Virus record (IMG/VR): IMGVR_UViG_3300042446_001440
Location: 1 to 64,000 of that record
Origin: a virus
Reading direction: 5' to 3' (one strand)
DNA length: 64,000 nucleotides
The notes beneath the pieces are model-generated. The model was not told where the DNA came from and ran no database searches. It worked only from the letters and a program-made list of their open reading frames with translations. The first letter of the stretch is position 1. The number at the start of each line of letters is the position of its first letter. Below are positions 1-64,000 of this stretch, one piece after another. The position numbers and the translations under genes were made by a program.

Positions 1-1
1 A

Positions 2-73
2 TATACATACGAGGAAATATTGGTTATATTAGCGACGGAAGAATGGACAATACCGTTGCCTCCACTTTCTTAA
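2..73 (+). CDS. Possible 3' end of an upstream gene (partial)
   Basis: Frame 2 is open from the window edge to a TAA at 71-73, which falls at the start of the promoter-like motif. The reading is only 23 codons (ending ...TIPLPPLS), so it may be chance. Frame 1 is also open, to 84, but runs through the motif. No function can be proposed. Confidence 0.25.
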   Translation, partial: YTYEEILVILATEEWTIPLPPLS

Positions 74-82
74 TATTTATAT
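72..82 (+). promoter_or_regulatory. Late-promoter-like motif
   Basis: AATATTTATAT lies 42 nt upstream of the fibre start at 125. It is one copy of the TATATTTAT-type motif found before many genes in this window. No -35 element is apparent. Confidence 0.5.
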
Positions 83-124
83 GAAACCCTCACTCTGTGG
101 ACAGTGAAACAGAGTACAATATAA

Positions 125-2695
125 ATGTCAAATGAATTCTTAGCTAGAAACGGGCTTATCGCCCAGAACAACTCTACAATAACAGGATCGCTTAACGTAA
201 CCGGTGGTATAACTGGCTCATTACTAGGAACTGCATCATTCGCAGCAACAGCATCATATCTTACAGGATATATATCTCCATTTCCTTATACAGGAAGTGC
301 AATCATATCTGGAAGTTTAACTGTAACCGGATCCCTCAATACATTAGGTAATATTACATCTACAGGTACATTAACAGCACAAACGCTGGTAGTACAGACA
401 GTAACATCATCTGTTAGCTTTATAACTGGATCTACGCGTTTTGGATCATTAGCTGCTAACACACACGTGTTTACAGGCAGCATGAGCGTTACAGGTTCTG
501 TAACTGCAACTTCATTTGCCGGTAGCGGAGCTAATTTAACATCTATTCCAAATGCCGCTTTATCTAATAGTACAATCTCAGGAATTGCTTTAGGTAGCAA
601 TTTAGCTACATTAACTATAAGTACTGGATTAAGTGGAACTTCATATAATGGTTCTGGAGCTGTTACTATTGCTAATACCGGTGTAACATCAAATGTTGCT
701 GGTACTGGTATTTCAGTATCAGGAGCAACAGGTGCTGTTACTATCACAAATAGTGGTGTAACTTCAATTGTAGCAGGAACTAATATTTCAATAAGTGGTG
801 CAACAGGAGCAGTAACAATTACAAACGGTGTTACAAATAATAACCAGTTAACGAATGGTGCTGGGTATATTACTTCGGCGGGTAATGCTGCTACAGCAAC
901 AGCAGCACAAAATGCAACTTTTTTAACTCAAGCTAACGCTACATGGGGAGCTAAAGTACAATTAGGCGGGAATGGAGCAGGATCAGGCGTTGCTAATATC
1001 GCTGTTGTTCAAGCTACTGATGGGAACTTACACATGGATAGTGGTCTTGGTAAGTCCATGTATTTAAACTATTATCATAATGGTATAATATATTTAAACG
1101 GTAGTACATATACTATTAGTGCTAATGGTTCACAATATAATGGTAATTCTGCAACTGCTACAACAACAACAGGTAATGCAGGTTCTGTTACTTATTTACC
1201 TAATAGAACTGATGGAGCAGCTTATCAAGTTCTTTGGGGTGCTGCTTATTCAAATACTATAGGAACTATAGCTTATTCTTGTGCCGCAGTTACTATTACT
1301 TCATCTACAGGAACATTAAATGCTACAACATTTAGTGGTGCAGGAACAGGATTGACAGGAACCGCAGCATCGTTAAGTATTGGTGGTACAGCTGCATCAG
1401 AAACTTTAGCAACAGTAACAAATAGAGGTAGTAGTACATCACAAAATATTACTTTTAGTAATGGAAGAAAAGGATTAATAGGTGTATACGATGCTGCACA
1501 AACTCAAGCTATATTTGCTATGGGTGCTGCATATATTTTAACAGATGGGGGTGCATCAAGCACTATAGGCAATTTATATGGACTAGCTTGGTCATATAAC
1601 CCAGGTTATGGTGGAGCAGGAAATAACCCACAATCAATAGCAGGGTTAAACCATCAGCTATTACATATGCAGAATGGTGTTACTACAGCAGCAATTGGTT
1701 CTGGAATATGGACAAGTGGTGGAATAACAGCAGGTGGTACAATAACAGCTCCTACATTTAGCGGTGCATTAAGTGGTAATGCAACAACAGCAACTTCAAT
1801 TTCAGGATATGGTAATCCAACAACAGCGTCTAGTGCAAATACAATAGTATATAGAGATGTTAATGGTTATATTACTAATAACTATTTCTATACATCAGGT
1901 GGTGGTGCTGAAAGAAATGCATCAGGTATGGGTTATTTCGCGGGACATAATACTGGTGATTATTATATTAGAAGTTATACATCAGCCGCAGTTGCTTCTT
2001 TATTAGGATTAGGAACAGCGGCCTATCAGTCCGCTAACCAAGCATTAAATACATCTAGTAGTCCTACATTTAGTTATGTATATCTCTCTGTATTAGCAGG
2101 AACTGATTATGGTGCTTTAATGTATTCAAATAATGGATCAAGTTATACTCAATGGAGAATTGCAGGTAGTAAAAATGGATATGGAGGTATATCAGATGGG
2201 TATAGTAATGCTCATATAGGAATGTATGATTCTAGTGGTAATGGGGGTGTTTATAGAGAAGTTGGTGGGGGGTGGTATTGGTACTATCTAGTAGCTAATG
2301 CTTGTATGGGAATTAATACATCTACAACATCTGCTTCTTATGGATTATATGTATTAGGATCAATATACACAACAGGAACTCTTACACAAGCATCAGATGT
2401 TCGTAAAAAAACAGATATAGTAACTATAGATAATGCTCTTGAAAAGGTGACACAAATGAGAGGGGTGTACTTTACTAAAATTGGTGAAGAAGAAAAAGGT
2501 AGACAAACAGGTGTTATTGCTCAAGAAATAAATGAAATATTACCTGAAGTGGTAATTCATGCTGCTGATGTTGATGAATACAGTGTGGCTTATGGAAATG
2601 TAGTTGGTATATTGATTGAAGGTATGAAAGAACTTAACGCAAAATTAGAGGCAGCAAACACACAAATTGAAAATTTAAAACAATTAATAAAATAA
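125..2695 (+). CDS. Tail fibre protein with C-terminal S74 chaperone domain
   Basis: An 856-residue Gly/Ser/Thr-rich fibre. The first 130 residues contain TGS-type strands, and residues about 78-125 form a module repeated in the second fibre at 37542. The long middle part is low-complexity and probably beta-rich. The C-terminus (about 750-856) looks like a peptidase S74 endosialidase chaperone: an SDVRKK motif at residues 757-762, GVIAQEI near 796, and a terminal coiled coil. In this family the domain trimerises the fibre and is then cut off just before the Ser of the SD motif. Self-cleavage here is inferred. The host receptor cannot be read from the sequence. It opens the virion block. Confidence 0.85.
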   Translation: MSNEFLARNGLIAQNNSTITGSLNVTGGITGSLLGTASFAATASYLTGYISPFPYTGSAIISGSLTVTGSLNTLGNITSTGTLTAQTLVVQTVTSSVSFITGSTRFGSLAANTHVFTGSMSVTGSVTATSFAGSGANLTSIPNAALSNSTISGIALGSNLATLTISTGLSGTSYNGSGAVTIANTGVTSNVAGTGISVSGATGAVTITNSGVTSIVAGTNISISGATGAVTITNGVTNNNQLTNGAGYITSAGNAATATAAQNATFLTQANATWGAKVQLGGNGAGSGVANIAVVQATDGNLHMDSGLGKSMYLNYYHNGIIYLNGSTYTISANGSQYNGNSATATTTTGNAGSVTYLPNRTDGAAYQVLWGAAYSNTIGTIAYSCAAVTITSSTGTLNATTFSGAGTGLTGTAASLSIGGTAASETLATVTNRGSSTSQNITFSNGRKGLIGVYDAAQTQAIFAMGAAYILTDGGASSTIGNLYGLAWSYNPGYGGAGNNPQSIAGLNHQLLHMQNGVTTAAIGSGIWTSGGITAGGTITAPTFSGALSGNATTATSISGYGNPTTASSANTIVYRDVNGYITNNYFYTSGGGAERNASGMGYFAGHNTGDYYIRSYTSAAVASLLGLGTAAYQSANQALNTSSSPTFSYVYLSVLAGTDYGALMYSNNGSSYTQWRIAGSKNGYGGISDGYSNAHIGMYDSSGNGGVYREVGGGWYWYYLVANACMGINTSTTSASYGLYVLGSIYTTGTLTQASDVRKKTDIVTIDNALEKVTQMRGVYFTKIGEEEKGRQTGVIAQEINEILPEVVIHAADVDEYSVAYGNVVGILIEGMKELNAKLEAANTQIENLKQLIK

Positions 2696-2702
2696 ATAAC
2701 AA

Positions 2703-3077
2703 ATGGAAATTAATTACAGTTGGACAATCAACCCACTAGAGGCATACCCAACAGCTTCAAGTGAAACAGACGTAGTATTCTTAGCACATTGGCAGTTTCA
2801 TGCTACTACTAGTTCATATTCCGCATTATTAATCGGTGCACAATCGTTAATCTACTCTTCAGGATCCGCATTTACATCATTTAATGATTTAACGTTAGAG
2901 CAAGTAACAGGATGGGTTACTGAATCTATGGGCAGTGGTAGTGTGGATAGAATGAAAGAAAATTTAGCTGCACAGATTGTAAACCAAATTAAACCCCCAT
3001 CAGTAACATTATTTTCACCGTGGTTAAATACAACTACAACTAGTACGACAACTACAACTACTATTTTAGAAGGGTAA
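2703..3077 (+). CDS. Small virion-associated protein with Thr-rich tail
   Basis: A 124-residue protein starting 7 nt after the fibre stop. The N-terminal 100 residues look like a compact folded domain rich in aromatic and small residues. The C-terminus is an almost pure Thr tract (residues about 108-120) resembling the Thr linkers of the protein at 38878. Co-location with the fibre suggests a fibre-associated or decorating protein. I do not recognise the family with certainty. Confidence 0.7.
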   Translation: MEINYSWTINPLEAYPTASSETDVVFLAHWQFHATTSSYSALLIGAQSLIYSSGSAFTSFNDLTLEQVTGWVTESMGSGSVDRMKENLAAQIVNQIKPPSVTLFSPWLNTTTTSTTTTTTILEG

Positions 3078-3105
3078 GAAAAACTTGGTTGGCTCCTAGA
3101 TCTTG

Positions 3106-3119
3106 TATATATTTATATC
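3106..3119 (+). promoter_or_regulatory. Late-promoter-like motif
   Basis: TATATATTTATATC ends 19 nt before the ATG at 3139. The leader between them is A-rich. Confidence 0.55.
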
Positions 3120-3138
3120 AAACAAAACAATATAAAAT

Positions 3139-3405
3139 ATGTTACTTATTATCTTAGTAGCCGTGATAATTATCGGCGCCATTATCGCTAATTACAAGAA
3201 AATTAAAGCGATTGTATCTTCAGTTGAAGCAAAAGTAGAACAGGTATCAGAAACCGTATCTCCAGTATTGCAAGATGTAGAGAAAATGATTGATCAAGCT
3301 GCCGCAGCTGCTCCTAAAAATGAAGTAATTGCTAAAGCAAAAAAGGCAACAGCTCAAGTAAAGCAAGCAGTTCCTAAAATGAAAGCAAATAAAAAATCAA
3401 AATAA
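3139..3405 (+). CDS. Small single-span membrane protein, Lys/Ala-rich
   Basis: An 88-residue protein. Residues 1-17 are a hydrophobic helix (LLIILVAVIIIGAII) without a clear cleavage site, so it is probably an N-terminal membrane anchor. The rest is a charged Ala/Lys/Val helix likely to lie in the cytoplasm. The function is unknown. It sits directly after a promoter-like motif among virion genes, so late expression is likely. A structural, holin-like or spanin-like role is possible, but nothing specific supports one. Confidence 0.65.
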   Translation: MLLIILVAVIIIGAIIANYKKIKAIVSSVEAKVEQVSETVSPVLQDVEKMIDQAAAAAPKNEVIAKAKKATAQVKQAVPKMKANKKSK

Positions 3406-3410
3406 TAAAG

Positions 3411-3869
3411 ATGAAAACAGTTACATTATCATTAGGTAAAGTATTAGACCTAGACGCAGAATTAAATGGCGTTAAAAATCAACAAACAGGTGAACAATTG
3501 GTAGAAGGATTATTATTTCAAGAGCTACCACTTATTATTAAGTATCACCTAGAAAAAGTAGTAAAACAAACAACCGAGCAAAAGACTCTTGTAGATAAAC
3601 TACGTGAAGATCTTATTAAAAAGCACGGAGTACAAGACGGCGAAAACTTCAGTATTCCCTTATACACTAATGAAGTGAAGGATGCAGATGGCAAACTTAT
3701 ATCAGCCGATATGAATCCAGCATATATTACATTTAATGATGAATTTATTAAGCTATTAGAACAATCAGTAGATATTAAAATTAAAGAATTCACAATTGAA
3801 GACTTTAAAGATATTAAATCTAAAGATTATCCAAAAGTATTACTTTCATTATTGGACGACGAAGCATAA
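3411..3869 (+). CDS. Hypothetical protein in the tail gene block
   Basis: A 152-residue acidic, soluble protein starting 5 nt after the preceding stop. It has a helical N-terminal half, a loop, and a C-terminal section with an AYITFNDEF segment (near 121) followed by an Ile/Asp-rich stretch. That arrangement is faintly reminiscent of DUF1617-type phage proteins, a weak resemblance only. There is no signal peptide or membrane segment. A tail-assembly accessory role is suggested only by position. Confidence 0.65.
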   Translation: MKTVTLSLGKVLDLDAELNGVKNQQTGEQLVEGLLFQELPLIIKYHLEKVVKQTTEQKTLVDKLREDLIKKHGVQDGENFSIPLYTNEVKDADGKLISADMNPAYITFNDEFIKLLEQSVDIKIKEFTIEDFKDIKSKDYPKVLLSLLDDEA

Positions 3870-4112
3870 ATGTTAAAAATAGTAGAAATAGCTAAAGCAT
3901 GGATTGCGGCTGCAAATCCAACACCCGAACAAAAAGCACTAGCTGAAGAGCGTGCTGCTATATGTGGGGAATGTCCCCATAGAAACAATAGTTGGTATGT
4001 TAAAGATAATAAAGACATATGGACTTGCGGATTATGTGGATGCCCACTTAGCAAGAAATTGTTTACCCCTGCTGGTCCCGATGCATGTCCCGATAAAAGA
4101 TGGAAGAAATAA
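3870..4112 (+). CDS. Small cysteine-rich (zinc-ribbon-like) protein
   Basis: An 80-residue protein starting on the base after the previous stop. The second half holds CGECPHR (residues 31-37), CGLCGCP (near 52-58) and a final DACPDKRW, so six Cys in total can form one or two metal sites. The function is unknown; such phage proteins are usually annotated as zinc-finger hypotheticals. Its last 13 nt overlap the next gene, a homing endonuclease, which suggests that element inserted at its 3' end. Confidence 0.7.
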   Translation: MLKIVEIAKAWIAAANPTPEQKALAEERAAICGECPHRNNSWYVKDNKDIWTCGLCGCPLSKKLFTPAGPDACPDKRWKK

Positions 4113-4681
4113 CTAAAATATATTTAATTGAAAATATAGAACCTGGTACTAATAAAGTGTACATTGGTAAAACTATAAATTCTAGAAAAGGTTCTCATAA
4201 AATAACATACGGATCTCAAATTACTTATAGTTATATAGATGAAATTAATTCATTATCTCATAAAGATTGGGAACCACTTGAATCTTACTGGATACAGCAA
4301 TTTACAGCTTGGGGATTTGATGTAGTAAATAAACGCAAAGTTGGTGGAAGTGGCCCTGAATTTCATAAGGAAGAAACTAAAATTAATATGCGTAAACCTA
4401 AATCTACTACTGAAAAAATGCGCAAACCCAAATCAGAAGAACATAAAGCTAATATGCGCAAACCTAAATCAGAAGAACATATAGCTGCTATGATTGCTGG
4501 ACGGACTGGAGTGAAACATAAATCACATAAACCCATGCCAGAATGGTATGGTAAGTTCATTAGCAATATAAATAAAGGTAGAGTATCACCTAATAAAGGT
4601 AAAACAAAATCAGAAGAAGCCAAACGAGCTATATCTGAAAAATTAAAAGGTCGCGTATCTCCAAATAAAAAAATAAAATAA
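4100..4681 (+). CDS. GIY-YIG homing endonuclease with NUMOD3 repeats
   Basis: 193 residues. The N-terminus has the GIY-YIG nuclease pattern (IYLIEN ... VYIGKT, residues 7-24). The middle carries short repeats built on MRKPKSEEHK (residues about 95-130) and further SPNKGK units, which are NUMOD3-type DNA-binding motifs. It is a free-standing selfish endonuclease that cuts intron-less or element-less alleles. It overlaps the preceding zinc-ribbon gene by 13 nt and interrupts the run of tail genes. The DNA target cannot be determined here. Confidence 0.85.
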   Translation: MEEITKIYLIENIEPGTNKVYIGKTINSRKGSHKITYGSQITYSYIDEINSLSHKDWEPLESYWIQQFTAWGFDVVNKRKVGGSGPEFHKEETKINMRKPKSTTEKMRKPKSEEHKANMRKPKSEEHIAAMIAGRTGVKHKSHKPMPEWYGKFISNINKGRVSPNKGKTKSEEAKRAISEKLKGRVSPNKKIK

Positions 4682-4686
4682 AGACT

Positions 4687-4962
4687 ATGTCAGAATCAAT
4701 AAAACAGCTAACAGCTGAAGAACTACAAAGCATTAAAGATCTACAACAACAATACAATAAATTTGTATTTGAATTGGGTAGCATTGAAGCACAACTACAA
4801 GCGTTACTAGCTCAAAAGACACGTATCGAAACCGAAAAAGACAATATCGTTAGCGATATTACTAAATTAGGTGATAGAGAAAGAGAAGTAGTAACAGCAC
4901 TACAAGAAAAATATGGCGTAGGGAACATTAATCCCGAGAGTGGTGAAATTACAGCATTTTAA
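4687..4962 (+). CDS. Small coiled-coil protein
   Basis: A 91-residue protein, almost entirely helical with heptad-like spacing of Leu and Ile between residues 7 and 80. This resembles a prefoldin-type or spacer coiled coil. The last 15 residues (GNINPESGEITAF) are a short tail. It lies just upstream of the sheath gene, so a tail-assembly role is possible, but no family is recognised. Confidence 0.7.
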   Translation: MSESIKQLTAEELQSIKDLQQQYNKFVFELGSIEAQLQALLAQKTRIETEKDNIVSDITKLGDREREVVTALQEKYGVGNINPESGEITAF

Positions 4963-4995
4963 TTAAAGGATCTCTGCGTTTTGTATGGTTTTATG

Positions 4996-5010
4996 GATAT
5001 TTATTGCTAG
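4996..5010 (+). promoter_or_regulatory. Late-promoter-like motif
   Basis: GGATATTTATTGCTA lies upstream of the sheath gene (ATG at 5048), in the 85-nt gap between the coiled-coil gene and the sheath gene. Confidence 0.45.
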
Positions 5011-5047
5011 GTAATCCTAATAATAAAAATTTAAACAATTATACACA

Positions 5048-6748
5048 ATGTCAGAGATCATTCTTTCTCCTGGAGTATTCCAGATCGAATCAGACCAAAG
5101 TCTATACACACAAGCACCACAAGTACTTGGAGCTGCTATAGTAGGTCCAACTGTAAGTGGTCGTCCATACGTACCGACTTACGTTACTACATACAGTCAA
5201 TACTTATCACTATTTGGTGATGTATTTAAAAGTGGTAGTTACTATTACGAATATTTCACATCACAAGCAGCAAGAGAATACTTTGCTAATGGTGGTCAAA
5301 CATTATTAGTTACTAGAATCGTTAGTGGTTCAGCTAATATTGGTACTTATGCGTCTTCTCCTGTATCAGCTAGTGTAAATACTTCATTTGAACTTGAAAC
5401 ATTAGCTTGGGGTAACCAAATGAATAGTGTAAGTGCAGAAGTTAGTGGAGCTTTAGCAAGTGGTTCAGCATATAACGTACGTTGGGAAGTAACTAACGTA
5501 AATACTGGCAGCAATGGTGGTACATTTACAATCGTAGTACGTCGTGGTGATGATAATCAATCACAAAAGAATATTTTAGAAACATGGGCAAACGTAAGTT
5601 TAGATCCAATGTTACCTAACTATATCTCTCGCGTTATTGGTGATTTGAAACCAGTATATGATGTTACTAATCAATTTGTAAATTTCTCAGGAAGTTTCTC
5701 AAACGCATCACAATACGTTCGTGTAAAATCAGTTACTACGCCAAACGCAGATTCAATTGATAATAATGGTAATTTCAAATCAGCTTCATATGCTCTTACT
5801 TTACCGTTAGTAGCAAGTGGTTCATTTAGTGGAGGAGTAGCTGACACATCAGCAACTAAATTAATGAATGAAGATATTACAATTACAAATATTCAAGGTT
5901 TCCATCCAGATGACTATAATTTAGCATTTAATTTATTAACAAATAAAGATGAATACCAATACAATGTATTAATGGCACCAGGTGTTGGTTTAGATACAGC
6001 AGCGGCCGATAATATGGTTTCAGTATGTGAAGGTAGAGGAGATGCAATTGCAATTACAGATGCTGGTAAATACAGTACTTCAATTGCAGGCGCAACGACA
6101 AACGCATCCGGTTTATCAAGCAACTACGCTGCAACTTACTACCCTTGGATTCAATTATTTTCTAATAATTTAGGTAGAGTAATATGGTGTCCTCCATCAA
6201 CAGTAATCGGTGGTGTATTAGCATTCAACGACCAAGTAGGTGCTGAATGGTTTGCCCCAGCAGGTTTAAACAGAGGTGGTGTTCCATCAGTAATACGTGC
6301 AGAACGTAGATTACAACAAACAGACAGAGATACATTATACACAGGAAACGTTAACCCATTAGCTACATTCCCCGGAACTGGAGTTTGTGTTTGGGGTCAG
6401 AAAACATTACAACGTAAACCAACAGCATTAGATCGCGTAAACGTTCGTCGTTTATTGATTGCGTTGAAAGAATACATTGGTGGTGTTTCACGTAACTTGG
6501 TATTTGAACAAAATACAACTGTAACAAGAAATAGTTTCTTAGCTAGAGTTAATCCATACTTAGAATCAGTAGTACAACGTCAAGGTTTGTATGCTTACAA
6601 AGTAGTAATGGATGATACAAATAACACAGCTGATGTAGTAGATCGTAACCAATTGGTAGGTCAAATCTATATTCAACCAACAAAAACTGCTGAGTTTATT
6701 ATCTTGAATTTCAACATATTACCAACCGGCGCTACATTCCCTGCATAG
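5048..6748 (+). CDS. Contractile tail sheath protein (gp18-like)
   Basis: 566 residues. The N-terminus has the typical sheath opening (LSPGVFQIESD, then GAAIVGPT and a GGQTLLVTRI strand near 78-88). The C-terminal domain has the conserved RLLIALKEYI region near 475, the FLARVNPYLESV segment and a closing beta strand that polymerises the sheath. Sheath subunits stack around the tail tube and contract on infection. The size is a little below T4 gp18 (659). It has its own promoter-like motif, and a terminator hairpin overlaps its stop codon, consistent with very high late expression. Confidence 0.93.
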   Translation: MSEIILSPGVFQIESDQSLYTQAPQVLGAAIVGPTVSGRPYVPTYVTTYSQYLSLFGDVFKSGSYYYEYFTSQAAREYFANGGQTLLVTRIVSGSANIGTYASSPVSASVNTSFELETLAWGNQMNSVSAEVSGALASGSAYNVRWEVTNVNTGSNGGTFTIVVRRGDDNQSQKNILETWANVSLDPMLPNYISRVIGDLKPVYDVTNQFVNFSGSFSNASQYVRVKSVTTPNADSIDNNGNFKSASYALTLPLVASGSFSGGVADTSATKLMNEDITITNIQGFHPDDYNLAFNLLTNKDEYQYNVLMAPGVGLDTAAADNMVSVCEGRGDAIAITDAGKYSTSIAGATTNASGLSSNYAATYYPWIQLFSNNLGRVIWCPPSTVIGGVLAFNDQVGAEWFAPAGLNRGGVPSVIRAERRLQQTDRDTLYTGNVNPLATFPGTGVCVWGQKTLQRKPTALDRVNVRRLLIALKEYIGGVSRNLVFEQNTTVTRNSFLARVNPYLESVVQRQGLYAYKVVMDDTNNTADVVDRNQLVGQIYIQPTKTAEFIILNFNILPTGATFPA

Positions 6749-6763
6749 GGGATGTAGTTCTTT
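6732..6763 (+). terminator. Intrinsic terminator overlapping the sheath stop codon
   Basis: CTACATTCCC (6732-6741) pairs with GGGGATGTAG (6748-6757) across a TGCATA loop, 10 bp with one G-U, followed by TTCTTT. The left arm is inside the coding sequence and the stop codon lies in the loop and right arm. Confidence 0.7.
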
Positions 6764-6778
6764 AATATTTATTAATAG
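6763..6778 (+). promoter_or_regulatory. Late-promoter-like motif
   Basis: TAATATTTATTAATAG starts directly after the sheath terminator and 20 nt before the tube ATG at 6798. Confidence 0.55.
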
Positions 6779-6797
6779 ATAAAAAACACAACATAAA

Positions 6798-7286
6798 ATG
6801 GCAGTATTAAATCCAAATGAAATCATGTTTACAGCGTTTGAACCTAAGGTTGCAAATCGCTTTATCATGTATATAGACGGTATTCCCGCATACTTAATTA
6901 AGAAAGCTAATGCTCCTGGATTTGATGCCGGTGAGATCACATTAGATCACATCAACGTTTACCGTAAAATTAAGGGTAAAGTTAAATGGAACGACATAAC
7001 AATGGAATTATATGATCCAATCACTCCAAGTGGTGCACAATCTGTAATGGAATGGGCTCGTTTGGCACATGAATCAGTAACAGGTCGTGATGGTTATTCT
7101 GATTTCTACAAGAAAGATCTTACATTAAACGTTTTAGGACCAGTAGGCGATATCGTTGGAGAGTGGATTATCAAAGGAGCTTATGTTAAAACAGCTACAT
7201 TTGGTGATTATGATTGGGCTTCTGGTGATGCAGCTATTTCACTTAGTGTAACAGTTGCTATGGATTATTGCGTATTGAATTTCTAG
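6798..7286 (+). CDS. Tail tube protein (gp19-like)
   Basis: 162 residues, the usual length for T4 gp19-type tube proteins. It begins MAVLNPNEIMFTAFEPK and has a beta-sandwich pattern with the typical KWNDITMELYDP strand and the closing SLSVTVAMDYCVL strand. Hexameric rings of this protein stack inside the sheath and line the DNA channel. It follows the sheath gene, as in T4, and is bracketed by its own promoter-like motif and a strong terminator, so it is likely an independent high-level transcript. Confidence 0.92.
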   Translation: MAVLNPNEIMFTAFEPKVANRFIMYIDGIPAYLIKKANAPGFDAGEITLDHINVYRKIKGKVKWNDITMELYDPITPSGAQSVMEWARLAHESVTGRDGYSDFYKKDLTLNVLGPVGDIVGEWIIKGAYVKTATFGDYDWASGDAAISLSVTVAMDYCVLNF

Positions 7287-7302
7287 AATCTTATACAATT
7301 TT

Positions 7303-7340
7303 AAGAAAAGCGTTTACCTATTTGGTAAGCGCTTTCTTTC
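7303..7340 (+). terminator. Intrinsic terminator after tail tube gene
   Basis: GCGTTTACC pairs with GGTAAGCGC (one G-T wobble) across a TATTT loop, extended by flanking AAA/TTT pairs and followed by a T-rich run. It ends just before the next promoter-like motif. Confidence 0.8.
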
Positions 7341-7343
7341 TGC

Positions 7344-7358
7344 ATATATTTATATACG
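7344..7358 (+). promoter_or_regulatory. Late-promoter-like motif
   Basis: ATATATTTATATACG ends 20 nt before the ATG at 7379 and follows the tube terminator. Confidence 0.6.
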
Positions 7359-7378
7359 AACAAAAATAAAATAAGTTT

Positions 7379-8137
7379 ATGGCTGAATTGAATTTACCAA
7401 CAGAAATCGTTACATTACCATCAAAAGGTTTATTGTATCCTAAAGAATCACCACTTTCCAAAGGCGAAATTGAAATGAAATATATGACGGCTAAGGAAGA
7501 AGATATCCTTACCAACAGCAATTTCATTCGTCAAGGTACAGTAGTAGATAAATTATTACAAGCACTAATCGTTACAAAAATCAACTACGATGAATTATTA
7601 ATCGGCGATAAAAATGCTATACTTATCGCAGCTCGCATACTTGGATATGGTGCTGATTATTCGTTTAAATACACTAACGAACGCGGACAAGAAACCGAAG
7701 TAAGTGTTGACTTATCAACATTAGATGAAAAACCAATAGACGAATCTTTATTTACAGCTGGTGTAAATGATTTTACTTTTAGTTTACCTAAATCAAGTAA
7801 TACTATTACGTTTAAGTTATTAACACATGGTGATGAAAAGAAAATTGAAGCTGAAATTAAAGGATTACAAAAAATTAATCCAAACAGTTCATCCGATGTA
7901 ACAACTCGTATGAAATATATGATTACATCTATTAATGGTGATAGAGAAGCAAAAGCAGTACGCGATTTTGTAGATAATTACCTATTAGCACCAGACGCTA
8001 GAGCATTACGCGAATATTATAGCAAAGTACAACCAGATATTAACCTTAAGTTTATGCCTGACGATGAAAATTATACAGGGGAGGGTATAGCGATTCCAAT
8101 TTCGCTTAACTTTTTTTGGCCTGACTCCGGAGTATAG
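7379..8137 (+). CDS. gp26-like baseplate / tail-assembly protein
   Basis: 252 residues of the T4 baseplate (gp26) family: LPSKGLLYP near residues 14-22, then IEMKYMTAKEEDIL and a VDKLLQALI segment, which are family hallmarks. In T4, gp26 acts in baseplate hub assembly. The last codons run over a TTTTTTT tract (8111-8117), after which a second open frame continues without an obvious start. A fraction of ribosomes probably shift frame to make a roughly 335-residue extended form. The unshifted product ends FFWPDSGV. Confidence 0.88.
   Translation: MAELNLPTEIVTLPSKGLLYPKESPLSKGEIEMKYMTAKEEDILTNSNFIRQGTVVDKLLQALIVTKINYDELLIGDKNAILIAARILGYGADYSFKYTNERGQETEVSVDLSTLDEKPIDESLFTAGVNDFTFSLPKSSNTITFKLLTHGDEKKIEAEIKGLQKINPNSSSDVTTRMKYMITSINGDREAKAVRDFVDNYLLAPDARALREYYSKVQPDINLKFMPDDENYTGEGIAIPISLNFFWPDSGV
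8111..8117 (+). promoter_or_regulatory. Putative +1 / -2 translational frameshift site (T7 run)
   Basis: The gp26-like frame reads AAC TTT TTT TGG here. Moving +1 (or -2) on the run of seven T gives TTT GGC CTG ACT CCG, which enters the downstream open frame. A -1 shift would hit TGA within four codons. The site is inferred from frame geometry. Confidence 0.6.
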
Positions 8138-8387
8138 ACCACATCTATTCAAACAAATACATGAAATTGTATTTCATGGTGGTGGAGGTTATGATTGGGA
8201 AACCGTTTATAATATGCCACTATGGTTGCGTCGTACTACATTTAATCTGTTAAATGAACATTTCACTAAACAGAATGAAGATGCTGAAAAGCAACAAAAT
8301 ATGCTAAAAAATAATAAATCTAGCAAAGATATAGCACGTCCCAACATTGCTAATCCAACATATACCGCGAAGGTCCCACGAAAGTAG
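8112..8387 (+). CDS. Downstream frame of the gp26-like gene (probable frameshift extension)
   Basis: This is an open frame of about 91 codons in the +1 frame relative to the gp26-like gene. It contains RPHLFKQIHEIVFHG, a YDWETVYNMPLWLRR motif and a Lys/Asn-rich end (KVPRK). The pattern of an HG motif, then a VY-MP-LR box, resembles short proteins found beside gp26 in T4-like phages. The frame is closed upstream by TAG at 8088-8090 and has no ATG, GTG or TTG before the conserved region. The first ATG (8214) would cut the domain in half. Translation through the T7 run is therefore the best explanation. An atypical start (for example CTG at 8121) is the alternative. Confidence 0.7.
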   Translation, partial: FFGLTPEYRPHLFKQIHEIVFHGGGGYDWETVYNMPLWLRRTTFNLLNEHFTKQNEDAEKQQNMLKNNKSSKDIARPNIANPTYTAKVPRK

Positions 8388-8394
8388 GGCCTTC
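8369..8394 (+). terminator. Hairpin terminator overlapping the end of the frameshift ORF
   Basis: GAAGGTCCCAC pairs with GTAGGGCCTTC (one mismatch, one wobble) around a GAAA tetraloop. The TAG stop lies in the right arm. The T-run is short, so termination efficiency is uncertain. Confidence 0.6.
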
Positions 8395-8396
8395 CC

Positions 8397-8412
8397 TTAT
8401 ATTTATACTATA
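8397..8412 (+). promoter_or_regulatory. Late-promoter-like motif
   Basis: TTATATTTATACTATA ends 12 nt before the ATG at 8425, directly after the hairpin. Confidence 0.55.
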
Positions 8413-8424
8413 TACTAATACAAT

Positions 8425-10692
8425 ATGCCCGATCAATTAACACCCGAAGAAGAACAGAAACGACTTGATATCATCCAAAAACAGGGTGTTGCTGTTAAAG
8501 ACTTAGCTAGTACATACGAAAAATTAGAAAAAACTTTAGGAAGATTAACAGCAGAAGAAAAGGAGTCGTTAGATGTTGCAAAAGAATTACAAAGAGCATC
8601 AGTTAATCTTGAAAAAAGTGTACAAAATAGACTAGACAGATCAGGTTCAATTAAAAGTTTAGAAACATCTTTAAATCAATTAATAAAAGATCAAACACAA
8701 ACATTAGCTACTCAAGCAAGTGTTACTGCTAAATTAGATAGTGATAGAGCTAAAGCAAATGCTTTATCTGCACAAGCCGCTGAAGCTGAAATTCGACAAA
8801 AAACCTCATTAAATACATTATTAGGAAAAACAGATGCAGCAATAAGACGAAGAAATAAAGCCGAAGATGAGGGTAATTCTAATCTTGTTGAACAACTAGA
8901 AACAGAAATTAGAGAAAATCAAAATATAATAGATCAAAACCAAAAAGATTTAAAATTAATAATTCAAAAAAAAGATGCACAAGAGGCCTTAGTTAAGCAA
9001 ATTGATCTAGCTAAGCAAGCTCATGAAAATTTAATAGAACAACAAAAAGAAGAAATAGCTTTAGCAAAACAGGAATTAAAAATAAGAAATGGTATTGCTA
9101 TGTTGGATTATGTAAATGAAAAATTCAGCACAAAGAAGATAGCTGAAATGTTTACTTTAGTAGGTCTATTTAAATTAATACTAGATTCAGCTTTACGTTT
9201 CAATGAAGTATCAGTAAAAACAAGTAAAAGTTTAGGGTATGGAGCCGATAATGCTGATAGAGTAACATCTAATTTAGTAGAAATAGCTCAAAACTCAAAT
9301 AATATAAATGTTACCCTAAAAAGTGCAGGAGAGGCAATGAGCCAACTGAATGAGGCAACAGGAGGAGTAGCAGAATATTCAGCAGATGTCTTAAAGACAC
9401 AAATAATGTTAACTAAGCAGTTAGGATTATCTGGAGAGGAAGCAGCCGGTATTTATAAATTCTCAGTATTAACGGGTAAATCATCGGAAAAAGTTAATGA
9501 CGAGATGGTAGCTGCTTTTGTTAATACTAGAAATGCAGTTAAAGGGTCAGCAGATTTTAAAACAACAATGGCCGCCGCTTCTAAAGTGTCAGGTCAATTA
9601 TCAGCAAACTTACAAAATAATCCCGGATTAATAACTAAAGCAGTTGTACAAGCACAAGCATTAGGTACTTCATTAGAACAAACAGCTGCTCAAGGTGCTT
9701 CTCTTTTAAATTTTGAATCATCTATTAGTAAAGAATTAGATGCTGAATTATTAACTGGTAAGCAGTTAAATCTTGAAAAAGCAAGAGCAGCTGCATTATC
9801 GGGTGACCAAATAACATTAGCAGAAGAATTAAATAAGAATGTAGGTACGTTATCTGACTACCAAAAAATGAATGTACTACAGCAAAATGCATTGGCAGAT
9901 GCTGTAGGTTTAACTGCAGATCAATTATCAGATCAATTAAGAAAACAAAAAATAGCAACAGAACAAGGTAAATCATTAGCACAAATTACTAAAGAAGAAG
10001 CACTTGAAGCTGAAAATAGGCAAGCAATACAAGATAAATTTAATGCCGCTATAGAAAAATTACAAGACTTTATTGGGAATTTAGTAGCAGGTCCTCTTGG
10101 AAAAATGTTAGAAATAATAAGTAATATATTACCTCTTGTAACAAGTATAGGAGCAGTATTCTTAGCAATTACAGCGGCTCAAAAGTTAGGAGCAATGTAT
10201 GAATCTCTTAAATTAGGATTTTTAGTAGCGGGAGAAGCAGCACTTGCTGGACAATTAACAACACAAGGAGCTCTTAACATAGCAAAAGGAAAAGATTTAG
10301 CAACATCAATAGGTATAGCAGCCGCATGGGTAGTTGCTAATCCTTTTAAAGCAATATTAGGATTAGCTTTAGCCGCTGGAGTAGGAGCATTAATATATAG
10401 CCAAATGGATGATGGTATGATAGGTCCAGGTGGAGAAACAATAGTATCTGGTCCAAAAGGTTCTATTCAATTAAATAAAGAGGATTCAATAGTAGCAGGT
10501 ACTGATTTATTTGGTGGAAATAAAGGCGGCGAATCAATGCAAGGCCCATCAATAGATCTAACACCAATGATAGTAGCAATAAACGCAGTTAAAACATCAA
10601 TAGATCGCCTATACGGTAAAGATTCATCAGTTCACATGGATGGTAAAAAAGTAGGTACCACATTAGCTCAAGGTTCACATAAAGTAGCATAA
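8425..10692 (+). CDS. Tape-measure-like tail protein
   Basis: 755 residues. Residues 1-230 are a long charged coiled coil. The middle is helical. Residues about 550-665 hold several hydrophobic helices (for example ILPLVTSIGAVFLAI and ILGLALAAGVGALIY). The C-terminus has a GMIGPGGETIVSGPKG segment, then a short domain ending SHKVA. Coiled coil plus central membrane-active helices is the usual design of tail tape measure proteins, which set tail length and help DNA cross the inner membrane. The order sheath, tube, gp26-like, this gene fits. A baseplate hub role (gp29-like) is an alternative name for the same job. Confidence 0.78.
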   Translation: MPDQLTPEEEQKRLDIIQKQGVAVKDLASTYEKLEKTLGRLTAEEKESLDVAKELQRASVNLEKSVQNRLDRSGSIKSLETSLNQLIKDQTQTLATQASVTAKLDSDRAKANALSAQAAEAEIRQKTSLNTLLGKTDAAIRRRNKAEDEGNSNLVEQLETEIRENQNIIDQNQKDLKLIIQKKDAQEALVKQIDLAKQAHENLIEQQKEEIALAKQELKIRNGIAMLDYVNEKFSTKKIAEMFTLVGLFKLILDSALRFNEVSVKTSKSLGYGADNADRVTSNLVEIAQNSNNINVTLKSAGEAMSQLNEATGGVAEYSADVLKTQIMLTKQLGLSGEEAAGIYKFSVLTGKSSEKVNDEMVAAFVNTRNAVKGSADFKTTMAAASKVSGQLSANLQNNPGLITKAVVQAQALGTSLEQTAAQGASLLNFESSISKELDAELLTGKQLNLEKARAAALSGDQITLAEELNKNVGTLSDYQKMNVLQQNALADAVGLTADQLSDQLRKQKIATEQGKSLAQITKEEALEAENRQAIQDKFNAAIEKLQDFIGNLVAGPLGKMLEIISNILPLVTSIGAVFLAITAAQKLGAMYESLKLGFLVAGEAALAGQLTTQGALNIAKGKDLATSIGIAAAWVVANPFKAILGLALAAGVGALIYSQMDDGMIGPGGETIVSGPKGSIQLNKEDSIVAGTDLFGGNKGGESMQGPSIDLTPMIVAINAVKTSIDRLYGKDSSVHMDGKKVGTTLAQGSHKVA

Positions 10693-10696
10693 TACT

Positions 10697-10710
10697 TTAA
10701 TATTTATATC
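10697..10710 (+). promoter_or_regulatory. Late-promoter-like motif
   Basis: TTAATATTTATATC ends 21 nt before the ATG at 10732. It is preceded by a weak AAAGTA/TACTTT hairpin across the upstream stop codon. Confidence 0.55.
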
Positions 10711-10731
10711 AAACAATAAAACAATATAATC

Positions 10732-11073
10732 ATGCCAATAATTGACCAATTATCAAAAAGCACTTTAAGCTTAGTAGGTAACGGATTTAACGCACAACCA
10801 AATAGTGCTGCTTGGGGATACATAGATGCCTCATCAAATTTAGACCCAGCTGCTAGTAACTTACAAAATACATACTCTGTAAACAGTACACCTAACGTTA
10901 AATTAAAAGACTTTAACAAAAACGGCGTATCTACAGTTAAAGCTGAATCTAGATTAGACGAATTAGATCCAAACGCTCCAAAATTACAACCAAGAGGAGT
11001 AGTATCTCAAGCATACAAATCAAAAACAGGTCTTACATATAAAGACTTAGGACCAGCAGGCGGACGTTACTAA
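10732..11073 (+). CDS. Small structural-block protein
   Basis: 113 residues, Asn/Ser/Pro-rich, with no membrane segment or known motif. It ends KDLGPAGGRY. Located between the tape-measure-like gene and a large baseplate gene, it is probably a minor tail or baseplate component. The family is not recognised. Confidence 0.65.
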   Translation: MPIIDQLSKSTLSLVGNGFNAQPNSAAWGYIDASSNLDPAASNLQNTYSVNSTPNVKLKDFNKNGVSTVKAESRLDELDPNAPKLQPRGVVSQAYKSKTGLTYKDLGPAGGRY

Positions 11074-11083
11074 TACTATATAA

Positions 11084-13465
11084 ATGGGTTCGTTATTAAA
11101 ACTAAAAACAGATCTTAAATCCATTAAGTACGGTCACGATCGTGCTGATGGAGGAAGTAGTGGGCAACCATATATTAAAACTGATATCAACACTGTTGAT
11201 AAAGGTATTAATAGGCTAAGATTTGGCAACTTCGACGAGGGATTAGTTAGAGGTGGAGTTATAGGCATGTTAAATTCATCAATTACTGATACGCTTCGTA
11301 TTGGTAAATTTTTAACTGATACTCCAAAAGGTCCCTTATTCATTATAAAGCAAGTTGGCTTACAATTATCTAATCCACGTTTAGAATCAAAAGAAGTAAA
11401 AACAAATCGTTCTACTACTGGTGGAGGATTCATTACTAATGCTATTAACTTTGTAGCTAACGTAGCAGGTAAAATAGAAAATGCAGTAGGACCTACTCGC
11501 ATTTATAATCTCGGTATTAATACACTAGCACAAGTACCTATTAATGGTATTGGTGGTCATATTGTAAGACATGGTTTCTTACCTACGTCTGATCCAAATA
11601 AATACTACTCAGCCGTAGTTACACACAACAATGAAAATGGTACTAACAGATTAGAATTATTAGCTACTAAATTTCAACTTGGAGATAAAAAGACTAACCT
11701 TACTATAAGTAAAGATAAGATTAAATTACTTAATACTATTACAGATATTATAGGTAAATTTACTGGAATTACTATTCCTGCTTTAAAACCTACTCAACTT
11801 ACTATATCTAACTATATAGGAGGTCCTGGTTCGGTTTATGGTATTGGTAATACTCTTATTAGTAGAACTACTTTTACTGAAGATAAGTTTAAAGTTGACT
11901 TAGCCTTAAAACAAAGTAAGGCATTTTCCGGAAAAACAAGGGATAATAAAGGAGATCCTCAAGAAATAAAACAAATAGATAGATTCTTTGGAGTATCTAA
12001 TATAGTTTCCTCCTCTTTATCAACATATTCCTTTGATCCATCAACTAAAAAAGGACCTATATCTAATAATGATAATAATATCCCAACAACGTTAAATGAT
12101 AATCTAGCTAAGGAAAAGGATAAATTTATATTCCATCAACGCCCAGCGGATTTACCTACAGTATCCAATGTTAGAGATATATCACTAAATGGTCCTTCAA
12201 CATTTCCTGGAACTTATACTAGAGAGGGTGATAAAACAAGTAATGTTCAAGTTTCATCTCCTACATTAGTTTATGGTAGAGATTATAATAATATTAATAC
12301 AAAGGTAGAAAATTTATCTTCTTCTTCACCTAATTTAGGAATATACACAAAAATAATTCATAAAACAGAAGATAATATAGGCAACCAACTTTTATATCCA
12401 ACATCCCTTAAATCTCCAAAATACAAGAATAGCTACGGCCAGACTATTACTTTAAAAGGTAAATGGACGACACTAACGCGTGAAACTAGAGTTGGTGCTG
12501 GAAGAAAAGATGAAGCTACTTTAACACCTATATTTGAAGATGAAATGGGAAGTCTTGAGGATGATACTCCAATTCTAGTTACCGATTCTTCATATCCATA
12601 TCAAAAGAAACTAGCAACTATAAGAGATTTAGTTAAATTTAGAATACAAGCTATAGATACTCACAATCCTATGGGTAAAGCCATGTGGATGATATTTAGA
12701 GCATACTTAACTGCCTTTTCAGATGGTGTAGATGCAACATGGAGTCCAATTAAATATGCTGGTAGAGGAGATCAATTCTATATATATGATGGATTTACTA
12801 GAAAAATGAGTGTTAGCTTTAAAGTAGCAGCATTATCGGCTGAAGAAATGGAGCCAATGTATCAAAAATTAAATTATTTAATGAGTAACTTAATGCCTGA
12901 TTACTCAGACCAAGGAGGTACATTGGGGGTATTAATGAAAGGACCACTTGTTAGAATGACCATAGGTAACTATATTGATGGCCAATTATGTAAATTAGAT
13001 TCAGTATCATATACAATACCACAAGATTCACCTTGGGAAATATCATTAGCAAGTCAAGATGGAAAACCTCTTGAATTAAATTTACCACATATTATAGAAG
13101 TACAATTAAGCTTTACTCCTATTGGTTCTCAAACTAGAGATAAAAATAGATTGTCAAGAAAAACAGATGGTACATCTCATATAGCTCAAAACTGGAATTC
13201 TACTGGGCCAAATAAAAATATTGGAGGGGCTGAAAGAGAATATATCTACAAAGAAGAAATTCCTTCTCCTGTACCTCCTTCTCCTGTGCCACCAACACCA
13301 GAACCAGCACCAGATCCTGACCCAGTAATAGTTCCACCACCACTTCCTATAGTAACATCAGATTTTACTGGAAGAGGAGCTACATTTGAACGTTCTCAAA
13401 ACAAAGAATCTCGACTTAAATCAGCAGATGATATATCATTAGAACTCCAAAATAGATATAAATAA
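11084..13465 (+). CDS. Large baseplate-region structural protein
   Basis: 793 residues, starting 10 nt after the previous stop. The N-terminal third is Gly/Asn-rich and beta-prone. The region around residues 560-670 (AMWMIFRAYLTAFSDG, then a beta-rich segment with SPWEISLASQDG) looks like a conserved core. Residues about 725-755 are a Pro-rich spacer (repeats of PSPVPP and PEPAPDPDP), followed by a short tail. It lies in the baseplate cluster and overlaps nothing; its stop is adjacent to the next ATG. I infer a baseplate wedge or hub protein but cannot assign a T4 equivalent. Confidence 0.7.
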   Translation: MGSLLKLKTDLKSIKYGHDRADGGSSGQPYIKTDINTVDKGINRLRFGNFDEGLVRGGVIGMLNSSITDTLRIGKFLTDTPKGPLFIIKQVGLQLSNPRLESKEVKTNRSTTGGGFITNAINFVANVAGKIENAVGPTRIYNLGINTLAQVPINGIGGHIVRHGFLPTSDPNKYYSAVVTHNNENGTNRLELLATKFQLGDKKTNLTISKDKIKLLNTITDIIGKFTGITIPALKPTQLTISNYIGGPGSVYGIGNTLISRTTFTEDKFKVDLALKQSKAFSGKTRDNKGDPQEIKQIDRFFGVSNIVSSSLSTYSFDPSTKKGPISNNDNNIPTTLNDNLAKEKDKFIFHQRPADLPTVSNVRDISLNGPSTFPGTYTREGDKTSNVQVSSPTLVYGRDYNNINTKVENLSSSSPNLGIYTKIIHKTEDNIGNQLLYPTSLKSPKYKNSYGQTITLKGKWTTLTRETRVGAGRKDEATLTPIFEDEMGSLEDDTPILVTDSSYPYQKKLATIRDLVKFRIQAIDTHNPMGKAMWMIFRAYLTAFSDGVDATWSPIKYAGRGDQFYIYDGFTRKMSVSFKVAALSAEEMEPMYQKLNYLMSNLMPDYSDQGGTLGVLMKGPLVRMTIGNYIDGQLCKLDSVSYTIPQDSPWEISLASQDGKPLELNLPHIIEVQLSFTPIGSQTRDKNRLSRKTDGTSHIAQNWNSTGPNKNIGGAEREYIYKEEIPSPVPPSPVPPTPEPAPDPDPVIVPPPLPIVTSDFTGRGATFERSQNKESRLKSADDISLELQNRYK

Positions 13466-13771
13466 ATGACACGCTACGACAATACTACAATATTAAAAAC
13501 ATCGGATAATAAACCGTATTACAAGAGTAAAATTTACCCTACAATACCTTTATCTGAAAGCGATGTGTATGTTATTACAACAATAGGAGACAGACTTGAT
13601 TATATGGCTTATACTTATTATCGTGACTCGGAATTATATTGGATTATATCAATAGCAAACAATAATGTAACTAAAGGTTCATTATTCCCAATACCAGGAA
13701 CACAAATGAGGATACCATCTAATGTATCAAGTGTATTAAGTTTATTTAATAAATTCAATAAGGTGAAATAA
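13466..13771 (+). CDS. LysM-like baseplate protein (gp53 / tail protein X type)
   Basis: 101 residues. The segment GDRLDYMAYTYYRD (near 43-56), then YWIISIANN and a closing GTQMRIP, is the LysM-like pattern seen in gp53 baseplate proteins and tail protein X, where it helps join baseplate parts. It starts on the base after the preceding stop, and its stop codon is next to the following start, indicating coupled translation of the baseplate genes. Confidence 0.72.
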   Translation: MTRYDNTTILKTSDNKPYYKSKIYPTIPLSESDVYVITTIGDRLDYMAYTYYRDSELYWIISIANNNVTKGSLFPIPGTQMRIPSNVSSVLSLFNKFNKVK

Positions 13772-13775
13772 TGTT

Positions 13776-16700
13776 ATGTCTATATTCAAAGGAACATTCA
13801 ATAAAAGTATTAAAGATCAGTTAGATGTACGCCAAAAAGCAATAAACGACCGTACACCTCAGAATCTATCATATATGAATTCACGCAATGCGTGGATTAG
13901 GTTATCATCCTCTGTAAATACATTCACTGGAGGTATTACTGATAAAACAACATTAGAAGAATTAAATGATGATGGAAAATATGATAACAAATTAGCTAAA
14001 CAATACGTTTTACAAGGTGGAATCTTAAATGATAATAAATTACGAGCAGGATTAGGTGATTTTTCAAATGCCTACAGCAATAAAGCATCAGATGGAACAG
14101 CGTATCGCTTAGGTATTCGCCCTATGCCTGGTATTACTAACATAGATGTTAAGTCTAAAGGTGCATATGGCTCACTACGAGAAGCAACAATAAACTTTCA
14201 ATGTTGGGATATTAAACAATTAGAAGAATTAGAATTACTCTATATGCGCCCTGGATATAGTGTACTATTAGAATGGGGATGGACTCCATTTTTAGATAAT
14301 AGTAATAAGTATAATACTCGTGTAGAATATACAGATATTATAGATACAGCTCATAATAAAGAAGAATTATTTAGATTACAATATGCTAAGTCAGCAGATG
14401 GTAATTATGTGAATGAAAAGGGTGAAAAACAAACAACAAAAGGATACCAAGGCAACTACGATGCTATGTATGGTACTATTAAAAACTATGGTTGGACTGC
14501 TAGAATGGATGGTGGGTATGATTGTCATACCTCAATCATATCTATGGGAGAAATCATGGAATCCCTAAAAATAAATTATTCTCCTCTAGATAATAAAACT
14601 CAAATTTCAACTAAAGGATTAATAACCAAAAATGTAGTTTCAGATCCCCCAGCTGCTATATCTACTACTCTTATGCCTTACCTATCTGAAGCATATAACC
14701 AGAATATATTAGCAGGATTATTTTATGAATTATGGGAAATAGGACAACAACTTGGAGGAACTACAGGGTTTACTCAATTCTCAGATAAAACAGGTAACTC
14801 ATATAGTTTAACAGATACTTCTAAAACTACAGGAAATAAATATGAACTTTTTCGTTTATCTCTTAATATAAAAGGAGGTGCAAGTGAAGCTGATAATAGA
14901 GGAAATATAGGAAAAACAGATGAACAAATATACATTACTTTAGAATCCTTAGTTAATGTACTTAACAATTATGTTCTATTACAAGACACTGATAAAAAAA
15001 CACCAATATCATCATTATCAGTATTGGAATCAGATATTACTAATGTTGGGGTAACACCTGATAACGTCACAGGAGAAGGATATTTACTAGCATTAGCTCA
15101 CCCATTACAGATATCAGTTGACCCAACAGTATGTCTTATTAAAAACCAACTATGGGCAGATGGAATTGATATTAAATTATTGACTCCGGGAGCTGTAGAT
15201 CCTAATATAGGAGATGTAGTGATAAAATACGGTAAACAACTAAATAATGATTATGATGCAGCTTGGTGGAAAGAATTAGCTAAAAGAATAAATGCTGCTG
15301 ATACAAATGCAAACTCCGATAGTATACAAAAATTAATAGATTATGTTCAAGAATCAGTAGGAACCGGACCCTCTAGTACAGAAGAATTAAAAGAAATACA
15401 AAGAAGATTTATAGAGATTAAAGCTAATCCTAAAATTGAACCGGGTAACTATGTAGTGAGTACTTTAGCTGCTGGAATTATACCATTTACAATAACATTA
15501 GCAGAATATGATAGTTTTTATGACTTATTAGATGAAGGATTAAACTCAGCAGTAGATATAGGAAGAGCTATAGGAAGTAGAGATAAACAAGGAAAAAAGG
15601 TAGTAGGATCTGATTTTGCTATTGAAGCTGCATCAAAAGATCCTAAAGTAGTTACTGATAATCAATTAGCCGCTAAATCAAAACAACTACAAAATCAAAA
15701 AGATAAAGGATCAGCAGGTACTAAAATTTTACAACATCTTAAATTACCATATTTTACAAATAATAAATGGCAGGATGAATTAGGTATAATAGGAAATATA
15801 TATGTTAATCTAAATATGTTATATAATCTTATTGTAAGTAAAGATTTAGCAGCTCAAGATCCTAAAGAAAAAAACGATGTTGCCTTATATGATTTTATAA
15901 AAAATATTTTAAAGAAAATTTCTTCTGCAACGGGTGATGTAAATAATTTAGAACTATTTATAGATCCTGTAGATGGTATAGCTAGAATAATTGATATAAA
16001 TTATGCTGATAGAAAAGATAATCCAAATTCAAAGTATGAAAATATAGTTGAAATTCAAGTTCAAAATTTAAATTCAGTAGTAAGATCATACAAAATAGAA
16101 TCACAAATATTTCCAGACCAAACTGCAACAATAGCTATTGGTTCACAAGTAAAAGGAGGAGCATTAGGACAAGATAATAATACATTAGTAGATTTTAATA
16201 GAGGAATAATAGATAGAATTGTACCTAGAAAAGATACTCCTACTTCACCTCCAACTACTGACACCCCTCAATCTAATCTTACAACGTTATTAGAATCTTT
16301 AGGAGTAATATTTACTTTCTTTACAGATCTAGATCCGGAAGCTCATAAAACTGGTTTATTAAATGATGGAGATTATGATGTAGATGAAGCAGGTAAATAC
16401 CAAAACTCATTAAAAGATTTAATAAATTTCTTTAAAGCAATAAGTACATCCCGTACAAAAAATAAAGCAATTATACCTACTAAAGTATCATTAGTAATGG
16501 ATGGTATAGGAGGAATAGTAATAGGAAATCTATTTAGACTCCCTTCAGATGTATTACCTAAAGGGTATAGAGGAAGAGAAAATGAAGGAGGAAATAAAAT
16601 AGGATATGCCGTTACTGGTTTAGGACATTCAATACAAAATAACGATTGGATAACTAATGTAGATGCTCAATTTATGATACTAGATGATCCAAAAAAAGGA

Positions 16701-17261
16701 ATTGATGGTATTGATATTGATTTTGGTAATATAACAATAGTTACTACTGGTCAAGAAGCTAGTTTATCTCCCTCCAATCCAGGTATATCTACTCCAACAG
16801 GGGGAACAACAAAGATAATTAATGGCGTAGCAAGAAAAAATGGAGACATAGAGGATTTACTAGTACCAATGAGATCAGATCTATATATCAGACATTGGAG
16901 CTCAGTATGTCAAAGTGATAAAAAACGTATAAGACTTCAAGCAGCAGCAATGCAAAATTTAGAAAAAATGCTAACAGACGCTTATACAGCGGGAATATAT
17001 ATTAAAGTAAATTCATCATACAGAACATATGAGGACCAAGTAAGAATAAAAAATCTGGCTGCTGGAATACCAGCTGCTGAACCTGGTAATTCAAATCATG
17101 GATTTGGATTAGCTGTAGATTTAGCAAATTCGGATGGTGGTAGAATTAATCCAATATCTACTCCAAAAGAATGGAAATGGATTCAAGATAATAAAGCAAA
17201 ATATGGCTTTGAAAATATCAATACCACCACAGAATCACATCATTATAATTATATAAAATAA
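13776..17261 (+). CDS. Giant baseplate protein with C-terminal M15/VanY-type peptidase
   Basis: 1161 residues. The first 1000 residues are structural, with hub-like beta segments around residues 110-260 and no recognised enzyme motif. Residues about 1035-1161 form a D-Ala-D-Ala carboxypeptidase (M15, VanY) domain: SYRTYEDQ near 1081, the SNHGFGLAVD zinc motif (H1108, D1115) and ESHH (E1153, H1156 as ExxH). This would cleave peptide cross-links of peptidoglycan from the tip of the tail, taking the place of T4 gp5 lysozyme. The ATG at 13776 was chosen; an out-of-frame ATG at 13771 is ignored. The last base overlaps the next gene start. Confidence 0.82.
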   Translation: MSIFKGTFNKSIKDQLDVRQKAINDRTPQNLSYMNSRNAWIRLSSSVNTFTGGITDKTTLEELNDDGKYDNKLAKQYVLQGGILNDNKLRAGLGDFSNAYSNKASDGTAYRLGIRPMPGITNIDVKSKGAYGSLREATINFQCWDIKQLEELELLYMRPGYSVLLEWGWTPFLDNSNKYNTRVEYTDIIDTAHNKEELFRLQYAKSADGNYVNEKGEKQTTKGYQGNYDAMYGTIKNYGWTARMDGGYDCHTSIISMGEIMESLKINYSPLDNKTQISTKGLITKNVVSDPPAAISTTLMPYLSEAYNQNILAGLFYELWEIGQQLGGTTGFTQFSDKTGNSYSLTDTSKTTGNKYELFRLSLNIKGGASEADNRGNIGKTDEQIYITLESLVNVLNNYVLLQDTDKKTPISSLSVLESDITNVGVTPDNVTGEGYLLALAHPLQISVDPTVCLIKNQLWADGIDIKLLTPGAVDPNIGDVVIKYGKQLNNDYDAAWWKELAKRINAADTNANSDSIQKLIDYVQESVGTGPSSTEELKEIQRRFIEIKANPKIEPGNYVVSTLAAGIIPFTITLAEYDSFYDLLDEGLNSAVDIGRAIGSRDKQGKKVVGSDFAIEAASKDPKVVTDNQLAAKSKQLQNQKDKGSAGTKILQHLKLPYFTNNKWQDELGIIGNIYVNLNMLYNLIVSKDLAAQDPKEKNDVALYDFIKNILKKISSATGDVNNLELFIDPVDGIARIIDINYADRKDNPNSKYENIVEIQVQNLNSVVRSYKIESQIFPDQTATIAIGSQVKGGALGQDNNTLVDFNRGIIDRIVPRKDTPTSPPTTDTPQSNLTTLLESLGVIFTFFTDLDPEAHKTGLLNDGDYDVDEAGKYQNSLKDLINFFKAISTSRTKNKAIIPTKVSLVMDGIGGIVIGNLFRLPSDVLPKGYRGRENEGGNKIGYAVTGLGHSIQNNDWITNVDAQFMILDDPKKGIDGIDIDFGNITIVTTGQEASLSPSNPGISTPTGGTTKIINGVARKNGDIEDLLVPMRSDLYIRHWSSVCQSDKKRIRLQAAAMQNLEKMLTDAYTAGIYIKVNSSYRTYEDQVRIKNLAAGIPAAEPGNSNHGFGLAVDLANSDGGRINPISTPKEWKWIQDNKAKYGFENINTTTESHHYNYIK

Positions 17262-17782
17262 TGTCACTAAGAATACCAGCTAACCAAATTGTAAAAAGTA
17301 AATATACTATCGGAAAAGAGTATATGTTTGAAAATACTTATAGAGAATATCAAGGATATTATTATGAAACAAAGGGTAAATTATTTGCAGGTAAAGAATT
17401 TAATATTAATGCTCCCGTATTAGTAAAAATAAATTTTCTTAATACCACTCCTTTACGAACAAATCCCGCTACATTTGTGTATGGAATAATATCTGGAATA
17501 AAATTAAATAGTGCTGTTCCACCTTCTTTTATATTTCAATATAATTCTAATACTAGATATTTTTCATATCAACTTACTAAAAAATTAATTAAAGAAATAG
17601 ATAAAGATACTTTTACTAATTTTCAATCTAATCCTTTATATGTTATAGTATCGTTAAGTTATGCTGGAAAATTTAAAGATAGTGAATTAAAAGAAGCAGA
17701 GAAGAAAATTCCAGGTATAACTACTTATGTAAATACTTCTTATATAAATCCTTCTATAGAAGAAAGTGGTTTGATAGGCTAA
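17261..17782 (+). CDS. Hypothetical tail/baseplate protein
   Basis: 173 residues, overlapping the peptidase gene by one base (TAATG), so translation is probably coupled. It is rich in Tyr, Asn, Lys and Phe with alternating beta-like segments. There is no signal peptide and no known motif. As the last gene before the replication block it is likely a minor baseplate component, inferred from position. Confidence 0.65.
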   Translation: MSLRIPANQIVKSKYTIGKEYMFENTYREYQGYYYETKGKLFAGKEFNINAPVLVKINFLNTTPLRTNPATFVYGIISGIKLNSAVPPSFIFQYNSNTRYFSYQLTKKLIKEIDKDTFTNFQSNPLYVIVSLSYAGKFKDSELKEAEKKIPGITTYVNTSYINPSIEESGLIG

Positions 17783-17823
17783 ATTTCCTTTCATATCTTA
17801 AAGCAAACAAAAGGTTATGAAAT

Positions 17824-19119
17824 ATGTTCTACATTATTGAAAGAAAAGACCAACTAGACCAATTAGGTCCGTTCAAAGATTGCTTTGTAAAGTTTATTCA
17901 AGGGAATGACAACTACCACCCTAAATTAAGTCCATTAAGCTTAATTTATGTCAGAGATACATCTGAACATAAAGGATACATTCTATGCTTAAACCACAAT
18001 GAATCATTTTCATTAGAGATTAAAGACGTATTTGATTGGTTATTGAATAAAACCGAACGCTTATTCGTATTGAATAAGAAAGAAGCATTATATTCGTTTC
18101 CACACGAACACAAATTATTCGACATTGAATTCCTTAAACTTCCGGACCTAACCGCGTCACACCGCGTGCCAGCAATTACGTACTATTATCAACACCATAC
18201 TAACTTACCGAATGTTAACTGCTTAATTCCTATTAGTAAACATTACGAAGAAAACGAAAATATATTTAGTGTAATACTACCTATAATCCGTAGCTATCGA
18301 GCAGATAACGCCGTTTATGCGTTTAATAATGGCCCTTTAACGCGCGTATTTCATGAAATAGAATCACAAGGTATTCAAGTAGATAAAAAATGCTTCGTGG
18401 ATTGCTATGGTGAGGAATTAAAATACCCTCAATTTAACCTTAGCAAAAGTAAAATATACAGCCAATACAATTTACAAACACTAACAGGCAGACCTTCAAA
18501 CACATACAACAGTATTAACTTCGCAGCATTAAATAAAACAAGTGGCGAGCGTTTATGCTATAAACCCGCAAATGGTACGTTTGTAGAATTCGATATGCAA
18601 GGATATCATCCACGCTTAATAGCTGAATTGATTGGATTTGAATTTAATGATAAAAACACATACGAGACATTAGGAGAATTATTAGGTGTCAGTACTCAAG
18701 AAGCTAAGGAACTAACATTCAAACAATTGTATGGAGGTGTATGGGATGAATATAGAAACAAACCATTCTTCAAAGATATCGTAGCGTTAACCGATGGTAT
18801 ATGGGAAGAGTATCAATATGGGGGACGATATTCGACAGAAAATCGAATATTTATATCTGACCGTGAGATGACGCAATCTAAATTGCTGAATTACATCGTT
18901 CAAAGTATGGAAACGTCAACTAATGTTAAGATGTTAGTAGATATATTGGAGTATTTAAAAGATAAACAAACCAAAATAGTACTGTATACTTATGATGCAT
19001 TCTTATTCGATTATGCTGAATCAGACGGAAAACAAACGCTAATAGATATAAAACAGTTAATTAAATACCCAGTGAACATTAAAATGGGTAAATCTTATCA
19101 CGAACTAAACAAAATATAA
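17824..19119 (+). CDS. Short family A DNA polymerase-like protein
   Basis: 431 residues. The C-terminal half carries family A polymerase motifs in order: LTGR at 220-223; motif A, FDMQGYHPR, with D257 in the place of E. coli Pol I Asp705; motif B, where K295, F299 and Y303-G304 match the O-helix Lys758, Phe762 and the YG; and motif C, YTYDAFLFD, with D391 for Asp882 (the usual HDE is YDA). The first 200 residues look like a degenerate 3'-5' exonuclease fold without the acidic DxE motif. It may be a repair, lesion-bypass or priming enzyme. A family B polymerase is also present at 39623. Polymerase activity is inferred. Confidence 0.75.
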   Translation: MFYIIERKDQLDQLGPFKDCFVKFIQGNDNYHPKLSPLSLIYVRDTSEHKGYILCLNHNESFSLEIKDVFDWLLNKTERLFVLNKKEALYSFPHEHKLFDIEFLKLPDLTASHRVPAITYYYQHHTNLPNVNCLIPISKHYEENENIFSVILPIIRSYRADNAVYAFNNGPLTRVFHEIESQGIQVDKKCFVDCYGEELKYPQFNLSKSKIYSQYNLQTLTGRPSNTYNSINFAALNKTSGERLCYKPANGTFVEFDMQGYHPRLIAELIGFEFNDKNTYETLGELLGVSTQEAKELTFKQLYGGVWDEYRNKPFFKDIVALTDGIWEEYQYGGRYSTENRIFISDREMTQSKLLNYIVQSMETSTNVKMLVDILEYLKDKQTKIVLYTYDAFLFDYAESDGKQTLIDIKQLIKYPVNIKMGKSYHELNKI

Positions 19120-19586
19120 TGGACAGTAAGATATCATTAGTAAACAATCCTAACATATTTATGGGTAATGAATGGTCACCCAACACAGACTTAATGAACA
19201 AATTATTTTGTACTTTTACATTACTGATTGATTTAGAGGAAACAGTAACAACAATTAATCGCAGATACTCAATATTATTCGGTAAAATATTTATACTTGA
19301 ATCACCTCAAAGTGATGAATTGATATGCACATACAATATTGATACCAATAATGTATCAGCAGAACCAATGCCTAATACTATCTTATTACATCGTAAGAAA
19401 GAATCTAATACATTATATACTATCAATGCACTTAATACATTGATTATGTCATTGAATGAAGGTAGATTAGATAAAAACTATATGGTGAATTGGCAGGATT
19501 ATAAAAATAGTATATTACTAACTAATGGTCCTGACCTAAGAAAATTAGATACAGCAATACATAAGATAATAGATTTCAATAAATAA
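19119..19586 (+). CDS. Hypothetical protein coupled to the family A polymerase-like gene
   Basis: 155 residues, starting in a TAATG one-base overlap with the polymerase-like gene. It is soluble and acidic-neutral, with an INALNTLIMSLNEGR helix near 107-122 and a closing helix. No family is recognised. Translational coupling suggests it works with the polymerase-like protein. Its position also allows a regulator of the downstream SSB gene, but this is speculative. Confidence 0.65.
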   Translation: MDSKISLVNNPNIFMGNEWSPNTDLMNKLFCTFTLLIDLEETVTTINRRYSILFGKIFILESPQSDELICTYNIDTNNVSAEPMPNTILLHRKKESNTLYTINALNTLIMSLNEGRLDKNYMVNWQDYKNSILLTNGPDLRKLDTAIHKIIDFNK

Positions 19587-19679
19587 TCTTCGTAAGAAGA
19601 GTTTTGAAAACCAAAATAAGAATCATAGATTCAACCTATATTGTGTTCATAGAACACCTAACAATTAAACCCAATTAAC
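19587..19679 (+). promoter_or_regulatory. Leader of the SSB gene
   Basis: A 93-nt untranslated stretch with a TCTTC-GTAA-GAAGA hairpin followed by GTTTT at its start, and a GTGTTC-ATA-GAACAC hairpin about 33 nt before the start codon. In T4, gene 32 is autoregulated through its leader; a similar role here is only a suggestion. Confidence 0.3.
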
Positions 19680-20516
19680 ATGGACTTAAGTCTCATCAAA
19701 CAGAAGTTGACCGCTTCTCAAAACAAAGGTCAAAAGAAAACATACGAAAAGATCGACTACTCAAAGATCTTCTGGAAACCAAAACCAGGTAAACATCAAG
19801 TTCGTATTCTACCTTCAAAATTCAACAAAGCCGATCCATTCCGCGAAGTGTATTTCCACTATGGTTTCTCTAAAGGACCTATCTTGGCATTAACTAACTG
19901 GGATGAAAAAGATCCAATCGCTGAATTCGCAAAATCACTACGCAAATCATCAGACAAAGAAGATTGGCAGTTAGCATCAAAAATCAGTCCTAAATTACGT
20001 TATTTCGTTCCTGTAGTAGTACGTGGCGAAGAAGCAGCAGGTGCTCGTTTATGGGAATTTGGTAAATTGATCTACGATCAATTACTAGGTATTGCTAATG
20101 ACGAAGATTATGGCGATTTTACAGACATTACAGATGGTCGTGACTTTACAGTTGAAGCTGTTGAAGAAGCAGTAATGGGTAGAAAAGGTATTAAATGCAC
20201 ACTTCGCGTTAAACCTAAAACAACTACAATTTCAGATGACGCCGCATTCGTAACTAATGTATTAGAAAATCAACCCGATATTCTTAGCATTAACAAACGT
20301 TACACATTTGATGAATTGAAAGATTTATTAGATAAGTGGTTAAATCCTGAAGACGAAGAAACAACTGAAACTCCAATCGCTTCTAAAACAGAAGATGAAG
20401 AGGAAGAAGATGATTTCTTGAAGGAAATGAACAAGCCGGTAGAACAAACCTACAAACTTGATACCAACGCAGCAAAAACGTCCAACGCTGACAAATTCGA
20501 CGATTTATTTAACTAG
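19680..20516 (+). CDS. Single-stranded DNA-binding protein (gp32-like)
   Basis: 278 residues. The basic N-terminus (KQKLTASQNKGQKK) matches the cooperative-binding arm of T4 gp32. The core has KPGKHQVRILPS and an aromatic-rich OB-fold region. The C-terminus is very acidic (about residues 220-245), ending FDDLFN, which is the partner-recruitment tail of this family. It coats ssDNA in replication and recombination. The classical zinc Cys/His set of T4 gp32 is not visible. It lies just before uvsX in a recombination-replication operon. Confidence 0.9.
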   Translation: MDLSLIKQKLTASQNKGQKKTYEKIDYSKIFWKPKPGKHQVRILPSKFNKADPFREVYFHYGFSKGPILALTNWDEKDPIAEFAKSLRKSSDKEDWQLASKISPKLRYFVPVVVRGEEAAGARLWEFGKLIYDQLLGIANDEDYGDFTDITDGRDFTVEAVEEAVMGRKGIKCTLRVKPKTTTISDDAAFVTNVLENQPDILSINKRYTFDELKDLLDKWLNPEDEETTETPIASKTEDEEEEDDFLKEMNKPVEQTYKLDTNAAKTSNADKFDDLFN

Positions 20517-20528
20517 TAAAATCAAGTT

Positions 20529-21632
20529 ATGGCCAAAGCAAAAACGGGAGAAACACTTTCGAGTGTAATATCCAAATCAATAAACGCTAAGGAAGGCTTT
20601 AGTTTAGATAATTTTAAAAAATCTAAATTTCTAGACCAATCCGTTAAGTTTAAAAAACAAAGATGGGTTCCATTCTCTCCTGCATTACAGGAAGCATTAG
20701 GAATCCCAGGAATACCATTAGGTGGAGTAACATTACTTCGTGGCCATTCAAACACAGGAAAATCTACAACACTATCTGAAATAGCAGCTAATGCTCAACA
20801 GATGGGAGTACTACCTGTATACATCATCACTGAGATGAAACATGATTGGGACTTTCCAAGAAAGTTAGGATTTCAGATGGAAGAGGTAGTAGATGAAGAA
20901 ACTGGAGAAGTTACCAACTATAAAGGATTCTTCATGTATGTAGATAGAGGTTCCTTAAATAGCATTGAGGATATGGCTGGATTCATTGCTGATCTTCTAA
21001 ACGAACAAGCACAGGGTAAATTACCATACGATTTATTATTCTTAATTGATAGTATCGGTTCAATCCCATGTAAAATGAGTATAGAAGCTAACAACAATAA
21101 TCCTCAATGGAATGCAGGCGCGTATAGTCAACAATTTGGTAATTTCATTAACCAAAGAATTACACTATCACGTAAAGAAACACAACCTTACACCAATTCT
21201 ATAGTAGCAGTAAATAAAGTATGGGTATCACCAGCCGAAACTAGGTTCTCGCAACCTAAAATGAGAAATAAAGGTGGAGATACAATGTTCTATGATGCTT
21301 CATTAGTATTAACATTTGGTAATATTACCAACTCAGGTGTAAGCAAAATTAAAGCTACTAAGAACGGAAAAGAAGTAGAATTCGCAACCCGAACTAAAGT
21401 AAGCTGCGACAAGAATCACGTTACTGGAATCACTACTAAGTCAACTATAGTAATGACACCTCATGGATTTATAGAAGATGAACCTAAAGCTATTGACAAA
21501 TACAAAAAAGAGCATAGCAATGAATGGTCAGCAATTCTAGGAACTACAGGTGAAATTAAAATTGTAGAAGATAACTCAGAATGGGAAGAAGATAACAAAA
21601 ACATTCCCGTAATAGGAGTAGAGGAAAACTAG
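20529..21632 (+). CDS. uvsX: UvsX / RecA-like recombinase
   Basis: 367 residues. The Walker A motif GHSNTGKST is at residues 72-80, and the strand LLFLIDSIGSI near 175 gives Walker B. The region after it (AYSQQFGNFINQRI) fits loop positions of UvsX. It forms filaments on ssDNA and drives strand exchange and recombination-dependent replication with the SSB encoded 12 nt upstream. The exonuclease gene starts 1 nt after its stop. Confidence 0.9.
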   Translation: MAKAKTGETLSSVISKSINAKEGFSLDNFKKSKFLDQSVKFKKQRWVPFSPALQEALGIPGIPLGGVTLLRGHSNTGKSTTLSEIAANAQQMGVLPVYIITEMKHDWDFPRKLGFQMEEVVDEETGEVTNYKGFFMYVDRGSLNSIEDMAGFIADLLNEQAQGKLPYDLLFLIDSIGSIPCKMSIEANNNNPQWNAGAYSQQFGNFINQRITLSRKETQPYTNSIVAVNKVWVSPAETRFSQPKMRNKGGDTMFYDASLVLTFGNITNSGVSKIKATKNGKEVEFATRTKVSCDKNHVTGITTKSTIVMTPHGFIEDEPKAIDKYKKEHSNEWSAILGTTGEIKIVEDNSEWEEDNKNIPVIGVEEN

Positions 21633-21633
21633 T

Positions 21634-22659
21634 ATGAAAAACAAATATGCCAATATGTTGGCTAAGGTAAATAATGATCAACGCGGAGTCCAAGACTCCG
21701 TTTTGATTCTGGATGGCTTAAATACATTCTTAAGAGCATTTACTATGATCAATCACATTAACCCTGAAGGCCATCATGTCGGTGGTCTGACGGGTTTCTT
21801 AAAATCTTTAGGCTACGCTATCAAAATGATAGACCCCACAAAGGTGATTATAGTATTTGATGGTGTTGGAGGTTCTAACAGTAGACGAAATTTATTCCCT
21901 AATTATAAAGCTAATAGGAATACAAGCCGAATGACTAATTATGCTATCTTCTCTAGTAAAGAAGACGAGAGAGAAGCAATAAATAATCAAATGGCAAGAT
22001 TAATAAATTATCTTCAATGTCTACCAGTATCTATGATCTGTGTAGATGGAATTGAAGCGGATGACACAATAGGATATCTAGTAGGTAAATTTGAGAAATT
22101 TGAATCTACTAAAGAAGTAGTAATAATGTCTGCTGATAAAGATTTCCTTCAATTAGTAAGTGATAAAGTAAAAGTATATTCACCTACTAAAAAGAAAATG
22201 TATAAACCATCCGATGTATTAGAAGAATATAAAGTCAGCAGCATCAATTTCATCAACTATAAAGTATTAATGGGAGATGTCTCAGATAATATACCAGGTA
22301 TAAATGGATTAGGACCTAAAAAACTATTCAAAATGTTTCCTGAATTAGCAACCGACACTCCATTAACAGTAGAAGGTATAATAAATAAAGCTACTGAGAA
22401 TATAAATGAACATGACTTATACGCTCGCATAGTAGAAAGAAAACGCCAATTAGAAATTAACAATCAATTGATGAATCTAAAGACAATTCCTATATCGCAA
22501 GGTAACGAGGAACAAATTAAAGCTAGCTTCAACTCACAGTATAAATTAAATTCACATGCCTTTATGAGTATGTATATTGCTGATCTCTTAGGAGAAAGCA
22601 TACCGAATACACCTACTTGGTTAAATCAAGTATTTGGTTCTTTAAATTCTTCTAAATAA
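21634..22659 (+). CDS. 5'-3' exonuclease / RNase H (T4 rnh-like)
   Basis: 341 residues of the flap endonuclease / 5' nuclease superfamily. Visible motifs: LDGLNTFLRAF (near 26), VFDGVGGSNSRR (about 74-85), GIEADDTIGYL (about 136), SADKDFLQLV (about 168) and GDVSDNIPG (about 210), each bringing conserved acidic metal ligands. A helix-hairpin-helix-like region follows (GLGPKKLF). It removes RNA primers from Okazaki fragments. It lies between uvsX and the helicase gene in one operon. Confidence 0.9.
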   Translation: MKNKYANMLAKVNNDQRGVQDSVLILDGLNTFLRAFTMINHINPEGHHVGGLTGFLKSLGYAIKMIDPTKVIIVFDGVGGSNSRRNLFPNYKANRNTSRMTNYAIFSSKEDEREAINNQMARLINYLQCLPVSMICVDGIEADDTIGYLVGKFEKFESTKEVVIMSADKDFLQLVSDKVKVYSPTKKKMYKPSDVLEEYKVSSINFINYKVLMGDVSDNIPGINGLGPKKLFKMFPELATDTPLTVEGIINKATENINEHDLYARIVERKRQLEINNQLMNLKTIPISQGNEEQIKASFNSQYKLNSHAFMSMYIADLLGESIPNTPTWLNQVFGSLNSSK

Positions 22660-22679
22660 ATTTAAATAAAATAGGTTAT

Positions 22680-24056
22680 ATGGCTACATTAAATAAGCTT
22701 AATCAATACGGAAACGCCTTCCAAATTAAAGTATTAGGTGCATTATTAACACAACGAGATTTCCTATTAAATATAGCAGATTCATTAGACAGTGAGTACT
22801 TTGAATCACAAGCACACAAATGGGTGATAGAATATATTATTAAATACTTCAGCCAATACCATACTTATCCTACAATAGAAACATTAGCGATTGAAATTAA
22901 AAAGATCGATAATGAAGTACTAAGAATATCACTTACAGATTCAATACGTGAAGCATATAAAATGTCTGATGTGAGTGATTTAGAATGGGTAGAGAAGGAA
23001 TTTAGTGATTTCTGTAAGAACCAGCAAATGAAAAAAGCGATTATGACATCAGTAGACCTACTAAACTTAGGTGACTATGATGGAATTAGAGGCTTAATTA
23101 ACGATGCTATGAAAGCGGGTGAAGAAAAAAACATAGGTCATATATACGAAACCGATGTTGAATCTAGATATAGAAAAGACGATAGAAACGTCATTCCATT
23201 CCCTTGGAAAACATTTAATGAACTAACACAAGGTGGATACGGTAAAGGAGATCTAGTATTATTATTCGGTAATCCAGGTGGAGGTAAATCATGGGGTGTA
23301 ATTGCAATGGGAGCGTATGCCGCCGCATTAGGATTTAACGTAGTACATTACACATTAGAATTATCTGAAGGATATGTAGGTAAACGTTATGATGCAGTAT
23401 TCTCAGGTGTAGATGTAGATAAATTAGATAATCATCGCAACGATGTAAACGAAGCAATCGCTAAAATAAAAGGTAAAATCGTTATTAAAGAGTATGCTCC
23501 AAAACGAGCATCACTAGATACAATCGAAGCACATCTACAACAATTAGAACATCAAAACGAATTTAAACCAGATATGATCATTATAGATTATTTAGATCTA
23601 TTAAGAACTAAAGGTAGAAAAGAACGTAAAGATGAAATCGATGATGTTTATACTGATGCTAAAGGAATGGCTAAAGAATTAGGAATACCTGTAGTATCAC
23701 CATCACAAGCAAATAGAACAGGCGCAGATAAGGACATACTTCAAGCGGAAAATGCGGCTGGCTCATACGATAAAATTATGATTGGAGATATCATTATATC
23801 GCTTGCACGTGGCAGAAAAGATAAGGTAAACGGTACTGGTAATTGGCATTTCATTAAAAATAGATACGGCGCTGATGGATTAACATTCGGTTCTCACATC
23901 AACACAGCCAACGGCTATATAGACATAAATGAACAACCTAGAGATGATGAAGAACATGATGCTAAACAAACTAAAGCATCTAGCTACTCAGACGTAGGAG
24001 TAGAAGATCGTTACGTTCTTCGAAGTAAGTTCATGAAATTAGAAAAGGAAACATAG
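22680..24056 (+). CDS. Replicative DNA helicase (DnaB / gp41-like)
   Basis: 458 residues. There is an N-terminal helical domain (1-150), then a RecA-like motor with Walker A GNPGGGKS (residues 197-204), Walker B IIIDYLDLL near 300, and the SQANR motif near 342. It unwinds the fork 5'-3' as a hexamer. No separate primase is visible in this window. It ends the recombination-replication run; the next gene has its own promoter-like motif. Confidence 0.92.
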   Translation: MATLNKLNQYGNAFQIKVLGALLTQRDFLLNIADSLDSEYFESQAHKWVIEYIIKYFSQYHTYPTIETLAIEIKKIDNEVLRISLTDSIREAYKMSDVSDLEWVEKEFSDFCKNQQMKKAIMTSVDLLNLGDYDGIRGLINDAMKAGEEKNIGHIYETDVESRYRKDDRNVIPFPWKTFNELTQGGYGKGDLVLLFGNPGGGKSWGVIAMGAYAAALGFNVVHYTLELSEGYVGKRYDAVFSGVDVDKLDNHRNDVNEAIAKIKGKIVIKEYAPKRASLDTIEAHLQQLEHQNEFKPDMIIIDYLDLLRTKGRKERKDEIDDVYTDAKGMAKELGIPVVSPSQANRTGADKDILQAENAAGSYDKIMIGDIIISLARGRKDKVNGTGNWHFIKNRYGADGLTFGSHINTANGYIDINEQPRDDEEHDAKQTKASSYSDVGVEDRYVLRSKFMKLEKET

Positions 24057-24061
24057 TATAT

Positions 24062-24077
24062 ACTATATTTATAACTA
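24062..24077 (+). promoter_or_regulatory. Late-promoter-like motif
   Basis: ACTATATTTATAACTA ends 20 nt before the thioredoxin ATG. It is overlapped on its left by the palindrome ATAGTATATACTAT (24054-24067). Confidence 0.45.
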
Positions 24078-24097
24078 CAACTACAACAATTAAATTT

Positions 24098-24355
24098 ATG
24101 ATAACAGTTAAAAGATTTACGGCCGCTTGGTGCGGTCCGTGTAAGCAGCTTGCTCCAATTATGGGACAAGTACAATCCGAGATGTCAAATATCGATTTTC
24201 AAACCATAGACGTAGATGCTAGTCCTGACTTAGCAGTGAAATATAATGTATCTTCTATCCCAGCTTTAATATTTGAGAAGGATGGGCAAGAAGTAAAGCG
24301 TATCTTAGGCGTACAATCAAAATCAACATTAATTTCAATTTTAAACTCACTTTAA
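24098..24355 (+). CDS. Thioredoxin
   Basis: 85 residues, a short thioredoxin fold with the WCGPC active site (Cys12 and Cys15) and the cis-Pro strand SSIPALIFEKDG. It overlaps the nrdB start by one base. The likely role is to re-reduce the phage ribonucleotide reductase, whose large subunit ends in a CISC pair that would hand electrons to the active site. Confidence 0.92.
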   Translation: MITVKRFTAAWCGPCKQLAPIMGQVQSEMSNIDFQTIDVDASPDLAVKYNVSSIPALIFEKDGQEVKRILGVQSKSTLISILNSL

Positions 24356-25305
24356 TGATCACTGAACCACGTTTATTCTACAAACCATTTGAATATCAAG
24401 AAGCATTTAATTTCTATAAAGACCAACATAGAGTACATTGGTTAGCTGATGAAGTTCCATTAGCATCTGATCTTAATGATTGGAAACAAAAACTAACCGA
24501 ATCTGAAAAGAACTTAATCGGTAATATCTTAAAATCATTCGCTCAAACAGAAGTACACGTAAACGATTACTGGTCTACTAAAGTATCATTATGGTTTCCA
24601 AAACCAGAGATACAAGCAATGGCTCGTGTATTTGCTGACTTTGAAAGTATACATGCTGAAGCATATGCCCGTTTAAATGAAGAATTAGGGTTAGATGATT
24701 TTGAAGCATTTATGGAAGACGAATCATCAAAAGCAAAAATTGACCGTTTACTAGAAGTACCAGGAGATAATATAGCAGAAAAAGCACTATCATTAGCTAT
24801 CTTCTCAGCGTTTACTGAAGGTGTAAATTTATTCTCTTCATTCGCTATATTAATGTCTTTCCAATTAAGAAACTTAATGAAAGGAACAGGACAAATAGTA
24901 GAGTGGAGTGTTAGAGATGAGTCATTACATTCAAGAGCAGGATGTTGGTTATTTAATAAGTTATTAGAAGAACAACCTGAACTTAATACATCTGAAATGA
25001 GAGATAATGTTATTGAAGCATGTAACATATCAGTTAAATTAGAATTTGATTTCATTGATAAAGCATTTGAGATGGGTGCTGTTGAAGGATTAAATGTAGA
25101 TCAATTAAAGAACTTCATCAAAGCTAGAGCAAACGAAAAAATGATTGAATTAGGTTATAATGCAATATATAATGACATTGATCCAAATCTATTAAAACAA
25201 ATGGATTGGTTCGGTCACTTAACAAGTGGTAAAACACATCAAGACTTCTTCGCGGGTCGCGTAACAAATTATTCTAAATCAGCCGCTGATTGGTCTGACC
25301 TTTAA
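24355..25305 (+). CDS. nrdB: Ribonucleotide reductase class I small subunit
   Basis: 316 residues. The diiron motifs are present: ESIHAEAY with E97, H100 and the likely radical Tyr104; TEGVNLF near 160; and RDESLHSRAG with the second ExxH. An earlier acidic ligand is in FAQTEVHVND. It generates the tyrosyl radical used by NrdA. It is translationally coupled to the thioredoxin gene. The expected nrdA neighbour is separated from it by an inserted HNH endonuclease gene. Confidence 0.92.
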   Translation: MITEPRLFYKPFEYQEAFNFYKDQHRVHWLADEVPLASDLNDWKQKLTESEKNLIGNILKSFAQTEVHVNDYWSTKVSLWFPKPEIQAMARVFADFESIHAEAYARLNEELGLDDFEAFMEDESSKAKIDRLLEVPGDNIAEKALSLAIFSAFTEGVNLFSSFAILMSFQLRNLMKGTGQIVEWSVRDESLHSRAGCWLFNKLLEEQPELNTSEMRDNVIEACNISVKLEFDFIDKAFEMGAVEGLNVDQLKNFIKARANEKMIELGYNAIYNDIDPNLLKQMDWFGHLTSGKTHQDFFAGRVTNYSKSAADWSDL

Positions 25306-25330
25306 AAAGTATCCAATGGGGACAATATTC

Positions 25331-25345
25331 TTATATATTTATTGC
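25331..25345 (+). promoter_or_regulatory. Late-promoter-like motif
   Basis: TTATATATTTATTGC ends 11 nt before the HNH gene ATG at 25357. Confidence 0.5.
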
Positions 25346-25356
25346 AAATAACATAT

Positions 25357-25920
25357 ATGAAAAAATGCAATAAATGTTTAAAGGAATATCCATTAGATGG
25401 TTTTAGTAAATTTAAAAGAAATAAAGATGGATATATGTCATACTGCAAAGTATGCCACCGTGTTCAAGTTAAAGCTAATAGGAGTAAATATAAAGAATAC
25501 GATAAAGAATACGCTAAACTTCAATGGCCTAAAAATAAAGATAGAATTAGAGAAGAATACAGGGAGTATTTTAAAATATATAAACGTGAACGTAGAAAAG
25601 ATCCTATATTTAGATTAAAAGAAAATATGCGTAATTACTTCTATCAATCTTTCATAAAGAATAGAAATGCTAAGCGTGATTCCATTTTAAGCTATATAGG
25701 ATGTTCATTCGATGATTTAAAAATATACTTAGAAAATAGTTTCGATGAAAATATGTCTTGGGAAAACTATGGTTCATATTGGGAAATAGACCATAAAGAT
25801 CCTATATTTAACTTCTCCACATCGGAAGAAGATTTATATAAATGTTGGAATTATAGTAATTTACAACCCCTAACAATATCAGAAAATAGAATAAAACATA
25901 ATAAAATACAAACAAAATGA
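25357..25920 (+). CDS. HNH homing endonuclease between nrdB and nrdA
   Basis: 187 residues from the ATG at 25357; an in-frame TTG at 25342 falls in the promoter-like motif and is unlikely. The N-terminus has two CxxC pairs (CNKC and CKVC), a zinc knuckle. The C-terminus has the HNH core WEIDHKDPI followed by CWNYSNLQPL. It is a free-standing selfish nuclease. Its TGA overlaps the nrdA ATG (ATGA), so it sits tightly in the RNR operon with its own promoter-like motif. Confidence 0.88.
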   Translation: MKKCNKCLKEYPLDGFSKFKRNKDGYMSYCKVCHRVQVKANRSKYKEYDKEYAKLQWPKNKDRIREEYREYFKIYKRERRKDPIFRLKENMRNYFYQSFIKNRNAKRDSILSYIGCSFDDLKIYLENSFDENMSWENYGSYWEIDHKDPIFNFSTSEEDLYKCWNYSNLQPLTISENRIKHNKIQTK

Positions 25921-27641
25921 GTATAAATACGGATATTAGTAAGTGGGTTAAAGGAAAAGATTATCCTGAGTTTATGGATGAAATAGCAATAAGTATGATT
26001 TCAAAAGGATATTTACTTCCAGACGAAAACGTATTTGACGCCTATAAGAGAGTAAGTAAAGCAGCATCACGCAGATTAAGACGTAAAGATCTACAAGCAT
26101 ACTTTAACGAAGCAATAATAAAAAATTGGCTATGCTTAGCATCACCAGTACTATCAAATCTAGGTACTGAACGTGGAATGCCAATTTCATGTTTTGGAAT
26201 TGACGTTGGTGATTCTATTGAAGGAATTGCTGATGCAAATTCAGAATTAATGAGATTATCATCTCAAGGTGGTGGAGTGGGAATTGGAGTATCTCGCATT
26301 AGAGGTAGAGGTAAACATATTAGAGATAATGGCACCTCGGAAGGTGTAGTTCCATGGTGTAAAATATATGACTCAACTATCCTAGCAACTAATCAAGGTT
26401 CAGTTAGAAGAGGAGCGGCATCAGTTAATTTATCTATTAACCATCCTGATATTGAAGAATTCCTAGGAATCCGTAGACCAAAAGGTGATGTTAATCGTCA
26501 ATGTTTAAACTTACACCAATGTGTAGTAATTGATGATACATTCATGGATAAATTAGAAAATAAAGACGAACGCTCAATGCGTTTATGGGGTGAAATACTA
26601 AAAACACGTCTTGAAACAGGTGAACCTTATATCATGTTTGAAGATAACGTTAATAAAGCTAATCCTGAAGGATATAAGAAACTAAATCTACACGTTTCAA
26701 TGACAAACATATGTAGTGAGATTTCACTATACACAGATGAATTACATTCATTCATATGTTGCTTATCATCATTGAATCTAGCACGTTGGGATGAATGGAA
26801 AGATTATAAGTTTGAAAATGGAATGACACTACCAGAACTAACATGCTGGTTTCTAGAAGGTGTATTACAAGAATTTATTGATAGAGCTAAGAACATTAAA
26901 TTTATGGAAAACACAGTTCGCTCAGCATCTAAAGGTAGAGCAATTGGAATTGGCGTTTTAGGATGGCACACATTACTACAATCAAAGAATTTACCATTCG
27001 CAGGAATACAAGCATCATCATTAACAAGAATCATTTCTGAGTTCATTGAGACAGAAGCATTAAAAGCATCTAGAGATCAAGCTGAAATGTATGGTGAACC
27101 AGAATGGTGTAGAGGTACTGGATTGAGACATTCGCATCATTTAGCAATTGCTCCAACAGTATCAAACGCTCATATTTCAGGTGGTGTATCTCCATCAATT
27201 GAACCTATTCCTGCGAACGTATACAATCTTAAAACCGCTAAAGGAGTATTCATCAAACGAAATAAAATACTAGAAACACTATTAGAGAGTAAGGGATATA
27301 ACATTGATAGCGTTTGGGATCAAATCTTAAAAGATCAAGGATCAGTAATCAACGTTCCTAGCTATATTCTAACAGACGAAGAAAAATCAGTATTCTTAAC
27401 GTTTAAGGAAATTAATCAATTAGAAATAGTAAAACAAAATGCTATTAGACAAAAATACGTTGATCAAGCTATATCATTAAATCTATGCTTTGATCCTAAT
27501 GATACACCAAAGTGGATATCTCAGGTACACAAAGAAGCACATAAAGCAGGAATTAAAACATTATACTATCTACGTACTGAATCAGTATTGAGAGGAGATA
27601 ACTTACAAAGACTATCAGAATGCATATCTTGTGAAGGGTAG
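25917..27641 (+). CDS. nrdA: Ribonucleotide reductase class I large subunit
   Basis: 574 residues, shorter than E. coli NrdA (761), with no obvious N-terminal ATP-cone, so allosteric activity control is probably lost. Catalytic residues are visible: C92 (PISCFG), thiyl Cys266 (NICSEI) and C281/C282 (FICCLSSLNLA). The radical-transfer tyrosines are in LYYLRT, and a C-terminal CISC pair (569-572) accepts electrons from thioredoxin. It reduces ribonucleotides to deoxyribonucleotides for phage DNA synthesis. Homing endonuclease genes flank it on both sides. Confidence 0.92.
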   Translation: MSINTDISKWVKGKDYPEFMDEIAISMISKGYLLPDENVFDAYKRVSKAASRRLRRKDLQAYFNEAIIKNWLCLASPVLSNLGTERGMPISCFGIDVGDSIEGIADANSELMRLSSQGGGVGIGVSRIRGRGKHIRDNGTSEGVVPWCKIYDSTILATNQGSVRRGAASVNLSINHPDIEEFLGIRRPKGDVNRQCLNLHQCVVIDDTFMDKLENKDERSMRLWGEILKTRLETGEPYIMFEDNVNKANPEGYKKLNLHVSMTNICSEISLYTDELHSFICCLSSLNLARWDEWKDYKFENGMTLPELTCWFLEGVLQEFIDRAKNIKFMENTVRSASKGRAIGIGVLGWHTLLQSKNLPFAGIQASSLTRIISEFIETEALKASRDQAEMYGEPEWCRGTGLRHSHHLAIAPTVSNAHISGGVSPSIEPIPANVYNLKTAKGVFIKRNKILETLLESKGYNIDSVWDQILKDQGSVINVPSYILTDEEKSVFLTFKEINQLEIVKQNAIRQKYVDQAISLNLCFDPNDTPKWISQVHKEAHKAGIKTLYYLRTESVLRGDNLQRLSECISCEG

Positions 27642-27658
27642 CGGGCCTTTAGTATCTT

Positions 27659-27672
27659 CATATATTTATTGG
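27659..27672 (+). promoter_or_regulatory. Late-promoter-like motif
   Basis: CATATATTTATTGG ends 11 nt before the ATG at 27684. Confidence 0.5.
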
Positions 27673-27683
27673 AAACAATAATT

Positions 27684-28319
27684 ATGATAGGAATATACAA
27701 AATTACAAATCCAAGAGGTGAAGTTTATGTGGGATTGTCAAAGAATATAGAATTGCGATGGCAATCCCATAAAAATTTCCAATTCCATAAAAACAATAAA
27801 TTAAAAGAATCTTTACTACGAGATAATATTGAACTTCATATATTTGAAGTAATTGAAGAAGTAGATATATCGGATTTAAGACAATATGAAGCTAATGCTT
27901 TACTTCGAAAACGAGAAAGGTATTGGATTAATAAATTAAATTCATTCAATATAGGACTAAATGAAAACGGTGGTGGTAGTGGATGCGGTTCCCATACAGA
28001 CGAATCTAAACAAAAGATTTCTCAATCTTTAAAGGGTAAACCAAAACCATTAGACTTCGGAGCTAAAAGAAAAAAATGGCAACATACGGACGAGTGGAAG
28101 GAAAAAGTAAAATCAGCTCCTAGATGCCCTGTACTAATGCTTAAAGATAATATAATAGTTCAAGAATTTCCAAATCAACAATCCGCAGCTGATCATTTAG
28201 GAGTAAGAAAACAAGCAATATGGAATATGTTAAACGGATTTAAAAATAGAAATGGTGTTCCTATCATCCAAGTAAGAGGATACACATTTAAATATAAAGA
28301 AAAAAATAGTATAAAATGA
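27684..28319 (+). CDS. GIY-YIG homing endonuclease downstream of nrdA
   Basis: 211 residues from ATG 27684 (a TTG at 27669 would begin inside the promoter-like motif). The N-terminus begins directly with the GIY-YIG pattern (MIGIYKITN ... VYVGLS). It is followed by a GGGSGCG linker, NUMOD3-like SQSLKGKPKP, and a C-terminal NUMOD1/HTH-like segment (SAADHLGVRKQAIWNML). It is a free-standing homing enzyme next to nrdA, a common target of such elements in T4-like phages. Its stop overlaps the next small ORF (ATGA). Confidence 0.87.
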   Translation: MIGIYKITNPRGEVYVGLSKNIELRWQSHKNFQFHKNNKLKESLLRDNIELHIFEVIEEVDISDLRQYEANALLRKRERYWINKLNSFNIGLNENGGGSGCGSHTDESKQKISQSLKGKPKPLDFGAKRKKWQHTDEWKEKVKSAPRCPVLMLKDNIIVQEFPNQQSAADHLGVRKQAIWNMLNGFKNRNGVPIIQVRGYTFKYKEKNSIK

Positions 28320-28462
28320 AAAAACAATTTAAAAAACAACTAACAGAAGTTGAATCAACTGAATTAGACAAAAAAATCCAAGATAGATGGATTAGTATTA
28401 ATAAAATGAAACAACTTTTAAAATTAAAAGGATATGATAAGTCTAGTAGAACTTCTAAATGA
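28316..28462 (+). CDS. Small basic ORF
   Basis: 48 codons, ATG overlapping the preceding TGA. It is very Lys/Gln-rich (begins MKKQFKKQLTEVE) and overlaps the next ORF by 29 nt. It could be a real small helical protein or a spurious frame; no family is recognised. Confidence 0.4.
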   Translation: MKKQFKKQLTEVESTELDKKIQDRWISINKMKQLLKLKGYDKSSRTSK

Positions 28463-28691
28463 AATAAAAGCTTCTAAATATATTGATATTATAGAAAATT
28501 TATTACTTAAAATTAACTGGAATCAATTTCAAGAATTCCAGTCTATTCATGATACTGCTCTGAGTATAGTAGATGATATTAATAATATCCATAATTATGA
28601 AGGTGAAAGTGCTATTAAACATTTAGAAGAAATAAAAAAACAAGCTAATGATGTAATATATATTTTAAATAATCTGTTAGAAAATCAATAG
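28434..28691 (+). CDS. Small helical hypothetical protein
   Basis: 85 residues, all-helical by composition, with an Asn/Ile/Glu-rich C-terminus. It begins inside the previous small ORF. No motif is recognised. It is typical of the small early-type genes that fill this part of the genome. Confidence 0.55.
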   Translation: MISLVELLNEIKASKYIDIIENLLLKINWNQFQEFQSIHDTALSIVDDINNIHNYEGESAIKHLEEIKKQANDVIYILNNLLENQ

Positions 28692-28736
28692 TATAAAATA
28701 ATAGGAATGGCAAAATAAAAATCTTAAATTTACACT

Positions 28737-28898
28737 ATGGATTTAGAGCAAATAAAAAAAGAAGCAGAGCAAATAAAGGAGCTAGATTTTAATAAAATAC
28801 CTCCTGAAAAAGTAGATGAACTAATAGAAAAACTACTTGGGATGCTAGACACTACAGAACAACACCTATCACAAATCAAAATAGATGATCATGAATAA
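28737..28898 (+). CDS. Small acidic helical protein
   Basis: 53 codons starting MDLEQIKKEAEQ. It is a single amphipathic helix pair rich in Lys and Glu. It overlaps the next gene start by 14 nt. The function is unknown. Confidence 0.5.
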   Translation: MDLEQIKKEAEQIKELDFNKIPPEKVDELIEKLLGMLDTTEQHLSQIKIDDHE

Positions 28899-29097
28899 TA
28901 CAATAGAAAATATAATACATATTTTAGGTCTATTAATGTTAATAGTTGTATTATTAGGATTTCCATTAATGATTCTATGGAATTGGCTGATGCCAGCAAT
29001 ATTTGGACTCCCAGAAATTGGATTCTGGCAAGCAATTGGACTTAATTTATTATCAGCAATATTAATTAAACCATCAATTAAAATAAATAAAGACTAA
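28885..29097 (+). CDS. Small membrane protein
   Basis: 70 residues with two hydrophobic stretches (HILGLLMLIVVLLGFPLMILWNWL, residues about 11-34, and IGLNLLSAILI, about 50-60), consistent with one or two membrane spans. It lies directly before a lipoprotein gene; both may act at the host envelope. The function is unknown. Confidence 0.6.
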   Translation: MIMNNTIENIIHILGLLMLIVVLLGFPLMILWNWLMPAIFGLPEIGFWQAIGLNLLSAILIKPSIKINKD

Positions 29098-29101
29098 GAT
29101 T

Positions 29102-29770
29102 ATGAAAAAAGGTTATGCAGTATTAGTTATCTTATTACTAACACTACTTAGTTGTAGAAAAAGTAATGATCCCTATCCATTTGCAAATAGCAAACGAACT
29201 AAATTAGTAATGAATTACCCAAAAGATAATAATGGATATTACAGAGTACCAATTGATTCTTCAACTAATACAAATAGATTCGTTATATATGCTGAAGCTG
29301 CTAAACTAATTCCATTCTACTGGTATAATAAAGTATCAGTGATGTCTGTTAGATTTGATTGTAATACTTACTATATATTAGGATCACTAAGTGATACTCT
29401 AGTAGTTCATATTCCATTATATAGTCCCTTTAGCAGTTTATACAGTAGTCCATACTTTAATGTACCAATACCCGTTAAAAATAAAACCGTAGTACTAAGT
29501 CAATATGCAAATAGCATTGTTGAAATGGTACAGGAAACAAGTATATATCTTAAAGAATATGATCCAGGTAATTCATATAAACCAGCTGATGAATACAAAC
29601 CAGAAGAGGGAATGTATTGGAGTAAACGTATCGTGGGACCTATACCTGGATATTTTAAAGGAGATACAATAATAGTATATTCTAAGACAGAATGGGATGC
29701 CGGAAATTATACTTACGAGCACCCAGATGAAACTACCAAAATAGATAGCGTAAAAATAATATTTAAATAA
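29102..29770 (+). CDS. Predicted lipoprotein
   Basis: 222 residues. A Lys-initiated hydrophobic signal ends in a lipobox, LLTLLSC, with Cys19 as the predicted lipid-modified residue, followed by RKSNDPYP. The mature part is polar and Tyr-rich and ends VKIIFK. Phage lipoproteins often block receptors or DNA entry by competing phages (superinfection exclusion). That role is a guess here, since no homologous family is recognised. It starts 4 nt after the small membrane protein. Confidence 0.7.
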   Translation: MKKGYAVLVILLLTLLSCRKSNDPYPFANSKRTKLVMNYPKDNNGYYRVPIDSSTNTNRFVIYAEAAKLIPFYWYNKVSVMSVRFDCNTYYILGSLSDTLVVHIPLYSPFSSLYSSPYFNVPIPVKNKTVVLSQYANSIVEMVQETSIYLKEYDPGNSYKPADEYKPEEGMYWSKRIVGPIPGYFKGDTIIVYSKTEWDAGNYTYEHPDETTKIDSVKIIFK

Positions 29771-29771
29771 T

Positions 29772-30233
29772 ATGAGTAAATTTCAATCAACAAAATTATT
29801 CGACGGATTCAGTTGTGTATTCCGTCAATGGAAAGCAGAAGGTACACATTGTCGTTTCCTTCATGGATATGGAATATCATTTAGAGTATGGTTCGAAGGC
29901 GAATTAGACGAACGCAATTGGGTTTGGGACTTTGGAGGAATGAAACGCGCTAAAGGAACTATAGATGGGATGAATCCTAAAGCGTGGATGGATTATATGT
30001 TCGACCATACAACTATAGTAGCAGAAGATGATCCAGGATTAGCTGGATTTAAAACAATGGATCAAATAGGTATAGTCCAATTAAGAGTAATTCCAGCAGT
30101 TGGAGCAGAACAATTTGCAAAATATATCTTTGAAAAACTAAATACATTCGTTCAAGAAGAAACAGAAGATAGAGTTAAAGTTATAAGAGTAGAATTTATG
30201 GAGCACAGTAAGAATACTGCTATTTATGAATAA
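29772..30233 (+). CDS. queD: 6-carboxytetrahydropterin synthase-like protein (QueD)
   Basis: 153 residues of the phage-type QueD / 6-pyruvoyl-tetrahydropterin synthase family: FRQWKAEGTHCRFLHGYG (residues about 17-34), WVWDFGGM, FDHTTIVAEDDP and a closing EFMEHSKNTAIYE. The usual HGH zinc motif is HGY, as in other phage members I recall. It converts dihydroneopterin triphosphate to 6-carboxytetrahydropterin, the second step toward preQ0. It is the first gene of the 7-deazaguanine cluster and overlaps the next ORF by 8 nt. Confidence 0.85.
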   Translation: MSKFQSTKLFDGFSCVFRQWKAEGTHCRFLHGYGISFRVWFEGELDERNWVWDFGGMKRAKGTIDGMNPKAWMDYMFDHTTIVAEDDPGLAGFKTMDQIGIVQLRVIPAVGAEQFAKYIFEKLNTFVQEETEDRVKVIRVEFMEHSKNTAIYE

Positions 30234-30504
30234 AAAGTTTGAAAAAAATTACGAAAAGTCACGTCGCAAGATACTTCGTGAAGAATATGAAAAAAATAAT
30301 CCTCGTATTCCAACAGAAGACGAATTATTAGAAAATAATAGTTATTGGGATATTGATTACTTAGAAGAAGCAAACAAAAAAACTAACCAAGGTATTAAAT
30401 ATTGGAAAAATAGATATGATAATGCCTCGGGTAATATGGGAAAATGGTATTGTCAAATACGAATTGATTTATTAAAGAAAAAATTAAAACACTATGAAAA
30501 TTAG
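30226..30504 (+). CDS. Hypothetical protein between queD and dpdA
   Basis: 92 residues, strongly charged and helical, with aromatic clusters (SYWDIDYLEEANKK, then IKYWKNRY and GKWYCQIRIDLL). It overlaps queD by 8 nt and the dpdA-like gene by 11 nt, so all three are probably translated together. No family is recognised. The tight coupling makes a role in DNA modification plausible but unproven. Confidence 0.65.
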   Translation: MNKKFEKNYEKSRRKILREEYEKNNPRIPTEDELLENNSYWDIDYLEEANKKTNQGIKYWKNRYDNASGNMGKWYCQIRIDLLKKKLKHYEN

Positions 30505-31279
30505 TCACGAGCTTCCCTTATGCTTCATGCATTACAGTACTAAATGGAATGATTATGAATATTGCCTTCCTCATTTAGTAGACGAATATGATCAATATAG
30601 AATACATTTTCAACTAGCTCGTATCTATAAACGCTTCATTATAATGGATAATGGATTATTTGAAGGAGTAAAACACACACAAAAAGATCTATTATCTAAA
30701 ATAAATCTAATACGACCAAACATATTCATAGTACCAGATGCTTGGAATGATTCAACTCAAACAATAGTGAATGCTAAGAGCTGGATGAAAAATAATAGAG
30801 CTAAAATATCAGATGAAGTTGAATTAATGGCAGTATTACAAGGTAATACCTTAGCTGAATTACTAACAACATATCAAACGCTAGTAGATTTAGGATATAA
30901 ACACATAGCATTTAATCATTCTAGTATTGCATATCAAGATATGTATCCTAACATTGAACCTCTTAAAGCATCAATGTATGGTAGAATGGAATTAATTAGA
31001 AAACTAGTAGAAATGAAAGCTATAGTTAACTCAAATTACCACCATTTATTAGGATGTTCATTACCACAGGAATTTATGGGATATAAAGATTGGAAATTTA
31101 TTAAATCAGTAGATACGTCTAATCCTATCCTAGTAGGGGCTGAAGGTAAACGCTACACAGATAGTGGTTTAAATTGGAAACCTAAAGAAAAACTAGAATA
31201 TTACTTTGAGAAAGATTTGAGTGGGCAAAAAGAAGATATTATGTTTAACGTGCAAAAATTTAAGCAATTTATAAAATAA
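30494..31279 (+). CDS. dpdA: DpdA-like DNA 7-deazaguanine transglycosylase
   Basis: 261 residues resembling the tRNA-guanine transglycosylase fold in its phage DpdA form. IIMDNG gives Asp52 at the substrate pocket, VPDAW a second conserved Asp, and MAVLQGN the glycine turn equivalent to the VQGG of TGT. KHIAFNHS follows, and SVDTSNP contains Asp207, the likely nucleophile. There are no zinc Cys typical of tRNA enzymes. DpdA enzymes exchange guanine in DNA for preQ0 or related bases. The presence of folE, queD, queE and queC nearby supports this strongly. Confidence 0.78.
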   Translation: MKISHELPLCFMHYSTKWNDYEYCLPHLVDEYDQYRIHFQLARIYKRFIIMDNGLFEGVKHTQKDLLSKINLIRPNIFIVPDAWNDSTQTIVNAKSWMKNNRAKISDEVELMAVLQGNTLAELLTTYQTLVDLGYKHIAFNHSSIAYQDMYPNIEPLKASMYGRMELIRKLVEMKAIVNSNYHHLLGCSLPQEFMGYKDWKFIKSVDTSNPILVGAEGKRYTDSGLNWKPKEKLEYYFEKDLSGQKEDIMFNVQKFKQFIK

Positions 31280-31284
31280 AAGTT

Positions 31285-31563
31285 ATGGAAAGAATGATAT
31301 CATTATTTGATTATTTAGGCTATGCAGCAGGAAATGAATTAGGACAAAACGTAGCTGACTATGCTAAAATTAGAAAAGTAAAATGTGGAATGCGTTCTGT
31401 ATCTACTCTTAAATATAAAGGACCCGTTATGTTATATACTAAGGAATTTATAGATGAATATTTCGCAGTAGAAAAATTATTTAATGGTAAAGATTATACA
31501 GAGATTAATACCGAATTAACAGAAGATAGTTTTAAAGCAGCAGCAGTAGAGTCAGTATATTAA
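31285..31563 (+). CDS. Hypothetical protein downstream of dpdA
   Basis: 92 residues, starting 5 nt after the dpdA-like stop. It has a helical N-terminus (DYLGYAAGNELGQNVADYAK) and an acidic end. No motif is recognised. Position suggests the same transcript as the transglycosylase. Confidence 0.6.
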   Translation: MERMISLFDYLGYAAGNELGQNVADYAKIRKVKCGMRSVSTLKYKGPVMLYTKEFIDEYFAVEKLFNGKDYTEINTELTEDSFKAAAVESVY

Positions 31564-31620
31564 TAAAGGTTTGCAACTCCATAACCTACAATACCGGAGT
31601 ATACAATATAATTATTTAAA

Positions 31621-32463
31621 ATGAAAAAACAAGCAGTATTAAGTCTATCTGGTGGAATGGATTCATCCACACTATTACTTCATCTATTAGCTGAAGGTTA
31701 TCAGGTAACAGCATTAGGATTCGATTACGGTCAAAAACACAAAGTAGAATTAGAAAGAGCAAAATCATTAGTAAAGTATATTAATGACGTTATGTTTGAA
31801 AGTAAACGAGACAATTTCGTTAAACATCAAATCATCAAATTAGACGGATTACCTTCACTATTAAATTCAGCACTAGTAGAAGGTGGAAAAGATGTTCCTG
31901 AAGGTCACTACGAACAAGACAACATGAAAGAAACAGTTGTTCCTAATCGTAATAAAATATTCAGTTCATTAATTCAAGCAGTAGCATTATCAATTGCAAC
32001 TACAGGAGATAAGAAAGAAGTAAAAATCGCATTAGGAATTCACGCTGGTGATCATGCTATTTATCCTGACTGCAGACAAGAATTTAGAGATGCAGATATG
32101 GAAGCATTTAAATTAGGTAACTGGGATAGTGAATTAGTATCATTCTATACTCCATATCTAGATACTGATAAATTCGGTATATTACAAGATGGATTAGCAG
32201 CATGTAACAAATTAGGGCTTAACTTTGATGAAGTATATAAGCGCACAAATACATCTTATAAACCAATTAAATTGTCAAAGGATATTTGGTTATCAGATTA
32301 TAAATCAGCAGCATCAGTAGAACGTGTAGAAGCATTTATTAAATTAGGCAGACCAGATCCTGTACAATATGGGGAAGTGGTAGAAGGTAGTGGAATAAGA
32401 ATAGTAAAATGGGAAGAAGTAAGAGCATCAGTAAAAGAAGTATTAGATGCACACAATTCGTAA
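31621..32463 (+). CDS. queC: QueC-like 7-cyano-7-deazaguanine synthase lacking zinc cysteines
   Basis: 280 residues. The N-type ATP pyrophosphatase loop SGGMDSS is at 10-16, and GFDYGQKHKVEL, VPNRNKIF and YPDCRQEF are all QueC hallmarks. QueC turns 7-carboxy-7-deazaguanine into preQ0 using ATP and ammonia. The C-terminal zinc site is missing: where family members have SCY and CGxCxxC, this protein has TSY (211-213) and SDYKSAASVER (225-235). It also has a 25-residue C-terminal extension. It may still be active with a zinc-free fold, or may have changed function. Confidence 0.85.
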   Translation: MKKQAVLSLSGGMDSSTLLLHLLAEGYQVTALGFDYGQKHKVELERAKSLVKYINDVMFESKRDNFVKHQIIKLDGLPSLLNSALVEGGKDVPEGHYEQDNMKETVVPNRNKIFSSLIQAVALSIATTGDKKEVKIALGIHAGDHAIYPDCRQEFRDADMEAFKLGNWDSELVSFYTPYLDTDKFGILQDGLAACNKLGLNFDEVYKRTNTSYKPIKLSKDIWLSDYKSAASVERVEAFIKLGRPDPVQYGEVVEGSGIRIVKWEEVRASVKEVLDAHNS

Positions 32464-32484
32464 ACAAAAATCAAATATACAGTT

Positions 32485-32715
32485 ATGAGTTATCAAACAA
32501 AAGTTCGTGCTAATTACATGAACAGAACAGCAAAGTTAGCCTTCTTTAAAGCCCGTAAACGCACAGGCGATGTTACTAAAGTAGCAGAAACAGTAGGTTA
32601 TTCAACTAGTCACGTATCTAATACAATTAGTGGTACTAGGAGAATTAATAATACAATTGCAAATGCAATGTATTCACTAACACGCAGACGCATCAAAAAC
32701 AGTGAGTTAGCATAA
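32485..32715 (+). CDS. Small helix-turn-helix protein
   Basis: 76 residues, basic. Residues about 25-55 (GDVTKVAETVGYSTSHVSNTISGTRRINN) read as a helix-turn-helix similar to Cro/C1-type regulators. It lies between queC and a strong terminator and may regulate the modification cluster or neighbouring genes. Confidence 0.72.
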   Translation: MSYQTKVRANYMNRTAKLAFFKARKRTGDVTKVAETVGYSTSHVSNTISGTRRINNTIANAMYSLTRRRIKNSELA

Positions 32716-32729
32716 GCTAATCCATACCC

Positions 32730-32769
32730 AAGATCTCAGTTGCCCTGTAAGGCAATTGGGATCTTTTTT
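32730..32769 (+). terminator. Strong intrinsic terminator
   Basis: AAGATCTCAGTTGCC pairs with GGCAATTGGGATCTT (15 bp, two wobbles) around CTGTAA, followed by a T-run. It is the clearest terminator in the window and ends the queD-dpdA-queC-HTH unit. Confidence 0.9.
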
Positions 32770-32781
32770 AAACTTAACATT

Positions 32782-32907
32782 ATGATAGAATTTATAGAAC
32801 ATACCTTAGGATTATGTGGAGAAAAACATTTTAATATTGCAGCAGTAATATTGGATTGGCAAAACTTTAGCCCTATATTAAACTATATTAAATCATTATT
32901 CAAATAA
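32782..32907 (+). CDS. Tiny hypothetical ORF
   Basis: 41 codons beginning MIEFIEHTLGLCGEKH, just after the terminator. Composition is like real small phage genes, but no family is recognised. Confidence 0.45.
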   Translation: MIEFIEHTLGLCGEKHFNIAAVILDWQNFSPILNYIKSLFK

Positions 32908-32925
32908 AACATGGAGGACAAACAT

Positions 32926-33069
32926 ATGAAGTGTATTAAAAGTAATAAAACCGGAAACATCATCCGAGTAAGTAATCAACAAGCAGATCAAACTGTAGGT
33001 AGAGAATGGAAATTCGTATCTAAATCAGAATGGAAAAATAAAGATAAAGTTGAAAAAAGTAACGTATGA
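32926..33069 (+). CDS. Small protein with unusual Shine-Dalgarno start
   Basis: 47 codons from ATG 32926, preceded at 8 nt by GGAGG (32913-32917), one of the few clear Shine-Dalgarno sites here. An in-frame ATG at 32911 would contain that site. The protein has a CIKSNKTG opening and an EWKFVSKSEWK end, similar to small phage hypotheticals. Its stop overlaps the next start (ATGA). Confidence 0.55.
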   Translation: MKCIKSNKTGNIIRVSNQQADQTVGREWKFVSKSEWKNKDKVEKSNV

Positions 33070-33323
33070 GTTATATAGTTAAGTTTATATTAGTAATGTT
33101 TGTTACGATAGTAGCAGATGTTTGTTGGACCTACTATTTTCTAAATGTAGAAGAACGCAAGCCGATGGCTGCAGGTATTTGGTCAGCACTTATTATAGTA
33201 GCGAGTGCTTTTATAACAACTAGCTATGTAGCAGATAGATCATTAGTACCAGCAGCAGTTCTAGGAGCATTTATAGGAACTGCAGGTACAGTATATTATA
33301 AAAAGAAAAAAGAAAATAAATGA
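33066..33323 (+). CDS. Small membrane protein with three hydrophobic segments
   Basis: 85 residues. Hydrophobic stretches at about 5-25, 36-54 and 62-77 suggest three membrane helices, and the end is Lys-rich (KKKKENK). It overlaps queE by 4 nt (ATGA), so expression is coupled. The function is unknown; transport of a precursor is one idea, without direct evidence. Confidence 0.65.
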   Translation: MSYIVKFILVMFVTIVADVCWTYYFLNVEERKPMAAGIWSALIIVASAFITTSYVADRSLVPAAVLGAFIGTAGTVYYKKKKENK

Positions 33324-34222
33324 GTAAAATAGAATCAAATAAGCTACTAATCAGTAGCGACTTCTATTCCGTCCAAGGAGAAGGAATAAGCAGTGGAATA
33401 CCATCGTACTTCGTTCGTTTAGGATTATGTAATCTAACTTGCGGTATGTCTAGACCATTCACTAATAACCTATTAAAGGAAGCAGCATTAGCTGATGGTG
33501 AAATATTCAAAGGTGATTTAGAATTAGAAGGTAAAGCAACTTGGACTTGTGATAGTACATCTCAGTGGTTATGGAGAGGTGAAAATAAAGATTTCCAATA
33601 CCTAATTGATCAATGGAAAGAACAAGGTATATATGATGATATTTTAAATGGTAATATCCATATCATTTGGACAGGTGGTGAACCAACAATTAAAGGACAT
33701 CAAGTAGCTATTGCCGGTTTTATTAAATATTGGGCTAATTATGTAGAAGATAATAAAGAAGGAGATACAGAAGTTCATACATTTGATCGTGAAACAAATA
33801 TGCATTCTATTCATTACAAACCAGTAAATTCATTTCATGAGATAGAAACAAATGGTACAAACTATATTGAAGAATATTTATTCGGTAAACTAAATCAAAT
33901 CAACTGTTCACCTAAGTTATCCAATTCAGGTATGACAGCTAAACAACGTATTAATCCAGAAGCGATTAAACGTATAATGGAACATAAAAATTATCAATTT
34001 AAGTTTGTTGTTAGTATAGAGGACGACATTCAAGAAATCTTTAGAGACTTTATTGAGCCGTTTAATATTCCATTGAAAAATATAATTATAATGCCTGGAA
34101 TGGATAGTAGAGATGATTTTCATGAAAGAACGCAGTTTAGCTTAGAAATGGCTAAAAAGTATAAGATTAGAGGTATGACCAGATTACATTTAAGTGCGTG
34201 GGATAAAACCTTGAACGTCTAA
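33320..34222 (+). CDS. queE: 7-carboxy-7-deazaguanine synthase-like radical SAM enzyme (QueE)
   Basis: 300 residues. It has SVQGEGISSGIPSYFVRLGLCNLTC (in short pieces: QGEG at 19-22, RLGLCNLTC at 33-41), then WTGGEP and HEIETNGT, all typical of QueE. The radical SAM cluster cysteines are C37 and C41, with the probable third, C77 (TWTCDS), displaced by a 35-residue insertion compared with the usual CxxxCxxC. It converts carboxytetrahydropterin to 7-carboxy-7-deazaguanine. It is coupled to the small membrane protein upstream. Confidence 0.82.
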   Translation: MSKIESNKLLISSDFYSVQGEGISSGIPSYFVRLGLCNLTCGMSRPFTNNLLKEAALADGEIFKGDLELEGKATWTCDSTSQWLWRGENKDFQYLIDQWKEQGIYDDILNGNIHIIWTGGEPTIKGHQVAIAGFIKYWANYVEDNKEGDTEVHTFDRETNMHSIHYKPVNSFHEIETNGTNYIEEYLFGKLNQINCSPKLSNSGMTAKQRINPEAIKRIMEHKNYQFKFVVSIEDDIQEIFRDFIEPFNIPLKNIIIMPGMDSRDDFHERTQFSLEMAKKYKIRGMTRLHLSAWDKTLNV

Positions 34223-34235
34223 AAATATATTTTCT

Positions 34236-34250
34236 AGATATTTATTATAG
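34236..34250 (+). promoter_or_regulatory. Late-promoter-like motif
   Basis: AGATATTTATTATAG lies about 100 nt before the HNH gene, much farther than usual, with a hairpin-containing leader or small RNA between them. Confidence 0.5.
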
Positions 34251-34251
34251 T

Positions 34252-34336
34252 AAAAGGCTGCTGGCACAGTTCTAAAATAATAGGCTCAAGGTCCTTAGAG
34301 TATGCCAGTACTCTATCATGACTAAGAGCCTTTTTT
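34252..34336 (+). ncRNA. Candidate small RNA or structured leader
   Basis: An untranslated 85-nt stretch between a promoter-like motif and the HNH gene. It ends in AGGCTC (34282-34287) paired with GAGCCT (34326-34331) around an inner AGAGTA/TACTCT helix, followed by TTTTTT. This could be a free small RNA with its own terminator or an attenuating leader. Confidence 0.45.
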
Positions 34337-34337
34337 A
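34282..34337 (+). terminator. Terminator-like hairpin upstream of HNH gene
   Basis: An AGGCTC/GAGCCT base stem encloses an AGAGTA-TGCCAG-TACTCT helix, followed by six T. It lies before, not after, a gene, so it would act as an attenuator or end a small RNA. Confidence 0.6.
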
Positions 34338-34346
34338 TTTATTATA

Positions 34347-34919
34347 ATGCATTATAGACAGATTTGGGAACAAGTAAATGGATTAATTCCAATTGATGAA
34401 CAAGGAAGACCTTATGAAATACATCATCTAGATGGAAATCGAAAAAATAACAATGTTAATAACTTAAAGTGTGTAACTGTAGAGGATCATTACAATATAC
34501 ATCTACAACAAGGAGATTATTATGCTGCTTGGATTATAGGTCAAAGACTTAGCAGAAGCCTAGAAGAATTAGTAGAACTAAAAAAGAAAATGTCAGCTGC
34601 TAAAAAAGGTAAGCCGAGTAGTTTTACGGGAAAAAAACATTCCGAAGAATCAAAACATAAAATGTCTGAATCCGCTAAACGCAGAGGTATCCCAGAAGAA
34701 AGACAGCGTAGAATGGCGTTAGCAAGGATAGGAGTAAAAAGAGGACCATTCTCGGATGAACATAGAGCTAAACTAAGTGCGGCACATAAAGGTAAACCTA
34801 ACCTAGGCAAAGGAATATCAAAAGGATTTGTAGAATGCCCTTACTGCAATAAAGTAGGAGGTGCACCAGGAATGAAAAGGCACCACTTTACACACTGTAA
34901 AAAATATTTGGAAAATTAA
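34347..34919 (+). CDS. HNH homing endonuclease with NUMOD3 motifs
   Basis: 190 residues. The HNH core is EIHHLDGNRKNNNVNNLKCV (residues about 22-42). NUMOD3-type repeats follow (KKGKPSSFTGKKHSEESK and similar units, about 85-155), and the end is a zinc finger (CPYCNK ... HHFTHC). It is a fourth free-standing homing enzyme, placed between queE and folE, with a structured leader upstream. The DNA target is unknown. Confidence 0.88.
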   Translation: MHYRQIWEQVNGLIPIDEQGRPYEIHHLDGNRKNNNVNNLKCVTVEDHYNIHLQQGDYYAAWIIGQRLSRSLEELVELKKKMSAAKKGKPSSFTGKKHSEESKHKMSESAKRRGIPEERQRRMALARIGVKRGPFSDEHRAKLSAAHKGKPNLGKGISKGFVECPYCNKVGGAPGMKRHHFTHCKKYLEN

Positions 34920-34942
34920 AATAATTAACATATCTTTATTTT

Positions 34943-35008
34943 ATGGTTATAAACATTATCTACAACCTCGTATACATTCCAGTAATTTATAAAACATTAA
35001 ACGTATAA
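34943..35008 (+). CDS. Tiny hydrophobic ORF
   Basis: 21 codons (MVINIIYNLVYIPVIYKTLNV). It ends within the first copy of the repeat AAAACATTAAACGTATAA and just before the GTG start at 35010. It may be only a leader peptide or chance. Confidence 0.25.
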   Translation: MVINIIYNLVYIPVIYKTLNV

Positions 35009-35009
35009 C

Positions 35010-35288
35010 GTGAAAACAATTAACATAGAAATCGCAAATATTACTGATGCTCAAGCAATTGCTTTAGAGGATATGTTTAGAACTTGGGTTAGTTTAGGAA
35101 ATATTGGCTCAAGCAGATGGACATCCTTTTATGCAGACGGAGACGGTAACTTTAGGCCTAGTATTAAAGTAGACGGTAAAGACGCTGAATTTTCTCCTTT
35201 AATAGATGAAAAAATAAGAAATAAAATGTGGGAAGAAGGGGAATATAGAATTGATTATGACATGCTTGCATGGAAATTAAAACATTAA
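35010..35288 (+). CDS. Hypothetical protein, GTG start
   Basis: 92 residues from GTG 35010. The sequence has an ITDAQAIALEDMF helix and a WTSFYADGDGNFRP motif near 31-44, and ends LKH. It recalls small phage hypotheticals of T4-like genomes. It lies in the small-gene run between queE and folE. The function is unknown. Confidence 0.6.
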   Translation: MKTINIEIANITDAQAIALEDMFRTWVSLGNIGSSRWTSFYADGDGNFRPSIKVDGKDAEFSPLIDEKIRNKMWEEGEYRIDYDMLAWKLKH

Positions 35289-35298
35289 ACGTATAATA

Positions 35299-35460
35299 GT
35301 GGAAAATATAATAGAAGTAAAATTCTGGATGGAACTTGAAACTACAGTAGATAATATGAATGAATTTACTAAAAGTGAAGATTATAGATTAGTAGCTGAA
35401 ATACTTAAAAAGTATTCTATTGATGTAGTTATTTGCTCTAAAGTAAAACCAAAACATTAA
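35299..35460 (+). CDS. Small hypothetical protein, GTG start
   Basis: 53 codons from GTG 35299, with FWMELETTVDNMNEF and a closing VICSKVKPKH. The upstream and downstream junctions carry the direct repeat. The function is unknown. Confidence 0.5.
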   Translation: MENIIEVKFWMELETTVDNMNEFTKSEDYRLVAEILKKYSIDVVICSKVKPKH

Positions 35461-35469
35461 ACACATAAT

Positions 35470-35637
35470 ATGACAATCGATAAAGACGAACTATTTAAAC
35501 TCTATATGGAGTGGGTCAATGAAGTAACTGAAGAATGTGATTGGAAAACTTCATTCGGCCCAGAAGAGATCGTACATTCAATAGCAACAATATTAGAACA
35601 AAACCCCCAACTAATAAATAATGAAGTTACTAACTAA
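35470..35637 (+). CDS. Small hypothetical protein overlapping folE
   Basis: 55 codons, beginning MTIDKDELFKLYMEWVNEV. It is acidic and helical. Its last 17 nt overlap the folE start, suggesting translational coupling. No family is recognised. Confidence 0.55.
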   Translation: MTIDKDELFKLYMEWVNEVTEECDWKTSFGPEEIVHSIATILEQNPQLINNEVTN

Positions 35638-36253
35638 ATCAAACGGTAATCTATCCCGTACACCAGAAGAAATAGAACAAATGATCGAAAATGCTACAAC
35701 AGCATACGCTAACTTCCTTACAGCAGTTGGATTTGACTATACAGCAGATAGACAAACCGAAGATACACCTCGTCGTGTAGCTAAAGCATGGCTTAAGGAC
35801 CTAATTGTAGGTTCAGTAACAAACGAACCAAACATCACTACATTTCCTAACGATGAAGGATATGATGGATTAGTAATTCAATCAGGTATCCCTATCACTA
35901 GTATGTGTGCACATCATAACCTAGCATTTACTGGATTCGCTACAGTAGCATACGTTCCAGGTGAAATGGTAATCGGATTATCAAAACTAAATCGTATCGT
36001 TGAATGGTTTGCTCGTAGACCACAAATGCAAGAATCATTAACACAACAAATTCATGATTATATTGCTGATAAGATGGATTGTAAATCAGTAGCAGTAAGT
36101 ATCGCTTGTAAACATACATGCTGTTCACATAGAGGTATTAAACACGCCTCAGTAATGTCAACCAATAAATTCAGTGGAGTATTCATGGAACGAGACAATT
36201 TAATCCGTGAAGAATTACTATCAGCAATCGAAATGAACGGAACTAAATTCTAA
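35621..36253 (+). CDS. folE: GTP cyclohydrolase I (FolE)
   Basis: 210 residues. The zinc motif SMCAHHNLAF (near 89-98) and the second Cys in KHTCCSHRG (near 167-175) are intact, as are YVPGEMVIGLSKLNR and the EDTPRRVAKAW region. It opens GTP to dihydroneopterin triphosphate, the entry step for both folate and 7-deazaguanines. Together with queD, queE and queC it supplies preQ0 in this phage. Confidence 0.92.
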   Translation: MKLLTKSNGNLSRTPEEIEQMIENATTAYANFLTAVGFDYTADRQTEDTPRRVAKAWLKDLIVGSVTNEPNITTFPNDEGYDGLVIQSGIPITSMCAHHNLAFTGFATVAYVPGEMVIGLSKLNRIVEWFARRPQMQESLTQQIHDYIADKMDCKSVAVSIACKHTCCSHRGIKHASVMSTNKFSGVFMERDNLIREELLSAIEMNGTKF

Positions 36254-36255
36254 TT

Positions 36256-36675
36256 ATGAAGAAAAAATATTACAGCTGGGAAGAAATAGACGAGCATATG
36301 GAAATGTTATCTTTGGATATTATGAAAAGTGGAGTTAACTTCAATAAAATATATGGTATACAAAGAGGCGGTTTAATTCCTGCAGTAATGTTATCTCATA
36401 TACTAAATACTCCTATATCGGATATAATAGATTCCTATACACTAGTAGTAGATGATATTTGCGATACTGGAGAAACACTAAAATTCTATTCAGAACAAAA
36501 GTGTCCAACAGCTACTATCCATTATAAACGCTCAGCAATTATTGAACCTACGTTTTGGAGAGAAATAGCTGAAGAAGATATATGGTACTGTTACCCTTGG
36601 GAAAGAAAAGATTCAAAAACAATTGCTGACTATAAAATATACAATGACACAAGAAGAAAAAGATTTAATACTTGA
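36256..36675 (+). CDS. Phosphoribosyltransferase-like protein
   Basis: 139 residues. The PRPP-binding loop VVDDICDTGETLK (about 67-79) and an upstream IQRGGLIPAVML segment are typical of type I phosphoribosyltransferases. The size is close to small xanthine-guanine or hypoxanthine enzymes. The natural substrate is uncertain; nucleobase salvage is likely. It starts 2 nt after folE and may be co-translated. Confidence 0.78.
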   Translation: MKKKYYSWEEIDEHMEMLSLDIMKSGVNFNKIYGIQRGGLIPAVMLSHILNTPISDIIDSYTLVVDDICDTGETLKFYSEQKCPTATIHYKRSAIIEPTFWREIAEEDIWYCYPWERKDSKTIADYKIYNDTRRKRFNT

Positions 36676-36778
36676 TATTGATTTTGAATGTGCTAAACTT
36701 GAAGATATATTACACGGAGAGGAAGGTAAAGCAATAACATACATAAGAATATTAATATTAAACCTCTTAAAAAAATAA
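36644..36778 (+). CDS. Tiny acidic ORF
   Basis: 44 codons (begins MTQEEKDLILDIDFEC), overlapping the end of the phosphoribosyltransferase by 32 nt. It is plausible as a small gene but unproven. Confidence 0.4.
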   Translation: MTQEEKDLILDIDFECAKLEDILHGEEGKAITYIRILILNLLKK

Positions 36779-36780
36779 AT

Positions 36781-36942
36781 ATGCAACCTAAAGAATCAAA
36801 ATCAAATAAACATTTCCAAATCAGCCTAGTTAAATCAACTATACGGATATTAGCAGGAATAGCTCTAGTATTAGGTAATATTCCACTAGCTGGAGTAGCT
36901 TTAATAATAGCAGAAATATTAGGGATCGCTGAAGAACTATAA
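36781..36942 (+). CDS. Small membrane protein
   Basis: 53 codons. There is a basic start, then a hydrophobic stretch LAGIALVLGNIPLAGVALIIAEILG (quoted in part; residues about 24-48) fitting one or two membrane passes. The function is unknown. Confidence 0.55.
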   Translation: MQPKESKSNKHFQISLVKSTIRILAGIALVLGNIPLAGVALIIAEILGIAEEL

Positions 36943-36951
36943 AAATAAAAT

Positions 36952-37479
36952 ATGTTAAACGCAAAACAAATATTAGAAGAAGGATTATTACAATTAGAAA
37001 CAGCACAAGGTAAGCCAGCACAAGTTGGATACGACCTTACACTTAAAGCAGTACAAAAAGTAGGTAATAGCATTGGTGGAAACTTTGAATTTATAGGTAA
37101 AATTGGTAAAATCTTAAAAGATAAAACCGAACTTACAACCTACACTCCTAAAGATATTATTAATTTAGATGGAGTTAGAGGATGGCTATTACACGAGGGT
37201 GTATATGATATCACATTTAATGAAGGATGTAAAATACCAGAAAATCGAGTAGCATTTATTAAACAACGCTCATCTCTCTACCGCAATGGTGCTATAATCA
37301 ATAGCCCTGTATTTGATCCCGGCTTTGAAACAGCAAATATGGGTACTATATTATACGTACATGAAACAATATTCATTGAAGAAAATGCACGTGTAGCACA
37401 GATATACTTCCACGAATGCAATGGCGCTGATCTATACAACGGACAGTGGCAAAACGATAAGCAACGTAGCTCACTATAA
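36952..37479 (+). CDS. dCTP deaminase / dUTPase family protein
   Basis: 175 residues. QRSSLYRNGA (near 104-113) and SPVFDPGFE (about 118-126) are the phosphate and nucleotide-binding motifs of trimeric dCTP deaminases and dUTPases. The N-terminus (QVGYDLTLKAV) also fits. It would produce or clean up dUTP/dUMP for the thymidylate pool. Deaminase versus dUTPase activity cannot be settled by eye. A terminator follows. Confidence 0.82.
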   Translation: MLNAKQILEEGLLQLETAQGKPAQVGYDLTLKAVQKVGNSIGGNFEFIGKIGKILKDKTELTTYTPKDIINLDGVRGWLLHEGVYDITFNEGCKIPENRVAFIKQRSSLYRNGAIINSPVFDPGFETANMGTILYVHETIFIEENARVAQIYFHECNGADLYNGQWQNDKQRSSL

Positions 37480-37484
37480 TATTA

Positions 37485-37516
37485 ATAGCTCCTCATATCG
37501 AGGGGCTATCTTTCTC
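37485..37516 (+). terminator. Intrinsic terminator
   Basis: ATAGCTCCTC pairs with GAGGGGCTAT (10 bp, one wobble) around ATATC, followed by CTTTCTC. It separates the nucleotide-metabolism unit from the second fibre. Confidence 0.8.
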
Positions 37517-37530
37517 TTATATTTATATGT
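37516..37530 (+). promoter_or_regulatory. Late-promoter-like motif
   Basis: CTTATATTTATATGT ends 11 nt before the fibre ATG at 37542, right after the terminator. Confidence 0.6.
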
Positions 37531-37541
37531 AAATAACATAG

Positions 37542-38873
37542 ATGGCAATTGTATATCGCGTAACGAATGCTCCTAATACAGGAAGTTCATTCATTAAAAA
37601 CACTACATTAACATACGCTGAAGGTGATGGTAACTTCGCTGTATTGGAAAATTTATCTTCCTCTTACGTCGCTTTTATCCGCTCGTATAATACGGGTTCA
37701 TTTACTGGATCCTTTACAGGTTCACTTCTTGGAACGGCGTCATATGCTAACCACAGTAATAGCGCATCATATGCCGCTACATCGTCTTATGCAAAATATG
37801 CTGAAACATCATCATATGCCACCTCATTCACTGTAGCTAATACATTAACTGCCCAAACAATAATAGTTCAAACTATTACTTCAAGTGTTGAATTCGTAAC
37901 TGGATCTACAAGATTTGGAAGTCTTATAGGTAATACTCATATATTTACAGGAAGTGTAAGTGTTAGTGGTAGCATAACAGGAACTAACGGAGTGGTTAAT
38001 AATTTAACTGCATCTTGGGCTATATCTAGTTCGTATGCAAGTAATAGCGTTAGCGGTTCATATGCCATTTCCGCATCTTATTCAAATAATAGTACAAGTG
38101 CCTCTTATTCAAATAATAGTACATCAGCATCTTATGCTTTAACTGCTTCATATTCAAACAACAGTACAAGTGCCTCTTATGCATTAACCTCTTCATATTC
38201 TAAATATGCTGAGACATCATCATATGCTACTAGTTTTAGCGTAGCTAATAACTTAGTAGTAGGGGGTACAATAACAAGTGGTGGAACGGCAGTGGTATTA
38301 GGAAGTGGAACTACAAACACCGTACCAAAGTTTACAGCAGCAAGTACAATAGGGGATAGTAATATAAAAGATAATGGAACTGTAGTAAGTATTAACGCCA
38401 CAGCAGGTAGTTTTGGAGCACTTCAAGTTGGTAGCTACAATGGTAATATCTTAATGAATACTAATAATACATCTGCTGGTTTAATATTTCAAAATACTGA
38501 TTCTTCTAATAAATTATGGGATTTTTCTTCTTATAACAATAACCTATCTTTTAATGAATCAAATATTGGTGTTGTAATGTTACTTCAAGCAGGAGGAAAT
38601 GTAGGTATAAGACAACCAAACCCAACAGCTGCACTTCATGTATCAGGAACAGTAAGATTTCCAGATTTAACATCAACATCAGGATTATCAAATATAGTAA
38701 TGACTGATCTTTCAACAGGACAACTTCACTACACAGCATCATCTATGTTTGTAACAAATATAAATGATACCTATGCAGCAACACCAGCAATAACAAACAT
38801 AATCACTTTATCAGCAGCTGAATACAGTAGTATAGGAGCTCCTTCATCAAACACACTTTACGTGATAATATAA
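37542..38873 (+). CDS. Second fibre-like protein with SYA repeats
   Basis: 443 residues. Residues about 60-230 are built of short SASYA, SSYAKYAETSSYATSF and NNSTSASY-type repeats, a fibre shaft pattern. The LTAQTIIVQTITSS ... GSTRFGSL module (about 103-150) matches one in the first fibre at 125. There is no S74 domain; the C-terminus ends NTLYVII. The gene is separated from the main virion block but has its own promoter-like motif, so it is likely a late structural protein. Confidence 0.8.
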   Translation: MAIVYRVTNAPNTGSSFIKNTTLTYAEGDGNFAVLENLSSSYVAFIRSYNTGSFTGSFTGSLLGTASYANHSNSASYAATSSYAKYAETSSYATSFTVANTLTAQTIIVQTITSSVEFVTGSTRFGSLIGNTHIFTGSVSVSGSITGTNGVVNNLTASWAISSSYASNSVSGSYAISASYSNNSTSASYSNNSTSASYALTASYSNNSTSASYALTSSYSKYAETSSYATSFSVANNLVVGGTITSGGTAVVLGSGTTNTVPKFTAASTIGDSNIKDNGTVVSINATAGSFGALQVGSYNGNILMNTNNTSAGLIFQNTDSSNKLWDFSSYNNNLSFNESNIGVVMLLQAGGNVGIRQPNPTAALHVSGTVRFPDLTSTSGLSNIVMTDLSTGQLHYTASSMFVTNINDTYAATPAITNIITLSAAEYSSIGAPSSNTLYVII

Positions 38874-38877
38874 ATGT

Positions 38878-39570
38878 ATGGGTAGTTTAAAAGTAGGTAC
38901 AACATTAAGGGATACAATAGGTCAATTAAAATTAGGAAGTAGCAATGTAACAGCTATGTATAACGGTAGCGTACAAGTATTTCCATCAGCGACTACAACA
39001 ACAACTAGCACAACTACTACAACAACAACGGCAGCACCAACTACAACGACAACAACAACTACTACAACTGCAGCACCAACAACTACAACAACAACAACTA
39101 CAACGGCTGCACCAACAACAACTACAACAACAACTGCGGCACCAACTACAACTACAACAACAACGGCTGCACCAACAACAACTAGTACAACTACAAGTAC
39201 AACAACTGTTCCTCCATCAACTGTAGACGTTACTCTACAATATGATGGTTTAGCATGGGAAATTTACGCCTCAATACCATTCTCATCCCCATCAACACTT
39301 GATGATTTAAATTTCTATGGAACAGCAACTGGTTATTCTTCAGCAGGATGTATTAATGTCACAAGCACGCAAGGCTTCTCAATTACTTTATTAGCAGGTA
39401 ATACTTCGACACATACTGAACTTGGAACAAACCCACCATTAGATTGGGAAAGTATGAAAGTTACAACATTGTATGTAGAGGGTGAATTAATAACTACTAC
39501 TCCACAAAGTATAGTAGTAAACGGCCATACTTATATAATAACAGGATACGGAAATTGCTTTAACGCATAA
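38878..39570 (+). CDS. Thr-repeat fibre/adhesin-like protein
   Basis: 230 residues. Residues 1-38 form a small domain. Residues 39-110 are an almost pure Thr linker with AAP interruptions (units such as TTTTTTAAPT). Residues about 112-230 are a beta-rich domain with two Cys. It starts 4 nt after the second fibre, so it probably attaches to it or to the capsid. Long Thr/Pro linkers are possible glycosylation targets, which is notable given the sugar-transfer island. Confidence 0.72.
   Translation: MGSLKVGTTLRDTIGQLKLGSSNVTAMYNGSVQVFPSATTTTTSTTTTTTTAAPTTTTTTTTTTAAPTTTTTTTTTAAPTTTTTTTAAPTTTTTTTAAPTTTSTTTSTTTVPPSTVDVTLQYDGLAWEIYASIPFSSPSTLDDLNFYGTATGYSSAGCINVTSTQGFSITLLAGNTSTHTELGTNPPLDWESMKVTTLYVEGELITTTPQSIVVNGHTYIITGYGNCFNA
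38992..39207 (+). repeat. Coding tandem repeats (Thr / AAP units)
   Basis: About 72 codons, nearly all ACA, ACT and ACG, with recurring GCACCA (AP) interruptions at intervals of roughly 30-40 nt. Such a tract can expand or contract by slippage, changing linker length. Confidence 0.85.
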
Positions 39571-39588
39571 CATATAAAAATTTAAGTT

Positions 39589-39612
39589 GGGAACTGCAAA
39601 GTTCCCTTCTTA
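39589..39612 (+). terminator. Intrinsic terminator
   Basis: GGGAACT pairs with AGTTCCC around GCAA, followed by TTCTTAT. It ends the fibre unit. Confidence 0.7.
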
Positions 39613-39620
39613 TATTTAAC
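39608..39620 (+). promoter_or_regulatory. Variant promoter-like motif
   Basis: TTCTTATATTTAA, a variant lacking the final TAT, lies 2 nt before the polymerase ATG at 39623. Such a short leader makes its role doubtful. Confidence 0.3.
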
Positions 39621-39622
39621 GT

Positions 39623-42211
39623 ATGTATCAATCAATATATTACGATCGCCCAACATACACTTATTATCTAAGAGATGATGAGAAAGGCTGGCTCGATTTT
39701 AAATACACTCCCGAGCTATATAAGATAACTCCAAATGGACCTTTAGAAACACTAGATGGTAAACGTGCTACACCTGTAGAAAAATACGAATGGAGAGACA
39801 TTTCATTATATGAACAAGACGTTGATAAATGTACTCGCGTACTAATTGACCTATATAAAGACAGTGATGATGCTCCTAAATTTCAAAACATAGTATACTT
39901 TGATATTGAGTGTGAGATTGGAGGGACATTAACATCAGAATACATTAAAACAGCACCTATGAAGATGACTTCAGTTGCTATATATGATTCTACTACTAAA
40001 AAACACTACTGCCTAATACTAGATGAAAAACAACAACTTACATCTATAGAAGAAGAAAATAGACAAATAAAACCTTACCGTACCGAAGCAGATATGCTCT
40101 CAGCATTTCTAGACTTATGGAAATATCTAGACCCAACCATCATTACAGGATGGAATAGTGGATTCTTCGATGTACCCTATCTGTATTATAGACTATGCAA
40201 TGTGCTAGGTAAAGATCAAGCTGCTCGCTTATCTCCAATTCGCAAATTTAACTTCACTGAATGGGATACATCTCAACCTATTGAAATAGGAGGTATTAAC
40301 CATCTAGATTACATGTTATTATTTAAAAAGTACATTGTAAAGCAAGAACCATCATATAAATTAAATGATGTAGGAGAAAAATACGTTAAATTAGGTAAAG
40401 TAGAATACGAAGGATCATTAGATAAGTTATTCGTAGATGATATAAATAAATTTATAGAATACAATATTCGTGACGTTGAAATTATCATTGAATTAGAGAA
40501 GAAATTAAAGTTCATGGATTTAACAGTAGCAATCTGTCATCTATGTCACGTACCCTACGAAAATATCTACCTATCAACAGTATTGAATGATGGAGCTATA
40601 TTGACTTATCTTAAACGTCAAGGTATAGTATCACCAAATAAACCAACTACAATCAATCCAATACTGAAAGAGAGCAACAATGATGAATATGCAGGTGGAT
40701 ACTTAAAAGACCCAGTACCCGGATTATACGAGTGGGTTATTGATTTGGACTTTACCTCCCTATACCCCTGCATCATCCGCTCACTCAATATCGGAATTGA
40801 AACATTAATAGGTAGAATCGTAAATAATGGTAAATATGATAATCATTGGACGTATGCTGAACTAAAGGAAATGGATCCTACTGACTTAGTAGTGATTGAA
40901 CGATTAAATGAAGACTTTACCTTATCTCGCTCACAAGTAGCAGTAAGTAAGATATTGAACATGATAGAAGCAAACGCTTGGATTACAGCAGCATCAGGAG
41001 CAATATTTCAAACTACTAAATCATCAGTAGTATGTGAAGTATTAACTGATTGGTTCAATAAGCGTGTTGAATATAAAAACATGATGAAAGCAGCATATAA
41101 AGCTGGAGATACAGTTAAATATGAATTCTACCATCGATTACAACACGCTTATAAGATTAAATTAAATGACGTTTATGGATGCTATGCTATCAACAGCTGG
41201 AGATACACAGACGGACATAAAATAATATCCTCAGCAATTACATTAACAGGACAAAGACTAATCCAAGAATCAATCATATTCGTAAATAAGTGGTTAAATA
41301 CACAATTACAAACTGAAGGTAAAGATTACGTAGTAACATCCGATACCGATTCACTATTCGTTCAAGTTAAAGACTTAGCATTACGTCGTAATCCTGATCT
41401 AGCTACTGCTAGTAAAGAAGAATGGGTAACTAATATCTTAGAAATCACAACTGAAATACAAAAAGCAGCAAATGATTATATTTCTACCTTCGTTAGGAAA
41501 ACATTTAACATACTAGATAATAGAGAGCATTACTTAGAATTAAAACAAGAAGTAGTCATTGAACGAGGATACTTTGCAGGTAAACGTCGTTATGCGATGG
41601 CAATTGTAAATAAAGAAGGCCTACCTGTAGATGAAATGGTGATGATGGGATTAGATATGATGAAATCAAATATGCCTCCACTATACAAGAAATTTGGACA
41701 CGGACTATTAACAGAAATAATGGCTGGTAAACCCAAATCCGAAATTGATAAATGTATAGTAGATTTCAAAACATCACTAGATCAACTACCCTGGAGCGAG
41801 TTAGCAAGACCAACAGGCGTTAAACAAATAAACTCATACATCGCTAAACGTCCATCACCAGGCGAAATATTCAGTGAATTTAAATTAAAAGCACCTATTA
41901 ACACAAAGGCAGCAGTATATTATAATGATTTGCTAAAATTCAAGAAAGCGGATAAAACATTCACAAGATTTACAGAAGGCGATAAGATGAAATATGTATC
42001 ATTGAAGCCCAATCCCTTTAACATTAACGTAATAGGTTTTACTGGATATAATGATCCTGAATTTATCACATCCTTCATAGATAAGTATGTAGATAGAGAG
42101 GATGCATTTAACTCAGTACTATTAAATAAGTTAACTGGCATATACAGTGATCTAGGTTGGGACTTCCCCGTATTAAACGCTAAAGTCTTAAAATTCTTTA
42201 AATTCAATTAA
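39623..42211 (+). CDS. Family B DNA polymerase (gp43-like)
   Basis: 862 residues. The 3'-5' exonuclease motifs are FDIEC (D94, E96), TGWNSGFFD (near 174-182) and YNIRDVEI. The polymerase motifs are DFTSLYP with D376, the KLNDVYG helix (near 515) and SDTDS with D574 and D576. It is a complete proofreading replicative polymerase, slightly shorter than T4 gp43 (898). The clamp gene follows after one small ORF. It is the main replicative enzyme; the family A-like protein at 17824 must do something else. Confidence 0.95.
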   Translation: MYQSIYYDRPTYTYYLRDDEKGWLDFKYTPELYKITPNGPLETLDGKRATPVEKYEWRDISLYEQDVDKCTRVLIDLYKDSDDAPKFQNIVYFDIECEIGGTLTSEYIKTAPMKMTSVAIYDSTTKKHYCLILDEKQQLTSIEEENRQIKPYRTEADMLSAFLDLWKYLDPTIITGWNSGFFDVPYLYYRLCNVLGKDQAARLSPIRKFNFTEWDTSQPIEIGGINHLDYMLLFKKYIVKQEPSYKLNDVGEKYVKLGKVEYEGSLDKLFVDDINKFIEYNIRDVEIIIELEKKLKFMDLTVAICHLCHVPYENIYLSTVLNDGAILTYLKRQGIVSPNKPTTINPILKESNNDEYAGGYLKDPVPGLYEWVIDLDFTSLYPCIIRSLNIGIETLIGRIVNNGKYDNHWTYAELKEMDPTDLVVIERLNEDFTLSRSQVAVSKILNMIEANAWITAASGAIFQTTKSSVVCEVLTDWFNKRVEYKNMMKAAYKAGDTVKYEFYHRLQHAYKIKLNDVYGCYAINSWRYTDGHKIISSAITLTGQRLIQESIIFVNKWLNTQLQTEGKDYVVTSDTDSLFVQVKDLALRRNPDLATASKEEWVTNILEITTEIQKAANDYISTFVRKTFNILDNREHYLELKQEVVIERGYFAGKRRYAMAIVNKEGLPVDEMVMMGLDMMKSNMPPLYKKFGHGLLTEIMAGKPKSEIDKCIVDFKTSLDQLPWSELARPTGVKQINSYIAKRPSPGEIFSEFKLKAPINTKAAVYYNDLLKFKKADKTFTRFTEGDKMKYVSLKPNPFNINVIGFTGYNDPEFITSFIDKYVDREDAFNSVLLNKLTGIYSDLGWDFPVLNAKVLKFFKFN

Positions 42212-42213
42212 CA

Positions 42214-42444
42214 ATGATCCGTCTAAACGAGAGTACCAAGCAAATAAGAGTAGATACAAGTATTAAAATTATAGAGCAAGACGGTACTGAGGTGACGGCA
42301 TTAGTAACAGTATTGGTAGGGGTAAATAGAGTAAAAGAAGACAAATGGTACAATATATACAAAATTGCAAATACACTATTCAATAAAGATTTCATATTGG
42401 ATAGGCGGTTAACGCCTAAGAAATCATGGTGGAAAATTTGGTAA
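42214..42444 (+). CDS. Hypothetical protein between polymerase and clamp genes
   Basis: 76 residues, starting 2 nt after the polymerase stop. It is beta-rich at first (IRVDTSIKIIEQDG), then basic, ending KKSWWKIW. No family is recognised. Confidence 0.6.
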   Translation: MIRLNESTKQIRVDTSIKIIEQDGTEVTALVTVLVGVNRVKEDKWYNIYKIANTLFNKDFILDRRLTPKKSWWKIW

Positions 42445-42458
42445 GTCACAATAAAAGT

Positions 42459-42470
42459 TATATATTTAAG
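42459..42470 (+). promoter_or_regulatory. Variant promoter-like motif
   Basis: TTATATATTTAA lies 2 nt before the clamp ATG at 42473. It is a weak match with an unusually short leader. Confidence 0.25.
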
Positions 42471-42472
42471 TT

Positions 42473-43198
42473 ATGAAAAAGTTATATTTAGAAGACGTTA
42501 TCGAAAAATACTATCTAGGTGGACTAGTAGAACGTGTTAAAATCAATATCAAAGATAAAACACTAACGACTAAATTCCTAGCTACTAAGAAAAATCTAGT
42601 AGGGACAATTACAGCTCCCAACATCGAATTAGAAGATTGCGAATTTGGTATATACGATACATCGCAACTACTAAAATTAATCGGTATTACAGATCATTTC
42701 CTAATGCTAAACGTTGAAAAGCATGGTAAAATAGCAAATAAGCTATTAATTGCAGACAACGAATTTAATCTAGAATATGCATTAGCCGATGTAATGTTAA
42801 CTCCATCAGTACCATCTATTGAAGAACCAGAATATGATATGCAAGCAGACGTAGATACTGACTTCGTATCTCGTTTCCTAAAAGCAGCTAAAGCATTAAA
42901 TACAGACGTGTTCATCGTTGAACAATCTACAGACGCAGAAGGCGAAAAAGCAATGAAGTTTACACTAGGTGGAACCGAAGGCTACACTAATAAAATTAAC
43001 TTTACATTACCCACACTAGTACATGGTAGAGTAGGTAAAATTACTAAATTTACATTAGAGGAATTCAATGAAATACTATTAGCAAATAAAGAATTTAAAG
43101 CAGGTAAATTAAGCATTAGTGTAGATGGATTATTAAAACTAGAATTTATCAACGAAGAAGGAGTAATAGCCTCTTATATTCTCGTCGGTAAGGAATAA
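42473..43198 (+). CDS. DNA polymerase sliding clamp (gp45-like)
   Basis: 241 residues, the typical length of trimeric gp45-type clamps. It shows paired beta-alpha domains with repeating hydrophobic strands, an acidic linker (EEPEYDMQADVD, about 118-129) and a closing LKLEFINEEGVIASYILVG, which matches the clamp C-terminal strand. It tethers the polymerase to DNA and, in T4, also activates late transcription together with gp55 and gp33. The clamp loader is encoded downstream after groES-groEL. Confidence 0.82.
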   Translation: MKKLYLEDVIEKYYLGGLVERVKINIKDKTLTTKFLATKKNLVGTITAPNIELEDCEFGIYDTSQLLKLIGITDHFLMLNVEKHGKIANKLLIADNEFNLEYALADVMLTPSVPSIEEPEYDMQADVDTDFVSRFLKAAKALNTDVFIVEQSTDAEGEKAMKFTLGGTEGYTNKINFTLPTLVHGRVGKITKFTLEEFNEILLANKEFKAGKLSISVDGLLKLEFINEEGVIASYILVGKE

Positions 43199-43251
43199 TC
43201 TTCATATACGTATATACGCAAACACAAAGTTATAATAAATAAAAGTTACAA

Positions 43252-43542
43252 ATGACAATCAAACCGTTACATAACCACGTCGTGGTTAAACAAGTAGATG
43301 AAACCGAAACAATGTATGGTAATATCATCGTACCAGATGCAGGTAAAGAAAAACCACTAATGGGTGAAATTATCGCTACAGGCCCCGGCATCATCAACAT
43401 GAATGGAATATTAATTCCAAATACACTATTAGTAGGTCAAAAAGTAGTATTCCCATCATTTGGAGGACAACGCGTCTCTATAGGTGGAGAAGATTACCTA
43501 ATCTACAAAGAACAAGACATATTTGCAATTCTAGAAGACTAA
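43252..43542 (+). CDS. groES: Co-chaperonin GroES
   Basis: 96 residues, the normal GroES size. The N-terminus IKPLHNHVVVKQ and the mobile loop region (ETMYGNIIVPDAGKEKP), then VVFPSFGG and YLIYKEQDIFAILED, are typical. It caps GroEL during folding. It starts 12 nt before groEL, forming a chaperonin operon in the middle of the replisome genes. Confidence 0.92.
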   Translation: MTIKPLHNHVVVKQVDETETMYGNIIVPDAGKEKPLMGEIIATGPGIINMNGILIPNTLLVGQKVVFPSFGGQRVSIGGEDYLIYKEQDIFAILED

Positions 43543-43553
43543 AACCAATATAA

Positions 43554-45185
43554 ATGAGTAAAATAATCAGTTTCGACCGCGAAGCAAAACAAAGGCTTCA
43601 AGCAGGTATCGACAAAGTAAACAAAGCAGTATCCGTTACAATGGGTCCCTTCGGACGTAACGTATTAATTGAAAAAGAACATGGCCAAGTAGCATCCACT
43701 AAAGATGGAGTTACCGTTTCAAGAACCATTACATTGGAAGATCCAATTGAAAACATGGCGGCTACAGTAATTAAACAAGCAGCAGAGAAAACAGTAAGTG
43801 CAGCAGGTGATGGAACAACAACATCAACCGTATTAGCTCATTCAATCGCTTCACAAGCTCTAGATGCTACATCATACCCATCAACAAACGCAACTCAAGT
43901 AAAGCGTGGTATCGAACAAGCAGTTAAAGTAGTAGTAGCGGAATTAAAGAAAATGTCTCGCCCTATCGAAAGCGAAGATCAAATTAAACAAATCGCTACA
44001 TTATCAGCTAATGGTGATGCTGAAATAGGTGAATTAGTAGCTACAGCATTAGATAAAGTAGGAAGAGACGGAGTCGTTACAGTAGAGGAATCGCGTACTG
44101 GGGAAACTAGTTTAGAAGTAGTAGAAGGTATGCAGTTTGATAGAGGTTACAAGTCACACTACATGGTAACAGACAACAACACAATGTCTGCTAACCTAGT
44201 AGATGCATTAGTATTACTAGTGGATGGTAGAATTTCAGCAGTGAAAGATCTATTACCGATTTTAGAATCAGTATCTAATGATAATAAATCATTATTGATT
44301 ATAGCTGAAGATATTGATGGTGAAGCACTAGCAACATTGATTGTAAATAAGATGAGAGGTATTTTGAAGGTAGCGGCTGTTAAAGCACCTGACTTTGGAG
44401 AACGTCGCTTATTAATCTTAGAAGACATTGCAACCATCACAGGTGGAACAGTAGTATCACCTCAAAAGGGAATGAAATTAGATAAATTCAATAAAACCTG
44501 GTTTGGATCTGCACGTACAATTACTGTAGGTAAGGATACAACTACAATTATTGATGGTAAAGGAGATACAACAGCAATCGAAACACGTGTATTAGAATTA
44601 AAAGCACAAATCGACAAATCAAGTTCACCATATGAAATTGAGAAACTACAAGAGCGCCTAGCTAAAATGATTGGTGGAGTAGCTATTATCAATGTAGGAG
44701 GAGGAACGGATATTGAGATGAAGGAAAAGAAAGATCGCCTTGATGATGCTCTACAAGCAACACAAGCAGCATTAGATGAAGGTATATTACCTGGAGCTGG
44801 AGTAGCATTATTGAATGCTAGAAAAGCACTTAAAGCAGATCTAGATGGTAAAAATGATATATCTAAAGGAGTAGCAATAGTGTTTGCAGCTTGTGGAAAA
44901 CCATTTAAACAAATTCTAGAAAACGCAGGTGAAGATGCTAGTGAATGGTTAATGTCCTTAAACATACATAGCGAAAACCTAGATCTAGTACCTGATATTG
45001 CAAAAGGAGCAGCAGTAGATGCCTTCGAAGCAGGAATCATTGATCCTACTAAAGTAGTAAGATCAGCATTAGAGAATGCAGCTGCAGCAGCAGTAACATT
45101 ACTGATGACAGAATGTGTAATCCATGATAAACCTGATACTAAGAAAAAGGTAGAAGACTTTGGGATGGCAGAGATGGGAATGTAA
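43554..45185 (+). CDS. groEL: Chaperonin GroEL
   Basis: 543 residues, full length. Nucleotide-binding motifs are intact: [24 protein letters not shown] (D86) and [12 protein letters not shown]. The apical domain is complete ([13 protein letters not shown]). The C-terminal tail is short, ending MAEMGM instead of the long GGM repeats of many hosts. Most T4-like phages bring only a co-chaperonin and use host GroEL, so a full pair suggests that some phage protein (perhaps the capsid) needs a dedicated machine. Confidence 0.95.
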
Positions 45186-45211
45186 TTTCACAGTACAATA
45201 AAAATATAGTT

Positions 45212-46150
45212 ATGAAGCAACACACGCTCTGGATAGAGAAATATAGATCACAAACCCTAGAACAATATATCGGAAATGATGCGATCAAAGATCGCATCGC
45301 CGATTGTATTGCTAAAAACGATATACCACACTTTATATTTAGTGGAACAGCAGGTACAGGTAAGACAACATTAGCTAAGCTAATAGTAAATAATATTAAA
45401 TGTGATTACCTCTACTTAAATGCTAGTGATGAAAATGGAATTGACATTATTAGAGATAAAGTAAAAGGCTTCGCATCATCAGCCTCATTTAATCCACTTA
45501 AAGTGATTATATTAGATGAAGCAGATTTCCTCACTCAACCTGCTCAAGCAGCACTTAGAAACATTATTGAAGAATATTCAATCAATACACGTTTTATTTT
45601 AACTTGTAATTATATTGAACGTTTAATTGAACCACTACAGTCCCGCTGTGAAATCAATATCCTAAAACCACCAACTAAAGGCGGTGTAGCTAAACATATC
45701 TGTACTAATGTATTAGATGTTGAAAAGATAACATATGAAATGAAGGATATAGCTCAGGTAGTAAATATGTTCTACCCTGATATTCGTTCCATTATTAAAG
45801 TACTACAACAAAATACTATACTTGATCATCTATCAGGAGAAAATATATTAGTAATAGATAAAATAGATAATAACTGGTGTAAGCAACTCGTTCAAATACT
45901 AAATAAACGCGATAAGGATGCTTGGTTTCAAATACGCCAACTTGTAGCAGATTCGCAAGTAGATGATTTTCAAATCGCTTATAGATATATGTTTGAACAT
46001 ATGCCTGAATTTAGTTATGGAAACGATGCTAATCTATCAGTTATATTAGATGATTTCATTTGGAGGTCATCAGTAGTACCTGATAAAGAAATTAACTTCG
46101 CAGCAGCAATCGCTAAAATATTAGACACAACCAAAAAACAAATATTATAA
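45212..46150 (+). CDS. Clamp loader large subunit (gp44 / RFC small subunit-like)
   Basis: 312 residues of the AAA+ clamp-loader ATPase type. EKYR opening; Walker A GTAGTGKT (45-52); LDEAD near 105; sensor 1 LTCNYIERL near 132-140; SRC arginine finger just after. A C-terminal collar domain follows. It opens the clamp encoded at 42473 and loads it onto DNA. Its stop overlaps the next start by one base. Confidence 0.93.
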   Translation: MKQHTLWIEKYRSQTLEQYIGNDAIKDRIADCIAKNDIPHFIFSGTAGTGKTTLAKLIVNNIKCDYLYLNASDENGIDIIRDKVKGFASSASFNPLKVIILDEADFLTQPAQAALRNIIEEYSINTRFILTCNYIERLIEPLQSRCEINILKPPTKGGVAKHICTNVLDVEKITYEMKDIAQVVNMFYPDIRSIIKVLQQNTILDHLSGENILVIDKIDNNWCKQLVQILNKRDKDAWFQIRQLVADSQVDDFQIAYRYMFEHMPEFSYGNDANLSVILDDFIWRSSVVPDKEINFAAAIAKILDTTKKQIL

Positions 46151-46398
46151 TGGAACAACAACAGATGAATATTAGTCTAGATAAGACAACAGGAATATCA
46201 TGTAATGAATGTAAAGGTGAAGTATTTCAAGAAGGAGTGATGCTTAGAAAAGCATCTCGATTCTTAACAGGTACAGCACAAGACGCATTAGTACCAATTC
46301 AAGTATTCGTATGCGCTAAGTGTGGAAACGTAAATAATGAATTCCTACCTTTACAGTTAAGAACTGATGAAGTAGAAGTTATAGAAGAAAATAATTAA
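46150..46398 (+). CDS. Small zinc-ribbon protein
   Basis: 82 residues. CNEC (18-21) and CAKC (about 54-57) give a four-Cys metal site, with beta-rich sequence between. The end is acidic. It is coupled to the gp44-like gene by TAATG. It could be a transcription or replication accessory factor; no family is assigned. Confidence 0.65.
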   Translation: MEQQQMNISLDKTTGISCNECKGEVFQEGVMLRKASRFLTGTAQDALVPIQVFVCAKCGNVNNEFLPLQLRTDEVEVIEENN

Positions 46399-46400
46399 CA

Positions 46401-46655
46401 ATGTTTAATATATTCAAACAAATAAAACAACTTAAAATGAAAAAAGAAGAGTTAGAATTGGAAAGAGAACAAATGTTAGAAGTTATACAGAAATTAAATG
46501 TTGCTACTAAACAACAAGATGCTTATATTTCTCAATTACGAGAAAATTTAGATGAAGCAATTGCTCGAGTAAAATACTTAGCTGGACAGCTTGATATGAA
46601 AGAAGCACAGAAAAAAGCATCAACCCAATTCAATGATAATAATAGAGATTATTAA
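46401..46655 (+). CDS. Small coiled-coil protein
   Basis: 84 residues, nearly all helix with heptads (ELELEREQMLEVIQKL and onward to about residue 70). It overlaps the next gene by one base. It is probably a partner of the clamp loader or another replisome protein, an inference from position. Confidence 0.6.
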   Translation: MFNIFKQIKQLKMKKEELELEREQMLEVIQKLNVATKQQDAYISQLRENLDEAIARVKYLAGQLDMKEAQKKASTQFNDNNRDY

Positions 46656-47035
46656 TGTCAACAATATTTGACCATATTAAAAATATTACCACTAATAAGG
46701 GTCCGTACCTGGGAGACGAGGGATGGAACAATTGGATGATCAATCGCTTCCTAAGTATGGACCCCGATTACTGTGAAGTAGTAAATATCGTTCAGAAGAA
46801 TACCTGGCAGATGAAGGGAGAAAATCTATATAACTTATATAAAGATCTTATTCCTAAACAATACAAGTATCTTAAGTATATTAAGGCATCTAAAAAGGTA
46901 GATTATAAACCTGAAGAGGTAGAAGCGGTACAAGTATACTTTGAAGTTAGTAAAAAAGAAGCTAAAGAATATATAAACATGCTTCCTAAAACTGAATTAG
47001 AAACAATCACATCTCAAATACATGGCGAAATGTAA
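46655..47035 (+). CDS. Clamp loader small subunit (gp62-like)
   Basis: 126 residues, shorter than T4 gp62 (187) but with the family opening: NWMINRFLSMDPDY (residues about 26-39) and a C-terminal YFEVSKKEAKEYINML. It is placed, as in T4, downstream of the gp44-like gene and should form the fifth, non-ATPase, subunit of the loader. It overlaps the preceding and following genes, in keeping with coupled expression. Confidence 0.68.
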   Translation: MSTIFDHIKNITTNKGPYLGDEGWNNWMINRFLSMDPDYCEVVNIVQKNTWQMKGENLYNLYKDLIPKQYKYLKYIKASKKVDYKPEEVEAVQVYFEVSKKEAKEYINMLPKTELETITSQIHGEM

Positions 47036-47489
47036 TTTACATTCATGGGAAGGATCACCACAAGTAGACTATTGCTATCTGTGTGAACAAGAACAATATA
47101 AAATAAATGTTATGAACAACAGTACAATAAATGTAAAATCAGCTATATCACAATCGCTGATGGAAGAACTAGTGTATGGTTCTCTCGATAAGAATTTAAT
47201 GGCGGCTCTAGTTGAAGTAGCTACTCAGCTACCTAAAGACTCTATTACATGTGCAGTGATGGAAGATTTAAAACATAGAGCAGATCGTGGATTACAAAAA
47301 TATAATACCACACTAGGTGAAAATGATCATCAAAATATGCTACAACATGCATACGAAGAAGCTCTAGACATGGCTCAATACCTTAAGAAAGAGATCATTA
47401 CTTTAAATACTATTCAAGACTTAGTTAAGAAACATCCCAACGACACTGAATTAGGAATGCTAATACGAAACAAATATGGCAAAGCCTAA
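47022..47489 (+). CDS. Phage hypothetical protein with N-terminal Cys/His knuckle
   Basis: 155 residues. The start (CNLHSWEGS, then CYLC) resembles a zinc knuckle. The C-terminal half contains RGLQKYNTTL and HAYEEALDMAQYLKKE, a motif pair seen in many phage proteins of unknown role; the acidic EALD is faintly MazG-like. It overlaps the genes on both sides by 14 nt. Confidence 0.65.
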   Translation: MAKCNLHSWEGSPQVDYCYLCEQEQYKINVMNNSTINVKSAISQSLMEELVYGSLDKNLMAALVEVATQLPKDSITCAVMEDLKHRADRGLQKYNTTLGENDHQNMLQHAYEEALDMAQYLKKEIITLNTIQDLVKKHPNDTELGMLIRNKYGKA

Positions 47490-48420
47490 ACTAACAGAGA
47501 TTGAATTAAGTATTAAGAAATATATTCCTCCTGAAGTAAACCCAGCATACCAACGCTCAGTATCTTATTCCCAATATTCTATGTGGGCTACTTGTCCTCA
47601 TAGATGGGCAATGAAATACATTGAGAATAAAGAACCTTATCAGGCTAGTATCCACACCGTATTCGGAACAGCGTTTCATGAAACATTGCAAGAGTATCTC
47701 AAAATAATGTATAATGAAAGTGGATCAGCCTCTGATAAAATGAATCTAGAAGAACTATTCCAAGAACGATTTAGAGAAGTATATTCTAAAGAATATAAAT
47801 CAGCTGGAGCTCACTTTAGTAGCCCTACTGAAATGAGAGATTTCTTCGATGATGCAAGAGCAATGCTAATCTGGATTCAAAAAAGAAGAAATAAAATATT
47901 CACTATCCGTAATGTAAGATTATTAGGAATAGAAATACCTTTACTACTTAAACTATCAAATAACCTATATTATAAAGCATTCGTTGACTTTGCAGTATAT
48001 GATATAGATTTAAAAAAAGTTACTATATATGATATCAAAACATCAACGCGTGGATGGAGTGACGCTGAAAAAAGAGACGATAAAAAAACTGCTCAAATCT
48101 TACTATACAAAGAGTATTTCGCTAGACAGTACGGATTTGACATCGAGCAAATCGAAGTCGAGTTCTTCATCGTTAAGCGAAAAATCTATGAAAAAGCTGA
48201 ATACCCTATTCCCCGGATTCAGTCATTTAGACCAGCTAGTGGAAAATCCAAACGACGAAACGCCGTAGATAGCTTCCAAGACTTCATTAAAGATTGTTTC
48301 GATGAAAGTGGAAAGCCACAAATAAAATCTTACCTTAAAAATGTAGGTGAGAGTAGTTGCAAATGGTGTCCTTACAAAGATGATGCAAGTCTTTGCGATA
48401 AGAATGCGGTTTCCATATAG
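47476..48420 (+). CDS. PD-(D/E)XK nuclease with Cys4 cluster (RecB/Cas4-like)
   Basis: 314 residues. The nuclease core is D171 (AFVDFAV) and D186-I-K188 (YDIKTS), with the RecB-type QILLYKEYF helix after it. C40 (ATCPHRW) and C295, C298 and C307 near the C-terminus make the split four-cysteine set that holds an Fe-S cluster in AddB- and Cas4-type nucleases. It probably processes DNA ends in recombination or packaging. It is not part of a CRISPR locus; no repeats are visible. Confidence 0.85.
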   Translation: MAKPKLTEIELSIKKYIPPEVNPAYQRSVSYSQYSMWATCPHRWAMKYIENKEPYQASIHTVFGTAFHETLQEYLKIMYNESGSASDKMNLEELFQERFREVYSKEYKSAGAHFSSPTEMRDFFDDARAMLIWIQKRRNKIFTIRNVRLLGIEIPLLLKLSNNLYYKAFVDFAVYDIDLKKVTIYDIKTSTRGWSDAEKRDDKKTAQILLYKEYFARQYGFDIEQIEVEFFIVKRKIYEKAEYPIPRIQSFRPASGKSKRRNAVDSFQDFIKDCFDESGKPQIKSYLKNVGESSCKWCPYKDDASLCDKNAVSI

Positions 48421-48422
48421 AC

Positions 48423-48437
48423 GTATATATTTATATC
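48423..48437 (+). promoter_or_regulatory. Late-promoter-like motif
   Basis: GTATATATTTATATC ends 12 nt before the ATG at 48450. Confidence 0.55.
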
Positions 48438-48449
48438 AAATATAATATT

Positions 48450-48641
48450 ATGGCAAAGATGCAATTAACATCGGTAAAAATACCGGAAGACTTATTCGAA
48501 CAATTTAAAATAGCATGTGTTAGATACAAATTCAGCGTACAAAAATTAACAGAACGCGGTATGTTTCTATATCTAACAGATGAAGAATGGAGAAAAACAA
48601 TTCACAATACCCTAGACACACAATTAACAGGAAGTTTATAA
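48450..48641 (+). CDS. Small ribbon-helix-helix-like protein
   Basis: 63 residues. LTSVKIPEDLFEQFKIAC (residues 6-23) fits the strand-helix start of ribbon-helix-helix DNA-binding proteins, followed by a second helix. It has its own promoter-like motif and precedes the glycan island, so it may regulate it. Confidence 0.68.
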   Translation: MAKMQLTSVKIPEDLFEQFKIACVRYKFSVQKLTERGMFLYLTDEEWRKTIHNTLDTQLTGSL

Positions 48642-48660
48642 AATTTAAAACACGTTACGA

Positions 48661-50151
48661 ATGAAAGAAGGTTATATTGAGCAATCAAAACGTAAGAAAA
48701 TCTTACTACTATGTGATGATATTAGAATGACATCTGGTATCTCAACAATGGCGCGAGAAATGGTCATTGGAACTGCCCACCATTTTAATTGGGTAAATGT
48801 AGGTGGAGCTATTAATCACCCTGATCAAGGTAAACGCTTTGATATTAATGGTGATACCAATACCCATGCAGGAATATCAGATGCTAGTGTATATTTGTAT
48901 CCTATTAATGGATATGGAGATCCTACATTTCTAAAACAGATGATAGCATTAGAAAAACCAGATGCACTAATGATGTTTACTGATCCAAGATATTGGATTT
49001 GGTTGTTTCAAATGGAGCATGAAATAAGAAAGAAAATGCCTATTATATATTTAAATATATGGGACGATTTACCTTATCCCATGTATAATAAACCATACTA
49101 TGAGTCATGTGATGCCCTATTAGCAATCAGTAAACAAACTGAAAATCTAAATAGAGCAGTATTAGGACCAGAATTATCAGCTGAGAAAGTAATTAAATAT
49201 GTTCCTCATGGTATTAATGAAAGTATATTCTTTCCTATTACTACTGAACATACTGAATATTTATCCTTGCAAGAATTTAAAAAACAATTATATGGAAATA
49301 AATCGTACGACTTTACTGTATTATATAATGCGCGTAACATCCGTCGTAAATCGGTTCCTGATTTAATGTTAGCTTGGAAGATATTCATTGATGAACTTCC
49401 AGAAGATAAAGCTAAAAAATGCGCTTTAGTATTACATACTCAAATCGCAGATGAAAATGGTACTGACCTACAAGCAGTAAAAGATATGCTATTTGGATAT
49501 GAAGAGAAATATAACATCATATTTGATCAGAATAAGTATCCTGCTAACATGATGAATTTACTCTATAATGCTACAGATGTGAATGCATTAGTTAGTAGTA
49601 ATGAAGGTTGGGGATTATCATTAACAGAAGCAATGATGTGTGGTAAACCAATCATAGCAACAGTAACAGGCGGAATGCAAGACCAAATGCGTTTTGAAGA
49701 TGAAAATGGTGAATGGGTTAAATTCACTGAAGAATTCGGTTCTAACCATAGAGGTAAATATAAAAAACATGGTAAATGGGCGTTTCCCGTATTCCCATCT
49801 AACCTATCAATTGTAGGTTCAATTCCAACCCCTTATATTTTTGATGATAGAGCAGAACCATTCGATATTGCTGAACAAATTCAAGAGGTATATGCCTTAA
49901 AAACAAATCAAATCGAAGAGTATGGATCTCATACTAGAGGATTTCAAACATATGAAGAAGTTTGTAAAGCAGCTAGAGATTGGGTTACATCAGATGAATC
50001 AATGCAGTCAGCAAGATGGATGTGTAAGAATATAATTGATGGTATAGATGAAACATTCGCTAACTGGCAACCACGTCATTCATTTGAATTAATTCAAGTA
50101 GAAACTCCAAAACAACCAAAACATTACAATAAATACGTTATAGCAAAATAA
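48661..50151 (+). CDS. Glycosyltransferase, GT-B (GT4-like)
   Basis: 496 residues. The C-terminal domain has SSNEGWGLSLTEAMMCGKPIIAT (near 318-340), the donor-sugar EX7E-type motif of family 4. The N-terminus has a Rossmann-like opening (KILLLCDDIRMTSGIS). It transfers a sugar from an activated donor; neither donor nor acceptor can be read. It is the first enzyme of an 11-kb glycan island and is followed 1 nt later by a second GT-B enzyme. Confidence 0.85.
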   Translation: MKEGYIEQSKRKKILLLCDDIRMTSGISTMAREMVIGTAHHFNWVNVGGAINHPDQGKRFDINGDTNTHAGISDASVYLYPINGYGDPTFLKQMIALEKPDALMMFTDPRYWIWLFQMEHEIRKKMPIIYLNIWDDLPYPMYNKPYYESCDALLAISKQTENLNRAVLGPELSAEKVIKYVPHGINESIFFPITTEHTEYLSLQEFKKQLYGNKSYDFTVLYNARNIRRKSVPDLMLAWKIFIDELPEDKAKKCALVLHTQIADENGTDLQAVKDMLFGYEEKYNIIFDQNKYPANMMNLLYNATDVNALVSSNEGWGLSLTEAMMCGKPIIATVTGGMQDQMRFEDENGEWVKFTEEFGSNHRGKYKKHGKWAFPVFPSNLSIVGSIPTPYIFDDRAEPFDIAEQIQEVYALKTNQIEEYGSHTRGFQTYEEVCKAARDWVTSDESMQSARWMCKNIIDGIDETFANWQPRHSFELIQVETPKQPKHYNKYVIAK

Positions 50152-50152
50152 T

Positions 50153-51463
50153 ATGAAACAATTAATCGTTATAAGTTGCCCAATAGACACATATAGTGGA
50201 TATGGTGCTCGCGCAAGAGATATAGTTAAATCGCTTTTAAAGACGGATAAATACGAGGTAAAGATCCTATCACAACGATGGGGTAATACGCCTTTTGGAT
50301 TTTTAAAAGCAGACAATGCTGAAGATAAACAGATATTAGACTGTATATTATCATCAAATGAATTACCAAAACAACCAGACATTTGGATTCAACACACAGT
50401 ACCAAATGAATTCCAAGCAATAGGAAGATATAATATTGGTATTACAGCAGGAATTGAAACAACACTATGTGATATTTCTTGGATTGATGGAGTTAATAAA
50501 ATGGATTTAACATTAGTATCCTCTGAACATGCTAAAAGAGTATTTGAAGTGTCAGCATTCGAGCAAAGAGATAAAAATACTCAGCAATTAGTTAAAACTA
50601 TTAAATTAGAAAAACCAGTTGACGTATTATTTGAAGGAGTAGACACTAGCATATATGAGAAAATAGATGCTATAAATGAAAGTCAAGTATGGGATGTACT
50701 AGATACTATTCAAGAAGATTTTAATTTCCTATATGTTGGACATTGGCTTCAAGGTGAATTAGGACAAGATAGAAAAGACACAGGTATGTTAATTAAAACA
50801 TTCCTTGAAACATTTAAAGGAAAAGGTAAAAAACCTGGACTGATTATGAAAACTTCTACTGCTACCTATTCTGTAATGGACCGAGATGAAATATTAGATA
50901 AAATTCAAAGATTAAGACTATTAGTAGGTGATCAAGATTTACCAAATATATATTTAATGCATGGTGAATTAACAGATGGAGAAGTAAATGAATTATATAA
51001 TCATCCTAAAGTAAAAGCACACGTGTCATTTACTAAAGGTGAAGGATATGGTAGACCATTATTAGAAGCAACTATTAGTCAAAAACCAGTAATTGCTCCT
51101 AACTGGAGTGGACAAATTGATTTCTTAGATAAAGATATGTCTGTATTGTTAGCAGGTGAAATAAAACAAATTCATCACTCAGCAGTAGTAAAAGATATGT
51201 TATTACCTGAAAGTGGATGGTTTACTGTTGATTATGAGAAAGCATCTGCTGTATTAACAGACGTTTATAAAAATTATAAAAAGTACATTGATGGGGCAAA
51301 GAAACAAGCTTATCGTTCACGTACAGAATTTAGTTTAGATAAGATGGCTGAAAAATTAAATTCAATAATTGATACAAAGATACCTAAACAAGTAGCACTT
51401 AAACTACCTCAGCTTAAAAAAATTGAATTACCTAAACTTAAAAAAGTAGATGATGCAGAGTAA
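50153..51463 (+). CDS. Glycosyltransferase, GT-B (GT4-like)
   Basis: 436 residues. It opens with a glycine-rich loop (PIDTYSGYGARAR), and the catalytic C-terminal domain contains FTKGEGYGRPLLEATISQKPVIA (near 301-323). A Lys/Leu-rich tail (KLPQLKKIELPKLKK) at the extreme C-terminus may be a membrane or partner contact. It probably acts together with the preceding enzyme. Confidence 0.85.
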   Translation: MKQLIVISCPIDTYSGYGARARDIVKSLLKTDKYEVKILSQRWGNTPFGFLKADNAEDKQILDCILSSNELPKQPDIWIQHTVPNEFQAIGRYNIGITAGIETTLCDISWIDGVNKMDLTLVSSEHAKRVFEVSAFEQRDKNTQQLVKTIKLEKPVDVLFEGVDTSIYEKIDAINESQVWDVLDTIQEDFNFLYVGHWLQGELGQDRKDTGMLIKTFLETFKGKGKKPGLIMKTSTATYSVMDRDEILDKIQRLRLLVGDQDLPNIYLMHGELTDGEVNELYNHPKVKAHVSFTKGEGYGRPLLEATISQKPVIAPNWSGQIDFLDKDMSVLLAGEIKQIHHSAVVKDMLLPESGWFTVDYEKASAVLTDVYKNYKKYIDGAKKQAYRSRTEFSLDKMAEKLNSIIDTKIPKQVALKLPQLKKIELPKLKKVDDAE

Positions 51464-51507
51464 TACAGGAGCCGTAGTTTATACTTATCAAAATAACAAC
51501 TTAAATT

Positions 51508-51900
51508 ATGAAAGAATTACTTACAATATGTCCTAAATGCAGTTCAAATGCATGTAGTGAAATATCAAATGATAAATTAATTGTATGGAATTGTTTTGGA
51601 TGTGGCTTCACATCCAATTCAACCCTTACAGAAAAAAATATAGAAACAACAGAGGAAGTATTACCTGAATTATATAAAGCACTTAGATTTAAAAGTGTTG
51701 AAGGATTATATTGGTATCCTATGTCTGTAATATTAGAAAATAAAGCAATGGTATTTGCTGAAGGTAAAACCATTGAAGATTGGAAATGGTCTGCCATTCA
51801 ATCTAAAGAAGATAAACCTGATATGTCTACTAAAAAAGAATATATAGAATCCGAGTTTATGGATGCGTTAGAATATATTGGTTACTTTAATCAAAAATAA
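51508..51900 (+). CDS. Zinc-ribbon hypothetical protein in the glycan island
   Basis: 130 residues. The N-terminus has CPKC ... CFGC (residues about 7-33), a zinc ribbon. The rest is a mixed alpha/beta domain with many Trp and Tyr. It lies between two glycosyltransferase genes. No family is recognised. Confidence 0.62.
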   Translation: MKELLTICPKCSSNACSEISNDKLIVWNCFGCGFTSNSTLTEKNIETTEEVLPELYKALRFKSVEGLYWYPMSVILENKAMVFAEGKTIEDWKWSAIQSKEDKPDMSTKKEYIESEFMDALEYIGYFNQK

Positions 51901-51902
51901 AT

Positions 51903-52529
51903 ATGCCTACAATTAGTTATGCAATTACAGCCTGTAATGAACATGTTGAATTAGAACGTCTATTAAATCAATTAAACGAAAGTATTCGTCTTGAAGATGA
52001 GATAGTGGTTCAATTAGATATAACAGCTACTGCTGAAGTTAGGGCGGTAGCTGAACATTATAATGTAGGAGCTCAATATGAATACCATAGAGTATATGCT
52101 ACACTAAATAACGACTTCGCATCATTTAAAAATAATCTTAGCGAACATTGCACACGCGACTATATCTTTCAAATAGATGCAGATGAATATCCACACCCAG
52201 AACTAATTGAAAATTTACCTGCTCTTCTTGAACATAATCCTGAAATTGATGTATTTCTAGTTCCTAGAATTAATACAGTAGAGGGACTAACAGAAGAACA
52301 TATTAGAAAGTGGGGATGGAATGTACAAAATAGTAGAGTTAATTTCCCAGACTACCAATGGAGAATATGGGTAAATAAGAAAAATATTAAATGGATAAAT
52401 AAAGTTCATGAACGATTAGATGGTTTTGGATTATATTGTAATTTACCTCTAATAGATGAACTATGCCTATACCACCCAAAAGATATAATTAGACAAGAAA
52501 AACAAAATAATTTTTACAACACACTATGA
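51903..52529 (+). CDS. Glycosyltransferase, GT-A (GT2-like)
   Basis: 208 residues. SYAITACNEHVELERLL at the start and FQIDADEYPHPEL (DxD, about 78-90) are typical of family 2. It is short, so likely the catalytic domain only. The stop overlaps the following FkbM gene by 4 nt. Confidence 0.8.
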   Translation: MPTISYAITACNEHVELERLLNQLNESIRLEDEIVVQLDITATAEVRAVAEHYNVGAQYEYHRVYATLNNDFASFKNNLSEHCTRDYIFQIDADEYPHPELIENLPALLEHNPEIDVFLVPRINTVEGLTEEHIRKWGWNVQNSRVNFPDYQWRIWVNKKNIKWINKVHERLDGFGLYCNLPLIDELCLYHPKDIIRQEKQNNFYNTL

Positions 52530-53260
52530 ACTCAGAAATATTTAAAAATGAAGACGGCACTTTCATCATTTTCCCGAATGACGCTATTGCCCAACATATT
52601 AAAAGTGGTAGATTATGGGAACCTCATTTTAAGACTGTTATTTCCAATTTAATTGAACTAGGAAATACAGTCGTTGATTGCGGTGCTAATTTTGGATACA
52701 ATGCTGTTTTGATGGGGAAAGAAATAGGATCTAATGGAATGCTTATAGCATTTGAACCACAAAGAATTATCCATCAACAACTGAATGGTAATTTAATATT
52801 AAATAACATATTCAATGCAATTACTTTCCAAGCAGCCTTAGGAGATGGTTCTATATCATCAACTACTATGAGTTCTGTGAATTATGAACTACCTTGGGTA
52901 AACATTGGAGATACATCTGTGGGAAATGGTGGAGAAGAAGTAGCTGTTTACTCATTAGATAGCATCAATATGGTAAGTGTAGATTTTATCAAAATAGATG
53001 TTCAGGGATATGAATTATTTACACTTCAAGGAGCTAAAGATACTTTAAGTAAATTTCAACCTGATCTATTTATTGAAATTGAACCACATCAACTAATTAA
53101 ATTTGGTATAAATGCAGACCAGTTATTAGATTATATTAAGTCATTTGGATATAAGATCTTTAAAATAAATAATGACTATCCTTGTGATCACATCTGTACA
53201 ATAAACAATCTAGATAAAATAGAAAAACTAAAAAATTTATTACCGTTATTAGAAGTATAA
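52526..53260 (+). CDS. FkbM-type methyltransferase
   Basis: 244 residues. VVDCGANFGYNAVLMG (about 50-65) is the SAM-binding motif I and AFEPQ is motif II. IKIDVQGYELFTLQGAK (about 152-168) is the signature of the FkbM family, which methylates sugar hydroxyls. It is one of four such genes in this island. It overlaps its neighbours by 4 nt and 1 nt. Confidence 0.85.
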   Translation: MNSEIFKNEDGTFIIFPNDAIAQHIKSGRLWEPHFKTVISNLIELGNTVVDCGANFGYNAVLMGKEIGSNGMLIAFEPQRIIHQQLNGNLILNNIFNAITFQAALGDGSISSTTMSSVNYELPWVNIGDTSVGNGGEEVAVYSLDSINMVSVDFIKIDVQGYELFTLQGAKDTLSKFQPDLFIEIEPHQLIKFGINADQLLDYIKSFGYKIFKINNDYPCDHICTINNLDKIEKLKNLLPLLEV

Positions 53261-54183
53261 TGAAAAAAGTTTTATTTTTTGATCCTCATTTAAATGAGAG
53301 GGGAACTAGTATTGCTACATATGACTATGCTTATTACAATGAAACTATTTTAGGAAATAAATCTATCATAGCATCTCTAACATCATCAGAATTAAAAAGT
53401 TATAATAAGTTTAATGATAGGTTTGAAGTCATTATGTGTAAGGACACAGCTGAATTATCTAATATTGAGTGTGATTACATGTATGTATTAAAATTTGGTA
53501 CTAATGATGGGGTATTACATAAAAATGCTAAGAATTTAGTTCATGTTGTGTTTCCATCATACGATCCTCATGGAGATGTATATGCTTACATTTCAAAATG
53601 GTTAGCTGAGGCTCATGGCAAAAACTCTCTATTTGTACCCCATATGGTTAATCTACCAGAGGTTAAAGAAGATTTTAAAGATTTTTTTAAGATTAAAGAT
53701 AAGTTAGTAGTTGGTTGGTATGGAGGTGATAATTTTGACATTTCATTTGCTCAACAAGCTGTTATAGAGGCTGCATCTAAAAGGAGTGATATTGTATTTC
53801 TATTTATGAACCAATCAGCGTTCTGTGATATAGATAACGTCATATTTGTTAAAGGAACTACAGATCAAGAACAAAAAGTAGCATTCATCAACACATGTAA
53901 TGTTATGATACATGCTAGAGAAAGAGGAGAAACATTTGGATTAGCAGTAGCAGAATTTTCCTCCAAAAACAAACCAATCATTACTTACTTTGACTCACCA
54001 GAAAGAAACCATTTAGTTCAATTGAGAGATAAAGGAATTTATTATTCTAATTACTCAGAATTACTAAATATACTACTTAACATCCAATTATCAGATATTC
54101 AACACAGAGAATGGAATCAATATACTGATTTTACTCCTGAAAAAGTTATTAATCAATTTAACAATGTATTTTTATGGAATTAG
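53260..54183 (+). CDS. Glycosyltransferase-like protein (GT4-type)
   Basis: 307 residues. VGWYGGDNF near 150 and HARERGETFGLAVAEFSSKNKPIITY (quoted in part; about 225-250) match the GT-B donor-site pattern. The N-terminal half is a Rossmann-like domain beginning KKVLFFDPHLNERGTS. It overlaps the next gene by 10 nt. Confidence 0.78.
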   Translation: MKKVLFFDPHLNERGTSIATYDYAYYNETILGNKSIIASLTSSELKSYNKFNDRFEVIMCKDTAELSNIECDYMYVLKFGTNDGVLHKNAKNLVHVVFPSYDPHGDVYAYISKWLAEAHGKNSLFVPHMVNLPEVKEDFKDFFKIKDKLVVGWYGGDNFDISFAQQAVIEAASKRSDIVFLFMNQSAFCDIDNVIFVKGTTDQEQKVAFINTCNVMIHARERGETFGLAVAEFSSKNKPIITYFDSPERNHLVQLRDKGIYYSNYSELLNILLNIQLSDIQHREWNQYTDFTPEKVINQFNNVFLWN

Positions 54184-54767
54184 ATCAAATTAAATCTTAT
54201 TTTACCCCCACCAATATCTTAGATATTGGGGCTAATGTTGGTGGATGGTATAATCATTGTAAATCTTACTTCCCAGATAGCTATATACTTTCTATTGAAG
54301 CAAATGAAGGGTGTGAAAGTGCTTTAAAAGCATGCAATCCAAATTATATTATTGCTTTATTAGCAAAGGACGAAGAGATGTATGATTTTTTTACATTAAG
54401 GGATGCCCCTACAGCTACTGGTAATTCAATATATAAAGAATTAACTTATGTCTACACGGATAACTCTACTATCATTAATAAGAAAAAAGGAGTAATGTTA
54501 GATAATTTATTAAGAAATCGAAGTTTTAATTTAATCAAAATGGATGTACAGGGGGCAGAACTAGATGTGATTAAAGGGGGGCTAACAATATGTAAACAAG
54601 CTAAAGGAATAATCTTAGAAGTAGCTTTTGAAGCATACAATCAAAATGCCCCATTATATGATGAAGTAATAGAATATATGTCTTCAATAGGATTCAGTAA
54701 AGAATTAATACTAACAAACCTACCACAACACCATGACATATTCTTTATAAATAAAAATATTTTATAA
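54174..54767 (+). CDS. FkbM-type methyltransferase
   Basis: 197 residues. NILDIGANVGGWYNHC (about 14-29) is the SAM loop, SIEAN follows, and IKMDVQGAELDVIKGG (about 120-135) is the FkbM signature. It is a compact version of the family. It ends on the base before the next ATG. Confidence 0.85.
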   Translation: MELDQIKSYFTPTNILDIGANVGGWYNHCKSYFPDSYILSIEANEGCESALKACNPNYIIALLAKDEEMYDFFTLRDAPTATGNSIYKELTYVYTDNSTIINKKKGVMLDNLLRNRSFNLIKMDVQGAELDVIKGGLTICKQAKGIILEVAFEAYNQNAPLYDEVIEYMSSIGFSKELILTNLPQHHDIFFINKNIL

Positions 54768-55637
54768 ATGAAGATATTATACGTAACTAACCATTTAAGT
54801 ATAGCTAGAGCAAGTGGTGGATATATTAATGATTATCAAAATGATCTAATATTCTATGGGTTAAGAGAATTATTTGGAGACGATGTTGTAGATAGTACCC
54901 AAATCGTATCACTTTATAAAGAAAATAAAGATAAAATACCATCCCAACACATATGGGGAGGTATGACTACTTGTTGGTTAATAGATAAAAATAATATTAA
55001 CCGGGATAGTATTGAAGACAAAATTAAATCCCAATATTACGATTTAATAATATATGGTACTATTAAAAGATGTAAAGACTATTACGATTTAGCTTCTAAA
55101 GTATATCCCCCAAATAAAATAATTCTAATTGATGGTAATGACGAAAGTGAATTAGATCCTCTTTATAAAAAACATTTATATTTTAAAAGAGAATTAACTA
55201 TAAACCATCCTAATCTTCTACCTATAACATTCGGAATACCTACTTCTAAAATAGCCACACCTACCCTTGCAAAAACTAAAGATTTTGCTACATGTATACC
55301 TGGCCAACCTGAAACTTATATTTTTAAAGAAGAACAGCCATATTATGAAGATTATCAAAAATCATTTTATGGAGTAACCATAAAGAAAGCTGGGTGGGAT
55401 TGTATGAGACACTATGAAATATTAGCTAATTATTGCATACCCTACTTCATTGGATTGGAAGATTGTCCTAAAGATACACTATCTCATTTTCCTAAAGAAT
55501 TATTATTAGAAGCAAGAGAATTAGCTAATAACTTTGATGAGCAAAAATACTTCAATATATTGGATGAATTATTTAATTACACAAAAAATAATTTAACAAC
55601 AAAAAGCATAGCAAACTATATAATATCTAAAATATAA
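54768..55637 (+). CDS. Probable glycosyltransferase (unassigned)
   Basis: 289 residues, starting MKILYVTNHLSIARASGG, like a GT-B N-terminal strand-loop. A later YYEDYQKSFYGVTIKKAGWDCMRHYEIL region (quoted in parts, about 190-220) resembles the exostosin-like 'R-YEILA' box that selects retained sugars. The family is not certain. Position and these features make a sugar-transfer role likely. Confidence 0.6.
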   Translation: MKILYVTNHLSIARASGGYINDYQNDLIFYGLRELFGDDVVDSTQIVSLYKENKDKIPSQHIWGGMTTCWLIDKNNINRDSIEDKIKSQYYDLIIYGTIKRCKDYYDLASKVYPPNKIILIDGNDESELDPLYKKHLYFKRELTINHPNLLPITFGIPTSKIATPTLAKTKDFATCIPGQPETYIFKEEQPYYEDYQKSFYGVTIKKAGWDCMRHYEILANYCIPYFIGLEDCPKDTLSHFPKELLLEARELANNFDEQKYFNILDELFNYTKNNLTTKSIANYIISKI

Positions 55638-56290
55638 TGTACACTAGTAATTTACACGAACCCGAAACTATCCGCAATTTAAATTGTGAAATTAAACGTC
55701 ACGATATAATTAATCATTTAATTGGAAAATACAATTTGGTTAATTACTTAGAGATTGGTGTATTTAAAGGAGAAAATATAAGAGAAATTAATGCTCTCCA
55801 TAAAGATGGAGTTGACCCCGGACATGAAGGGGTAATAGTACCTGAAGTAAATTATAGAATGACGTCAGACGATTTCTTTGAATTACTTAAAGGACATGAG
55901 GATATTAAATATGATATTATTTTTATAGATGGTTTACATCATGCTGACCAAGTAACTAAAGATATTAAGAATGCTTTAAATCACTTAGTACCTAAAGGGT
56001 TTGTTGTATTACACGATTGTAATCCAATCAGCTATGAAGCACAACTAATACCTAGACAAACAGTAGCTTGGAATGGTGATACATGGAAGGCATTTGTTGG
56101 ATTTAAAATGGATAATATAGATTTTCAATGTTGTGTTATAGATACTGACTTTGGAGTTGGAGTAATTAAGAATACTGTTTACACACCTAAATTTAATATC
56201 CATTCAACTTTACATTGGAATCAGCTTAACGAAGATAGAAAACAGTTATTAAATCTAATTAGTTATGATGAATTTAAAGCAACTTATTAA
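55637..56290 (+). CDS. Class I SAM methyltransferase (Methyltransf_24-like)
   Basis: 217 residues. YLEIGVFKGENIREI (about 37-51) is the SAM motif, followed by IIFIDGLHHADQVTKDI (about 94-110) and FVVLHDCNP. This pattern is typical of small sugar or macrocin-type O-methyltransferases. It overlaps the previous gene by one base and the next by 26 nt. Confidence 0.78.
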   Translation: MYTSNLHEPETIRNLNCEIKRHDIINHLIGKYNLVNYLEIGVFKGENIREINALHKDGVDPGHEGVIVPEVNYRMTSDDFFELLKGHEDIKYDIIFIDGLHHADQVTKDIKNALNHLVPKGFVVLHDCNPISYEAQLIPRQTVAWNGDTWKAFVGFKMDNIDFQCCVIDTDFGVGVIKNTVYTPKFNIHSTLHWNQLNEDRKQLLNLISYDEFKATY

Positions 56291-57062
56291 TAAATCTGTT
56301 TACGGAACGATAGGTTATATTTCATCTCAAGAAGATTTAGATGTATTAGAACAATATATTGTATATAATTTACCTGTTTTAAAAGAATTTAAACAAATAT
56401 TAGTAGCAACTAATTATTCTGATTTAGATCTAATAGAAGATAATAAACAACTATGGACTAAATATTTTCCAAATTGTACTTTATTAGACTCCAAAACTAA
56501 TAGGGGCCATAACTTTGGCACAGCGGATTTAGATAATATGATTTTTAATTATTGCAAAACAACAGGTGAAGAATGGCTATGCAAATCAGCAAATGACATT
56601 ATAGTTCAGGAATCAATATTAAATAAAGAAGTAGAAGAAGCTGACTTTTACTATATGAATGGGATTGGCTATACAGGTATGGCGGAATATGACTTTGATT
56701 TTGATAGGATAGTGAAGGAATGTTTTTATCCCCAAACAAATCTATATTTTGTAAATGTTAGTAAAACTGATTATCTAACAGATAAAATATATCTAGACGA
56801 AACATATCAATATTCCCTAACTATTCCCAATTATAATGGAAAAATATGGGAATATATTAGTGGATGGAGTTGTGAAAATTTTCTTAAACAATGTGTTGAA
56901 AGGAATAATCTTTCTAAATATAATTGGGTTTCTCAAGAAAAGTATCGTAATTTACTTCAAATAATAAAAGACTTTAATTTCCATGATTGTAGTCATAAAA
57001 ATATAATGATAGAGGGTGTATGTCATCTTCAAAATCCTCAAAATCAAATAATAGAAATATGA
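56265..57062 (+). CDS. Glycosyltransferase-like protein
   Basis: 265 residues. The order of NRGHNFGTADLDNMIF (about 85-100) and WLCKSANDIIVQES (about 105-118, a possible DxD position) suggests a GT-A-like nucleotide-sugar domain. The family is not identified. It starts in the end of the methyltransferase gene and overlaps the next start. Confidence 0.6.
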   Translation: MMNLKQLINKSVYGTIGYISSQEDLDVLEQYIVYNLPVLKEFKQILVATNYSDLDLIEDNKQLWTKYFPNCTLLDSKTNRGHNFGTADLDNMIFNYCKTTGEEWLCKSANDIIVQESILNKEVEEADFYYMNGIGYTGMAEYDFDFDRIVKECFYPQTNLYFVNVSKTDYLTDKIYLDETYQYSLTIPNYNGKIWEYISGWSCENFLKQCVERNNLSKYNWVSQEKYRNLLQIIKDFNFHDCSHKNIMIEGVCHLQNPQNQIIEI

Positions 57063-57643
57063 AAAATATCTTTTTAGATTGTGGAACGCATTTATGTGAA
57101 GGATTAATTAATTTCTATAATAAGGGAATTATAGATGATACCTTTGAAATACATACATTTGAAGCAAACCCAGAATGTAATATAGAGGAAAGAATTAAAC
57201 AAATTCCTTTAAATATAATTCCATATAACAAAGCAGTATGGATTGAAGATGGATTTATATACTTTAATCAAGAAAACCATCAAGAGAGTAGAACCGGCTC
57301 TCCAACAGACGGATATTCAAATATTGATGGATGGGGATCATCTGTTGATGGTATAGGATTTAATCATCCTGGATATAATACTAAAGTTAAAGTACCAAGT
57401 ATAAACTTCAGTAAATTTGTCTCTGAATTTCCATCCGAATCAAATATAATTTGTAAAATAGATATTGAAGGAAGTGAGTATGAAGTTCTTAGACATATGA
57501 TTAGAGAAAATACAATTACAAAAATAAAAGAATTATATATAGAATTCCATGAAAGATTTATGCCTGCTGAATCTCCAGAAACAGAACAAAAACTAATTAC
57601 TCAGATCCAGGATTTAGGAATTAAAGTACATACCTGGTTTTAA
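57059..57643 (+). CDS. FkbM-type methyltransferase
   Basis: 194 residues from ATG 57059, overlapping the preceding stop (ATGA); a longer in-frame start at 57020 would add a Ser/Lys-rich leader unlike the family. MKNIFLDCGTHLCEGL is the SAM loop and CKIDIEGSEYEVLRHM the FkbM signature. It is a little divergent (CGTH instead of GAN). Confidence 0.78.
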   Translation: MKNIFLDCGTHLCEGLINFYNKGIIDDTFEIHTFEANPECNIEERIKQIPLNIIPYNKAVWIEDGFIYFNQENHQESRTGSPTDGYSNIDGWGSSVDGIGFNHPGYNTKVKVPSINFSKFVSEFPSESNIICKIDIEGSEYEVLRHMIRENTITKIKELYIEFHERFMPAESPETEQKLITQIQDLGIKVHTWF

Positions 57644-57652
57644 TATAATAAC

Positions 57653-58399
57653 ATGGATATATATTTTAAAGAAACCCCAGCAGGTCATTTTTGCCTTATT
57701 GAAAAAGATCTAATTAGTAGCTGTATAGCCAACTCAGGATATTGGGAACCTCATTTATATTATTTTTACTCTCAATTTATTAAACCCAATTACACCATTA
57801 TAGATGGAGGAGCTAATATTGGTTTTCATAGCATACAATTCGCTAAATTAGCAAATGAAGGTAAAGTATATAGCTTTGAACCACAATCACTAATATTTAA
57901 TGTTCTATCAACTAATTCACTTATAAATGGAACAAGTGATATAATCCTACAATATAGATTAGGTTTAAGTGATACTGATGGTAACCTAAAAATGACTCCA
58001 CTCAGTGAACAACAATTCTCAGAAACTTGTATTAACTATGGAGGAAGAGGAATAACAGACTCAGATTTGGGTGAGGAAGTAGTAGAATTAACAACTATAG
58101 ATAACTTACATTTACCTAAATTAGATTTTATTAAACTAGATGTACAAGGATTTGAATTAAAAGCACTTAAGGGTGGTGAAAATACTATTAAGTCTAATTA
58201 CCCAATAATGTTTATTGAAAATTATCTTAATTTAGAAGTAGACCAACATGTAATGCAGTTATTAGAAGATTGGGGGTATGTAATATATAGATTATTATGT
58301 ACTGAGAATAAAGAAGATTGTATAATAGTACATCCAGAAAGACACATTGAAGAAATTAAATTTATTGAAACACAAGATAAAATAAAATGGACAAAATAA
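57653..58399 (+). CDS. FkbM-type methyltransferase
   Basis: 248 residues. TIIDGGANIGFHSIQFA (about 46-62) and IKLDVQGFELKALKGG (about 159-174) are clear. It is very similar in layout to the gene at 52526, suggesting duplication within the island. Its last 13 nt overlap the following glycosyltransferase gene. Confidence 0.85.
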   Translation: MDIYFKETPAGHFCLIEKDLISSCIANSGYWEPHLYYFYSQFIKPNYTIIDGGANIGFHSIQFAKLANEGKVYSFEPQSLIFNVLSTNSLINGTSDIILQYRLGLSDTDGNLKMTPLSEQQFSETCINYGGRGITDSDLGEEVVELTTIDNLHLPKLDFIKLDVQGFELKALKGGENTIKSNYPIMFIENYLNLEVDQHVMQLLEDWGYVIYRLLCTENKEDCIIVHPERHIEEIKFIETQDKIKWTK

Positions 58400-59583
58400 C
58401 GTTTTGCATACCTAGTAAAAATAATTTAAGATACTTAAAAACATGTATCCCTTCTATTCGTAAAAATTCATTTAGAAAAGACCATGATATTATTGTATTT
58501 GTAGATAGCGATAATGATGGGACTGTAAACTGGTTAGAAGAAAATAAAGAACAATACAATATTACATACTATATTAACCCAGATCTAGGAAAACAATTAT
58601 TTGGAATAGGTAAAGCATATGATTATTGCATTGAACATTCTCAAACAGACATATGTATGATATTTCATGCTGATATGATGTTAGGTAAGGATGCTGATTT
58701 AGAAGCATATAAACATATGCAATCAAAAACAGTAGTATGTTCTACTAGAATTGAACCACCTCTACACCCAAATGCTGGAGAGAAAATACTTCAAGATTTT
58801 GGAGTATGGCCTGAAGATTTTAAAGAAAATGAATTTAATGAATTCGTAGAGCAAACCAAACAACAATACGAGGATAAAATAACCAATGGTATATTTGCAC
58901 CGTGGATGATATATAAACAAGACTTATTAGCTCTAGGAGGACATGACCCTATATTAATGTCAGCTAGAGAAGATTCGGACCTATTTAACAGAATGAAATT
59001 AGCTGGGTATAAGTTTATTCAAAGCTGGAAGTCTTTAGTATACCATTTAACGGGAAGAGGAGGACAATTTCAACACGGAGATATAGAAAAAGCTAAAAGT
59101 GAAGAATGGCAAAAACTAATGAATAATTCAACTAAAGAATTTATTAGAAAATGGGGATCTCCAGTTAAACATACTCCATTAATGGATCCTATAATACTTC
59201 CTAAATATAATATTGCCTTTGTAATTAATAACGGTAATTTACCATTATTAGACGCATTAGAGCCATGGTGTGATAGGATATATGTTAATGAGAAATTTAA
59301 GGTAATAGGTAGAGCTTGGGATTATGTTGAGATGGAACAGAGTAATACCAAATTTGATTTAAGTAAACGCGTATTAACTATAGAAAACAATGATCCAATT
59401 AGTGAAAATGATATAGTAGTTGAATTTGATGGAAATCAGATAACCCAACAATCATTCCTCATATTACAGCAGTTACCCGATATTATACAGAACTCGGGAG
59501 CGATCGGAACATTTGAATTAGATATATTTAAAATAACAATCAATAGTTTAGAAACATACGAACATACTTTAATATATTTATAG
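58387..59583 (+). CDS. Glycosyltransferase, GT-A (GT2-like) with C-terminal extension
   Basis: 398 residues. The GT2 domain spans about 1-250: FCIPSKNNLRYLKTCI, then FHADMML (DxD-like) and GGHDPILMSAREDSDLFNR. The C-terminal 150 residues form a second domain (YNIAFVINNGNLPLLDALEPW onward; quoted in part) of unknown role. It is the last enzyme of the island. A promoter-like motif lies in its final codons. Confidence 0.82.
   Translation: MDKITFCIPSKNNLRYLKTCIPSIRKNSFRKDHDIIVFVDSDNDGTVNWLEENKEQYNITYYINPDLGKQLFGIGKAYDYCIEHSQTDICMIFHADMMLGKDADLEAYKHMQSKTVVCSTRIEPPLHPNAGEKILQDFGVWPEDFKENEFNEFVEQTKQQYEDKITNGIFAPWMIYKQDLLALGGHDPILMSAREDSDLFNRMKLAGYKFIQSWKSLVYHLTGRGGQFQHGDIEKAKSEEWQKLMNNSTKEFIRKWGSPVKHTPLMDPIILPKYNIAFVINNGNLPLLDALEPWCDRIYVNEKFKVIGRAWDYVEMEQSNTKFDLSKRVLTIENNDPISENDIVVEFDGNQITQQSFLILQQLPDIIQNSGAIGTFELDIFKITINSLETYEHTLIYL
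59569..59583 (+). promoter_or_regulatory. Late-promoter-like motif
   Basis: TTAATATATTTATAG lies within the last codons of the glycosyltransferase gene, 16 nt before the clpP ATG at 59600. Confidence 0.5.
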
Positions 59584-59599
59584 AAGAAAAATATATATT

Positions 59600-60139
59600 A
59601 TGGCTACTTCTTCAAAACGCAACGCACCAAAGTTAAGCAGAATTGTAACATTAGGAGAAATTGAGTCAGAACTTATCAATAATATCATACAATTAATATA
59701 TGAAATTAATGATGAAGACGCGAAAAAAACGCATGCTGAACCAATTAAGCTCATAATCAACTCACTTGGAGGCGAAGTGTATAGTGGCCTAGCTTTAATT
59801 GATGTCATTGATAGTTCACAGACTCCCGTTTATACAATATGTCATGGTTCATGCATGTCTATGGCGTTACCAATATACGCTGCTGGTCACCATAGATTAG
59901 CAAGTAAAAATGCTACATTCATGTATCATGAAGCATCATATGCCGCTGAAGGAAAAGTATTACACCATAAACAAGAATTGAAAGAAACTGATCGTATTGA
60001 TATATTATGTGATAATTACTTATTATCTAAAACTAAATTCACTCAAAAACAGCTGACAGATATTAAAAATAAGCGTGGAGAGTGGTATTTTGATATAAAA
60101 GTAGCTACTAAATATGGGCTAGTAAACGAAGTAATTTAA
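59600..60139 (+). CDS. ClpP-type serine protease
   Basis: 179 residues. INSLGGEVYSGLALID (about 50-65), CHGSCMSMALPIYAAG with nucleophile Ser87, and FMYHEAS with His110 reproduce the ClpP active site; the third residue is less certain. In phages, ClpP-like enzymes can mature capsids or replace host ClpP. No ClpX/ClpA partner is visible, so it must use a host unfoldase or act alone on phage proteins. Confidence 0.9.
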   Translation: MATSSKRNAPKLSRIVTLGEIESELINNIIQLIYEINDEDAKKTHAEPIKLIINSLGGEVYSGLALIDVIDSSQTPVYTICHGSCMSMALPIYAAGHHRLASKNATFMYHEASYAAEGKVLHHKQELKETDRIDILCDNYLLSKTKFTQKQLTDIKNKRGEWYFDIKVATKYGLVNEVI

Positions 60140-60152
60140 TATTTATATATAA
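60135..60152 (+). promoter_or_regulatory. Late-promoter-like motif
   Basis: TTTAATATTTATATATAA begins in the clpP stop region and ends 9 nt before the ATG at 60162. Confidence 0.55.
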
Positions 60153-60161
60153 ACATAAACA

Positions 60162-60461
60162 ATGGCTGACAATAAACCAAAATTAAAAATCGACGTAAAT
60201 CATAACCCAACTAAGAAGGGTATTAAAGTACAGTTTGTACTACCACAAACCTTAGAAGGTGATGCTAAAGCAGAGATGACTCAGAAATTACAAGCTAGAC
60301 TAAATAGTGGATTACAACAATATAATCTTACAGTTAGTCAAGATACAGACGTTCCATACAGTAACGTTATAGGATTCTTAATTCCAATAGCTGATATTAA
60401 GTTATTAATTAAGAAAGCTATTACAGGTGGAGCTGAAGCGCCTCCAGAAGAAGCAATTTAA
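60162..60461 (+). CDS. Hypothetical protein downstream of clpP
   Basis: 99 residues, beta-alpha-beta by pattern (KVQFVLPQTLEGDAKAEM), ending AEAPPEEAI. It has its own promoter-like motif. The family is not recognised; position suggests a late protein. Confidence 0.62.
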   Translation: MADNKPKLKIDVNHNPTKKGIKVQFVLPQTLEGDAKAEMTQKLQARLNSGLQQYNLTVSQDTDVPYSNVIGFLIPIADIKLLIKKAITGGAEAPPEEAI

Positions 60462-60476
60462 TTTTAATAATTAGTT

Positions 60477-60794
60477 ATGATTAAAACTCGAAAGATGAGG
60501 AGAAAAATACCTATATTCAAAGTTGTAATGAATGGTAGAGAGGATTACTCCCAACTAACAGAAATACCCGAAATAATAGAGGTAGTAATTGAAGAGACTG
60601 TTGTTGCTATTAAAGATGGAATAGAGAAAAATAAAAAATCTATATCTTTATTTGAAGTGGCAAATTCAGATTGTTATATTGACTTAGAGAAAAACAAATG
60701 GAAACCAACTCTAGAACATACTATTGGTTACTTTGTTGAAAAGGAAGACTATAGTAAATGTGCTGAGATTAGAGATTTAATAAACAAACTGTAG
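60477..60794 (+). CDS. Hypothetical protein with UVR-like motif
   Basis: 105 residues with a basic N-terminus. The last 17 residues (KEDYSKCAEIRDLINKL) fit the UVR helix-pair motif found in UvrB/UvrC and in some McsA-type proteins. The partial gene at 63695 has a similar motif. The function is unknown. Confidence 0.6.
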   Translation: MIKTRKMRRKIPIFKVVMNGREDYSQLTEIPEIIEVVIEETVVAIKDGIEKNKKSISLFEVANSDCYIDLEKNKWKPTLEHTIGYFVEKEDYSKCAEIRDLINKL

Positions 60795-60796
60795 TT

Positions 60797-61225
60797 ATGG
60801 AAAAAGACCCCCACGCGGAAGGTATTAAAAAGTCTATTGAGGATATTATTGGCGCTGATACGTCTTTAAGACGTAAGAAAAAAACAGACGAGGATTTTCA
60901 AAAAGAAAAATTTACAAAACTTATTCAAACATTAGATGAAATAGAAGTACGTTCTATGATAATGGGTGGTGATTTGGGTTTAGATTTTACTAAATATGAT
61001 GATAAATTCTACTCAGTAATTGATGGGTTATTAGGATTACTATACCCAAAAGAAGCATGTGAATTAATATTCTTCTACTTATATGAACGTATAAATGAAG
61101 ATGGTTCAACTAATGAATTAGTAGATGAAGATGGGAATATAGTTTCCCTCGTTTCCCCAACCGATCTTTGGTATTTAATAAAAATAATCCAAGATAAAAT
61201 TGGGAAGGCAAAAAAGAAAGCATAA
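60797..61225 (+). CDS. Hypothetical T4-like phage protein
   Basis: 142 residues, starting 2 nt after the UVR-like gene. The N-terminus is charged; the middle (FYSVIDGLLGLLYPKEACELIFFYLYER) is a helical hydrophobic core, and the end is basic. It is probably co-transcribed with the UVR-like gene. No function can be given. Confidence 0.62.
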   Translation: MEKDPHAEGIKKSIEDIIGADTSLRRKKKTDEDFQKEKFTKLIQTLDEIEVRSMIMGGDLGLDFTKYDDKFYSVIDGLLGLLYPKEACELIFFYLYERINEDGSTNELVDEDGNIVSLVSPTDLWYLIKIIQDKIGKAKKKA

Positions 61226-61254
61226 ATTAAATCAAACAAAAATAAATAAACAAA

Positions 61255-61398
61255 ATGAAAACAGTTATCGCAATCGCAATGATCGTGGCTTTAGCCTCAT
61301 GTGGTGGTGCTGCAACTAGCACTCCAACCTCAACTGATTCAACTAAAGTTGACAGTACCGTAGTAGTAGACTCAGTAAAAGTAGAGTCTGTAAAATAA
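61255..61398 (+). CDS. Very small predicted lipoprotein
   Basis: 47 codons. MKTVIAIAMIVALASCGG has a lipobox with Cys16, and the mature part is Ser/Thr/Val-rich (STDSTKVDS and similar). Size and make-up recall entericidin-like or superinfection-exclusion lipoproteins. It is followed by a strong terminator. Confidence 0.68.
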   Translation: MKTVIAIAMIVALASCGGAATSTPTSTDSTKVDSTVVVDSVKVESVK

Positions 61399-61405
61399 TC
61401 CCCCT

Positions 61406-61437
61406 AATAACGGGGCTTAGAGTCCCGTTATTTTTTA
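61406..61437 (+). terminator. Intrinsic terminator
   Basis: AATAACGGG pairs with CCCGTTATT around a 9-nt loop, followed by a T-run. It ends the clpP-to-lipoprotein unit. Confidence 0.88.
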
Positions 61438-61439
61438 TT

Positions 61440-62042
61440 ATGCCTGCTGCAAAACCTTTAACTAAGTTTCAAATAGAAACAGCAATGCGCTACACTAAAT
61501 CAGTGAGAGCAGCCGCTAAGTATTTAGGATGTTCCTATCATCACCTTAAGCCTTTTATGAAGGTACTTAGAGTAGATGATTCAGATCCTAATTCACCAAC
61601 TTTATTTGATGCTCATAAAAATCAAAACGGTAAAGGCATTCCTAAGTTCTTACCTAACAAACGTAAAGAACCAAATGTTAAAAATATTATCTTAACAGGT
61701 ACAGGATGGGAATCATTTACACCTGATAAAATAAAAGTAAGACTAGTAGCTGAGGGTTATTTAAGAGATGAATGTTATGTTTGTGGATTTAGTGAACGTA
61801 GAGTAACAGACTTTAAAATTCCATTACTCCTACATTTTAAAGATAATAATAAATGTAATTATCTACTTGATAATCTAGAGCAAACATGCTATAATTGCTA
61901 TTATTTATACGTTGGAGAGGTATTAACACCAAGCCAAATACGCAGTGTAGAAGATTCATCACCACCATTAGCAAAACCATTTGAATGGGACTTAGATGAT
62001 GAACAAATAGCAAATATGAAGGCATTAGGAATTTTTGAATAA
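61440..62042 (+). CDS. HTH plus zinc HNH-like phage protein
   Basis: 200 residues. The N-terminus (SVRAAAKYLGCSYHHLKPFMKV, about 21-42; quoted in part) is a helix-turn-helix. The C-terminal half has CYVCGF and CYNCYYLYVGE, two CxxC pairs with a PLLLHFKDNN segment between, a degenerate HNH-like zinc fold common in T4-like phages. The catalytic His is not obvious, so nuclease activity is uncertain. It starts right behind the terminator. Confidence 0.75.
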   Translation: MPAAKPLTKFQIETAMRYTKSVRAAAKYLGCSYHHLKPFMKVLRVDDSDPNSPTLFDAHKNQNGKGIPKFLPNKRKEPNVKNIILTGTGWESFTPDKIKVRLVAEGYLRDECYVCGFSERRVTDFKIPLLLHFKDNNKCNYLLDNLEQTCYNCYYLYVGEVLTPSQIRSVEDSSPPLAKPFEWDLDDEQIANMKALGIFE

Positions 62043-62062
62043 TTAAAATAAAAACAATAAAT

Positions 62063-62353
62063 ATGAGTTACGAATTAGCACAAAAATATGTTGACTTTCA
62101 AATTCCATCAGAAATTAAACAAGCTGCTAAAGCAGGTGTAAGAATGACTGGTTCACTAAATTTCATCAAGATGATGATGTTTGCAGATGAAGTACAATTA
62201 ACCAATGATAATATTGATTATTATATGGGTCTTCCTCCACAACGATTAGAAGATGAAACGTACGATGAAATGAAAAACAGAGGCAAACTAGCAAAAGCAC
62301 TATTGAAATATAGAGCACAATTATATGATTATTCAGTATACGAAAAACAATAA
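62063..62353 (+). CDS. Small hypothetical protein
   Basis: 96 residues, helical, containing GLPPQRLEDETYDEMKNR (about 55-72). It is conserved-looking, with no known motif, and forms a short unit with the next gene. Confidence 0.62.
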   Translation: MSYELAQKYVDFQIPSEIKQAAKAGVRMTGSLNFIKMMMFADEVQLTNDNIDYYMGLPPQRLEDETYDEMKNRGKLAKALLKYRAQLYDYSVYEKQ

Positions 62354-62356
62354 AAC

Positions 62357-62566
62357 ATGGCACAATTTTTCCAAGTAAAAGTTCAATTTAGAACAGAAGA
62401 CGAAAGAGGTAAAGTAAAAAAAGAAAACGTAGCGTATTTAGTAGATGCAATGTCAGTAACAGAAGCAGAAGCTAGAACAGTACAATATTTAACCGAGCAT
62501 GGTGAAGAGGCATTTGAAGTAAAAGCAGCATCTGAATCTAAAATCGCTCAGGTAGTAACAGCTTAA
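62357..62566 (+). CDS. DUF4494-like small protein
   Basis: 69 residues. AQFFQVKVQF at the start, a KKENVAYLVDAMSVTEAEAR centre and a closing AFEVKAASESKIAQV resemble the DUF4494 family known mainly from Bacteroidota and their phages. The function is unknown. It is one of the sequence clues to the host. It sits directly before the tRNA cluster. Confidence 0.7.
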   Translation: MAQFFQVKVQFRTEDERGKVKKENVAYLVDAMSVTEAEARTVQYLTEHGEEAFEVKAASESKIAQVVTA

Positions 62567-62576
62567 ACTTAATAAT

Positions 62577-62678
62577 AGTCAGGTGGCGGAATGGTTGTAG
62601 ACGCTAGTTGAATGTATTGATTACTTCTGACGCATTCGATGAACAAATAATTGCTAGGTTCAAATCCTGCCCTGACTA
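62577..62678 (+). tRNA. Atypical class II tRNA-like gene (anticodon unclear)
   Basis: Acceptor AGTCAGG/CCTGACT is perfect. The D-arm GCG...CGC with GGAATGGTTGTAGA is Leu/Ser-like, and the T-loop is TTCAAAT. The central 49 nt do not fold into a normal anticodon arm: the best 7-nt loop (AATGTAT) lacks U33, and a 7-bp alternative helix, TTGAATG/CATTCGA, encloses 18 nt. It may be decayed or have an insertion. Confidence 0.5.
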
Positions 62679-62683
62679 CAAAA

Positions 62684-62800
62684 TCGTTCGAACGTGGAAC
62701 GACGAAGACGGCCGTGGCATACCGTAAGATCTGCTCGCTTAGTGGCTCCGTATCGTAGGACGGCACAGTTAGCAACTCTGGTGGTATTCTAAAAGTTGCA
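62684..62800 (+). ncRNA. Structured RNA candidate between tRNAs
   Basis: This stretch has no gene. It has TCGTTC/GAACGA (62684-62689 with 62697-62702), GCCGT/ACGGC (62711-62715 with 62760-62764) and GCAACT/AGTTGC (62772-62777 with 62794-62799). The helices follow one another like a processed RNA. No known RNA family is recognised. Confidence 0.35.
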
Positions 62801-62803
62801 AAC

Positions 62804-62876
62804 TCCAGAATAGCTCAGTTGGTAGAGCAGCTGATTTGTAATCAGCAGGTCGCAAGTTCGACTCTTGTTTCTGGAT
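62804..62876 (+). tRNA. tRNA-Thr (anticodon TGT)
   Basis: A canonical cloverleaf: acceptor TCCAGAA/TTCTGGA, D-stem GCTC/GAGC, anticodon stem GCTGA/TCAGC with loop TTTGTAA, T-loop TTCGACT. It reads ACA (and perhaps other ACN). No CCA is encoded. Confidence 0.95.
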
Positions 62877-62877
62877 C

Positions 62878-62978
62878 AAGGATGAGAGAATACAAAGTAG
62901 CAGCACCCGTCATCATGTGTAACTCGTGGTGCCAACTACCAGTAACTTTGTTTGGTTGGCCAACCGAACCTCATCTTT
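62878..62978 (+). ncRNA. Cloverleaf-like structured RNA candidate
   Basis: A 9-bp closing stem (AAGGATGAG 62878-62886 with CTCATCTTT 62970-62978, one wobble) encloses GTAG/CTAC with GCACC/GGTGC (62897-62939) and a T-arm-like hairpin GTTTGG/CCGAAC (62950-62969, loop TTGGCCAA) directly abutting the closing stem. The topology is tRNA-like but it has no anticodon arm. The 5' end touches the tRNA-Thr 3' end. Confidence 0.45.
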
Positions 62979-62981
62979 ATT

Positions 62982-63068
62982 GGAAGAGTAGCCAAGCGGT
63001 TGACGGCACCTGACTTGAAATCAGACATACGGGAAACTGTATCGTGGGTTCGAATCCTACCTCTTCCG
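62982..63068 (+). tRNA. tRNA-Ser (anticodon TGA)
   Basis: Acceptor GGAAGAG/CTCTTCC, D-arm GCC/GGC, anticodon loop CTTGAAA, a long variable arm (ACGGGAAACTGTATCGT region) and T-loop TTCGAAT. It reads UCA. One mismatch lies at the base of the anticodon stem. Confidence 0.93.
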
Positions 63069-63073
63069 CAGCT

Positions 63074-63144
63074 TGGGTTATGGTGTAATGGCAACACTAC
63101 AGATTTTGATTCTGTCGTTTTAGGTTCGAGTCCTGGTAACCCAA
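63074..63144 (+). tRNA. tRNA-Gln (anticodon TTG)
   Basis: Acceptor TGGGTTA/TAACCCA is perfect, D-stem GTG/CAC, anticodon stem ACAGA/TCTGT with loop TTTTGAT, T-loop TTCGAGT. It reads CAA. It starts 5 nt after tRNA-Ser. Confidence 0.93.
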
Positions 63145-63146
63145 CA

Positions 63147-63280
63147 AAAAGAACTAGCAAACAAATGACACGCACGGCAGCCTGGAATGTGTGCACACTG
63201 AACAGGCAATGCGAACGAAGAGGATGGGATACCTCACTGTGCGTAGGTTAGATTCAACGCCCGTCGCTAGTTCTTTTTTT
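63147..63280 (+). ncRNA. Structured RNA candidate with its own terminator-like end
   Basis: A 12-bp closing stem (GAACTAGC 63151-63158 with GCTAGTTC 63266-63273, extended by AAAA/TTTT) runs into a T-run. Inside, ACGCAC (63170-63175) pairs GTGCGT (63239-63244), enclosing two hairpins, GCCTG/CAGGC and GAGG/CCTC. It is a multi-branched fold and not a known tRNA. It may double as the terminator of the tRNA transcript. Confidence 0.55.
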
Positions 63281-63284
63281 ACAT

Positions 63285-63444
63285 TGTAGGATGGTGAAAT
63301 GCTCTAGAGCTTGGAATACACAGCGCCCCGTCTAGGCGCCGCGGATCACGAAATAGATAAATGATAATGGGTTGACCACACGCTTGCAAGCACAAATGTC
63401 ATTTATTGAATCGCCGTATGGAGGTTCAAATCCTTCTCCTACAG
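63285..63444 (+). tRNA. Atypical tRNA-like gene with very long variable region
   Basis: Acceptor TGTAGGA/TCCTACA and T-arm GGAGG-TTCAAAT-CCTTC are intact. The D-loop holds GCTCTAGAGC, an extra small hairpin. The anticodon-like arm GCGCC/GGCGC has loop CCGTCTA without U33. About 80 nt between it and the T-arm form an ATAAATGA/TCATTTAT helix (63357-63364 with 63399-63406). It is 160 nt in all and too short for a group I intron. Confidence 0.5.
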
Positions 63445-63445
63445 C

Positions 63446-63590
63446 TAAAGAGGATAAAATGTGTAGTAACCTCAAGGAAGCTAGCTCCTACTACACTCTT
63501 TAAGTGTTACCCAAAGGGTAAACGCACTGGTATGAGACTTGTTCTCTCAAACTCGATACCTAAAGTTGAGCTGTCAATTGAAAGATTGAC
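63446..63590 (+). ncRNA. Chain of hairpins between tRNA-like genes
   Basis: Four successive helices: TAAAGA/TCTTTA plus GTGTAGTA/TACTACAC (63446-63502); AGTG/CACT with TTACCC/GGGTAA (63503-63528); GGTAT/ATACC with GAGA/TCTC (63529-63560); GTCAAT/ATTGAC (63573-63590). No gene is visible. The density of perfect helices is far above chance for AT-rich DNA. Confidence 0.45.
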
Positions 63591-63595
63591 TTAAT

Positions 63596-63681
63596 GCCCC
63601 GGTGGTGGAACTGGTAGACACGCAGGACTTAAAATCCTGTTCGCTGTAAGGCGAGTGACGGTTCGATTCCGTTCTAGGGCA
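63596..63681 (+). tRNA. tRNA-Leu (anticodon TAA)
   Basis: Acceptor GCCCCGG with CTAGGGC (one C-A mismatch), D-arm with GGTAGACAC, anticodon stem CAGGA/TCCTG with loop CTTAAAA, a class II variable arm and T-loop TTCGATT. It reads UUA, the dominant Leu codon in this AT-rich genome. Confidence 0.93.
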
Positions 63682-63694
63682 CATAATTATAATC

Positions 63695-64000
63695 ATGGCA
63701 TGTCATTGTTTACATCTGAAAAACGCAAGCGAATTCTACACGTTACTTAAACAACGTGACCCCGATTTAATCAAGAAAATGGTTAAATGTGTAATGAGCG
63801 CATATAAGCGAAATAAAGCAGATATTGATATATTTGATATCACATTCAAAGACATGAGCGAATTGACATTTAATATTGAAAGATCACAGTACAGCGAATT
63901 ACTCAGCAATTGTCTTAAAGACATGATTGAAATAGAAGAGTACGAATTATGTGCTGAGATTAAGAAAATAATAGATAAAAAATCAAAACACGGGGATGGC
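63695..64000 (+). CDS. Hypothetical protein, truncated by the window end
   Basis: At least 102 residues from ATG 63695, open to the end of the window. The start MACHCLHLKNASEFY has two Cys and two His that could bind metal. Near the end, EEYELCAEIKKIIDKK resembles the UVR-like motif at the end of the protein at 60477, so the two may be related. The function is unknown. Confidence 0.6.
   Translation, partial: MACHCLHLKNASEFYTLLKQRDPDLIKKMVKCVMSAYKRNKADIDIFDITFKDMSELTFNIERSQYSELLSNCLKDMIEIEEYELCAEIKKIIDKKSKHGDG

Follow-up and report, generated by a model that had tools for sequence, protein, structure and literature searches.

A predicted +1 ribosomal frameshift and a conserved upstream hairpin in a gp26-family phage tail assembly chaperone gene

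Results

Organization of the chaperone locus

The window analyzed here, a stretch of 64,000 nucleotides, is part of an 80,169-base IMG/VR virus record from a phage with a contractile tail. On its + strand, ORF A (7379–8137; 252 residues, ending ...SLNFFWPDSGV*) encodes the zero-frame product, which we assign as the short form (TAC-N) of a tail assembly chaperone of the T4 gp26 family; its stop codon at 8135–8137 was read from the sequence. Overlapping ORF A in the +1 frame is a conserved domain of 90 residues (8118–8387, +; GLTPEYR...VYNMPLWLRR...PRK*), which has three predicted helices, ends at a TAG at 8385–8387, and would form the C-domain of a long form (TAC-NC). The +1 frame is shut upstream by a TAG at 8088–8090 (+), which overlaps the 3′ arm of an RNA hairpin described below, and no ATG, GTG or TTG was found in this frame of the window between 8090 and the domain. 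The putative slippery site UUU UUU U (TTTTTTT, 8111–8117, +) is preceded by an AAC codon (8108–8110, +), and ORF A stops 20 nt after it; this is the frame geometry set out in the initial annotation, and the sequence matches it. If TTTT is read as a single phenylalanine step, the two frames join into one protein of 335 residues, ...SLNFFGLTPEYRPHLFKQIHEIVFHG...VYNMPLWLRR.... The sequence TTTTTTTGG is found once on the + strand of the window, and the hairpin-plus-slip pattern has one occurrence there, with an expectation of 0.

The gene order is tail sheath, tail tube, A and its +1 domain, and tape measure, as in other tail assembly chaperone loci. The tail tube gene lies upstream (6798–7286, +; phrog_4542, E 9.3e-21), and directly downstream is a gene of tape-measure type (8425–10692, +; 755 aa), which was assigned by position and has no match in the profile libraries. 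Flavobacterium phage immuto has a matching gene order, in which the equivalent downstream gene is annotated as the tail tape measure. Elsewhere in the window, a predicted protein inside the tail region (4100–4681) carries repeated KPKSEEHKANMR motifs, which we take to resemble the NUMOD repeats of homing endonucleases. A large baseplate/hub-type protein (13776–17261) has a C-terminal VanY D-alanyl-D-alanine carboxypeptidase domain (E 9e-13) and is likely a cell-wall enzyme on the tail, and a phage-encoded chaperonin of the Cpn60/TCP-1 family, 543 aa in length, is found at 43554–45185 (E 4e-65).

ORF A matches PF12322 with an E-value of 5.9e-7 and 29.8 bits, above the curated cut-off of 24.5, and phrog_150 with an E-value of 1.1e-11. 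ORF A and the +1 domain were modelled separately. The AlphaFold2 model of ORF A has a pLDDT of 90, and its BFVD matches are T4-like hub and hub-assembly proteins of the baseplate, including that of phage SP-15 (best E 5.8e-19); a Foldseek search of solved structures with this model returned no significant similarity, with HK97 gp13 (2ob9), a tail chaperone of solved structure, at a non-significant rank 41 (E 4.0, TM 0.47 by target length). The model of the +1 extension is a three-helix domain with a pLDDT of 80, for which no fold match was found in the PDB. Its similarity to phrog_634, of T4 gp51 type, is weak: the window domain gives an E-value of 0.0058, and matches at E<0.1 are seen for 16 of 56 such domains. 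In hhalign comparisons with T4 gp51 the joined profile gave an E-value of 0.0019 but a probability of 14%, while the C-domain alone gave no match. In an alignment of chaperone C-domains (A9), 14 of 56 match Pfam DUF6760 (best E 6e-4), a family that occurs in contractile injection system clusters and that may share a C-domain with the tail assembly chaperones. Given the position of the gene between those for the tube and the tape measure, and the gp26-family fold match, we consider it very probably a tail assembly chaperone of the lambda G/GT type that uses a +1 shift; the chaperone role is suggested by sequence and analogy.

Conservation of the frame arrangement

In viral contigs, 292 relatives of the +1 domain were found. 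All of the distinct close relatives that have both parts carry the domain at the +1 offset with an intact T-run (108/108), and both the T-run and CTTTTTTTGGCC are invariant in the 105 that were aligned. The T-run and the +1 geometry are therefore kept at the junction, which supports the programmed frameshift that the initial annotation had proposed for a gp26-like gene; it lacked the -1 branches and the GGAGG hairpin that we describe here. Variation across the +1 frame by codon position is 0.24/0.15/0.41, with the third position the most variable, which is the signature of a protein-coding sequence. Because all 108 relatives share the offset and third positions in the +1 frame vary most, chance is excluded, and the arrangement of the frames is confirmed to be well beyond it. 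The TAR at 8088–8090 is kept in nearly all close relatives, probably in part because these bases sit in the hairpin stem.

In a wider set, drawn from a more distant search and from reference phages, the domain lies at +1 in 181 distinct relatives and at -1 in 19; RM378 (+1) and S-SM2 (-1) were assigned by eye, and the class of L185, L197, L207, L215 and L226 by similarity of the +1-domain peptide. The +1 and -1 sites alike always fall at the terminal FF/FL motif of the chaperone. The +1 members include phages of Flavobacterium, Microcystis, Rhodothermus, Bacillus, Listeria and Streptococcus, and the -1 members include Agrobacterium phage Atu_ph07, PA5oct, PBECO4, RaK2, KVP40, S-SM2, Phosso, Vibrio phage 2.275.O, XacN1, RAS14 and LR756511-like contigs. 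A tree from which the slip region was left out requires three changes of shift direction among 103 labelled sequences, an exact count that is unsure because of long branches, and 79 of the +1 sequences group together with an SH-aLRT support of 92 by a quick method.

The slip site and the direction of the shift

Among the 181 +1 sequences the site reads TTT TTT TGG in 166 and TTT TTT TAC in four. TTT CTT TGG, TTC TTT TGG and TTC CTT TGG occur twice each, and TTC TTT CGT, TTT TTT CAC, TTT TTT CCC, TTT TTT AGT (LIS04) and TTT CTA TTC (LR756508) once each. Re-pairing of the P-site tRNA after a +1 step (UUU-U, CUU-U or UUU-C) is possible in all but the last two: in LIS04 (UUU-A) it is imperfect, and a -2 step fits better, while in LR756508 (CUA-U) a +1 shift fits only if the first phenylalanine codon slips. 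Slippage of the P-site tRNA by +1 would thus fit nearly all of the relatives with a broken T-run. Neither UGG nor UAC, the codons in the A site, is a stop or a codon known for slow decoding, and we count this against the +1 explanation.

The bases around the site appear to be constrained according to the direction of the shift. The second slip codon is never TTC (phenylalanine codons there outside the window clade are TTT in 66/66, P 7e-11), and the preceding codon has T as its last base in 4/181 of the +1 sequences versus 19/19 of the -1 sequences (Fisher 5e-23). The sequences counted are distinct yet related to one another, such that the P values overstate independence; the pattern nevertheless recurs across widely separated groups. 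In the -1 class, the base before the phenylalanine pair is T in 19/19, completing T TTT TTY. Where the preceding codon is for asparagine, it is AAC in 100 and AAT in 2, against an upstream usage of 694 AAC to 1612 AAT; with C as the third base of AAC, no perfect -1 heptamer can form. The +1 phages thus avoid the -1 heptamer, and the -1 phages keep T TTT TTY.

An upstream hairpin with a GGAGG loop

A candidate stimulatory RNA hairpin of 6 bp with an 8-nt loop (UUAUAC-AGGGGAGG-GUAUAG), in which GGAGG occupies 8080–8084, lies 5′ of the slip site at 8071–8090 (+). It is the sole consensus structure given by RNAalifold, with 97.6% of cells paired across 97 distinct rows; two-sided changes are seen in four of the six pairs (72 cells), a level reached in 0/500 shuffles. 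The pair at -36/-25 alternates between A-U and G-C, with about ten joint changes on the tree, and well-supported branches provide four independent pairs, all as predicted, which are too few for a significant sign test. RNAalifold found no conserved stem-loop or pseudoknot 3′ of the slip site. A pairing of CAGGGGAGG with the U-run is the minimum free energy fold of the single sequence and was rejected, as the alignment favors the local hairpin.

The loop is made up of two codons, GGG (8% usage) and GAG (15%), which are rare yet nearly fixed in the window clade about 30 nt upstream of the slip. Synonymous shuffling predicts GGAGG in 2.1 relatives of the window clade, yet 109/110 have it. Among the other +1 sequences 44/71 have it against an expectation of 9.5, and among the -1 sequences 0/19 against an expectation of 0.0; since none would be expected there, absence from the -1 class alone is uninformative. 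Control regions contained no GGAGG. In each of the two +1 sets, hairpins around GGAGG are in excess of those in synonymous shuffles, modestly so outside the window clade, where many +1 relatives have a similar GGAGG-loop hairpin 20–30 nt 5′ of the slip. On this sequence evidence, the hairpin is kept by selection in the window clade, and we consider it likely that it stimulates the frameshift.

The position of GGAGG is not that of an ordinary Shine-Dalgarno (SD) stimulator. It lies 20–29 nt upstream of the P site, starting at -31 relative to the first U in the window clade and mostly at -22, -28, -31 or -34 in the others, while known SD stimulators are spaced at 3–10 nt. GGAGG precedes 0/74 gene starts in the window, whose genes are SD-scarce, and an SD-like tetramer is found at 0/99 A-gene starts in the clade. 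In Bacteroidota, genes are SD-scarce and the anti-SD is masked (PMC10783764). A bS21 gene, which could unmask the anti-SD, was not found among the ten small window ORFs scanned. In SD-scarce hosts, probably Bacteroidota, the hairpin would not be expected to act through ordinary SD pairing; candidate routes are a pause caused by GGAGG, refolding behind the ribosome, and a protein-binding site. Internal initiation from GGAGG was considered and rejected on the inference that no conserved start codon lies at the right distance.

Proposed mechanism and alternative explanations

We propose that most ribosomes would terminate at 8135 and release the short chaperone. At UUU UUU UGG, a minority would shift as the P-site tRNA-Phe moves by +1 from UUU at 8114–8116 to UUU at 8115–8117; GGC would then be decoded next, to give the long form of 335 residues with its C-terminal helical domain. 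On the model of lambda gpG/gpGT, we would expect the short form to coat the tape measure, and the C-domain to bring in subunits of the tail tube. Slippage in cells, and its efficiency, are inferred. The window contains four tRNA genes at 62804–63682 (Thr-TGT, Ser-TGA, Gln-TTG and Leu-TAA); with none for phenylalanine or tryptophan among them, host tRNAs would serve at the slip site, unless further tRNA genes lie outside the window.

These data are best explained by a programmed +1 ribosomal frameshift in a tail chaperone of the gp26 family, to which we assign a probability of about 0.88. The initial annotation had left a +1 or a -2 shift open. In a -2 shift, as in phage Mu, the P-site tRNA-Phe would move back two bases and the fused protein would gain one phenylalanine, with an expected junction of ...LNFFFGLT... 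(SLNFFFGLTPEYR) in place of the ...LNFFGLT... (SLNFFGLTPEYR) of a +1 shift. The U7 run of the window permits -2 re-pairing, which would be perfect, as well as +1, and LIS04 (TTT TTT AGT) suits -2 better. The relatives with a broken T-run point to +1, since in TTC TTT TGG, TTC CTT TGG and TTC TTT CGT a -2 shift would have to re-pair on UCU or UCC while a +1 shift works, and TTT CTT TGG carries the same CUU-U slip as E. coli RF2. These relatives favor the +1 part of the earlier proposal over its -2 part, which we now regard as unlikely, and also over transcriptional slippage and sequencing error. The last of these, named in the initial annotation as a way in which the frameshift could prove false, left no error signature: the run recurs in many independent assemblies, and homologues with a broken run retain the geometry.

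Transcriptional slippage on the T7 run would yield mRNAs with 6 or 9 U and thereby fuse the frames, and the run of seven T is conserved in most members. The +1 geometry is nevertheless kept with runs of 3–4 T, namely TTTCTTTGG in immuto and TTCTTTTGG in L186 and L218, which would offer the polymerase little substrate for slippage, and the constraint reaches to the preceding base and the upstream hairpin; this mechanism appears very improbable. We give slighter weight still to a reading without a frameshift, in which the downstream domain would be an independent gene with a start codon of its own, and we reject it for most of the window clade. Small separate ORFs are annotated in some phages, such as KVP40 and S-SM2, and in T4 genes 26 and 51 are distinct, but KVP40 and S-SM2 also have T TTT TTC at the matching place. 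The +1 frame is closed just 5′ of the domain, and 87/110 members of the window clade have no ATG, GTG or TTG from the stop in this frame to residue 12 of the domain, the start codon for a second protein that the initial annotation had weighed. A separate gene would also leave the slip site in the overlap unconstrained.

Discussion

Taken together, these observations assign a predicted frameshift to many jumbo phages and relatives of T4; its position in the homologous gene is fixed, and its direction varies by branch. They provide a natural experiment on what determines +1 or -1, in which a one-base rule, in the preceding codon, and an RNA element are directly testable. We tentatively suggest, as a possibility somewhat short of even, that a new cis-element, the GGAGG-loop hairpin about 20–30 nt upstream, stimulates the +1 shift by a route other than ordinary SD pairing and sets its direction together with the base before the slip, such that a single chaperone family would have changed between +1 and -1 shifts with the site itself staying in place. 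The annotation of such genomes can also be corrected, as it omits about 90 residues of the long form or assigns them to small hypothetical genes. Such genes are annotated within the C-domain in immuto (L159, 6139–6249), Mel-JY01 (L160, 5989–6225) and SP-15 (L162, 2255–2374); judged by sequence, these ORFs represent the end that the frameshift adds to the chaperone.

The literature already describes T4-like chaperones that have -1 sites or that are encoded by separate short and long genes, and the upstream hairpin is the most original part of this work. A 2016 review describes G/GT frameshifting as conserved in long-tailed phages except T4 and lists the shifts as mostly -1, with Mu at -2 (PMC5009743). 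Vladimirov et al. (2022) is cited for some T4-like phages that have a short copy and a fused long copy instead of frameshifting (PMC10885494, on PRFect) and for poly-T -1 signals in T4-like chaperone genes (PMC12846349). We found no +1 case in the gp26 family, and no such hairpin, in the literature searched, and Vladimirov et al. may mention a +1 site.

A close parallel is lambda gpG/gpGT (PMC5009743), which shares the position between tube and tape measure and the pairing of a short with a frameshift-extended form; lambda shifts by -1, however, while the window chaperone would shift by +1, and no sequence similarity was found. T4 gp26 belongs to the same family by profile and predicted fold and also ends in ...EFFELL, but genes 26 and 51 of T4 are separate and divergently placed, unlike the predicted fusion in the window. 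The -1 chaperones of T4-like and jumbo phages (T TTT TTC) have a homologous first ORF, the same position at the FF motif and a U-rich slip; they differ in the opposite direction of the shift, in another rule for the preceding base, and in being without the GGAGG element. The -2 chaperone of phage Mu fuses the same relative frame, but the broken-run relatives here disallow -2. The +1 direction is shared with E. coli RF2 (prfB), Listeria phage PSA and the chaperone of haloarchaeal HSTV-2, for which +1 is very likely (PMC5009743). The CUU U of immuto, L213 and L236 is the RF2 slip itself. RF2 has an SD-like element about 3 nt upstream of the slip codon and a stop codon in the A site, whereas here GGAGG sits in a hairpin loop 20–29 nt upstream and the A site holds UGG, and the window site falls outside the RF2 type of SD-stimulated +1 frameshift.
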